DNA of 33,146 bases from Desulfobacterales bacterium. Lineage in GTDB: Bacteria; Desulfobacterota; Desulfobacteria; Desulfobacterales; JAIPEE01. The position numbers were made by a program, and so were the translations under genes. How positions within the stretch are numbered: position 1 is the first letter of the stretch; each line of letters starts with the position of its first letter. The stretch covers positions 1-33,146 of the forward strand of contig JAIPEE010000040.1 in the NCBI GenBank assembly GCA_021737275.1. The letters run 5' to 3'. This document shows, in pieces, positions 1 through 33,146 of the stretch. The notes under the pieces are model-generated. The model was not told the DNA's origin and ran no database searches. It was given only the letters and a program-made list of their open reading frames with translations.

Positions 1-327
1 TTCAAACCGCCAAATGAGCCATTTTGTACCTGACTGTAGTAAAGGGTGCACCGTTAATTGTAAAAGAGCAAATTGTTAAAAATCATCCACCTATAAAATG
101 AGATGCCAGGTGGAGCTGTAACTCTAAACTTTAGTTAAATATAATTAATAATTATAATTCAATACATAATTTTATGTATTCACTTACGATCAGGGCCAGG
201 ATATTATTAAACAAGTTTTTCGATTAAACAATATATTTAATTTGCTCATTGTAGAGACGGGCAAAAAGCGCCAGTGGCGAATTAAATGTTTGCGTCAATT
301 ATCTGTATAAAGGACTGAAAACAGACT
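1..327. other. Intergenic region upstream of the osmolyte cluster
   Basis: There is no convincing gene here. It holds a weak 7-bp hairpin (TCCACCT at 86-92 with AGGTGGA at 108-114), an AT-rich stretch at 120-240 and a short palindrome at 161-180. The promoter of the downstream operon should lie here, but I see no clear -35/-10 pair and no sigma-54 motif. A purine-rich AAAGGA at 309-314 is a plausible but rather distant ribosome site for the gene starting at 328. Confidence 0.5.
161..180. promoter_or_regulatory. AT-rich palindrome, possible operator
   Basis: AATACATAA (161-169) and TTATGTATT (172-180) form a perfect 9-bp inverted repeat with a 2-nt centre, about 150 nt before the first gene of the osmolyte cluster. 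The size and symmetry fit a dimeric regulator site. In AT-rich DNA chance cannot be excluded. Confidence 0.3.
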
Positions 328-2133
328 ATGGGAAAAGAAAACAATAAAAACAGAGGCTGGCTGCTTCGAATCGTTGCTCAGGTACCCGAACTTGAAGCTA
401 TTTTAATGGCTGATCATCCGTTAAGTAAAAAACGCCGGCGTATCAGAAAATTTCTTTCAGATATACTGATTGCAACGTTTGACGATGATCCTAAAATTCC
501 ACCCATGGAGTGGGTGTTAACCCGTGACGCCGTCAGAGTATTTCGAAATATCATGGCATCCAGAAGTGAACGAAATGCGGGGTTTAGCCTGCTGAAATAT
601 ATAAACGACCTGTTACACAAAAAAGATCTTAACGGGATTCCTAAACCGGAACCCGGTTTTTATGCCGAAATCGATCACCTGATACGCGGTGTTGTCGGTA
701 TAACAGGCGTTTATAATGAAAAACAGCCTACCTTTTCCAAGCACGAGGGCAGAAAAGCGGCAAGATACAGATCAGCAGATCTTTCACGAATGGCCAGAAA
801 GACTGATCATTATATAAATCGGTATACATCCGGACTTGATCAGGATGCTATTCGGAGACGGAATAAAAACAAAACAAGAATATTAAAGTATTTTGGCGCC
901 ACTGACCTTGATTGGGAAAAATGGAAATGGCATACAAAAAACATTATTAAGGATGCAGATACGCTTGCCGGTCTTGTTAATCTCAATGATGATGAGTACA
1001 AGGCGGTTAAACTTGCAAATAAAAACAAAGTGCCTTTCGGCATAACACCATACTACCTTTCACTTATAGATTATCAGACGAACACCCGGAGAAGTGCGGC
1101 TTTACGCGCACAAGTTATTCCGACACTAAAATCTGTTGAGCTGCTTGTCGCTAATAAACAATGCGGGGAGTGCTCGATGGATTTTATGCTTGAAAGAGAC
1201 ACCTCCCCCATAGAGGGCATTACACGGCGTTATCCCAAAATTGTTATTATCAAACCGATAATGACATGCCCTCAGATTTGTTCATACTGCCAGCGAAACT
1301 GGCAGATAGAAGATGTGTATTCATCTACAGCCTTAATGGCAAACCAGCGTCTTGATAACGCAATAAAATGGATTAAGGACACACCTGAAATAAGAGAAAT
1401 ACTGGTCACCGGCGGAGATCCGCTTCTTCTTTCGGACAAAATACTGGAAAACCTCTTATACAAATTATCTAAAATAAAGCATATAACGCGTATCAGAATC
1501 GGCTCAAGGATGCTGGTAACACTTCCGCAGCGTGTAACTGAAGCGCTTGCCGAAATAATTTCCCGGTTTCATGTTCCGGGAAAAAGAGAAGTTGTGGTTG
1601 TCTCACACTTTGAACATGCTTATGAGATTACCCCCCAGGCGATGGAAGCCGTACAAAAAATCCGCCGTCAGGGAATAGCCGTTTATAATCAGCTCGTTTA
1701 CACCTTTTATAATTCAAGAAAATTTGAAGCGGCTGCCCTCAGGGACAAGCTTCGCCTTATCGGTGTAACTCCTTATTATACATTTAATACCAAGGGCAAG
1801 GAAGAAACTGATAATTTCAGAGTTCCTATTCCAAGACTTTTGCAGGAGCAGAAAGAAGAGGCTCGTCTTTTTCCCGGCACGGTTAGAACGGATGAGATTG
1901 TCTTTAATGTACCTCGTCTGGGCAAAAACTATCTCAGAGCGACACAGCATCATGATGTAATTTCAATTTTACCAGACGGCCGAAGGGTTTATGAATTTCA
2001 TCCGTGGGAAGAGAAACTGTCTCTTGTTGATACCTATATGTATACGGATGTATCCGTCTATGACTACCTCAAAAGACTTAAAGACTCAGGTGAAAAGATT
2101 TCGGACTATAGAACCATCTGGTATTATTATTAA
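328..2133 (+). CDS. KamA-family radical SAM aminomutase, predicted glutamate 2,3-aminomutase
   Basis: This 601-residue cytosolic radical SAM, PLP-dependent enzyme probably converts L-glutamate to beta-glutamate. The [4Fe-4S] motif CPQICSYC has C314, C318 and C321, followed by VTGGDP (GGDP at 362-365). The PLP lysine is K533 in PRLGKNYL. From memory, Clostridium lysine 2,3-aminomutase binds the lysine side chain with D293 and D330, while C. difficile glutamate 2,3-aminomutase has Lys and Asn there. By alignment of YYxxxxx and xVxxxxP, this protein has K489 and N527, the glutamate-type pair. The aminomutase core begins near residue 197 (WEKWKWHTKN). The preceding ~195 residues, rich in basic and helical stretches, are an extension not found in classical lysine aminomutase. 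It is the first gene of a tight + strand cluster (61 nt to asnO). Family is near certain; glutamate specificity is a strong inference. Confidence 0.85.
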   Translation: MGKENNKNRGWLLRIVAQVPELEAILMADHPLSKKRRRIRKFLSDILIATFDDDPKIPPMEWVLTRDAVRVFRNIMASRSERNAGFSLLKYINDLLHKKDLNGIPKPEPGFYAEIDHLIRGVVGITGVYNEKQPTFSKHEGRKAARYRSADLSRMARKTDHYINRYTSGLDQDAIRRRNKNKTRILKYFGATDLDWEKWKWHTKNIIKDADTLAGLVNLNDDEYKAVKLANKNKVPFGITPYYLSLIDYQTNTRRSAALRAQVIPTLKSVELLVANKQCGECSMDFMLERDTSPIEGITRRYPKIVIIKPIMTCPQICSYCQRNWQIEDVYSSTALMANQRLDNAIKWIKDTPEIREILVTGGDPLLLSDKILENLLYKLSKIKHITRIRIGSRMLVTLPQRVTEALAEIISRFHVPGKREVVVVSHFEHAYEITPQAMEAVQKIRRQGIAVYNQLVYTFYNSRKFEAAALRDKLRLIGVTPYYTFNTKGKEETDNFRVPIPRLLQEQKEEARLFPGTVRTDEIVFNVPRLGKNYLRATQHHDVISILPDGRRVYEFHPWEEKLSLVDTYMYTDVSVYDYLKRLKDSGEKISDYRTIWYYY

Positions 2134-2194
2134 CCCTGACCCGGATCATAATCATTCTTGATAAGAATATACTTGAGGGAAAGGAGATAAAAAA

Positions 2195-3967
2195 ATGTGT
2201 GGAATATGCGGAACACTCAGTTTGAACGTTAACAAAACCCATGTATCAGGTGTTGAACGCATGATGGAAAAATTATCGTCAAGAGGGCCTGATGCAATGG
2301 GTCTGTTCCGTCAGGATAATATTGCCCTGGGTCATCGTCGTCTCAAAATTATTGACCTTAGTGAAAGAGCCCAGCAACCGATGGTCGATAACAATCTTGG
2401 TTTAACAATTGTTTATAATGGTGCCATTTACAATTATAAAAAACTTCGTTCACAGCTTAGAGATAAAGGATATCAGTTTTTTTCAACCGGCGATACGGAA
2501 GTTATCCTGAAAGCGTATCATGCCTGGGGAAAAGATTGCCTAAACCATTTGAACGGGATGTTTGCTTTTGCGATATGGCATCGCGACAGCAAGGAACTGT
2601 TTTTAGCAAGAGACAGGCTTGGTATCAAACCTGTTTATTATGCTGTAAACAGTGACAGCTTCAGTTTTGCATCCTCCCTGCCGGCACTGCTGACACAAAA
2701 AGACATAGATACTGACATTGATCCGTCTGCTTTAAATTATTATATGAATTTTCATTCTGTTGTTCCTGCACCCTTTACAATCCTGAAAGGTATAAACAAA
2801 CTGCCACCCGCTACAAGCCTGCTGATTAAATCAGACGGCACAATCAGCGTTGAAAAATACTGGGATCTTGAATTTAAAAGCAAGAAAGAAGAATTAAAAT
2901 ACAGTTTCGAAGACTGGAAGGCGTTATTACTCAACAAGCTGAGAACGGCTGTTAAGCGAAGACTCACGGCAGATGTTCCGGTTGGTGTGCTTTTATCCGG
3001 AGGGCTTGATTCCAGCCTTGTCGTCGGCCTTCTCGCCGAAACCGGTCAAAAAAATATAAACACATTTTCAATTGGATTTGAAAGCATAAATGGTGAGGAA
3101 GGAGATGAGTTTGAATATTCCAACTGTATTGCCGATCATTTTGATACTGTCCATCATCGTATCAGCGCAGGGTCACAATTAGTTCTCTCAAATCTTGATG
3201 ATTGTGTTCGTGCTATGGCTGAACCTATGGTCAGCCATGACTGTATCGGATTTTATCTATTAAGCAGAGATGTTGCAAAGTTTGTAAAGGTTGTCCAGAG
3301 CGGTCAGGGCGCCGATGAGGTTTTTGGCGGGTATCACTGGTATCCGCCATTAATGGACAGCAGGAACATTATTAAGGATTATCGCAACATTTTTTTTGAT
3401 CGCACGCCATTAGAATACACCCGGACTGTCCATCCTCGGTTTATCCATGATGATGACAGTTATAATTTTATTCATAGCCATTTTTCAAAAATAGAGAGTG
3501 CAAATGCTGTGGATAAGGCCTTGCACGTTGATACAACCGTCATGCTTATTGATGATCCGGTAAAACGGGTGGACAATATGACAATGGCATTCGGCCTTGA
3601 AGCCCGCGTCCCCTTTCTTGACCATGAGCTGGTTGAGTTTGCAGCACGTATACCTGCTGAATTCAAAATTAACAATGGTGGTAAATTCATACTCAAAGAA
3701 GCAGCCAGAGATATTATTCCTTCTAAAGCCATCGATAGACCTAAAGGGTATTTTCCTGTACCTGCTCTGAAATATTTCAGGGGCGAATATCTGGATTTGG
3801 TACATGATATTTTACACTCTGAAAAAGCGGTATCGCGTGGCCTTTTCAACCAAACCTATGTTGATCAATTATTTAATAACCCTGATGATCATATCACACC
3901 GCTTCGTTGTTCAAAATTATGGCAACTGGCACTACTCGAGTATTGGTTATCTGTTCATCTGGAATAA
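2195..3967 (+). CDS. asnO: Asparagine synthase-type amidotransferase, NAGGN amide-forming (AsnO-like)
   Basis: This 590-residue class II glutamine amidotransferase starts MCGICGT, so Cys2 is the nucleophile after Met removal. The N-terminal glutaminase domain covers about residues 1-200. The C-terminal ATP-pyrophosphatase synthetase domain carries the PP-loop SGGLDS at 268-273. Length and layout match the asparagine-synthase partner of NAGGN synthetase, which amidates the C-terminus of N-acetylglutaminylglutamine in Sinorhizobium and Pseudomonas. The adjacent ngg gene 66 nt downstream is the main reason to prefer this role over ordinary AsnB. A good ribosome site (AAAGGAGAT) precedes the ATG. 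It could still be a general asparagine synthetase, but the pairing makes that less likely. Confidence 0.85.
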   Translation: MCGICGTLSLNVNKTHVSGVERMMEKLSSRGPDAMGLFRQDNIALGHRRLKIIDLSERAQQPMVDNNLGLTIVYNGAIYNYKKLRSQLRDKGYQFFSTGDTEVILKAYHAWGKDCLNHLNGMFAFAIWHRDSKELFLARDRLGIKPVYYAVNSDSFSFASSLPALLTQKDIDTDIDPSALNYYMNFHSVVPAPFTILKGINKLPPATSLLIKSDGTISVEKYWDLEFKSKKEELKYSFEDWKALLLNKLRTAVKRRLTADVPVGVLLSGGLDSSLVVGLLAETGQKNINTFSIGFESINGEEGDEFEYSNCIADHFDTVHHRISAGSQLVLSNLDDCVRAMAEPMVSHDCIGFYLLSRDVAKFVKVVQSGQGADEVFGGYHWYPPLMDSRNIIKDYRNIFFDRTPLEYTRTVHPRFIHDDDSYNFIHSHFSKIESANAVDKALHVDTTVMLIDDPVKRVDNMTMAFGLEARVPFLDHELVEFAARIPAEFKINNGGKFILKEAARDIIPSKAIDRPKGYFPVPALKYFRGEYLDLVHDILHSEKAVSRGLFNQTYVDQLFNNPDDHITPLRCSKLWQLALLEYWLSVHLE

Positions 3968-4033
3968 ATATAAAATTATAACGGTGGAAACATTAATATT
4001 TAAGCTCAAACTAATATCCAGGGGATAAACGTT

Positions 4034-5809
4034 ATGGATAAAAATTATAATATCAGGCAGCGGTTTGAAAGGGTATCTTTGCCGTCATTACGTAATTGGG
4101 GTGAACGATACAACTCGCCCGAAACCAGTAAAATGTTACCGGATGTAACGGTCAATATGGGGTGGGGGAAAATTATTTTTGCGCATACTTTCAGCTCCAG
4201 CAAGTCCTTGCTGGAAGAAATCATGAATGAAAAAAAGGGAACTCGTGATATTACATTTTACCTTAGAGATCCGCATGTCATATTATCCTATGCACCGGAC
4301 AAACTTTTTCTGGATCCCTCTCATACATATCGTTTGTGGTCACATGATTACAGGCCGGACACATCAACGCCGCAGGCTTTCAATATCCGGCGAATCTCAT
4401 CACATCAGGATGCAGTTGAAATAAACCGCATTTTCGCGTCACATAATATGGTCACCGGTGATATTCCTTTTATGCTCGATAAACATGCAACCAAAGTAAG
4501 AACATATCTGGTTGCAGAAACAAAATCCGATAAAAAAATCGTAGGGACGGTTACCGGTCTTGATCATGCAGAAGTTTTTAATGACCCTGAAAACGGTGCC
4601 AGTTTATGGAACCTGGCAGTAGATTCACAAACCAATATTCCCGGTATCGGAGAGGGACTGGTCCGGCACCTGGCCGGACACTACTTCGCAAGAGGCCGGA
4701 ACTATATTGATCTTTCAGTAATGCACGACAATCATGAGGCGATACAGCTTTATGAAAAAATCGGTTTTCAGCGAGTTCCTGTATTTTGCATCAAAAGGAA
4801 AAATCCTATTAATCAATCACTATTTGTTGCCCGCCAGCCGGAAGAGAACCTGAACCCCTATGCCAAAATCATCATTAATGAAGTAAGGAAACGCGGTATA
4901 GAGTGTGAGGTGATTGATGAAGAGTACGGTTATTTTAAGCTCAAACAGGGAGCGGTTTCAATTACCTGCCGTGAATCTTTGAGTGAGTTGACATCCGCCA
5001 TTGCGCTGAGCCGTTGTGACGATAAAAGGCTGACCACCCGTATTCTAAAAAATGCAGGATTGAATGTACCAAGACAATACAAGGCGGGTGACAAACATGA
5101 CGTTATGAAAATATTAAAAGAGCTCAAAAGAGTCGTTGTAAAACCGGCTCGAGGGGAACAGGGAAATGGCATCAGTGTCGATATCCGCTCCTGTGATGAA
5201 CTGGAAAAAGCAATAGAGACAGCAAAAAGATATTGTGATGATATCATTATTGAGGAATTAATTGAAGGTGAGGATCTTAGAATTGTTGTAATAAACTATA
5301 AAGTCGTAGCCGGTGCCATTCGCAAACCGCCGGTAGTTACCGGGACCGGTCATCACACGCTTCTGGAACTGGTGGAAAAATACAATCGCCGCAGAAAGGC
5401 TTCAACCGGAGGCGAAAGCAGCGTCCCATTTGACAGTGAGACGGATCGCTGCATCAATTCAGACGGCTACGGGTGGGATTCAGTCCCCGCAGCCGGTGAG
5501 TCGATTTGCCTGCGAAAAACAGCAAACCTGCATACCGGCGGTACAATCCATGATGTTACAGAAAAACTTCATCCAAAGCTGATCGAGGCAGCAGAATCTG
5601 CAGCTAGAGCGATCGAAATACCTGTTACCGGGCTGGACTTTCTTATAAAAGATATTTCTTTGTCCGATTATCATATCATTGAAGCCAATGAACGGCCAGG
5701 CCTGGCGAATCATGAACCCCAACCCACAGCAGAACGTTTTGTTGATCTTTTATTCCCACAATCTGTTTCTGAAACCGATACAGGGATCAACCGTTCGTTA
5801 ACCCCATAA
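4034..5809 (+). CDS. ngg: N-acetylglutaminylglutamine synthetase (GNAT + ATP-grasp fusion)
   Basis: This 591-residue bifunctional protein has an N-terminal region of about 110 residues, a GNAT acetyltransferase domain (about 115-260, with NIPGIGEGLVRHLAG and the C-terminal NHEAIQLYEKIGF), and an ATP-grasp ligase domain (about 285-590). The ATP-grasp part shows VVKPARGEQGNG with K370 and the metal/ATP-binding EANERPG at 550-556. The family acetylates glutamine and joins a second glutamine to make N-acetylglutaminylglutamine, later amidated by the asparagine-synthase partner. Compatible solutes of this type accumulate under osmotic stress. The GNAT/ATP-grasp fusion next to an AsnB-like gene is diagnostic. 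Whether one of the two glutamine units is a beta-amino acid here is unknown. A GGGGAT ribosome site precedes the start. Confidence 0.88.
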   Translation: MDKNYNIRQRFERVSLPSLRNWGERYNSPETSKMLPDVTVNMGWGKIIFAHTFSSSKSLLEEIMNEKKGTRDITFYLRDPHVILSYAPDKLFLDPSHTYRLWSHDYRPDTSTPQAFNIRRISSHQDAVEINRIFASHNMVTGDIPFMLDKHATKVRTYLVAETKSDKKIVGTVTGLDHAEVFNDPENGASLWNLAVDSQTNIPGIGEGLVRHLAGHYFARGRNYIDLSVMHDNHEAIQLYEKIGFQRVPVFCIKRKNPINQSLFVARQPEENLNPYAKIIINEVRKRGIECEVIDEEYGYFKLKQGAVSITCRESLSELTSAIALSRCDDKRLTTRILKNAGLNVPRQYKAGDKHDVMKILKELKRVVVKPARGEQGNGISVDIRSCDELEKAIETAKRYCDDIIIEELIEGEDLRIVVINYKVVAGAIRKPPVVTGTGHHTLLELVEKYNRRRKASTGGESSVPFDSETDRCINSDGYGWDSVPAAGESICLRKTANLHTGGTIHDVTEKLHPKLIEAAESAARAIEIPVTGLDFLIKDISLSDYHIIEANERPGLANHEPQPTAERFVDLLFPQSVSETDTGINRSLTP

Positions 5810-5844
5810 TTGTAAATAATGTAAAAGGAGTTGAAATCAGCAAC

Positions 5845-7194
5845 ATGAATCAAGTAAACAGTGATACGGATGACATAAACAAGCTGCTTCAAGACGTGAA
5901 TAATACCAAATTATTTTTTACGGATTTGAACGGCAAACTCATGAATCTGACCATAAATAAAGAAAAGCTGGATGAAATCAGAGAAAACGGTGTGGGATTT
6001 GACGGCAGCTCTATTGCCGGATACGCTACCGTTGAAAAAAGCGATCTGCTGCTTATGCCGGACATGTCAACTTATAAAAACATCTCCTTCAGAAGCGACC
6101 CCGTCGGTTTTTTTATTGCGAATGTTTATAATGAACAAGGCGCACCGGCATCAACAGACCCCCGTAATTTATTGCAAAAAATTATTACAGACGCAGAGGA
6201 AGAGTTTGGATTCAAGTTTGTTCTGGGGCCGGAATATGAATTCTTCCTGCTGAATGATGAAGATACATTTTCTTTATCATCCGGTAAAAAATTCAACCGT
6301 GAGGCACATTCCGATAAAGCCGGTTATTTTCATTCAACACCCCATGATAAGGGTGAATTTATTCGAAACCGGGTTGTTGAAATACTTGGAGACTGCGGTG
6401 TCCGATATGAAAAATCTCACCATGAAGTTACACCGTCCCAGCATGAAATCAATATTGAATGTTCAGATGCCCTTAGCGCAGCCGACCGTACTATTCTTTT
6501 CACTTACATAACTCAGAAAGTAGCTGAGAAAAACGGCTACTATGCCACGTTTATGCCGGCACCGTTTGAAGGATTCAACAGAAGCGCCTTTCATATTCAT
6601 CTCTCTGTTCAGGACCAAAGCGGCAAAAATATTTTTTATGATAAAAATTCTGATCAGGATTTAAGCAAAATTGCAAGACAGTTTATCGGCGGCCTTTTAA
6701 AATATGCAAGAGAAACATCAGTTATTATGAACTCGACAGTTAACTCTTACAAGACCTTTGTTATCGACAGGGAAGTGCCGATTGTAAGGGGCTGGGGCTT
6801 CAGAAACAGGACCTCTATGGTGAGGGTGCCTTACTCCCGCTCTCCGCAAAGCACCCGTATAGAACTGCGCAGCCCTGATCCGGCCGGTAATGTTTATTTA
6901 CAAATGGCTGTACTTATTTCCATGGGACTTCAGGGCATTCGTGAAGAATTGTCCTGCGGTTCTCCGGATAAAGGAAGCACATACGGCCGAAGCAAGAAGG
7001 TCAAGGTCTGGGATGAAGATTTTCTTCCCCGATGCCTTTATGAAGCTCTGGTTGAAGCTGAAAAAAGTGATTTTCTTAAATCAGTTCTTGGAGAACACCT
7101 TTACACAAACTTTATGGATCTGAAAATTAATGAATGGGAAGAAGATAGAACTCATATCACTTCAAGAGAACATCGCCGATATTTAAACATATAA
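5845..7194 (+). CDS. Glutamine synthetase-like enzyme with altered glutamate pocket
   Basis: This 449-residue type I glutamine synthetase has the GFDGSSI loop near the N-terminus, GPEYEFFLL carrying metal-binding glutamates, HIHLS, NSYK, E310, and RIELRSPDP with E340 and R342. Two positions that contact glutamate in Salmonella GlnA differ: the NGSGMH loop (G265 there) reads NRSAFH at 245-250, so Gly is R246, and NSYKRL (R321, which binds the alpha-carboxylate) reads NSYKTF, so Arg is T304. Metal, ATP and catalytic residues look intact, so an active ligase is likely, perhaps on a glutamate relative such as beta-glutamate. Gap to ngg is 35 nt, with an AAAGGAG ribosome site. It could be an ordinary GlnA with drifted residues, or a gamma-glutamyl ligase of another kind. 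Confidence 0.85.
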   Translation: MNQVNSDTDDINKLLQDVNNTKLFFTDLNGKLMNLTINKEKLDEIRENGVGFDGSSIAGYATVEKSDLLLMPDMSTYKNISFRSDPVGFFIANVYNEQGAPASTDPRNLLQKIITDAEEEFGFKFVLGPEYEFFLLNDEDTFSLSSGKKFNREAHSDKAGYFHSTPHDKGEFIRNRVVEILGDCGVRYEKSHHEVTPSQHEINIECSDALSAADRTILFTYITQKVAEKNGYYATFMPAPFEGFNRSAFHIHLSVQDQSGKNIFYDKNSDQDLSKIARQFIGGLLKYARETSVIMNSTVNSYKTFVIDREVPIVRGWGFRNRTSMVRVPYSRSPQSTRIELRSPDPAGNVYLQMAVLISMGLQGIREELSCGSPDKGSTYGRSKKVKVWDEDFLPRCLYEALVEAEKSDFLKSVLGEHLYTNFMDLKINEWEEDRTHITSREHRRYLNI

Positions 7195-7211
7195 CCAATT
7201 ACTTCTAAGTG

Positions 7212-7230
7212 CCCCCGGCTTAGCCGGGGG
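7212..7230 (+). terminator. GC-rich hairpin between glutamine synthetase-like gene and next gene
   Basis: CCCCCGGCTTAGCCGGGGG forms an 8-9 bp perfect stem with a tiny loop, 18 nt after the preceding stop codon. No T-run follows, so it is not a standard intrinsic terminator. It may protect the upstream mRNA 3' end, attenuate expression of the last two genes, or be a dispersed hairpin repeat. Confidence 0.55.
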
Positions 7231-7298
7231 ATATACTGCAGAACTAATTTCATCTGTTTTCTTATAGCGGCTAACAGGAAAATCTCTCAGGAGGGAAT

Positions 7299-7742
7299 AT
7301 GTTATTTAATGAAAAAGATTATAATACAACAGCATTAATGCTTAAGGAAAACTTATCATTACAGGACGCACTTATTATTTTTGTCGTTTATTTTGTAATG
7401 ATCAATCCTGAGAATGAAAAAAATGACTATAAATCTATTCTTGAGCTGGCACAATCGCACCCTCTCTTTGAAGAAACAACCAAAAAAACAAAAAAACGAA
7501 TAGATAAAATCGTCAACAACATATCTTCAGAAAATGTAGCAGAGATGATTATACTTGCACAAAAATCCATAACCCCGGAACTTTCGGAAACCGCTTTTGA
7601 ATGGGCAACAAGACTCGCACTTCAAAAGGGAAAAATATCTGAAGATAGTTTATCAATGCTCAGCTATCTCAAGGTGAAGTTAAAGATCAGTGATCATTCT
7701 GCTGATAAAAGCATTAAAAAGATCAGTGATAAAATCAATTAA
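7299..7742 (+). CDS. Small helical protein, possibly TerB-like
   Basis: This 147-residue protein belongs to no family I can name with certainty. The sequence is almost all amphipathic helix, lysine- and glutamate-rich, with one hydrophobic stretch near residues 22-34 (LQDALIIFVVYFVM) that is too short and acid-flanked to be a clear membrane anchor. The pattern of several helices with regularly spaced Leu/Ile and an acidic DxxSxxLL-like segment near the C-terminus is reminiscent of TerB/DjlA-type tellurite-resistance domains. A strong AGGAGG ribosome site precedes the ATG. It sits between the glutamine-synthetase-like gene and the second aminomutase (17 nt gap), so a role with one of them is possible. 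Confidence 0.7.
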   Translation: MLFNEKDYNTTALMLKENLSLQDALIIFVVYFVMINPENEKNDYKSILELAQSHPLFEETTKKTKKRIDKIVNNISSENVAEMIILAQKSITPELSETAFEWATRLALQKGKISEDSLSMLSYLKVKLKISDHSADKSIKKISDKIN

Positions 7743-7759
7743 ACTTAAAACAAGGAAAA

Positions 7760-8836
7760 ATGATGCCGGAAGAGTGGGTTGAACAGATAATAAATCAGGT
7801 AAATACACTTGAAAAGCTTGAAAATTATATTGATGTCTCCGATGGTGAAAGGGAAGCGATCAAGACCCTGAAAACCAGGTGGGGCGCATCACCCTATTTT
7901 GTATCGCTGATGGACAGGCATGATCCGGATTGTCCGATCCGAAAGCAGGTGATTCCATCTATGAAAGAACAGTGTAATGAATACGGGATGGAAAACTACC
8001 TGGTCTGGAAAGAGAATAGAGAAGTCGATAGTGATCGCCCGGACAGCATCGCTCGTCAGTATCATGATCGTATCGCTTTTAACGTTGTCCAGACTTGTGG
8101 TATTTATTGCCGGCATTGTTTCCGAAAGGAGCTGGTTGTTGATCAGGATCTGCAGTTGCGCTTTAACACTGATGAAGGTCTGGCCTGGGTTAATGAACAC
8201 CCGGAGATTCGCGACGTCCTGATAACCGGCGGCGATCCCTTACTTCTGTCTGATAACAAACTGGAATATCTGATTGCGAGGCTTCGCGAAATAGCACATG
8301 TTGAAGTAATCCGAATCGGTACGAGACTACCTGTCGTGTTGCCTCATCGTATTACGGAAGGGTTGAAAAAAGCCATCGGTGGCTGCCACAAAGTTCCCGT
8401 TTGGATCAATACGCAGTGCAACCACCCGAAAGAGATTACCGAAAAAACAGCAAAAGCCGTATATGATTTGTTGAGCTGCGGTATCAATGTAGGAAATCAG
8501 GCAGTATTGCTGAAAGGAATCAATGATGATGTGAACACATTCAGAAAACTGCATCAGGAGTTACTGCGGATACGTATCCGGCCCTACTATGTTTTTTATT
8601 GTGAACCGGCTCCGGGAATAGATCATTTCCGTACTCCCGTGGAAAAAGGTGCTGAATTGATTCGGGACGCCATACGCGGACATACTACCGGTATGGCTCA
8701 GCCTATTTACGTACTGGCAACCAACATCGGTAAAATCCCGTTAATGCCTGACTATTATATTGTCGACAAAAACGAAAAGGAATTCACACTGCGAAATTAT
8801 AAAGGTGAAATAACCCGGACACCAAATATTCCGTAA
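7760..8836 (+). CDS. KamA-family radical SAM aminomutase, second paralogue, substrate unknown
   Basis: This 358-residue protein has a compact KamA core: CGIYCRHC gives C113, C117 and C120 for the [4Fe-4S] cluster, then ITGGDP, HFRTPV, and the PLP lysine K325 in IGKIPLMPDY. It is closer to lysine 2,3-aminomutase than the first paralogue (RPYY, HFRTPV, LRNYKG near the C-terminus). The two lysine-binding aspartates (D293 and D330 of the Clostridium enzyme) correspond to E282 and, depending on a 2-residue gap, A320 or a neighbour. It therefore matches neither the lysine (Asp/Asp) nor the glutamate (Lys/Asn) signature. ATGs at 7760 and 7763 are both possible; the second has better spacing to AAGGA (7752-7756). 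It could be a lysine, glutamate or other 2,3-aminomutase, or an EpmB-like enzyme. Confidence 0.85.
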   Translation: MMPEEWVEQIINQVNTLEKLENYIDVSDGEREAIKTLKTRWGASPYFVSLMDRHDPDCPIRKQVIPSMKEQCNEYGMENYLVWKENREVDSDRPDSIARQYHDRIAFNVVQTCGIYCRHCFRKELVVDQDLQLRFNTDEGLAWVNEHPEIRDVLITGGDPLLLSDNKLEYLIARLREIAHVEVIRIGTRLPVVLPHRITEGLKKAIGGCHKVPVWINTQCNHPKEITEKTAKAVYDLLSCGINVGNQAVLLKGINDDVNTFRKLHQELLRIRIRPYYVFYCEPAPGIDHFRTPVEKGAELIRDAIRGHTTGMAQPIYVLATNIGKIPLMPDYYIVDKNEKEFTLRNYKGEITRTPNIP

Positions 8837-8972
8837 AAGAGTCTGTATTAAAAAATGGATTAAATTAATTCGGAATTCCTGCTAAACCTTGCATCAGGTG
8901 TTCTGCAGACTGTCTATATTTGGTTTATATATTTGCCGGTTCCGATTTCAAAGCCGTCATTGGAAATGTCGG

Positions 8973-10043
8973 TTACCACTGCTCCAGCCGATAAATATCG
9001 TCAGCCGATCGGCGCAACTCTTCACCCAGTGTCCCGCCAATCTCATAGAGGAGATAAAGTGCCAGGCCTGCTTTGGTATTGTGATCCATCGCCATAATCT
9101 CTTTTCTGTCAATTTCGAGAATTTCGGTGTCTTGTGTTACAATTGCGGAGGCCGCACGCGGGCCGGGCGTTAAAAAAGCAATCTCACCGAAATAGGTTCC
9201 CGGCCCATACTTGGCAAGTCGTTTGTAACCCCTCGCACTGGTATAAAGCCGAATCTCGATCTCGCCTTTTAGTATCAGGAACAGGGATTGGCCGAAATCT
9301 CCGCTTTTAAACAAAGTACTTCCTTTTATAAGTGATACGGGTTTTGCCATCCCCTGGATAAGCGTAATAATGTTTTCCGGCATACCATTACAAAAATTAT
9401 TCTCTTCCAACGGTGTATAATGGTCGGGTTGCGCTACACTGCACCCTGCTTTTTCAAGCACTATATTTTCCGCATACTCAAATGCCGTATCTGTATCATG
9501 AAATATCTTTGCCCGTAGATCACTTTTTTTATCGATCTCCTGGAAGGCTATTGATACTTTTTCTCCGAACCCAAGCTCCTCGCGCAGATGGCAAAAGATG
9601 AGTGTCGCTCCTTTTGCTGCAGCACGTGAATCGATTTGCAGCAGCAATATCATACCGGTAAGATCAATGTATTTTACACGCCTGAAGTGCAGGATGATAA
9701 TACTTCCGGAAAAGGTATCTTGTTCAATCTCGGTTAAAAGCCGATCTGCCGTTGCAAAGAAGAGATTTCCCCGCAATTCGATCATGATAATCTTGTCGGC
9801 CTCAACATCCAGAATCTTACGTTCAGCGTCTGTTCGGGCGCAGAACGAATGATGATGCTCTGCTGTGACCCTGCGGTGGATGATAGGCGTTTTGATCTGG
9901 GTCTGGATAAAGATTATAATCGCTATTGTTACGCCCACAACAACCGCCATAACCAGGTTTGAGAATACAATAGTGGCGATAACGCTTAATGCGATCGCTC
10001 CGTCGAACCGGGTATTTTTATTCTTCAGCCAAAAAAAAAACAT
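8973..10043 (-). pseudogene. C-terminal part of SulP transporter: last membrane helices, STAS and cyclic-nucleotide-binding domains (frame-shifted)
   Basis: This 356-residue frame is the C-terminal continuation of the SulP protein encoded just upstream on the same strand. It starts with membrane helices (IALSVIATIVF, VVVGVTIAIIIFI), then a STAS domain (about residues 85-200, with MIELRGNLFFAT and VKYIDLTGMILL), then a cyclic-nucleotide-binding domain (about 230-340). The latter keeps the phosphate-binding cassette FGEIAFLTPGPRAAS with its Glu and Arg, so cNMP binding is plausible. The apparent ATG lies in the T-rich homopolymer and has no ribosome site, so it is not a real start. Removing one base from the run at 10031-10040 joins the two frames. 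It is either a true frameshift or a sequencing error; the domains themselves look undamaged. Confidence 0.85.
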
Positions 10044-11148
10044 TTAAGTTGATCATGCCGATACCAACAAATGTGATCACACCGGCCAGCACACTGATCG
10101 GAAGGTAATTACCTGCTGTACCGGCAAAAAGCATCAGCACGATCATCAGCAATCCTGACACCAACGGACTCCATCGGCCACCGCCGGATTGAATTGTAAC
10201 CAGCGTGGAGCCTTTCGTGCCGCCGCCGCCAAGACCGCCCAAAAGTCCTACCAGCATTTGTCCGATCCCCTGGGCGACCATCTCTTTTTTGGCATTATGA
10301 CGTGACCCCGTCTGAGCATCGGCCACCACCGAGGTAATCAGGCAATCTGTTGTCGCTAGGATAGTCAGGGCCATTGATGAGGTGATGACAATATTCCATG
10401 GTACTGCTTTCAGTGCCTTAAGAGAAATACCCAATTGCAGTGAGGCCAGAGAAGGAATTGATCCGACAACCCAGCTTTGTTCCGCTTTGCCTGTAAAATA
10501 AATCAGAATCTGAAACAGAAAAATTCCAAAAATCAATCCGGCCGGCGCCCCCGGAATTTTTTGAAATTTTTTCGGCACAACTGCTATGGTAAAGATTGTA
10601 AGAAGCGCCGTTATGACTGGAATAACCGTATACAGATCAAACGGCTGAGACATATCCATATTCTTTGACAGTAGCAATACCTGCGATTTTATCATCAGCA
10701 AACCGATACCGGTGACCAGGCCTGCCACTACAGGGTTAGGAATATATTTGACCAGCTGACCGCCGCCGATAGCACCGAACGTCAGTTGAAAAATACCGGT
10801 CAGTATCAAGATCGCACTCAGTGTGGTCATCATCTCTGCAGAACCGGCGCCATTTGCACTCATTTTTGCAAATACACCGACCAGCAGCATGGTAACCGGG
10901 CCATTCGGCGCACTGATCATTCCTTTAGTTCCGCCAGAAAAGCCTGAGACGATAGAAAGGATAGCGGCGCCTAATAATCCCGCCATAGCGCCGTTTGAAG
11001 CAGCCATCCCCATACCGGTAAAAAGAACAACTCCTAATCCCATAGATTGAGGCAATGCTACTGCCGAACCGGCAAAACCACCTAAAATATCTGAAATATG
11101 AAAATTTTTTTTAAAAATGTTTGCTACTGTCATCTGTTTTGTCATCAC
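10018..11148 (-). CDS. SulP-family anion transporter, N-terminal membrane part
   Basis: This 376-residue frame is a polytopic inner-membrane protein of the SulP/SLC26 family, which moves sulfate, bicarbonate or similar anions. Family features include ALPQSMGLGVV near the first helix, SAPNGPVTMLLVGV, and PNPVVAGLVTGIGLLMIKSQ, with roughly ten hydrophobic segments. It ends prematurely at LNVFFLAEE because of a run of ten A (10031-10040 on the + strand); with nine it would read on into STAS and cyclic-nucleotide domains, giving a protein near 725 residues. GTG at 11148 is followed directly by ATG at 11145, and the ATG is the likelier start. It follows the SMP-30-like gene by 65 nt, possibly one operon. 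Confidence 0.85.
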   Translation of the reverse strand: MMTKQMTVANIFKKNFHISDILGGFAGSAVALPQSMGLGVVLFTGMGMAASNGAMAGLLGAAILSIVSGFSGGTKGMISAPNGPVTMLLVGVFAKMSANGAGSAEMMTTLSAILILTGIFQLTFGAIGGGQLVKYIPNPVVAGLVTGIGLLMIKSQVLLLSKNMDMSQPFDLYTVIPVITALLTIFTIAVVPKKFQKIPGAPAGLIFGIFLFQILIYFTGKAEQSWVVGSIPSLASLQLGISLKALKAVPWNIVITSSMALTILATTDCLITSVVADAQTGSRHNAKKEMVAQGIGQMLVGLLGGLGGGGTKGSTLVTIQSGGGRWSPLVSGLLMIVLMLFAGTAGNYLPISVLAGVITFVGIGMINLNVFFLAEE

Positions 11149-11213
11149 ACAAATCCCCGGTGATTTTATTTGATTGAAAATGATATAAACACCAGGAGCA
11201 GACCGGTCTCATT

Positions 11214-12086
11214 TCAACCGGCAAAACGGGGCTCCACAAGACCCTGGATACCGAGGCCATGAATCGCAAATAGCCCGCCCGCCTGTGGTGATGAATCGCG
11301 ATCACCTTCAAATTCGCAACCCATGCTAGTAAAATAGATTATATCATGATCGTCACCACCAAAGGTCAAACTGGCAACCCACTGGACAGGCAGCTCGATA
11401 ACCCGTTCGATGATACCGGCAGGGGTGATGCGGCGGATGGTTCCACTTTCAAAATGGGCGCTCCAGATGTGGCCCTCGGCATCCACAGTTCCACCGTCAG
11501 GCAAACCGCCCGAATCTGCGGTCGAAAGGAAAGTACGGCGATTGGTGGCATTTCCGGATACGGTATCATAGTCGTAAGCGAAAATCGCGTCAGCATTGGA
11601 ATCTGACACATAAAGCGTTCCACCGTCGGGGCTCCAGCATGGGCCGTTGGAACAAATATATCCATCGTCTATTTTGGTACAGGTAAGATCCGTATCGAGC
11701 CGGTATAAATTTGCGACGGGCTCAGTTAAGTCTGTGTGCATGCTTCCGGCTATTAAGCGGCCTTGCCGATCGACTTTACAGTCGTTGAAGCAGAGGTTAG
11801 TCCGACCGGCTTCGGGCTCGACAATAGCTGTCACCTTTCCGGTCTCGAAATCGAAGGTGTGAAACCCATCGTCCATCACAAGAATGGCACCTCCACCGGT
11901 ACGTAACGCAAAAGAGCCAAGATAACCACAATCTACATCCCACCGTTTAATATCACCGTTTCGCGGGTTATAGCGGAACATTGCGCAGGCAGGGCAATCA
12001 ACGAAGTAGAGAACACGGTCCTGTGGATCCCAGATCGGGCATTCGCCAAGATCGTAACACTCATCACCAATACGCTCGATATTCAT
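11214..12086 (-). CDS. SMP-30/gluconolactonase-family lactonase-like protein
   Basis: This 290-residue six-bladed beta-propeller family member has the expected metal-site segments: LGECPIWD (Glu ligand) near residue 13, FNDCKVDRQGR (Asn), CSNGPCWSPDG (Asn) and GLPDGGTVDAEGHIW (Asp). Family members hydrolyse sugar or other lactones such as gluconolactone; the substrate cannot be told here. AGGAGG sits just upstream of the ATG at 12086. By eye its base composition is richer in G+C than the flanking genes, which could mean acquisition from elsewhere. It is followed by the SulP transporter on the same strand, so uptake of an acidic substrate and lactone hydrolysis might be linked. Confidence 0.88.
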   Translation of the reverse strand: MNIERIGDECYDLGECPIWDPQDRVLYFVDCPACAMFRYNPRNGDIKRWDVDCGYLGSFALRTGGGAILVMDDGFHTFDFETGKVTAIVEPEAGRTNLCFNDCKVDRQGRLIAGSMHTDLTEPVANLYRLDTDLTCTKIDDGYICSNGPCWSPDGGTLYVSDSNADAIFAYDYDTVSGNATNRRTFLSTADSGGLPDGGTVDAEGHIWSAHFESGTIRRITPAGIIERVIELPVQWVASLTFGGDDHDIIYFTSMGCEFEGDRDSSPQAGGLFAIHGLGIQGLVEPRFAG

Positions 12087-12198
12087 ACCGTTCCTCCTGT
12101 CTTTAGCTGGAATATTAACACTTTCGATTAAAAAATATCGTATGAATCTACAAAATAGAAAATTGCATAATTAGTGTCAAGCAGGTTATTAATTTTGA

Positions 12199-12420
12199 AA
12201 TAAAATCCCTGTTTTAAATGCCACATTATATGCTTTGATAAAAGCGCATATAGTACGAGGTTGCCTTCAGGGTACACATAATCTAAAAAATCACCTTGCA
12301 GCTTTGAAAGCAATTGGATATGAGTTCAGAAGTTTTCCTGAAAAGTATAACTCAATGAAATATTTAAAACCAGAACACTTTAGCCATGCTGAAATAGTAT
12401 ATGAGACAAACCGACCCTGA
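12199..12420 (+). other. Unassigned open frame running into the recQ start
   Basis: An open frame with no ATG in its first part (possible TTG at 12235, 61 residues) ends TGA at 12420, 20 nt inside recQ. Its product is basic and contains AALKAIGYEFRSFPEKYN, which looks protein-like, but I recognise no family. It lacks a ribosome site. It could be the remnant of a lost gene or a leader frame coupled to recQ translation. Confidence 0.25.
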
Positions 12421-14575
12421 TATCATTCTTAAAACCGTATTCGGATATGATGAATTCAGACCGCTTCAATCTGATATTATTCAAAATGTTCTTAACAGAA
12501 AATATACACTGGTCATTATGCCCACTGGCGGAGGAAAATCACTCTGCTACCAGATTCCGGCACTTATTTTTGATGGGCTGACCGTTGTTGTATCACCGTT
12601 GATTTCCCTGATGACGGATCAGGTGGAGCAGCTTGTTGAGTTGGGGGTTCCAGCACTATTTTTAAACAGTACGCTCTCAAATGAGGAATACAGTAAAAAC
12701 ATCAGTCTGGTTAAACAAAACAAGGTAAAGCTTCTTTATCTTGCTCCTGAAGCACTTCTTAAGCCAGGCTTGCTTGATATGCTTACGTCTGTCAAAGTAG
12801 ATTGCCTGACCATTGATGAAGCCCACTGCATTTCAGAATGGGGCCATGATTTCCGGCCTGAATATCGGCAGCTTGCCGATGTGAGAAAATATTTTAAAAA
12901 CAGTGTCTGTATGGCGCTAACAGCTACGGCCACGCCCCGTGTCCAGAAGGACATCAAAAATAGTCTTAACTTTGAATCATCAAATGAATATATCGGCAGC
13001 TTTAACAGGGTCAATCTTTTCATCAATATTATCCCTAAAGCAGATCCGAATGAGCAGACTATTTCTTTTTTAAAACAGTATCCCGACCAATCCGGCATTA
13101 TATACTGTTTTTCCCGCAAACAGGTGGATAATCTTTGTGATAACCTTACCGGCGAAGGCTTTTCTGTAAGGCCTTACCACGCTGGTTTGTCGGATGAAGA
13201 TCGGAAAAAGAACCAGGAACTCTTTATCAAAGATGATGTACAAATAATTGTTGCCACCATCGCTTTCGGAATGGGCATCAACAAACCGAATGTCCGTTTT
13301 GTGATCCATTATGACCTGCCCAAAAGCATTGAAAACTATTATCAGGAAATTGGCCGGGCAGGCAGGGATGGTCTGCGGTCTGAATGTCTTCTGCTGTTCA
13401 GTTATGCAGATATCCGGAAGATCAAATTTTTTATCAATCAGAAACAGGATGATGAAAAACGGATTGCCAATATTCATCTTAACGCACTGCTGCAATTTGC
13501 TGAAACCGATATCTGCCGGAGAATTCCGCTTCTTACCTATTTTGGAGAAACGTTTTGTCCAAAACATTGTGAGATGTGCGATAACTGTCTTTCGGAAGAT
13601 ACTGAATTAACTGATATTTCCACCCATGCCCAAAAGTTTTTATCCTGTGTAAAGCGAACCGGTGAGATATTTGGTGCCGGACATATCATTGACGTCCTGC
13701 GCGGTTCTGAAGCAAAAAAGATTTTAAAGTTCGGCCACCAGGATTTATCAACCTATGGCATTGGAAAAGATCTCTCTAAAAAACAGTGGTTCAGCCTCTC
13801 CCGACAGTTTCTTCACAAGGGTTTGATGAGCCAGGATATGGAATATGGCGGACTGAAGCTTACATCAAAGGCCTGGAATGTATTTAAAGGTGACGAAAAG
13901 GTTTTTGGAATACATGAAATAGAGGAAGTAAAACCAGCCGGGAAGATTACTGACTTTGGAATTGACTTTGATAAAATTCTCTTTGATGAACTTCGAAAAT
14001 TGAGAAAAGAGATAGCTGATGATGCCGGCGTTCCACCGTATGTGATTTTTCCGGACAAAACTCTGATGGAAATGGCCGCTTATTTTCCACGACAGTTAAA
14101 TAGCCTGAGAAATATACATGGCATTGGCGAGCAAAAGCTGAAAAAGTATGGTTTCATATTCCTTGAAATCATTTGCAACTATTGTGAGGAAAACGGTATT
14201 GAAGAAAACCCTAAGCCGGTCAGACAAAAACAAAAGTCCCAAAAAATGACAGGGAAACGCCGTCATATTGTTATTGGCGAGGCTTACAGCGCGGGACAAC
14301 CAATAGATGAAATCATGTCCGAATATAAGATAAAGCTGTTAACGGTTCTGGATCATCTTTTTAAATATTTCTTAGAGGGAAACGCAATAAGACCCGATGG
14401 TCTGCTTTCTCTTTCAACAGTATCAGCGCTTCAACAGAAAGTTACACTTAAAGCCTTTGATACGTTAGGCTATGAATTTCTTTCCCCTGTTTATAAAGCG
14501 CTTGACGAAAAGGTTGATTATGAGAATTTAAAAGTTCTCCGATTATATTACCTGGGAAGTAAAGACCGGAGATAG
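12401..14575 (+). CDS. recQ: ATP-dependent DNA helicase RecQ
   Basis: This 724-residue SF2 helicase unwinds DNA 3' to 5' in recombination and repair. It has the RecQ Q-motif FGYDEFRPLQSDII, Walker A PTGGGKS (41-47), DEAH (139-142), motif VI QEIGRAGRDG, the RQC zinc-binding cysteines (CRRIPLL...CPKHCEMCDNC), a winged helix, and an HRDC domain (about 520-600). The C-terminal ~120 residues resemble the extra helix-turn-helix region of longer bacterial RecQ proteins. The ATG at 12401 puts the Q-motif at the usual distance from the N-terminus, but there is no clear ribosome site, so coupling to the overlapping upstream frame is possible. The gene is convergent with the flavoprotein at 14720. Confidence 0.95.
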   Translation: MRQTDPDIILKTVFGYDEFRPLQSDIIQNVLNRKYTLVIMPTGGGKSLCYQIPALIFDGLTVVVSPLISLMTDQVEQLVELGVPALFLNSTLSNEEYSKNISLVKQNKVKLLYLAPEALLKPGLLDMLTSVKVDCLTIDEAHCISEWGHDFRPEYRQLADVRKYFKNSVCMALTATATPRVQKDIKNSLNFESSNEYIGSFNRVNLFINIIPKADPNEQTISFLKQYPDQSGIIYCFSRKQVDNLCDNLTGEGFSVRPYHAGLSDEDRKKNQELFIKDDVQIIVATIAFGMGINKPNVRFVIHYDLPKSIENYYQEIGRAGRDGLRSECLLLFSYADIRKIKFFINQKQDDEKRIANIHLNALLQFAETDICRRIPLLTYFGETFCPKHCEMCDNCLSEDTELTDISTHAQKFLSCVKRTGEIFGAGHIIDVLRGSEAKKILKFGHQDLSTYGIGKDLSKKQWFSLSRQFLHKGLMSQDMEYGGLKLTSKAWNVFKGDEKVFGIHEIEEVKPAGKITDFGIDFDKILFDELRKLRKEIADDAGVPPYVIFPDKTLMEMAAYFPRQLNSLRNIHGIGEQKLKKYGFIFLEIICNYCEENGIEENPKPVRQKQKSQKMTGKRRHIVIGEAYSAGQPIDEIMSEYKIKLLTVLDHLFKYFLEGNAIRPDGLLSLSTVSALQQKVTLKAFDTLGYEFLSPVYKALDEKVDYENLKVLRLYYLGSKDRR

Positions 14576-14719
14576 TTTAAAACCGGTAAAAAACCAGGTG
14601 TCCGGGAGTGACGGAAAATAATAAATTCCGAGTGTTGAGTAATAAGTACTACGCCATAACTGTTTAATTGTCAGCTCCTTACTCCTTATTTTTCATCGCT
14701 TAGAACCCGGTACTTTTCC

Positions 14720-15421
14720 TCACACCCCTGTTTCAAACATAACCATCATTTTATTCTGCATCTTTTCGGTAACCTTCGCCCGGTCGTGCCCTACTCTTAA
14801 TCTTTCGCCCAAAAGTTTACCTGCATTAACCGCTGCATCTATTACTTCAGGCTGCTTTCTCACATCCGGAATCATATCTTCAGTAATCTTAAAACCTTCG
14901 TCATGAAGCATCATAGGTATCCCTACTTTGCAGGTTTCTCCGTGACCGCAGGTATAACAGGATGCAGCGCCCTGACCGGAAACATTGGCGACAGTTTCAA
15001 TAAAACTATATAGAAAGTATTTCTCTATCTCATTTGCAGGCGCTTTTCCTTCAGTTCCGCCAACACCAACGGCCACGCCGAGTTTTCCCCACAAAAGGTC
15101 ACCTTCCTGATGCCTGAACTGAAACCAGCGTTCCATAAATGCGTGTGTAAGCGCATTAACCGTTGAGTAGTAATTAGGAGCCCCGATAACATAAGCATCT
15201 GCTTCAACTATTTTTTCCCGCAATTCGGTCATATCATCATTTACCTTGCACACATTATCCTTCACACACCCTTGACATGCAATGCATCCGGCAATGATCT
15301 TTCCTTTGAGTGAGACATGTGCATAGTCATAACCTGTATTTTCCAGAACGGTCTGAACCAGTTTGTATACACCTGATTGTTTTTCATTTCGGGGACTTCC
15401 GGAAATGCCTAAAATTTTCAT
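14720..15421 (-). CDS. Iron-sulfur flavoprotein-like NAD(P)H-dependent FMN reductase
   Basis: This 233-residue flavodoxin-fold protein has the FMN phosphate loop GISGSPR at the N-terminus and GAPNYYSTVNALTHAF, typical of NADPH-dependent FMN reductases. C46, C49, C52 and C58 form a CX2CX2CX5C motif like the compact [4Fe-4S] motif of archaeal and anaerobe iron-sulfur flavoproteins (Isf). A second CX2CX4C (CYTCGHGETC) lies further on. The family takes part in electron transfer and oxygen or peroxide defence in anaerobes. The frame opens 12 nt earlier (15433), but GGAGG lies there and fits as the ribosome site for the ATG at 15421, so I choose that start. Confidence 0.85.
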   Translation of the reverse strand: MKILGISGSPRNEKQSGVYKLVQTVLENTGYDYAHVSLKGKIIAGCIACQGCVKDNVCKVNDDMTELREKIVEADAYVIGAPNYYSTVNALTHAFMERWFQFRHQEGDLLWGKLGVAVGVGGTEGKAPANEIEKYFLYSFIETVANVSGQGAASCYTCGHGETCKVGIPMMLHDEGFKITEDMIPDVRKQPEVIDAAVNAGKLLGERLRVGHDRAKVTEKMQNKMMVMFETGV

Positions 15422-15474
15422 ATTTTCCTCCATACTAATTTAAACTTTTCAGGTAAATGGCATGTTTTTCAATA

Positions 15475-16128
15475 TCATGGATACCCCATTATAATCCTGT
15501 TTTTGGGTGTAATATCTTCGGGGATAATACGGGTTAAAACATTGTAACCTTTTGATCTGAGGTTTCCTGCCCTTACTACATCAACAGCCAGGGAGCCATC
15601 AAGCCAGCCCTCCAGACCGCCGGTATCAGAAATTTCAATATCATGGCAACAAGGCAAAACAGCCACCCTTGCCCGTACTTTTACAGCCCCGGCAATGACC
15701 TTATCTGTCAAAGAGCCACAGGCATGAACAGAGATGACAAGATCGTCAGAATAAATTTCAAACTCTTCGATTGACAATTCAACATATTGAATCCGGCCTT
15801 TCAAATTCGGCCATTCATTTATAATTGATTCAGAAAGATTATATGCATTTTTAGGAATATTCTTATCTACAACAACGGCGCCGGTAGATGTCCCATCAAG
15901 CAGCAGCATAATATGTGCAAGCAGGCCATGCCCGCCGGCCATATCCACAACCCTGCCGCCACGCAATTTCCTCCGAACTCTTCTTGCCATCTCCCATGCT
16001 TCAAAAAGCTCTTTACCGGGAAGCGTTCCGGCTCTGCAAACTGCTCTGGCAATTTTATCAAAAAGAGTATCTCCCTGAAAATTTTCAATCTGCTTTTCAG
16101 TCAGCCTGCTCTTTGTGGATCTTTTCAT
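15475..16128 (-). CDS. Methyltransferase-like protein (Methyltransf_32 type)
   Basis: This 217-residue protein has a class I SAM-binding fold: the glycine motif VVDMAGGHGLLAHIM near residue 60, an acidic residue after strand 2 (VVVDKN), and the hallmark VISVHACGSLTDKVI followed by VAVLPCCHD, as in Methyltransf_32/METTL25-like proteins. Such proteins are putative RNA or protein methyltransferases; the substrate is unknown. Its start directly abuts the stop of the acetyltransferase gene upstream on the same strand, so the two are very likely co-transcribed and translationally coupled. Confidence 0.75.
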   Translation of the reverse strand: MKRSTKSRLTEKQIENFQGDTLFDKIARAVCRAGTLPGKELFEAWEMARRVRRKLRGGRVVDMAGGHGLLAHIMLLLDGTSTGAVVVDKNIPKNAYNLSESIINEWPNLKGRIQYVELSIEEFEIYSDDLVISVHACGSLTDKVIAGAVKVRARVAVLPCCHDIEISDTGGLEGWLDGSLAVDVVRAGNLRSKGYNVLTRIIPEDITPKNRIIMGYP

Positions 16129-16602
16129 CTAAGCCAGTTTCTTTTCAAGAGATATAAAATGTTCTTCAAATTTAATTTTCTTGTATAAATTTAGTGCGTT
16201 TAAGTTTTCTGCGAGCACATCAATTTTTAATGTTTTTGAATTCTGACTTTTTGCAAAAGCTTCAGCTTCAGCCAGCAACATTTCACCCACCCGCTTTCCG
16301 CGCCAGCCATCAGAAACAAACAGGTCAGAGACATATGCATACAGATAAGGTTCATCATGAATCTCTTCAGATTTGACTTTTGCCTGCACAGCAACAAACC
16401 CGATGGCAGTGTTGTTCTCTTCAGCTATAAAAATTTTACCGCACTGTGTTTCACAATTTTTCATAAGGTGCTTAAAAAGAGCATTCACCGAGGTTATACC
16501 ATCGGCAAGGCGGGGATCATATTGGCGCTCAAAATTTTGTAGTTCAACAAGGTATTGCGTAAGTGCATTAATATCTTCAGGTTGATATTCCCGTATGACC
16601 AT
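16129..16602 (-). CDS. GNAT-family N-acetyltransferase
   Basis: This 157-residue single GNAT domain has motif A (VSDLFVSDGWRGKRVGEMLL), with the acetyl-CoA pyrophosphate loop R-G-K-R-V-G, and the C-terminal motif B (LNALNLYKKIKF). It transfers acetyl from acetyl-CoA to an amine; the substrate cannot be inferred. AAGGAT precedes the ATG. It heads a short - strand unit with the methyltransferase-like gene directly downstream. Confidence 0.88.
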   Translation of the reverse strand: MVIREYQPEDINALTQYLVELQNFERQYDPRLADGITSVNALFKHLMKNCETQCGKIFIAEENNTAIGFVAVQAKVKSEEIHDEPYLYAYVSDLFVSDGWRGKRVGEMLLAEAEAFAKSQNSKTLKIDVLAENLNALNLYKKIKFEEHFISLEKKLA

Positions 16603-16623
16603 TTTTATCCTTATTGTTATTTG

Positions 16624-16784
16624 TTAATTTCCATACCGATCGGGTATTCTTAACCCGATATCTCTATTTATACTTACCAGACGCTTGAACTTATCTACAT
16701 CACTTTTATTCTCCTGTGTAGAAACCGTTGCAGGCAGAAATGAAATAATAATGAAAAAACTAATATGATATATAATTTCATCAT
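16624..16784 (-). pseudogene. Possible small secreted peptide gene with a 1-nt frame break
   Basis: Starting at ATG 16784, 11 nt after a GGAGG (16796-16800), the frame encodes a hydrophobic stretch MMKLYIILVF and then goes off frame. Adding one base to the A-run at 16754-16759 gives a continuous 53-residue peptide with a lysine, a hydrophobic core, SFLPATVST as a plausible signal-peptidase site, and a charged tail ending IPDRYGN. The good ribosome site and signal-peptide pattern argue for a real small exported protein. I recognise no family. Confidence 0.4.
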
Positions 16785-16799
16785 TTTGCCGCCAACCTC

Positions 16800-16994
16800 C
16801 TATTCCAGGATCTCCTTAACCCGGCCAACATCACCGTTTTCGAGGCGAACCTTAATGCCATGCGGATGTGTTGGAGACTTTGTCAGAAGATCCTTGACCG
16901 TTCCTTCTGTCATTTTTCCTGATCGCTGATCCTGTTTTTTAACGACCATTACATGTGTACCGATGCTGATATTACGCCTGGTTTTTCCATCCAT
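16800..16994 (-). CDS. YwbE-family small protein
   Basis: This 64-residue protein matches the YwbE family as I remember it: RRNISIGTHVMVVKKQDQRS followed by GTVKDLLTKSPTHPHGIKVR and GDVGRVKEIL. The family forms a small beta-barrel-like fold; its function is not established, though the fold suggests RNA or nucleic-acid contact. Length is typical. AAGGAAGT precedes the ATG. The possible secreted peptide frame begins 15 nt after its stop. Confidence 0.85.
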   Translation of the reverse strand: MDGKTRRNISIGTHVMVVKKQDQRSGKMTEGTVKDLLTKSPTHPHGIKVRLENGDVGRVKEILE

Positions 16995-17191
16995 ATTTAC
17001 TTCCTTTTAAACCTTTCCGGAATTGTTTTTTTTCAAACAAATGAAATCTCAAAAGCTTTGGCTCTTTTCTCCGGGCTTTCATTTATTTCAGGAACATTCG
17101 TAAATGGGCCGCTTTTTGATCCATAGCTGCTTTGAAATTATTTCAGGCGGAGTTATCTCCGTCGATCTTTTTGATACGTAACAAGTTTATT

Positions 17192-17220
17192 TTGACATTA
17201 GTAGCTGCTTTCGCTAAATA
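17192..17220 (+). promoter_or_regulatory. Sigma-70 promoter of zinc-ribbon gene
   Basis: TTGACA (17192-17197) and TAAATA (17215-17220) are separated by exactly 17 nt, a near-consensus housekeeping promoter. Transcription should begin near 17227, leaving a leader of about 33 nt before the ATG at 17260. Confidence 0.65.
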
Positions 17221-17259
17221 ACTTGACCTTATTACAACCTTTTTGCCTGATGAGTTGTT

Positions 17260-17493
17260 ATGGAAAACTGTAAGCATGAAATACTAACGCTTGTAATTGA
17301 AAAATCCAATAAAGTTCGCTGCCGGCACTGTCACCTGACAATTTCCGAAGACGAACTGGAAAACGGGTATTGCCCCGAGTGCATGGAAGCGCACAATGTG
17401 CGGCACTGTGACTTTGATAAAGTTTCCCGCCCTGACTCCCCGACAACTCGATATTACTGTGAAAACTGCGGTATTATTATTGAATGTCGATAA
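17260..17493 (+). CDS. Small zinc-ribbon protein
   Basis: This 77-residue protein is dense in paired cysteines and histidines: C4, C21-x-x-C24-H25, C38-x-x-C41, H45/H49/C50, C67-x-x-C70 and C76. This is consistent with two zinc-ribbon or rubredoxin-like knuckles. I do not recognise a specific family; such proteins often bind zinc and act in nucleic-acid or protein contacts. It has its own promoter at 17192-17220, while its neighbours are on the other strand. No strong ribosome site is visible. Confidence 0.7.
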   Translation: MENCKHEILTLVIEKSNKVRCRHCHLTISEDELENGYCPECMEAHNVRHCDFDKVSRPDSPTTRYYCENCGIIIECR

Positions 17494-17508
17494 ACTTTTT
17501 TTATCCCT

Positions 17509-18069
17509 TTATAAGGGTGGAAACTGCCTTAACGTTTTTTCCACTACCGCATTAACCGTCTTTGTTGTTTTCTCCGGATTGGAATGGTCTGTTACCTGGA
17601 GCGTACCTTTACCGCGCCATAATAACTCTTTTTCCGGGTCCGTTATATCGATGACGAGCATTCCCTGATCGTAGGCACGGACATCGCTGCCGCTACTGAT
17701 ACCGATGCCGCCGACACTTCCTGTGCTCCCGATGCCGAAACCGATACCGGTACTTACATTATCCGATTTAATTTTATTCTGTATGGCATATTGATAACTG
17801 ATAAAAAAATCAGGTGCGCCGTCATCTGCTTTTTTGAACCCCTTTAAAGAGAGTACCTGAACAATTGCATTTCTGATACGGTTGTCAAGCAAAGGGTTAT
17901 CTACCCTTATGTCACCGGTTTTGGGCTGGGTTTCCGATTGCCAGCCATATGTTTTAAGGGTGCTGAAATCAGATGACATATTATAATCCTGACTGACAAC
18001 AATACCGGAACACCCATAAATAAAACTTAAAAGAAATACACCGATAAAATAATATTTTAATTGATTCAT
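17509..18069 (-). CDS. DUF4136-family lipoprotein
   Basis: This 186-residue exported protein begins with a type II signal peptide (hydrophobic YFIGVFLLSFIYGCSG) and a lipobox cysteine at C20. The mature part has YNMSSDFSTLKTYGWQ, LLDNRIRNAIVQVLSLKGF and a glycine/serine-rich stretch before LVIDITDPEKELLWRG, which is the DUF4136 pattern. It should be anchored in the outer or inner membrane. Function is unknown. It lies directly downstream of the OYE-family gene (10 nt), so they are probably one transcript. Confidence 0.85.
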   Translation of the reverse strand: MNQLKYYFIGVFLLSFIYGCSGIVVSQDYNMSSDFSTLKTYGWQSETQPKTGDIRVDNPLLDNRIRNAIVQVLSLKGFKKADDGAPDFFISYQYAIQNKIKSDNVSTGIGFGIGSTGSVGGIGISSGSDVRAYDQGMLVIDITDPEKELLWRGKGTLQVTDHSNPEKTTKTVNAVVEKTLRQFPPL

Positions 18070-18079
18070 TTTTACTCCG

Positions 18080-19171
18080 TTACTTTTTCTTTTTCTCCCT
18101 GGTTACACAATATATTCCTTCGCCTTTCATGGCCGGGCGAAAGCAGAGGTTATCCGACTTGCATTCCGACTTGCGAAGATCTCCGTTTTTCCAACGATTA
18201 ATCAAATCCGGCTCACAGATAAACGGCCGGCACATTGAGATATAATCCGTTATACCGTTTGTAACCAGTTTGTCAGCAACTTCAAATGATCGTACACCGC
18301 CTACAAGAATCAATGGGATATTAATCTCCTTTTTAAACGTAGCCATGTCATCTTTAAAGTAGGCCTCTTTTTCAATTTTATTTATACCTTTCTTGCAGGT
18401 AATATCGCCTACACCCCCGCTCAGCTCAATAGCATCAAGACCTTCATCTGCCAGCATTTTTCCGACAAATAGAGAATCTTCCAGAGAGAGTCCGTTTTCT
18501 TCATAATCCTGGCCATTTATTTTAATCATTACAGGATATTCAATACCAACAGCTTTCCGGATGGCCCGGTAGGTTTCAAGATAAATTCTTGATCTGTTTT
18601 CAATAGTACCACCGTATTCATCCTCACGCTTATTATAATTAGGCGAAAGAAACTGGCTTAACAGATACCCATGTGCCGCGTGTAGTTGCACGCCATCAAA
18701 ACCTGCCGTTTGAGCTCTTTTTGATGCATCAGCAAACGCTTTAACCAGTTCGGAGATATCACCTTTAGTGATCTCTCTTCGAGGTTTATCTGAAAGACCT
18801 TCAAAGTCTGAGACAACAAGAGGCGATTGTCCGGTTAATTTTTCAGGCGCCTCAGCGCCTGCGTGGGCCAGTTGCATGACAATCTTTCCACCACAATTAT
18901 GAACTGCATCTGTCATTTCTCTAAGGCCGTCAATATAATCATCTTTGTGAATAGCAAGCTGCCAGGGTGTGGCCTGCCCTTCAGGACGAACATAGGTGTG
19001 GCCACTCATAATCAGGCCCACACCGCCATCGGCGAGATCTGTCATCATTTTTATTAAGGCGGGGGTAACTTTACCATCTGCGGTTGCAACCCCTTCCCAT
19101 GTAGCAGAACGAACAAAACGATTTAATAACGCCATGCCATTAATTGTTGTGCTTTCAAATAATTTGCTCAT
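18080..19171 (-). CDS. NADH:flavin oxidoreductase, Old Yellow Enzyme family
   Basis: This 363-residue TIM-barrel FMN enzyme carries family markers: LNRFVRSATWEGVA at the N-terminus, QLAHAGAEA, DGVQLHAAHGYLLSQFLSP, YNKREDEYGG, the FMN-phosphate segment ILVGGVRSFE and SMCRPFICEPDLI. Members reduce activated C=C bonds of enones, dienoyl-CoA or nitro compounds using NAD(P)H. This one lacks the second flavin/NAD domain of the 2,4-dienoyl-CoA reductase type, but has C-terminal cysteines near CKSDNLCFRPAMKGEGIYC that might bind a metal or cluster. GAGGAT precedes the ATG. Substrate unknown. Confidence 0.92.
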   Translation of the reverse strand: MSKLFESTTINGMALLNRFVRSATWEGVATADGKVTPALIKMMTDLADGGVGLIMSGHTYVRPEGQATPWQLAIHKDDYIDGLREMTDAVHNCGGKIVMQLAHAGAEAPEKLTGQSPLVVSDFEGLSDKPRREITKGDISELVKAFADASKRAQTAGFDGVQLHAAHGYLLSQFLSPNYNKREDEYGGTIENRSRIYLETYRAIRKAVGIEYPVMIKINGQDYEENGLSLEDSLFVGKMLADEGLDAIELSGGVGDITCKKGINKIEKEAYFKDDMATFKKEINIPLILVGGVRSFEVADKLVTNGITDYISMCRPFICEPDLINRWKNGDLRKSECKSDNLCFRPAMKGEGIYCVTREKKKK

Positions 19172-19268
19172 TTTTTATCCTCGGTTGAATTACTATTAAT
19201 TAAATAGTTTTTAAAAATGTTGGAACAAACTCATTTAATATAAAAGAAAACCGAAACCATGTCTAATC

Positions 19269-19652
19269 TTAATGATATTCAATTTCAGTCCATGAATCCG
19301 TAGGAAACATCCATACCAGTTTAAACAGTTCTTCACCGGAGTTTTTTACGCCATGCAAGTTATTCTTCGGGACATAAATGGCATCTCCTGCTTTTATCGA
19401 CTGCCACCGGTTATCAAGATATACTTCCGCCTCTCCCCGGATCACATAATAAATTTCCTGAGGATGGTGATGATGAATATCCATAATTGCACCGGGCGGC
19501 ACTTCAAGTATCCCCATATTCATTCCGTGCGTGGGCGTCTTTTCACCGGAAATTATACTTTTCCAACGGATAACATCAGCACGATCACTTTTTCCTTCTT
19601 CATATTCCCAATTATACTGATCTTCATTTACCAGTACGCTTTTTTCTGTCAT
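19269..19652 (-). CDS. Cupin-domain protein
   Basis: This 127-residue single cupin has the motif HHHHPQEIYYVIRGEAEVY (metal-binding histidines and Glu) and the second motif GDAIYVPKNNLHGVKN with a further His. It is likely a metal-binding sensor or small enzyme of sugar or amino-acid metabolism. It sits between the OYE-family gene and the eIF1-like gene, all on the - strand. Substrate cannot be inferred. Confidence 0.85.
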   Translation of the reverse strand: MTEKSVLVNEDQYNWEYEEGKSDRADVIRWKSIISGEKTPTHGMNMGILEVPPGAIMDIHHHHPQEIYYVIRGEAEVYLDNRWQSIKAGDAIYVPKNNLHGVKNSGEELFKLVWMFPTDSWTEIEYH

Positions 19653-19693
19653 CTAAATTTAAACCTTTCTTTAGAGAAGCGGTTTTAAAGAGA

Positions 19694-20056
19694 TTATCCG
19701 CCTGATAATTTAACTACCCATCCATATTTTTTCAGCTCTGCCATCAACCTTTCCCGTTGATCTCCCTGGATTTCAATAACATCATTTTTAATGGTACCAC
19801 CGGTACCACACTTTTGTTTCAGTTCTTTTCCCAATTGTTTAAGTTCAGATTCGTCAAGGGGAACGCCGGTAATCAATGTTACGCCCTTCCCTTTTCGCCC
19901 TTTTGTCTCTCTACCGATACGAACAATTCCATCACTTTTGGATAATGCTTTTTTCTGACGACATACACACTTTTCGGCCTGCTTGCTGCATTTGGGGCAC
20001 ATCTTTCCGTATTCCGTTGAATAAACAATGCCGCCATTATCATTTCTTTTATTCAT
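19694..20056 (-). CDS. eIF1/SUI1-family translation factor (YciH-like)
   Basis: This 120-residue protein has a short N-terminal metal-knuckle-like segment (CPKCSKQAEKCVC) and a SUI1 domain (about 45-118: GRKGKGVTLITGVPLD, KCGTGGTIKNDVIEIQGD and LKKYGWVVKLSGG). It is the bacterial homologue of eIF1, which can influence start-codon choice on the 30S subunit. Family assignment is confident; function in bacteria is poorly defined. Confidence 0.92.
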   Translation of the reverse strand: MNKRNDNGGIVYSTEYGKMCPKCSKQAEKCVCRQKKALSKSDGIVRIGRETKGRKGKGVTLITGVPLDESELKQLGKELKQKCGTGGTIKNDVIEIQGDQRERLMAELKKYGWVVKLSGG

Positions 20057-20088
20057 CGCTATTACCGGCTTAACTCAAATGCTATATA

Positions 20089-20682
20089 TTACTGTCGTCC
20101 ACGTACAAACTGAGCCGTAATCTCTGCAACACGTTTTCCATAAAGTTCTGCAGTCTCAATATCGCCTTTGGGTGGTGCAGATCCCGGCTCAACCTGGAAA
20201 CTGGCAGCCATGGGGCCAATAAAGGATCCGACTCTGTTATGTGTTTCCGGGCCGGGCCCATCAACACTGTTCATGCCCTCAGGATCATTGGCAGATGGAA
20301 ACATCCCAAGCCCGACATAAATCATCCCATGCTGCATGGCATTTATAACAAGGCCGAACAGCGTATTCAGTTTATCACCTGAAAAGGAGCTTGAGTTTGT
20401 AAATGCTCCGGCGATTTTATCCTTCCATGCAAGGGTGAACCATTTTTTGGCAGCCTCTTCCATAAACGTCTTTAGGCCGGCAGAAATATTTCCCATATAC
20501 GTCGCTGTACCCAATATAATGGCATCGGCAGAATCGAGCTCATCCAATCTTTCAATGGCTTCATCTGCATTATAAAGCTCAACCTTCACACCATCTACAC
20601 CGGCTGCGCCGCGCTGAACCCCCTCAGCTTGCAATTTTGTATGTCCGTATTTACTGTAATATACGATAGCAACTTTAATCAT
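20089..20682 (-). CDS. WrbA-like flavodoxin-fold NAD(P)H:quinone oxidoreductase
   Basis: This 197-residue protein begins KVAIVYYSKYGHT, the FMN phosphate-binding loop of WrbA/flavodoxin proteins, followed by AIILGTATYMGNISAGLKTF and AGAFTNSSSFSGDK, matching the WrbA layout. Members reduce quinones by two electrons and protect against oxidative stress. A GGGAGGT ribosome site lies before the ATG. It is transcribed away from the sigma-54 unit on its right. Confidence 0.88.
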   Translation of the reverse strand: MIKVAIVYYSKYGHTKLQAEGVQRGAAGVDGVKVELYNADEAIERLDELDSADAIILGTATYMGNISAGLKTFMEEAAKKWFTLAWKDKIAGAFTNSSSFSGDKLNTLFGLVINAMQHGMIYVGLGMFPSANDPEGMNSVDGPGPETHNRVGSFIGPMAASFQVEPGSAPPKGDIETAELYGKRVAEITAQFVRGRQ

Positions 20683-21019
20683 TATAGGACCTCCCTTGTT
20701 GAATTTTTGTTCAAAATATCGATTTTTTAAGACAATGCCTGATACATAAATATCTTAGAATTGATTATAATAACGGTTAGATACTGTTAGTTATGGTTTT
20801 TTATAACCTATAATATAATCACAGATTAGTTGTTAAGCAACTGAAATTCTGAATGATAACATCTGATCAGGGGTTCCGGTCTGTTTATTTGACACATCAA
20901 CTTACTAAGTTTCAGACGTGCTCTCATCATACGGGGTGGAACATGTGAAGTGGGGCAGTTTGCCCCGGTGGCCTATTATTCCCCAGCGGCAGCCGGTGAA
21001 ACACAGGTAAAAAAATCCC

Positions 21020-21055
21020 TTATGCGGCTGTTCCCGACAGCTGCGCATCGCATAA
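21020..21055. promoter_or_regulatory. Nested dyad, candidate enhancer (UAS) for the NtrC-type activator
   Basis: Outer arms TTATGCG (21020-21026) and CGCATAA (21049-21055) enclose inner arms GCTGT (21027-21031) and ACAGC (21037-21041). The dyad lies about 80-115 nt upstream of the expected start of transcription, where activators of sigma-54 polymerase normally bind. Confidence 0.5.
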
Positions 21056-21066
21056 TACCTCTATAG

Positions 21067-21079
21067 AATCAAATACTTA
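21067..21079 (+). promoter_or_regulatory. Consensus IHF-binding site
   Basis: AATCAAATACTTA fits the IHF consensus WATCAANNNNTTR exactly. It lies between the candidate enhancer dyad and the sigma-54 promoter, the usual place for IHF to bend DNA and bring the activator to the polymerase. Confidence 0.6.
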
Positions 21080-21107
21080 TAAAATTGTTGTGACTTTTAT
21101 GATGAAA

Positions 21108-21122
21108 TGGCACGGAGCTTGC
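21108..21122 (+). promoter_or_regulatory. Sigma-54 (RpoN) promoter
   Basis: TGGCACGGAGCTTGC fits the -24/-12 consensus (TGGCACG-N4-TTGC) perfectly, with the invariant GG and GC 10 nt apart. The start of transcription should be about 12 nt downstream (near 21134), leaving a leader of roughly 65 nt before the ATG at 21198. The unit encodes its own sigma-54 activator. Confidence 0.9.
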
Positions 21123-21197
21123 GATTATGTTTTCAACAACAACTTATAGCTGAAAAACTTTTTTACGGATCAGCTAAAACGAAAGGAGTAACATATT

Positions 21198-21488
21198 ATG
21201 AAGACAACAATGAAAATTATCCAGGGTATTTGTACAAATTGTGACCACAATCATTCATGCGGATTTCTTGCTCGTGCCAAAGAACCGGTTTGGTTTTGTG
21301 AAGAGTTTGATGATAGCGGTGCTGTGGAAAATACCACGGCGACAACTCCTGATTATTCATCGGAGGTTGTGGCTTTAGAGATGAACAGCACACAGTCCTT
21401 GGGCATTTGTAGTAACTGTGACAATCTATCAACATGCAAATTACCAAAAGCTGTCGGGGGCCTCTGGCATTGCGAAGAATATAATTAA
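21198..21488 (+). CDS. Tandem Cys-motif small protein
   Basis: This 96-residue protein has two copies of the same metal-binding-like motif: GICTNCDHNHSCGF...VWFCEEF (C12, C15, C21, C34) and GICSNCDNLSTCKL...LWHCEEY (C71, C74, C80, C92). Each unit has four cysteines, enough for one zinc or iron site. Similar single-motif proteins occur in sulfate reducers as I remember, but I know no established function. It is the first gene after the sigma-54 promoter and precedes the glutamate dehydrogenase gene by 52 nt. A strong AAAGGAG ribosome site is present. It might be a redox or metal sensor, or a partner of the dehydrogenase. Confidence 0.8.
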   Translation: MKTTMKIIQGICTNCDHNHSCGFLARAKEPVWFCEEFDDSGAVENTTATTPDYSSEVVALEMNSTQSLGICSNCDNLSTCKLPKAVGGLWHCEEYN

Positions 21489-21540
21489 AGCCACGAGTTG
21501 TTCATAATTTGAACACTACTTTCTAAAAAGGAAAAACAAA

Positions 21541-22965
21541 ATGTTAGATATAATTAGTAAAGATGTATACAGCCTGGAAGAAGAAAATTTTTTAAATAAT
21601 AAAATTAAAATAAAAGCATTAAAAGAATATGGTTATGCAGATCAAATCATGCATTCTCTGAAAGCAATGGTGCCATGGGAAAGAGAGTTTTTACAGGCAG
21701 TGAATGAGTTGCTTAACTCAATTGCACCTGTTTTAAAACAAGATCCCTTATATGAAAATTTTCAGGTTCTTGAAAGACTTGTTATTCCTGAACGCATAAT
21801 ATCATTCAGGGTCGTCTGGACTGATGACCAAAACAAAATCAGAGTGAATAACGGCTACCGTGTTCAGTTTAACAGTGCTATCGGCCCATACAAGGGCGGC
21901 ACACGATTTCATGCTTCGGTAAATTTAAGCTCACTTAAATTCCTTGGCTTTGAACAAATATTTAAAAATGCCCTGACAGGACTTCCAATGGGCGGTGGAA
22001 AGGGAGGATCGGATTTCAGCGTTACAGGCAAGAGTCGCGGCGAAATAATGCGTTTTTGCCATAGCTACATGACGGAGCTTTTCCGCTATATTGGTCCGGA
22101 TATCGATGTTCCCGCCGGTGACATAGGTGTCGGGGCTCAGGAAATTGGATTCTTGTTCGGTGCATATAAACGCCTTTCCGGACGCTGGAACTGTTCGCTG
22201 ACCGGCAAGGGTTTAAGCTGGGGAGGGTCTCAGCTTCGTCCGGAAGCGACGGGTTACGGTATTGTCTATTTTGCTGAGAATGTTTTGCAGACAAAAAATG
22301 AAAATCTTGAAGGAAAAAAGGTTGCCGTATCAGGATTTGGTAACGTTGCCTGGGGAGTGGTTAAAAAGGCTACTGAACTTGGCGCCAGGGTCGTAACACT
22401 TTCAGGCCCGGATGGATTTATTCATGATCCGGATGGCGTTTCCGGTGAAAAAATTGATTTTATGAAAACAATGCGTTTTTCAGGGATAGATGAAGTGAAA
22501 CAATATTCCGATCAGTTTGGCGTTGAGTTTATACCCAATAAAAGGCCATGGATAATTCCTTGTGACATTGCATTTCCCTGTGCTATACAAAATGAACTGG
22601 ATTTAGATGATGCGAAAGCTTTAATTAGAAATGGGTGTAAATTTGTTATTGAAGGCGCGAATATGCCGACTACCCTCGACGCAGTTCATTTATTCCATGA
22701 TGCGGGGATTATCTTTGTACCCGGTAAAGCATCCAATGCGGGCGGGGTTGGTGCTTCCGGACTTGAAATTGTTCAAAATAAAAATGGATTTAGTTGGGAT
22801 GCACAAAAAGTTGATGATCAATTGCACCGAATTATGTCTGACATTCATGAGATTTGCATTACGGCTGCAGAAAAATATGGCCGGCCCGATAATTATGTTG
22901 TCGGTGCAAACATTGGCGGCTTCCTTAAAGTTGCAGAGGCCATGATCGACCACGGTGCCGTATAA
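21541..22965 (+). CDS. gdhA: Glutamate dehydrogenase (hexameric GdhA family)
   Basis: This 474-residue protein interconverts 2-oxoglutarate plus ammonium and glutamate. The substrate-binding segment GPYKGGTRFH has K118, and LPMGGGKGGSDF has the catalytic lysine K154, spaced 36 residues apart as in E. coli GdhA. The coenzyme domain shows VAVSGFGNVAWGVVKKA, followed by EGANMPTT and GKASNAGGVGASGLE. Length and sequence fit the NADP-linked family, though coenzyme choice is not certain. The N-terminal ~25 residues are longer than in the E. coli enzyme. It is the second gene of the sigma-54 unit, followed by the sensor kinase and activator, so glutamate synthesis is probably under this two-component control. 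It provides the precursor for the osmolyte cluster at 328-8836. Confidence 0.95.
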   Translation: MLDIISKDVYSLEEENFLNNKIKIKALKEYGYADQIMHSLKAMVPWEREFLQAVNELLNSIAPVLKQDPLYENFQVLERLVIPERIISFRVVWTDDQNKIRVNNGYRVQFNSAIGPYKGGTRFHASVNLSSLKFLGFEQIFKNALTGLPMGGGKGGSDFSVTGKSRGEIMRFCHSYMTELFRYIGPDIDVPAGDIGVGAQEIGFLFGAYKRLSGRWNCSLTGKGLSWGGSQLRPEATGYGIVYFAENVLQTKNENLEGKKVAVSGFGNVAWGVVKKATELGARVVTLSGPDGFIHDPDGVSGEKIDFMKTMRFSGIDEVKQYSDQFGVEFIPNKRPWIIPCDIAFPCAIQNELDLDDAKALIRNGCKFVIEGANMPTTLDAVHLFHDAGIIFVPGKASNAGGVGASGLEIVQNKNGFSWDAQKVDDQLHRIMSDIHEICITAAEKYGRPDNYVVGANIGGFLKVAEAMIDHGAV

Positions 22966-22981
22966 GAATATTAATTATTCT

Positions 22982-24658
22982 ATGAAAAACCTTATTTTTC
23001 ACCCAGAGACAATTTCAACTTTGCGAGAGCTGCTGCAGATAGCATGCAGCAGCTCAACGCGAATTGATTTTATGGACAAAATTTTTAATAAGCTCTTAAA
23101 TATCATCGATGCTGATGCGCTTGATATCTGGGTTACGTCCGACAAAGTATATTACCATTTTCATTCGGTTTTTTTAGAAACCGATGTGTGTGCACAGATG
23201 AAAACAGGCTTCATTGACAATAAAAAGCTTATAGATTTTGTGATATATGATCTTGGTGATAAAAAATACCTTGAAAAGCAAATTAAGAAAACCGAAGCCG
23301 GCAGCCTCTGGATTGAAAATTTGGTTCCGAATCTTACCGGTACACCAGATGAAACATTTCCTTATATCGTAACCGGTAATGGTATTCATTATCCATCACA
23401 AGCATTTGTTGAATTTGATATTAATGAAACAGATAAGGGACTTCTTCAGGTAAAGAGTATTCAACCCTTTTTTTTTAATAAAAAAAAAGTAGAGAAGGTA
23501 TATGAAGGTCTGGGGCAGTTTTTGGGAATAGTGATATCCTATCGCCGCTTACATTTTGCACTGGGTGAGCGTATTAAGGAAATCACGTGCCTTTATAATA
23601 TAAACCATATCACTGCATCACTTGACTATTCAATAAATGATTTGTTCCAGAGTATAGTTGAAATGCTTCCTGAAGCTTTCCAGTTTCCGGAGATTACGAA
23701 GGCACGCATTATTGTTGATAATCATTCATTTGTTTCACTTGGCTTTAAAAAGGGATCTCATTTTATATCTGAAAAAATAATTGTAAAAGGAGAAGTTCGC
23801 GGACGTGTAGAAGTATTTTACACGAACTATCATTACGGGGGTGTATATCTGTCTAAAGATATGGCATTTCTATACGAGGAACAACAATTGCTTCAAGGTG
23901 TTTCTCGTGAATTACGCCAGATATTAGAACGAAGGCAGGATGAACAGGATAAAAAAAATCTTGAAAAGCAACTTCATCATGCTGATCGCCTGTCAACAGT
24001 TGGCCAACTTGCCGCAGGCATCGCACATGAAATTAATGAGCCGCTAGCAAACACGCTTGGATTTGCACAATTGATACAAAAAAACCCGGATCTTTCAGAT
24101 CAGATTCGTAAGGATATTGATAAAATTGTTGAAGCATCTTTATACGCACGTGAGGTTATTGCGACATTGATGCTGTTCGTGCGCCAATCACCGAAACAAA
24201 AAGATAAAATTAACCTGAATATGGTTATCAGAAATTCATTTTCCCTTTTGGAGTCACGCTGTGAAAAGTCAAATATAAACGTTTTATGTGAGTTGTCCCC
24301 AGAGCTTCCATTGTTCTATGGAGATTCCGCCCAATTTCAACAAATTATTATTAATTTAATTGTTAACGCTATTCAGGAAATGACTGATGGTGGCAATATA
24401 TTAGTTAAAACGGAATTGCATAACGAGTGTATATGTCTCATTGTAGAGGACTCCGGAAAAGGCATACCGCTCGATGTAATAGACAATATCTTTGATCCAT
24501 TTTTTACTACAAAGGATGTTGGAAAGGGAACAGGTCTCGGCTTATCTGTTGTTCATGGAATAATTAAATCGTATGGTGGTTCAATCCAGGTGAGTAACCG
24601 GTTGGAACAAGGTGCACGTTTTGAAATCAATCTTCCCCTAACCGGGGAAAAAGTATAG
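22982..24658 (+). CDS. Cytosolic sensor histidine kinase
   Basis: This NtrB-like kinase is 558 residues from ATG 22982 (a GTG at 22955 overlapping gdhA would give 567). The first ~325 residues have no transmembrane segment and may hold GAF-like sensing domains. A coiled stretch (ILERRQDEQDKKNLEKQL) leads into the H-box LAAGIAHEINEPLANTLG with phosphorylated H349. The ATPase part has the N-box IIINLIVNAIQEM, G1 EDSGKGIP and G2 TGLGLSVVHGI. The signal is thus probably cytoplasmic. Neither start has a clear ribosome site; 22982 avoids overlap with gdhA. The partner regulator follows after 8 nt. Confidence 0.9.
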   Translation: MKNLIFHPETISTLRELLQIACSSSTRIDFMDKIFNKLLNIIDADALDIWVTSDKVYYHFHSVFLETDVCAQMKTGFIDNKKLIDFVIYDLGDKKYLEKQIKKTEAGSLWIENLVPNLTGTPDETFPYIVTGNGIHYPSQAFVEFDINETDKGLLQVKSIQPFFFNKKKVEKVYEGLGQFLGIVISYRRLHFALGERIKEITCLYNINHITASLDYSINDLFQSIVEMLPEAFQFPEITKARIIVDNHSFVSLGFKKGSHFISEKIIVKGEVRGRVEVFYTNYHYGGVYLSKDMAFLYEEQQLLQGVSRELRQILERRQDEQDKKNLEKQLHHADRLSTVGQLAAGIAHEINEPLANTLGFAQLIQKNPDLSDQIRKDIDKIVEASLYAREVIATLMLFVRQSPKQKDKINLNMVIRNSFSLLESRCEKSNINVLCELSPELPLFYGDSAQFQQIIINLIVNAIQEMTDGGNILVKTELHNECICLIVEDSGKGIPLDVIDNIFDPFFTTKDVGKGTGLGLSVVHGIIKSYGGSIQVSNRLEQGARFEINLPLTGEKV

Positions 24659-24666
24659 GCTTTAAA

Positions 24667-26013
24667 ATGGCTATTGAGCGTATAGATTCAAAAATTCTTA
24701 TTGTAGATGATTCAGAGGCAACGAGAGAAGTTCTCCAAAGAAATTTAAGAGCTTTAAATTACGCTGTTTTTACTGCTTCAGGCGTAGCAGAGGCGCTTAA
24801 TATCTTAGGATCATCTAAGATAGATCTTGTTATTACAGATGTTAAAATGCCAAAAGTTAGCGGATTGGAATTAGTCAGACATGTGCGCGAAAATTTTATG
24901 GATACTCAAGTGATCGTTGTTACAGGATACCCCAATGTTGACGGTGCTATTACCGCAATAAAACATGGCGCTGTAGACTATATCACAAAACCCTTTACAG
25001 ATGTAGAACTTCAGGACGCAGTGCATAAAGCCTTAGAAAAAGTCCAGTCTAAACGATATCAGAGTCGGGATTTACGGTCTATAGGGCGACATGGAATTCT
25101 TGGAGAGTCGAAAGCAATAAAAAAGGTTTTGTCTGAAATTGAAAAAGCAGCGCGTTCAAATGCGACTGTACTTATTACCGGGGAGAGTGGAACGGGAAAG
25201 GAGTTAGTCGCGCGCGGTATTCATTATGAGAGTAAGCGGGCGGCATCACCTTTTGTATCGGTAAACTGTGGTGCTATCCCTGAGCAACTTCTGGAAAGTG
25301 AATTGTTTGGGCATATGAAGGGTTCATTTACCGGAGCAAGTGAGTCACGGGCCGGTTTTTTTATAGTGGCAGACAAAGGATCCCTTTTTCTTGATGAGAT
25401 TGGAGAAACCAGTATGACTCTCCAGGTCAAGCTGCTTCGGGTTCTTCAGGAAAAAGAATTGTGTATGGTCGGCTCTTCACATCCAAGGAAAATTGATGTG
25501 CGTATTATCGCAGCAACGAATAAAGATTTGTCTCTCCTCGTTCAAAAACAAACCTTCAGAGAAGACCTCTTTTTTCGTCTCAACGTGATCACAATTGATT
25601 TGCCCCCGCTACGCGATCGAGATTCTGATATTATTTTATTAACACATCACTTTGCGGCAAAATTTGCAAATGAATATGAGAGGCCAATCCCAAAATTTAC
25701 TGACCACGCTATCGAAATTCTGCGCAATTATGCCTGGCCTGGTAATATTCGAGAATTGGAAAATATTATTCAACGTATAATTGTTATGACCGAAGGAGAT
25801 GTTGTAGATACACCCAATCTCCCTTCACTTATGAGGTTTTCTGCAAACTGTGGTATGGTCGATTTAAACAGGACTCTTGTGGAAGTTGAAAACAGCTACA
25901 TCCGTGATGTCATGAATGCGGTTAATGGTAACAAGACAAAAGCCGCACAGATTCTGGACATAGATCGTAAGACATTACGTAACAAGCTTGCTCAATATCC
26001 TGAAAAAAAATAG
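24667..26013 (+). CDS. NtrC-family sigma-54-dependent response regulator
   Basis: This 448-residue activator has a receiver domain (about 8-120, phosphorylated D58 in VITDVKMPK), a central AAA+ domain (about 145-375) and a C-terminal Fis-type helix-turn-helix (NGNKTKAAQILDIDRKTLRN). Walker A is GESGTGK at 172-178. The sigma-54 contact loop reads GSFTGA (219-224) instead of the usual GAFTGA, a substitution also found in working activators. It most likely acts on the promoter at 21108-21122, making the unit autoregulated together with the sensor kinase. Confidence 0.94.
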   Translation: MAIERIDSKILIVDDSEATREVLQRNLRALNYAVFTASGVAEALNILGSSKIDLVITDVKMPKVSGLELVRHVRENFMDTQVIVVTGYPNVDGAITAIKHGAVDYITKPFTDVELQDAVHKALEKVQSKRYQSRDLRSIGRHGILGESKAIKKVLSEIEKAARSNATVLITGESGTGKELVARGIHYESKRAASPFVSVNCGAIPEQLLESELFGHMKGSFTGASESRAGFFIVADKGSLFLDEIGETSMTLQVKLLRVLQEKELCMVGSSHPRKIDVRIIAATNKDLSLLVQKQTFREDLFFRLNVITIDLPPLRDRDSDIILLTHHFAAKFANEYERPIPKFTDHAIEILRNYAWPGNIRELENIIQRIIVMTEGDVVDTPNLPSLMRFSANCGMVDLNRTLVEVENSYIRDVMNAVNGNKTKAAQILDIDRKTLRNKLAQYPEKK

Positions 26014-26242
26014 TATATTCATTCTCAGGTGAAGCTGAAGCTCACTCATAATATCAGAATGCTGATTCAACGCCTTCCTGTACTGCTGGAACATCGAACC
26101 CATCCCTGTCAGTCAGAATTCATATCCTTTCGATTTTGTCCAGTCATTATAACCATTGCGCAGGCGATCGTCTTTTGTATCCATATCTGCACAAACTTTC
26201 TTGTTTTCCATCAGATATTTTTTATTAATAATTTCTCTTGTT

Positions 26243-26271
26243 ATAATTATATAACGTTGTTATATAATTAT
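26243..26271. promoter_or_regulatory. 13-bp inverted repeat overlapping the -35 of the amine-oxidase-like gene
   Basis: ATAATTATATAAC (26243-26255) and GTTATATAATTAT (26259-26271) are perfect arms around a 3-nt centre. The likely -35 box TTGTTA lies inside the right half, so a bound repressor would block RNA polymerase. The TetR protein at 28562-29188 is the natural candidate. Confidence 0.55.
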
Positions 26272-26300
26272 TTCTTCATTATAAAGATCGATATATAATC

Positions 26301-26334
26301 CTATATCCGCTTAATATCTAACAATCGGATATAG
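26301..26334. repeat. 9-bp inverted repeat in the leader of the amine-oxidase-like gene
   Basis: CTATATCCG (26301-26309) and CGGATATAG (26326-26334) are perfect arms with a 16-nt loop. They lie downstream of the predicted -10, so in the transcript they could form a hairpin, or they may be a second operator. Confidence 0.45.
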
Positions 26335-26359
26335 ATAATGGTTTTGGGGAGGTGGATAC

Positions 26360-27967
26360 ATGGAAAAACAAGTGGATCAACTAAGAAAAGAAGAACTTTA
26401 CGATGCCGTTATTATTGGCGGTGGTATTGCCGGACTTTGTGCCGCTTATAAGCTGAGAGATAAAAATGTTCTGCTGCTGGAAGAAGAGGACAGGTTCGGC
26501 GGAAGGGTGATGTCTGAACAGGTTAATGACACATGGTATAATATCGGTACACAGTATGTGAATGAAGAGAAGAATGATTTTAACCAGCTGCTGGATGAGC
26601 TTGGAATAGAAAAAATAAATCATGGAGAAGAACCCCTTTTCTCTGTTTATTCGGACAATAAACTTTATCCCGACTTCGATAGTTTCCCTTTGAGTTTAAA
26701 GGAAAAGATTGATGCCTTTAAATTTATCTCCAGGGCTTACCGGAAGCTTAAAATTTTTAAGCTTCCGCCTGAAGATCCGCGCTGGAAAGAACTTGTCCGG
26801 AAAAACCTTGAAGAACTGCAGCAGGGGTATAGTCCAAGAATGTTAATGCTGTTTAACATATATTTATTAGCGGCATGCGTATCAACGCCGGAAAACACAT
26901 CAATGGGAATTGGAGCAGGCATACTATTCGATATCGTTAACCCGGCACAAATTTCATTTATTAAAGGCGGCACTCAGAAAATTACCGATACGCTGGCAAA
27001 AAAGCTTGATGGAAATATTATGAGCCAAGCCCGGGTAACAAAAGTTGAAGAAAAAGATGGAATTGTAAGCACTTCTTTTCATAAAAATGGTAAAGATCAT
27101 GTTATAAAATCCAAAAAAGCGGTTTTAGCGACACCCGCACCAATTGCCTTGAAGCTTGTTCCGCAACTCCCGGACTGGAAAAAAGAGGCATTATCAAAAG
27201 TAGAATATGGCCTGCTTATCATTATCAATATCTTTTTAAAAAGAAGTGTTCCCTGGAAGCGCTGGGGCGGAATGATGTCTGAGGGCGTCATATTTAACGG
27301 TATTATGGATCCCACCTTCAATACTGATGCCGATAAAAACGAGGACAATCCAATAATTTATAATTTTGTTATTTCCAAAGCCCCGCAGGATAAAGAGGGA
27401 ATAGAAGCGCTTATGTCAAAATCTGACCAGGAACTTCTAACACTCGTTAAGGACGACTTTAAACGCATTATGTCGGAATCTGATATAGACCAATATATCA
27501 CCGATACAAAAGTGACCCGATATCCGCTCGGTGAAGTTGGAATCTCTCCTGAATTTTATACGGAACTTCTTCCTCACTTACCAAAACCGGTGGGCAATAT
27601 TCACTTTTGCGGAGATTACACGGATAGGTTCTCTTTCCTGGAAGGATCGGCTTTAAGCGGGTTTCGGGTAGCAAGAGAATTAGGCAGCAAACTTGTTCCT
27701 TCCGAAGCAGATGAGGTCAGATTTGGCAAAACCCCTTTATGGGGGAAATTCGGCTGGGCAGCAATGATATGTAATATTGTTCTGATCGTATGCGGATTTT
27801 TTCTTCCTGGCATTTCAGGACCAATCGTGAGCAGCGCAGCATTTATGATGCTGTGTATAATCCTTATATACCCATCCTTCTTTGTACCGCTAAAGGATGT
27901 ATATAAGGTATTTCTCTATATTAGTTTAGGTCTTGGTGGCATAGGTTTGCTGACAGGCTTATTGTAA
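26360..27967 (+). CDS. FAD-dependent amine-oxidase/protoporphyrinogen-oxidase-like protein with C-terminal membrane helices
   Basis: This 535-residue protein has a Rossmann FAD-binding site AVIIGGGIAGLCAAYKL (residues about 14-30) and LLLEEEDRFGGRV, as in flavin amine oxidases, phytoene desaturases and protoporphyrinogen oxidases. A C-terminal FAD motif (NIHFCGDYTDRFSFLEGSAL) also fits. The last ~75 residues form three hydrophobic segments (WAAMICNIVLIVCGFF, SSAAFMMLCIILI, VFLYISLGLGGIGLLTGLL), so the enzyme is probably anchored in the inner membrane, unusual for this family. It is the first gene of a group with a cupin, a TetR regulator and a saccharopine-dehydrogenase-like protein. The substrate is unknown: an amine, an isoprenoid or a porphyrin precursor are all possible. 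Confidence 0.85.
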   Translation: MEKQVDQLRKEELYDAVIIGGGIAGLCAAYKLRDKNVLLLEEEDRFGGRVMSEQVNDTWYNIGTQYVNEEKNDFNQLLDELGIEKINHGEEPLFSVYSDNKLYPDFDSFPLSLKEKIDAFKFISRAYRKLKIFKLPPEDPRWKELVRKNLEELQQGYSPRMLMLFNIYLLAACVSTPENTSMGIGAGILFDIVNPAQISFIKGGTQKITDTLAKKLDGNIMSQARVTKVEEKDGIVSTSFHKNGKDHVIKSKKAVLATPAPIALKLVPQLPDWKKEALSKVEYGLLIIINIFLKRSVPWKRWGGMMSEGVIFNGIMDPTFNTDADKNEDNPIIYNFVISKAPQDKEGIEALMSKSDQELLTLVKDDFKRIMSESDIDQYITDTKVTRYPLGEVGISPEFYTELLPHLPKPVGNIHFCGDYTDRFSFLEGSALSGFRVARELGSKLVPSEADEVRFGKTPLWGKFGWAAMICNIVLIVCGFFLPGISGPIVSSAAFMMLCIILIYPSFFVPLKDVYKVFLYISLGLGGIGLLTGLL

Positions 27968-27970
27968 TTT

Positions 27971-28114
27971 ACAAGGTATCTCAAAAAAAGGGTTTTGGTA
28001 CAAAATCAAGGCGGATTCAATTTTTAACCCACAGACATACTCAAGTATTTCGAAGATTTAAAAATTGGAACCAACGCCGAGTTTGGGACAAAAAACTTTT
28101 TTGAGATGGCTTGT
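27971..28114. mobile_element. MITE-like nested inverted-repeat element
   Basis: This 144-nt stretch begins ACAAG and ends CTTGT. Outer imperfect arms of about 37 nt (ATCTCAAAAAAAGGG... against the reverse of CTTTTTTGAGAT) enclose inner arms GGCGGATTCAATTTTTAA and its near-complement TTAAAAATTGGAACCAACGCC. It has no coding capacity. The symmetry suggests a non-autonomous miniature transposable element or a dispersed palindrome; it starts 4 nt after the preceding stop codon and could end transcripts in both directions. Confidence 0.6.
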
Positions 28115-28155
28115 AGTAATGTTATTTGGAAAATATAAATATTTGGAGGTGAACC

Positions 28156-28521
28156 ATGGCTAAAAAAGTTATCCGTATGAAATCAGATGTTAAATTACAG
28201 GACATACCCCAGCAGGCGCCTGAACTGATTACCGCAGGCGACCCGCAGGAAAAAGATCACACTTATTATACAAGCGAAGATGAAGCCATGTTTTCAGGTG
28301 TATGGGAAAGCACCGCCGGAACGTTGGAAGTTGAGTCTTATCCGGTAGATGAGTTCTGTTATGTGATCAGCGGGAGTGTTGTCATTACAAACCATGAAGA
28401 TAACAGCAGAGAAGAGTTCAAGACCGGCGAGGCATTTTTTATACCGAAAGGTACCGGTCTGATTTGGCACGTGCCGGAGCACATTCGCAAGTATTATGTA
28501 ATTCGTGCAAATGCGGAATAA
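28156..28521 (+). CDS. Cupin_3 (DUF861)-type protein
   Basis: This 121-residue cupin of the DUF861/EutQ-like kind has SGVWESTAGTLEV, VDEFCYVISGSVVITN with the conserved Glu, GEAFFIPKGTGLIWHV, and HIRKYYVI at the end, all matching the family as I remember it. Members are metal-binding or act in amine and ureide metabolism. AGGTG is upstream of the ATG. The neighbours (amine-oxidase-like, TetR, saccharopine-dehydrogenase-like) suggest a small amine or amino-acid pathway. Confidence 0.85.
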   Translation: MAKKVIRMKSDVKLQDIPQQAPELITAGDPQEKDHTYYTSEDEAMFSGVWESTAGTLEVESYPVDEFCYVISGSVVITNHEDNSREEFKTGEAFFIPKGTGLIWHVPEHIRKYYVIRANAE

Positions 28522-28561
28522 TTAGGGTATTAGATATTATATTTCGAACAGTGGAGATGGA

Positions 28562-29188
28562 ATGAAAGAATCAGCATTACAAAAACTTCGTGAAAATGAG
28601 CGCCAGAATCGAGCCAACCATATACTTAACGCTGCAAAAACTGTATTCATTATTAAAGGTTACAAAAATGCCACAGTAAGAGATATTGCAAAAGAAGCTG
28701 AACTGACAACCGGGGCGATATATGCCTATTTCAAAAACAAGGATACAATGTACGGCGAAGTGTGCAGACTGGTTTTCCTGGATTTATACCAGCATCTTGA
28801 AAGTACACTGTTTTCAAAATCAGGCACGATGCTTGATCGGTTAAAAAATCTATTTTCAGCATATATTGAATATGATGATGAATATGAAAATGACACAGCG
28901 CTGCTGGCTATTGATTACCGACAACTAAAGATCGATAAGACGCTTTCTGAAGAGTTGAGTAATCTTTTGAGTCGTGTGCTGGATTATACTAATTTAATAA
29001 TAACTGACGGTATCAAAAATGGGGACCTTCCGGAAACGGTTAATTCCAAACAGTATGCTTTAACTTTGTGGGCCACAGTTGAAGGATTTTTATATTTGAA
29101 TGGCTATGGAATAGTTGATCATAAAAAGCTCAAAGTGAAAAATCTTGTTAATGATTTTTTAGAAAGTTTTTACCGGGGACATCAATAA
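28562..29188 (+). CDS. TetR-family transcriptional regulator
   Basis: This 208-residue regulator has an N-terminal helix-turn-helix (about residues 18-60: ILNAAKTVFIIKGYKNATVR, then DIAKEAELTTGAIYAYFKNK) and a ligand-binding helical C-terminal domain. It probably represses its own group; the 13-bp palindrome at 26243-26271 over the promoter of the first gene is a good candidate target. GTGGAGATGG precedes the ATG. Its stop overlaps the ribosome site of the next gene. Confidence 0.92.
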   Translation: MKESALQKLRENERQNRANHILNAAKTVFIIKGYKNATVRDIAKEAELTTGAIYAYFKNKDTMYGEVCRLVFLDLYQHLESTLFSKSGTMLDRLKNLFSAYIEYDDEYENDTALLAIDYRQLKIDKTLSEELSNLLSRVLDYTNLIITDGIKNGDLPETVNSKQYALTLWATVEGFLYLNGYGIVDHKKLKVKNLVNDFLESFYRGHQ

Positions 29189-29200
29189 AGGAGAATAATT

Positions 29201-30448
29201 ATAAAAAAAGTATTAATTGTCGGCTCCGGTGCCCAGGGCGGGCCATGCACTTCAATTTTAGCCGGTGAAAAAGATGTTTCTGAAATTCTGCTGGGTGATA
29301 TAAATTTTGAATTTACCCAAAAGGTGGCAGAGAAAATCAACAGCAAATTCAAAACTAACAAAATCAAACCGATTAAACTTGATGCCGGCAAAAAAGATGA
29401 GATTATCAAAGCCGCAGAAGGCGTGGATGTAATTTTCAATTTTACCCTGACCGAGTTTAACATCAATATTATTGAAGCTGCTTTGGCTGTAAAGGCACAT
29501 TACTTAAATACGGCAGGTGAATATAACTTTCTTAATCAGTGGGTCAGTGGCGGTGAAATAACATATGATAAAGAGTTCAAAGCAATAGGAAAATCCGCCC
29601 TGATGGGATGCGGTATTTCTCCCGGCAGCCTGGGCGTATTGACAAGATATATATGCGATCAGATGAATAAGGTAGAAAAAATTCTTGTCCGTATCGGCTT
29701 GACATTTGGTATATCCGGTGACGAAATCTTACAGGAATGGGATCCGGGATGGGCACCGGAAATTGCCCTTGCTGATTTTGCAGAACCGCCAATGATCTTT
29801 AAGGATGGTAAACATACAAAGATTCCCATTTTCAGCAATCCTGAAACATATACTTTTCCGGAGCCGATTGGGGCGGCACTGATTGCTTCACATTCCCACG
29901 AAGAACCCTATCTGTTCCCAAGGTATTATAAAAACAAAGGGCTTAAGAACATCGATTTCAAATATCCTGTTGATAAGACAGCGGGTGCATTTGTCAAAAT
30001 GGGATTTGCAGATGACAGGGAAGTTGAAGTAAACGGTGTAAAAGTTGTACCCCGTGATGTATTGATGAAGCTTGTAAAGCAGCCGACCAAACAGTTTCTT
30101 GAAGAAAACGAGAAAACAATCCTTCAGTCTGAAGCTTCCGGCTTCATCGTCATAACTGTTGATGGTGAATACAATGGAAGAGACGCCTCTTATTCAGTAA
30201 CTTACAATTTTATTGACGGAAATAACAGGGAATTACAGAAACAGCTTTATAACACCTATGGCACCACCCAGTTATATGTAGCGCTTCCGGCTGTTACCGG
30301 TGCTAAAATGTGTATGGCCGGAGAGACAGACAGCGGCGTAATAACAGCTGACGGCCTTGATCCGATGAAATTTTTTAAGGGTTTATCTGATCGTGGAATT
30401 CCCATCGTTTTTGAGGAAAACATTGTCATCAATACGGAGATCAAATAG
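29201..30448 (+). CDS. Saccharopine dehydrogenase-like NADP-binding protein with non-standard start codon
   Basis: The frame from 29201 gives 415 residues beginning KKVLIVGSGAQGGPCTSIL, the Rossmann NAD(P)-binding GxGxxG of the saccharopine dehydrogenase/LYS9 family. The first ATG is only at 29324, which would delete this fold, so it cannot be the true start. AAAGGAG at 29187-29193 is 7 nt before ATA (29201) and 4 before ATT (29198), with an in-frame stop at 29186. The start is therefore probably ATA or ATT, or an ATG changed by one base. Later segments (VDVIFNFTLTEFNINIIEAA, YLNTAGEYNFL) match the family's NADP domain. Members catalyse reductive condensation of an amine with an oxo-acid, or the reverse. 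Substrate unknown. Confidence 0.85.
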   Translation: MKKVLIVGSGAQGGPCTSILAGEKDVSEILLGDINFEFTQKVAEKINSKFKTNKIKPIKLDAGKKDEIIKAAEGVDVIFNFTLTEFNINIIEAALAVKAHYLNTAGEYNFLNQWVSGGEITYDKEFKAIGKSALMGCGISPGSLGVLTRYICDQMNKVEKILVRIGLTFGISGDEILQEWDPGWAPEIALADFAEPPMIFKDGKHTKIPIFSNPETYTFPEPIGAALIASHSHEEPYLFPRYYKNKGLKNIDFKYPVDKTAGAFVKMGFADDREVEVNGVKVVPRDVLMKLVKQPTKQFLEENEKTILQSEASGFIVITVDGEYNGRDASYSVTYNFIDGNNRELQKQLYNTYGTTQLYVALPAVTGAKMCMAGETDSGVITADGLDPMKFFKGLSDRGIPIVFEENIVINTEIK

Positions 30449-30459
30449 AGAAAAACCCA

Positions 30460-30475
30460 TGTACAGTACTGTACA
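30460..30475. terminator. Palindrome between convergent genes
   Basis: TGTACAGTACTGTACA is a perfect 16-bp palindrome in the gap between the saccharopine-dehydrogenase-like gene (+) and the AraC gene (-). A-rich sequence follows on the right; on the - strand a short T-run (TGGGTTTTTC) follows the hairpin, so it could terminate the AraC transcript. It also has the look of a regulator-binding site. Confidence 0.4.
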
Positions 30476-30515
30476 AAAAAAATAAAAAAACATGTGCCAT
30501 GACCTCATCATATAA

Positions 30516-31319
30516 TCATCCTTTATAATACTGCCCGGGCGTTTTCCCCAGTGTTTTTTTAAACATGCTGATAAACGCACTCGGACTGTCGTAACCCAGT
30601 TCAAGTGCAATATTCGTTACGGATTCCTGTCGGCCAAGCCGTTTTAACGCTTCCAGAATCCTGAATTGCCGACGCCACTGCCTGAAACTCATGGCCGTTT
30701 CCTCCTGAAAAAGCCGGGTCAGTGTTCGGCTGCAGGCCCCGACATGTTTGCCCCATTCTTCCAAGGAACGGTTATCTGCCGGATTTTGATTAAATATCCT
30801 GTAAATTTTATTCAAACGGAGGTCCTTTGGTATGCATAAGTCAAGTGGCGTGACAGACAGGGTTTTTATCTGGTCAAGAATAACCTGCATGACACGGGCA
30901 TCAGGGCCTTTCAAATCATAAAGGCAGGGAAGTGTTATGGCGTGCAAAATAAGCTCTTTCATTAATTGTGTAACGGAAACAACACAACACTCCCGGGGCA
31001 ATCCTGAAACGCTTTCACTTTTGATATATACTGTCCGCATTGACAGTCGTCCGAATGCATGTATTTCATGTCTTTTCAGCATTGGTATCCATACGGCCCG
31101 CCCCGGCGGAACGACCCACACGCCCATATCCGTAGTTACAGTCATCACTCCTTCGGTAGCATGTAAAAGCTGGGCACTTTCATGTGTATGGGCAGGGATC
31201 ATATGATTATTGGGATAGTTCAGGGCAACCACCACAACAGGGCGAGGTATTTTTTCCACATCCGGAAACAAACCTTCAGGTTCGCTTTTTGTCCGTTTTG
31301 CAATATTTTTTGTCTTCAT
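30516..31319 (-). CDS. AraC-family transcriptional regulator
   Basis: This 267-residue regulator has an N-terminal cupin-like sensing domain (about 20-110: MIPAHTHESAQLLHATEGVM and VVPPGRAVWIPMLKRHEIH) and a C-terminal double helix-turn-helix (about 165-265: LEEWGKHVGACSRTLTRLFQ and VTNIALELGYDSPSAFISMF). It is divergent from the MFS transporter, so it very likely controls that gene, as AraC/MFS pairs of the NimR/NimT kind do. The inducer is unknown. Confidence 0.93.
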   Translation of the reverse strand: MKTKNIAKRTKSEPEGLFPDVEKIPRPVVVVALNYPNNHMIPAHTHESAQLLHATEGVMTVTTDMGVWVVPPGRAVWIPMLKRHEIHAFGRLSMRTVYIKSESVSGLPRECCVVSVTQLMKELILHAITLPCLYDLKGPDARVMQVILDQIKTLSVTPLDLCIPKDLRLNKIYRIFNQNPADNRSLEEWGKHVGACSRTLTRLFQEETAMSFRQWRRQFRILEALKRLGRQESVTNIALELGYDSPSAFISMFKKTLGKTPGQYYKG

Positions 31320-31401
31320 AGCGCAAGATGTTAATCCATTTTTCTGAAAAAGTAAAATTACAAACAGGTATCCGGATAACCCGATAAAGTCCTGAAAACC
31401 G

Positions 31402-31435
31402 GGCGACCTGTTATGCTTTCAACAGAAAGGTCGCC
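31402..31435 (+). promoter_or_regulatory. Hairpin covering the ribosome site of the MFS gene
   Basis: GGCGACCT (31402-31409) and AGGTCGCC (31428-31435) are perfect 8-bp arms, with CTGTT/AACAG (31408-31412, 31421-31425) able to pair inside. The Shine-Dalgarno GAAAGG (31425-31430) lies in the right arm, 8 nt before the ATG at 31439. In RNA the stem would hide the ribosome site; in DNA it could be the AraC operator. Confidence 0.5.
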
Positions 31436-31438
31436 AAA

Positions 31439-32608
31439 ATGGTCAATATTAAACAAAATAAAATGTACCGCTATCTGTTGTTGCTGACCATCAGTTCAAC
31501 ACTGGGTCTGGAGGTCTGGCTGACACTTTTTAATAATTTTGCTGTCGAGACCATAAAACTGGAAGGCAATCATATCGGCATCATCCAATCTATCAGGGAA
31601 ATCCCGGGGTTTTTGACATTTTTGATAGTATTTGCCCTGTTATTAATCAGGGAGCACCGGTTGTGTTCATTGTCGGTTCTCATACTGGGGATCGGTATCG
31701 CGGCAACCGGATTGTTCCCTTCATACTCAGGACTGGCATGCACCACCCTGGCCATGAGCCTTGGGTATCATTATTTTTTTGCTGTCTCTGATTCCCTTAC
31801 TTTGCAGTACTTTGACAAAAACACATCACCATTGATACTGGGAAAACTCTACAGTATGGGCGCCGCCACCAATATCGGGGCCGGTATTCTGATTTTTTTT
31901 CTGGCGCCTTTATTAAGTTTTACACATATGTTTATGATATTCGGATGTTTAATTGGTGCAGCAGGTTTCTGGGGTCTTTTTCAGGATCCTACCCAAAAAG
32001 ATATTCCTCCCCAGCGCACTAAAATGATCATCCGCAAGAAATACCGGCTCTATTATTTTCTAACCTTTATGGCCGGTGCCCGGCGGCAGATTTTTATGGC
32101 ATTTGCCATTTTTTTAATGGTAAAAAAATTTGATATATCGGTCCGTGAGGTGACCACACTATTCGTGGTCGGTAATGTGATGGATTATTTCATGTGCCCG
32201 ATTATCGGTAAATGGATCATAAAATTTGGTGAGAGAAAAATGCTCTCCCTGGAGTATTTCGGCCTTATATTTATTTTCCTGGCATATGCAACCGCCCAGT
32301 CCAGGTGGTTAATTATGGCGCTTTATCTCCTGGATCAGTTTTTTTACAATTTCTGCATTGCCATACAAACTTATTTCCAGAAAGTCGGAAATCCCAAAGA
32401 TATTGCCTCAAGCGTATCCATCAGTTTTTCCATAAATCATATTGCGGCCGTGGTGCTGCCTGCAATCGGTGGTGCCCTGTGGATGATTGACTATAGAATT
32501 CCTTTTGTCTGCGGCGCTGTTTTCAGCTTGGTATCACTGATAGCTGTACAAAAAATTAAAACGGTAAAGGATCCCGGCCCGGAAGACCGGATTCTGGATT
32601 GTCCCTGA
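31439..32608 (+). CDS. MFS-family transporter
   Basis: This 389-residue polytopic inner-membrane protein has about twelve hydrophobic segments in two halves separated by a basic loop near residues 185-205 (QKDIPPQRTKMIIRKKYR). The first half holds LGLEVWLTLFNNF and IREIPGFLTFLIVFALLLI, typical of major-facilitator proteins without a sugar-specific signature. The substrate may be a drug or metabolite exported or taken up under control of the AraC regulator. The last ~20 residues are hydrophilic. Confidence 0.88.
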   Translation: MVNIKQNKMYRYLLLLTISSTLGLEVWLTLFNNFAVETIKLEGNHIGIIQSIREIPGFLTFLIVFALLLIREHRLCSLSVLILGIGIAATGLFPSYSGLACTTLAMSLGYHYFFAVSDSLTLQYFDKNTSPLILGKLYSMGAATNIGAGILIFFLAPLLSFTHMFMIFGCLIGAAGFWGLFQDPTQKDIPPQRTKMIIRKKYRLYYFLTFMAGARRQIFMAFAIFLMVKKFDISVREVTTLFVVGNVMDYFMCPIIGKWIIKFGERKMLSLEYFGLIFIFLAYATAQSRWLIMALYLLDQFFYNFCIAIQTYFQKVGNPKDIASSVSISFSINHIAAVVLPAIGGALWMIDYRIPFVCGAVFSLVSLIAVQKIKTVKDPGPEDRILDCP

Positions 32609-32679
32609 AAGGGGCATTGGGTTTCAGATCATTAAGTATAAAGAGACTAAAGCAAGGGTACTTATTACTCATGAACCCT

Positions 32680-32949
32680 TTATTTACCACCTATTTCATT
32701 TTTTTCAGATTCAATCAGCAGAAATTTATCTGAACGCCGCATTTTTTTGATTTCACTCTCCCTTTTACTCGCTGTACTTCGGCAGAGTCCGCATTCGACA
32801 TACACCAGCTTCTCCGGGCTTCGCCCGTGAAAATACTTTGCACCGGTGCCGTCAGCATGCTGTTTGAAACGGTTTTCAATATTAGTAGTAATTCCGGTAT
32901 AAAGGGTCTTATCCGAACATAATATGATATATACTTGCCAGTTTTTCAT
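32680..32949 (-). CDS. GIY-YIG nuclease-domain protein (UPF0213/YhbQ-like)
   Basis: This 89-residue protein has VYIILCSDKTLYTGITTNIE (GIY-YIG strand pair as VYI and YTG), the following RFKQHADGTGAKYFHGRSP, and ASKRESEIKKMRR with the catalytic-type Glu. This is the small GIY-YIG family of about 80-100 residues. Family members bind and possibly cleave DNA; cellular role is unclear. Confidence 0.92.
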   Translation of the reverse strand: MKNWQVYIILCSDKTLYTGITTNIENRFKQHADGTGAKYFHGRSPEKLVYVECGLCRSTASKRESEIKKMRRSDKFLLIESEKNEIGGK

Positions 32950-33116
32950 TCAGTATCTTTTTTTGGTGTAAAACATACAATATTGTATATTACTTCTTAA
33001 TTGTACTTTTAGGGTTTCTCTAATAATTGCCATTTTATCATATAAAAGTAGTCATAAATTTGGTATAAATATTCTCAATTCATAATCAAATTATCGAACT
33101 GAGGAGTAAAACAAAT

Positions 33117-33146
33117 ATGATGCAAACCGGGCTTTTTGACTGGCAT
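33117..33146 (+). CDS. Start of a gene cut by the window edge, possibly an IS5-type transposase
   Basis: Only ten codons are visible (MMQTGLFDWH), preceded by a good GAGGAG (33101-33106). The start resembles IS5-group transposases as I remember them, but ten residues are too few to decide. The preceding 150 nt are AT-rich; a stretch near 33008-33030 (AGGGTTTCTCTAATAATT) could be an insertion-sequence end. Confidence 0.35.
   Translation, partial: MMQTGLFDWH

Follow-up and report, generated by a model that had tools for sequence, protein, structure and literature searches.

The genes asnO and ngg are reportedly those of NAGGN synthesis (Sagot et al. 2010, as cited in PMC8070244). NAGGN consumes three glutamines, according to the available portion of PMC8070244. 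In Methanohalophilus portucalensis, a glutamine synthetase (GS) is highly active on beta-glutamate and beta-glutamine is used as an osmolyte; according to early NMR work, beta-glutamate in methanogens does not arise through a glutamate aminomutase, which counts against the reading favoured below, and by a 2005 review the enzymes of beta-glutamate synthesis in methanogens had not all been identified (all from the accessible part of PMC1224877). The open-licence literature yielded no paper with both NAGGN and an aminomutase, and none of the open-licence matches listed (titles and abstract openings) described a bacterial locus that pairs an aminomutase with a GS to make beta-glutamine. In the portions available, PMC3017947 and PMC9128505 name no bacterial aminomutase-GS route to beta-glutamine.

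The window analysed here is a stretch of 33,146 nucleotides, the entire contig C18 of the genome of a Desulfobacterales bacterium (G000). The host is a relative of sulfate reducers. Six open reading frames lie in a row on the + strand at 328-8836, separated by 61, 66, 35, 104 and 17 nt; a sequence-only reading had described six co-directional genes with gaps of 17-104 nt, and the ORF list bore this out. The genes, in order, are:

328-2133, + strand: KamA1, 601 aa, a KamA-family radical SAM protein and candidate glutamate 2,3-aminomutase
2195-3967, + strand: AsnO, 590 aa, N-acetylglutaminylglutamine amidotransferase (TIGR03104)
4034-5809, + strand: Ngg, 591 aa, N-acetylglutaminylglutamine synthetase (GNAT + ATP-grasp; TIGR03103)
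5845-7194, + strand: GS-like ligase, 449 aa, candidate beta-glutamine synthetase
7299-7742, + strand: Orf5, 147 aa, all-helical, probable TerB-type fold
7760-8836, + strand: KamA2, 358 aa, a KamA-family aminomutase

Terminator-like sites were absent from the five gaps; the 8 found were all intragenic, against 8.7 expected from shuffles. Of the 30 relatives of the host that were listed, none belongs to its family.

With slightly better than even confidence, we read the run as two osmolyte pathways in one co-directional unit, NAGGN synthesis and a separate beta-amino-acid module. AsnO and Ngg would make ordinary NAGGN. KamA1, judged by its residues, would use radical SAM/PLP chemistry to convert L-glutamate into beta-glutamate, and the GS-like ligase, whose pocket has lost the alpha-carboxylate Arg and has basic residues at two neighbouring positions, would use ATP and ammonia to turn beta-glutamate into beta-glutamine. 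KamA2 might also feed this pool, whether as another route to beta-glutamate or straight from glutamine to beta-glutamine, and Orf5 might be an accessory, possibly regulatory, protein. The products of the module are likely beta-glutamate and then beta-glutamine.

The GS-like ligase contains the beta-grasp and catalytic domains (Pfam PF03951 and PF00120) and scored 385 bits to the GlnA model TIGR00653 (NCBIfam), short of the cut-off of 429. Residue numbering was checked against PDB glutamine synthetases. Gly265 and Arg321 are glutamate-binding positions of glutamine synthetase. The pocket residues of the window protein are:

6580-6582, + strand: R246, at the Gly265 position
6754-6756, + strand: T304, at the Arg321 position
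6769-6771, + strand: R309, new, at position 326

E310 follows at the E327 position. Of 194 genomes sampled from the order, 27 encode this type of GS. Arg321 was absent from all 27 (Ala in 26, Thr in the window), position 265 was Arg in 27/27 (a reading that leaves out L223), and position 326 was Arg in 15 and Lys in 12. Ordinary GlnA controls, taken as high-scoring TIGR00653 matches and not as a random draw, had Gly265, Arg321 and Phe or Tyr at 326 in 30/30. Asn264 and Glu327 were retained in 57/57 sequences (27 window-type and 30 GlnA), and the remaining metal/ATP motifs were retained. Loss of Arg321 and Gly265, together with basic residues at 265 and 326, fits a ligase with a substrate other than alpha-glutamate. 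Plasmid searches found nothing for KamA1 at E 1e-60 or for this GS at E 1e-100.

In the order sample 26 genomes besides the host's carry this GS; a KamA2 ortholog was adjacent in 15, a KamA1 relative in 3, and neither in 8. The adjacent KamA2 orthologs (68-75% identity) were on the same strand as the GS, and the spacing between the aligned spans of GS and aminomutase was 6-392 nt. The sequence-only reading was to fall if aminomutase and synthetase were not conserved together in relatives; the two were adjacent on the same strand in 18/26. Three genomes outside the order carried this GS, with an aminomutase adjacent in two; in G366 the GS adjoins KamA2 (80% identity), and in G302 GS, KamA1 and KamA2 stand in a row. 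For co-occurrence, the KamA2 set was defined at E <= 1e-110 (a few members partial or below the usual identity) and the KamA1 set by the full-length type together with a single partial of 400 aa, with the shorter partials of G148 and G082 excluded. With descent ignored, GS and KamA2 were found together in 20 genomes against 3.9 expected, and GS and KamA1 in 5 against 5.0, which is chance level. This last count weighs against the favoured reading, as do the 8 of 26 GS-bearing genomes with no adjacent aminomutase, the 8 of 28 KamA2-bearing genomes without GS and the identity of the usual GS neighbour, which is KamA2 and not KamA1 (15 vs 3); the 15 genomes with GS-KamA2 pairs had no KamA1 in the set compared. 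Neither a Na+-I nor a c-di-AMP riboswitch was found in the window and four loci, or in twelve GS-KamA loci; this too weighs against the favoured reading, and riboswitch control was dropped. The only hits of these scans were an FMN riboswitch (L052), distant from the GS-KamA genes, in the first set and a tRNA in the second.

KamA1 passed the KamA subfamily model TIGR00238 (316 bits, cut-off 199). Its 244.8 bits to the glutamate 2,3-aminomutase (EAM) model TIGR04368 were far below the cut-off of 650, which counts against the favoured reading; that cut-off was exceeded in 0/194 genomes. Lysine 2,3-aminomutase (LAM) holds the side chain of lysine through Asp293 and Asp330. The corresponding KamA1 features are:

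from 1267, + strand: cluster Cys, from C314 (CxxxCxxC)
1792-1794, + strand: K489, at the LAM D293 position
1906-1908, + strand: N527, at the LAM D330 position
1924-1926, + strand: K533, at the PLP-Lys position

Across 38 KamA1 rows (members outside 560-680 aa left out; one species possibly twice), LAM-293 was Lys in 38/38 and LAM-330 was Asn in the 37/37 with a letter; the cluster Cys were present in 38/38 and the PLP-Lys in the 37/37 with a letter. In the alignment that set KamA1 and KamA2 beside LAM-like proteins, six LAM-like rows were D/D; the motif and length filter had removed four (L112, L113, L115, L121) of the ten EAM-model loci. The Asp pair at 293/330, a LAM trait, is absent from both window aminomutases, KamA1 being K/N and KamA2 E/A. 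Because no true EAM sequence was reachable for comparison (only LAM, 2a5h, was found in the PDB by sequence), the profile was probed by single-residue swaps in the LAM segment. K293 and N330 gained 2.7 and 2.9 bits on the EAM profile and changed the LAM profile by -3.5 and -2.8 bits. KamA1 is a candidate glutamate 2,3-aminomutase, with the side-chain residues that its profile prefers. Its N-terminal domain of ~190 aa is all-helical (model pLDDT 90) and had no PDB match at E <= 0.001 (Foldseek). A paralogue of 78% identity is encoded at G000:C30:73509-75305(-), and homologues were found in other genomes. AsnO, Ngg or GS occurred in 0/20 named KamA1 loci, within the stretches covered, and the majority of KamA1 loci had no further window gene nearby, which also counts against the favoured reading.

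KamA2 passed TIGR00238 (278 bits, cut-off 199) and scored 357, 346 and 345 bits to the arginine, glutamate and lysine 2,3-aminomutase models, reaching no cut-off. The CxxxCxxC motif and the PLP-lysine position are present, and the side-chain positions read:

8603-8605, + strand: E282, at the LAM D293 position
8717-8719, + strand: A320, at the LAM D330 position
8732-8734, + strand: K325, at the PLP-Lys position

The E/A pair was found in 14/14 KamA2 rows of the alignment (which leaves out the fragment L133) and, by motif, in three more (L137, L223, L224); the KamA2 of L129 (G061) has one stop, and its alignment starts at residue 44. With E/A instead of K/N, KamA2 is by this residue test unlike a glutamate aminomutase, and that residue-based assignment was dropped. 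Candidate substrates are glutamine, glutamate or another; the E/A pocket would fit direct conversion of glutamine to beta-glutamine. The sequence-only reading had proposed a solute based on beta-glutamate or beta-glutamine, and this part gains support from the aminomutase-GS adjacency together with the KamA1 and GS residues. We advance a more specific form of it tentatively, as possible but somewhat unlikely: the GS subfamily would be a true beta-glutamine synthetase by way of a moved carboxylate Arg, and KamA2 a glutamine 2,3-aminomutase. These two new activities would make up a bacterial beta-glutamine pathway found widely in anaerobes of sediments, which in the host shares one gene run with NAGGN synthesis.

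The alternative that survives best, although we consider it unlikely, is that the GS is an osmolyte-dedicated, feedback-insensitive alpha-glutamine synthetase that feeds both Ngg/AsnO and KamA2, the latter acting as a glutamine 2,3-aminomutase that yields beta-glutamine; loss of Arg321 would then weaken product inhibition at a cost in glutamate affinity. The change from Asp to Glu and the Ala at 330 in KamA2 would suit a side chain that is neutral and shorter, as in glutamine, and the demand for three glutamines per NAGGN (PMC8070244, in the portion available) and the salt-induced second GS (glnA2) of Halobacillus halophilus (PMC2412884, likewise) are in keeping with such a role. It leaves unexplained the new basic residue at 265 in 27/27 and the pairing of GS with a K/N-type KamA1 in 3 genomes and G302, and GS and Ngg co-occur at chance (2 genomes against 1.9 expected, descent ignored).

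Less probable again is that lysine, arginine or ornithine is the substrate of the aminomutases and that the beta-amino acid so formed is ligated or amidated by the GS-like enzyme, so that the product would not be glutamate-derived or the module would be catabolic. The top profile of KamA2 is, slightly, that of arginine 2,3-aminomutase (357 bits), which tolerates Ala at 330 (+0.9) but loses 2.4 bits to Glu at 293. Also in favour of this alternative, G015 has a second KamA2 whose surroundings include one more KamA, a gene for an RpiR-type regulator and another GS-like gene. KamA1 is without either Asp of the lysine side-chain site of LAM, and beta-lysine and beta-arginine are without the second carboxylate that GS normally phosphorylates, both of which argue against this alternative.

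AsnO and Ngg both passed their models (942.6 bits to TIGR03104, cut-off 570.1; 816.2 bits to TIGR03103, cut-off 569; NCBIfam) and are adjacent in the window. AsnO deviates at 6 positions invariant in the other rows (others 1-9; third of 13), and three of these changes, D310N, G434E and G572C, are not conservative. Ngg, the peptide-forming enzyme, deviates at 5 (others 0-7; fourth of 15), all mildly (T219A, A284V, I418V, A457S, V538I). Both appear ordinary, within the range of deviation of their families, and nothing in them points clearly to an altered substrate. KamA or GS genes were near Ngg in 0/14 of the order's other Ngg loci that were retrieved, several of them on short contigs (4.3-7.6 kb), and KamA2 and Ngg co-occurred no more than by chance (descent ignored). 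A scan of 395 genomes from the phylum found three Ngg. One lies outside the order, at a locus (L198) with a poorly gene-called neighbourhood that was left out of the counts; Ngg matches were found in 84 plasmid records. No M42-type peptidase is among the six window genes. The sole TIGR03106 match in the host genome (523 bits) lies at G000:C29:3889-4914, and 10/14 other Ngg loci carry a related gene of ~377 aa (cluster 4; not scanned against TIGR03106). A hybrid NAGGN with one glutamine residue replaced by beta-glutamine, the variant with a beta-residue that the sequence-only reading had entertained, would agree with the physical linkage in one co-directional run and with the place of AsnO and Ngg in the upper part of the deviation range, three AsnO changes being non-conservative, but it is very unlikely, because the NAGGN link is found only in the host genome (0/14 other loci) and neither enzyme clearly signals a changed substrate, Ngg's five deviations being mild, and GS and Ngg co-occur at chance; it was dropped as the main reading after the AsnO/Ngg outlier test and the neighbourhood counts.

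Orf5 matched no NCBIfam family, and Pfam gave a sub-threshold DED match only. Its all-helical model (pLDDT 84) probably has a TerB-type fold, by structural alignment (VIA-align) to 2ou3_A (Z 12.5, rmsd 2.9, 118 aligned) and 2h5n_A (Z 10.8), after which Z fell to 5.2, helical models below about Z 13 being ones that may share arrangement only; the best Foldseek E was 0.34 (2h5n). An accessory and perhaps regulatory role is conceivable. A paralogue at G000:C29:8943-9329 lies beside a GGDEF gene and, judged by eye, beside sucrose-synthesis-like genes. No phage match was found at E 1e-5.

Under the favoured reading of NAGGN synthesis beside a beta-amino-acid module, the recurring GS-KamA pair with its diagnostic pocket change offers enzymes suited to expression and assay. 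As solutes, beta-glutamate and beta-glutamine have been described mainly in methanogens, and the bacterial gene pair would be a genetic marker for both solutes. Beta-aminoglutaric acid has been reported from anoxic marine sediments, and bacteria with the pair would, if the reading is true, be candidate producers of it. The NAGGN link in the host genome suggests that NAGGN and beta-amino-acid solutes may be deployed together in the host.

Compared with the NAGGN genes, the window retains an asnO-ngg pair that passes both cut-offs in the order seen at other loci of the order, whereas the M42-type peptidase gene that usually completes the trio is on contig C29 and KamA1, GS, Orf5 and KamA2 are added. 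KamA1 shares two profile-preferred side-chain residues with glutamate 2,3-aminomutase (eam, TIGR04368) and differs by the additional helical N-terminal domain of ~190 aa, a differing C-terminal end and a sub-cut-off score. As in the AblA/AblB pathway to N-epsilon-acetyl-beta-lysine, a KamA-type aminomutase would take the first step to an osmolyte; here the lysine-binding Asp pair is missing and the second step would fall to a GS-like ligase instead of an acetyltransferase, with no separate acetyltransferase gene among the six window genes (NCBIfam, Pfam). A further parallel is with Methanohalophilus, as described in the available part of PMC1224877: a glutamine synthetase acts on beta-glutamate there, and a GS relative is proposed to amidate it here, but the methanogen uses its own glutamine synthetase and early NMR work excluded a glutamate aminomutase in methanogens, whereas here a separate bacterial GS subfamily is paired with aminomutases.

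The six + strand ORFs described in the sequence-only reading (KamA1, AsnO, Ngg, GS, Orf5 and KamA2; 328-8836) were confirmed at their places, with gaps of 61, 66, 35, 104 and 17 nt, and no terminator-like sites were found in these five gaps. Contig C18 of the host genome (4.26 Mb, 104 contigs) is the entire window (33,146 bases), so the six-gene unit begins 327 nt from a contig end. Downstream lies an opposite-strand ORF ending at 8973. A SulP-type transporter was found by ORF and domain scan in two overlapping ORFs (8973-11148, -):

10018-11148, - strand, SulP membrane part
8973-10043, - strand, SulP STAS and cyclic-nucleotide-binding domain part

The transporter appears split, by frameshift or sequencing error or as a two-protein transporter.

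The NAGGN part of the gene run is ordinary. AsnO and Ngg both exceeded their equivalog cut-offs widely, and Ngg was above cut-off in 14 of 194 genomes of the order, including the host. In 14 other Ngg loci (13 genomes besides the host), AsnO adjoined Ngg in 13, once as a fragment only, and the stretch of the fourteenth stops at a contig edge. Ten of these loci carried a related gene of ~377 aa (cluster 4) that visibly resembles the M42 peptidase completing the known trio; the host M42 gene lies on a separate contig, C29. None of the 14 stretches held homologues of KamA1, GS, Orf5 or KamA2. Deviations at positions invariant across all other rows were counted leave-one-out, giving 6 for window AsnO (1-9 in others; third of 13 rows) and 5 for window Ngg (0-7 in others; fourth of 15 rows), both toward the upper end. 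All five Ngg deviations were mild and three of the six in AsnO were not (D310N, G434E, G572C); taken together, this does not clearly point to an altered substrate.

The window GS type was found in 27 of 194 genomes of the order (search at E <= 1e-100; all matches 8.3e-154 or better). The 26 other GSs were 53-67% identical to the window GS, and ordinary GlnA (n = 30) only 29.5-34.3%. A KamA2 ortholog (68-75%) adjoined GS in 15 of the 26 other genomes and a KamA1-type protein in 3, on one strand in all 18 cases, with aligned spans 6-392 nt apart. GS had no neighbouring aminomutase in the remaining eight (G146, G184, G168, G118, G038, G114, G011, G079), five of which carried KamA2 elsewhere; GS was missing from 8 of 28 genomes with KamA2. 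By a statistic that ignores common descent, co-occurrence in the order sample was 20 genomes against 3.9 expected for GS-KamA2, 5 against 5.0 for GS-KamA1, 2 against 1.9 for GS-Ngg and 5 against 2.6 for KamA1-Ngg. KamA1, as collected by search of the order, was in none of the 15 GS-KamA2 genomes. Across the phylum, GS was found in 5 of 360 genomes (E <= 1e-130). Three of these lie outside the order: one with KamA2 (80%) adjoining GS (G366), one with GS-KamA1-KamA2 in a row on a single 5.7-kb contig (G302) and one with GS by itself (G423). From these neighbourhoods and counts, KamA1, GS and KamA2 are a module of their own, separate from NAGGN. What is new in the window is therefore that this module is joined to asnO-ngg. 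The arrangement was found in one genome only; none of 30 relatives retrieved belongs to the host's family.

Further KamA2 loci were noted. L191 (G015:C48, 6755-11758) is another aminomutase/GS-like association, in which a second KamA2 lies close to another GS-like gene, 28% identical to window GS, that by eye keeps the Arg321 position, with an RpiR-type regulator and another KamA bearing, by eye, Met at the LAM D293 position. At L189 (5313-8827) there is no GS, and the KamA2 orthologue directly follows a gene whose product has 4Fe-4S and FlpD domains and might supply electrons for the radical SAM reaction; at L192 a gene of roughly equal length adjoins KamA2.

GS pocket sites were assigned to enteric-enzyme positions 265, 321 and 326 by alignment to PDB 5ldf (index +2 for 1f1h). 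NG(S/T)G of ordinary GS was NR in 27/27 window-type GSs, NSYKR was NSYKA in 26 of 27 and NSYKT in the window, and the residue preceding the catalytic-flap Glu was R (15) or K (12) in place of F or Y. Ordinary GlnA of the same order carried G, R and F/Y in 30/30. Outside the order, two of three GSs had all three changes and the third, compared at 321 and 326, had both. Gly265 and Arg321 bind the glutamate amino and carboxylate groups. Motifs bearing metal, ATP and ammonium residues were retained. Intact catalytic motifs, a rebuilt amino-acid end and the link to a 2,3-aminomutase would fit a beta-amino acid as substrate best.

Aligned to LAM (2a5h), KamA1 retained CxxxCxxC, Arg134 and the PLP-Lys positions and carried K at Asp293 and N at Asp330. 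Within its family K293 was found in 38/38 rows and N330 in 37/37 rows with a letter; G302 KamA1 likewise has the K. Single substitutions in a LAM segment were scored against the curated TIGR04368 profile, this profile standing in for a true glutamate 2,3-aminomutase sequence. K at 293 changed the TIGR04368 score by +2.7 bits and the LAM score by -3.5, and N at 330 by +2.9 and -2.8. As the profile prefers both residues, KamA1 carries the glutamate-type pair, despite a whole-protein score of 245, far below the family cut-off of 650. Its N-terminal domain was modelled confidently as all-helical (pLDDT 90), with no PDB match by Foldseek at E <= 0.001. Of 20 named genomes with a KamA1 relative, 15 belong to "deltaproteobacterial" types of sulfate reducer (Desulfobulbaceae, Desulfobacteraceae and others), and the host is probably of this kind. 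One relative, in an assembly from a Methanomassiliicoccales archaeon (L018, 9872-11797), reads as a pair of neighbouring ORFs, with 29% and 56% identity to the two parts. A host paralogue (L051, C30:73509-75305, -) shares 78% identity and the K/N pair with KamA1 and has none of the other window genes nearby; KamA1 probably underwent duplication before one of the copies came to lie with the NAGGN genes.

KamA2 had E and A at 293/330 in 14/14 aligned rows and three more by motif, a pair that on profile probing fitted none of three aminomutase profiles cleanly. As Glu is one methylene longer than the LAM Asp and the second Asp is lost, a shorter, uncharged side chain might suit, that of glutamine being a tentative example.

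For Orf5, the predicted model (pLDDT 84) matched TerB-type structures 2ou3 (Z 12.5) and 2h5n (10.8; next row 5.2). The best Foldseek E was 0.34, so a TerB-type fold is probable, not certain. Relatives were rare (any match in 6 of 194 genomes, host included), so Orf5 is not a fixed module part. A paralogue (33%) lies on host C29 between a GGDEF protein and a 730-aa protein resembling, by eye, sucrose-phosphate synthase, near the M42 gene. This second osmolyte-like region (L183, C29:1-19000) has the M42-type NAGGN peptidase on the - strand, and on the + strand sugar kinase-like and sucrose-phosphate synthase-like genes (by eye), the Orf5 paralogue and the GGDEF gene.

Most likely, KamA1 would turn Glu into beta-Glu, as its residues suggest, and GS, from its pocket, would convert beta-Glu, ATP and NH3 to beta-Gln. 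KamA2 would be a second entry, as a candidate aminomutase step, and NAGGN would be made alongside, its precursors being three glutamines and acetyl-CoA (PMC8070244). The main rival is that GS is a feedback-free alpha-glutamine synthetase supplying KamA2 and Ngg. Beta-glutamine is expected as the new solute both there and with a beta-glutamate-using GS.

PMC9337991 mentions eam genes under Na+ riboswitches and ablA with tandem Na+/c-di-AMP riboswitches; neither riboswitch was found at the loci searched here. No paper was found that mentions both NAGGN and aminomutase, nor, in the titles and abstract openings surveyed, one on a separate GS subfamily paired with bacterial aminomutases. Beta-glutamine is already known as a solute, as is a methanogen GS making it from beta-glutamate (PMC1224877). 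In contrast to that methanogen system, the GS here is bacterial, forms a subfamily of its own and is paired with aminomutases.
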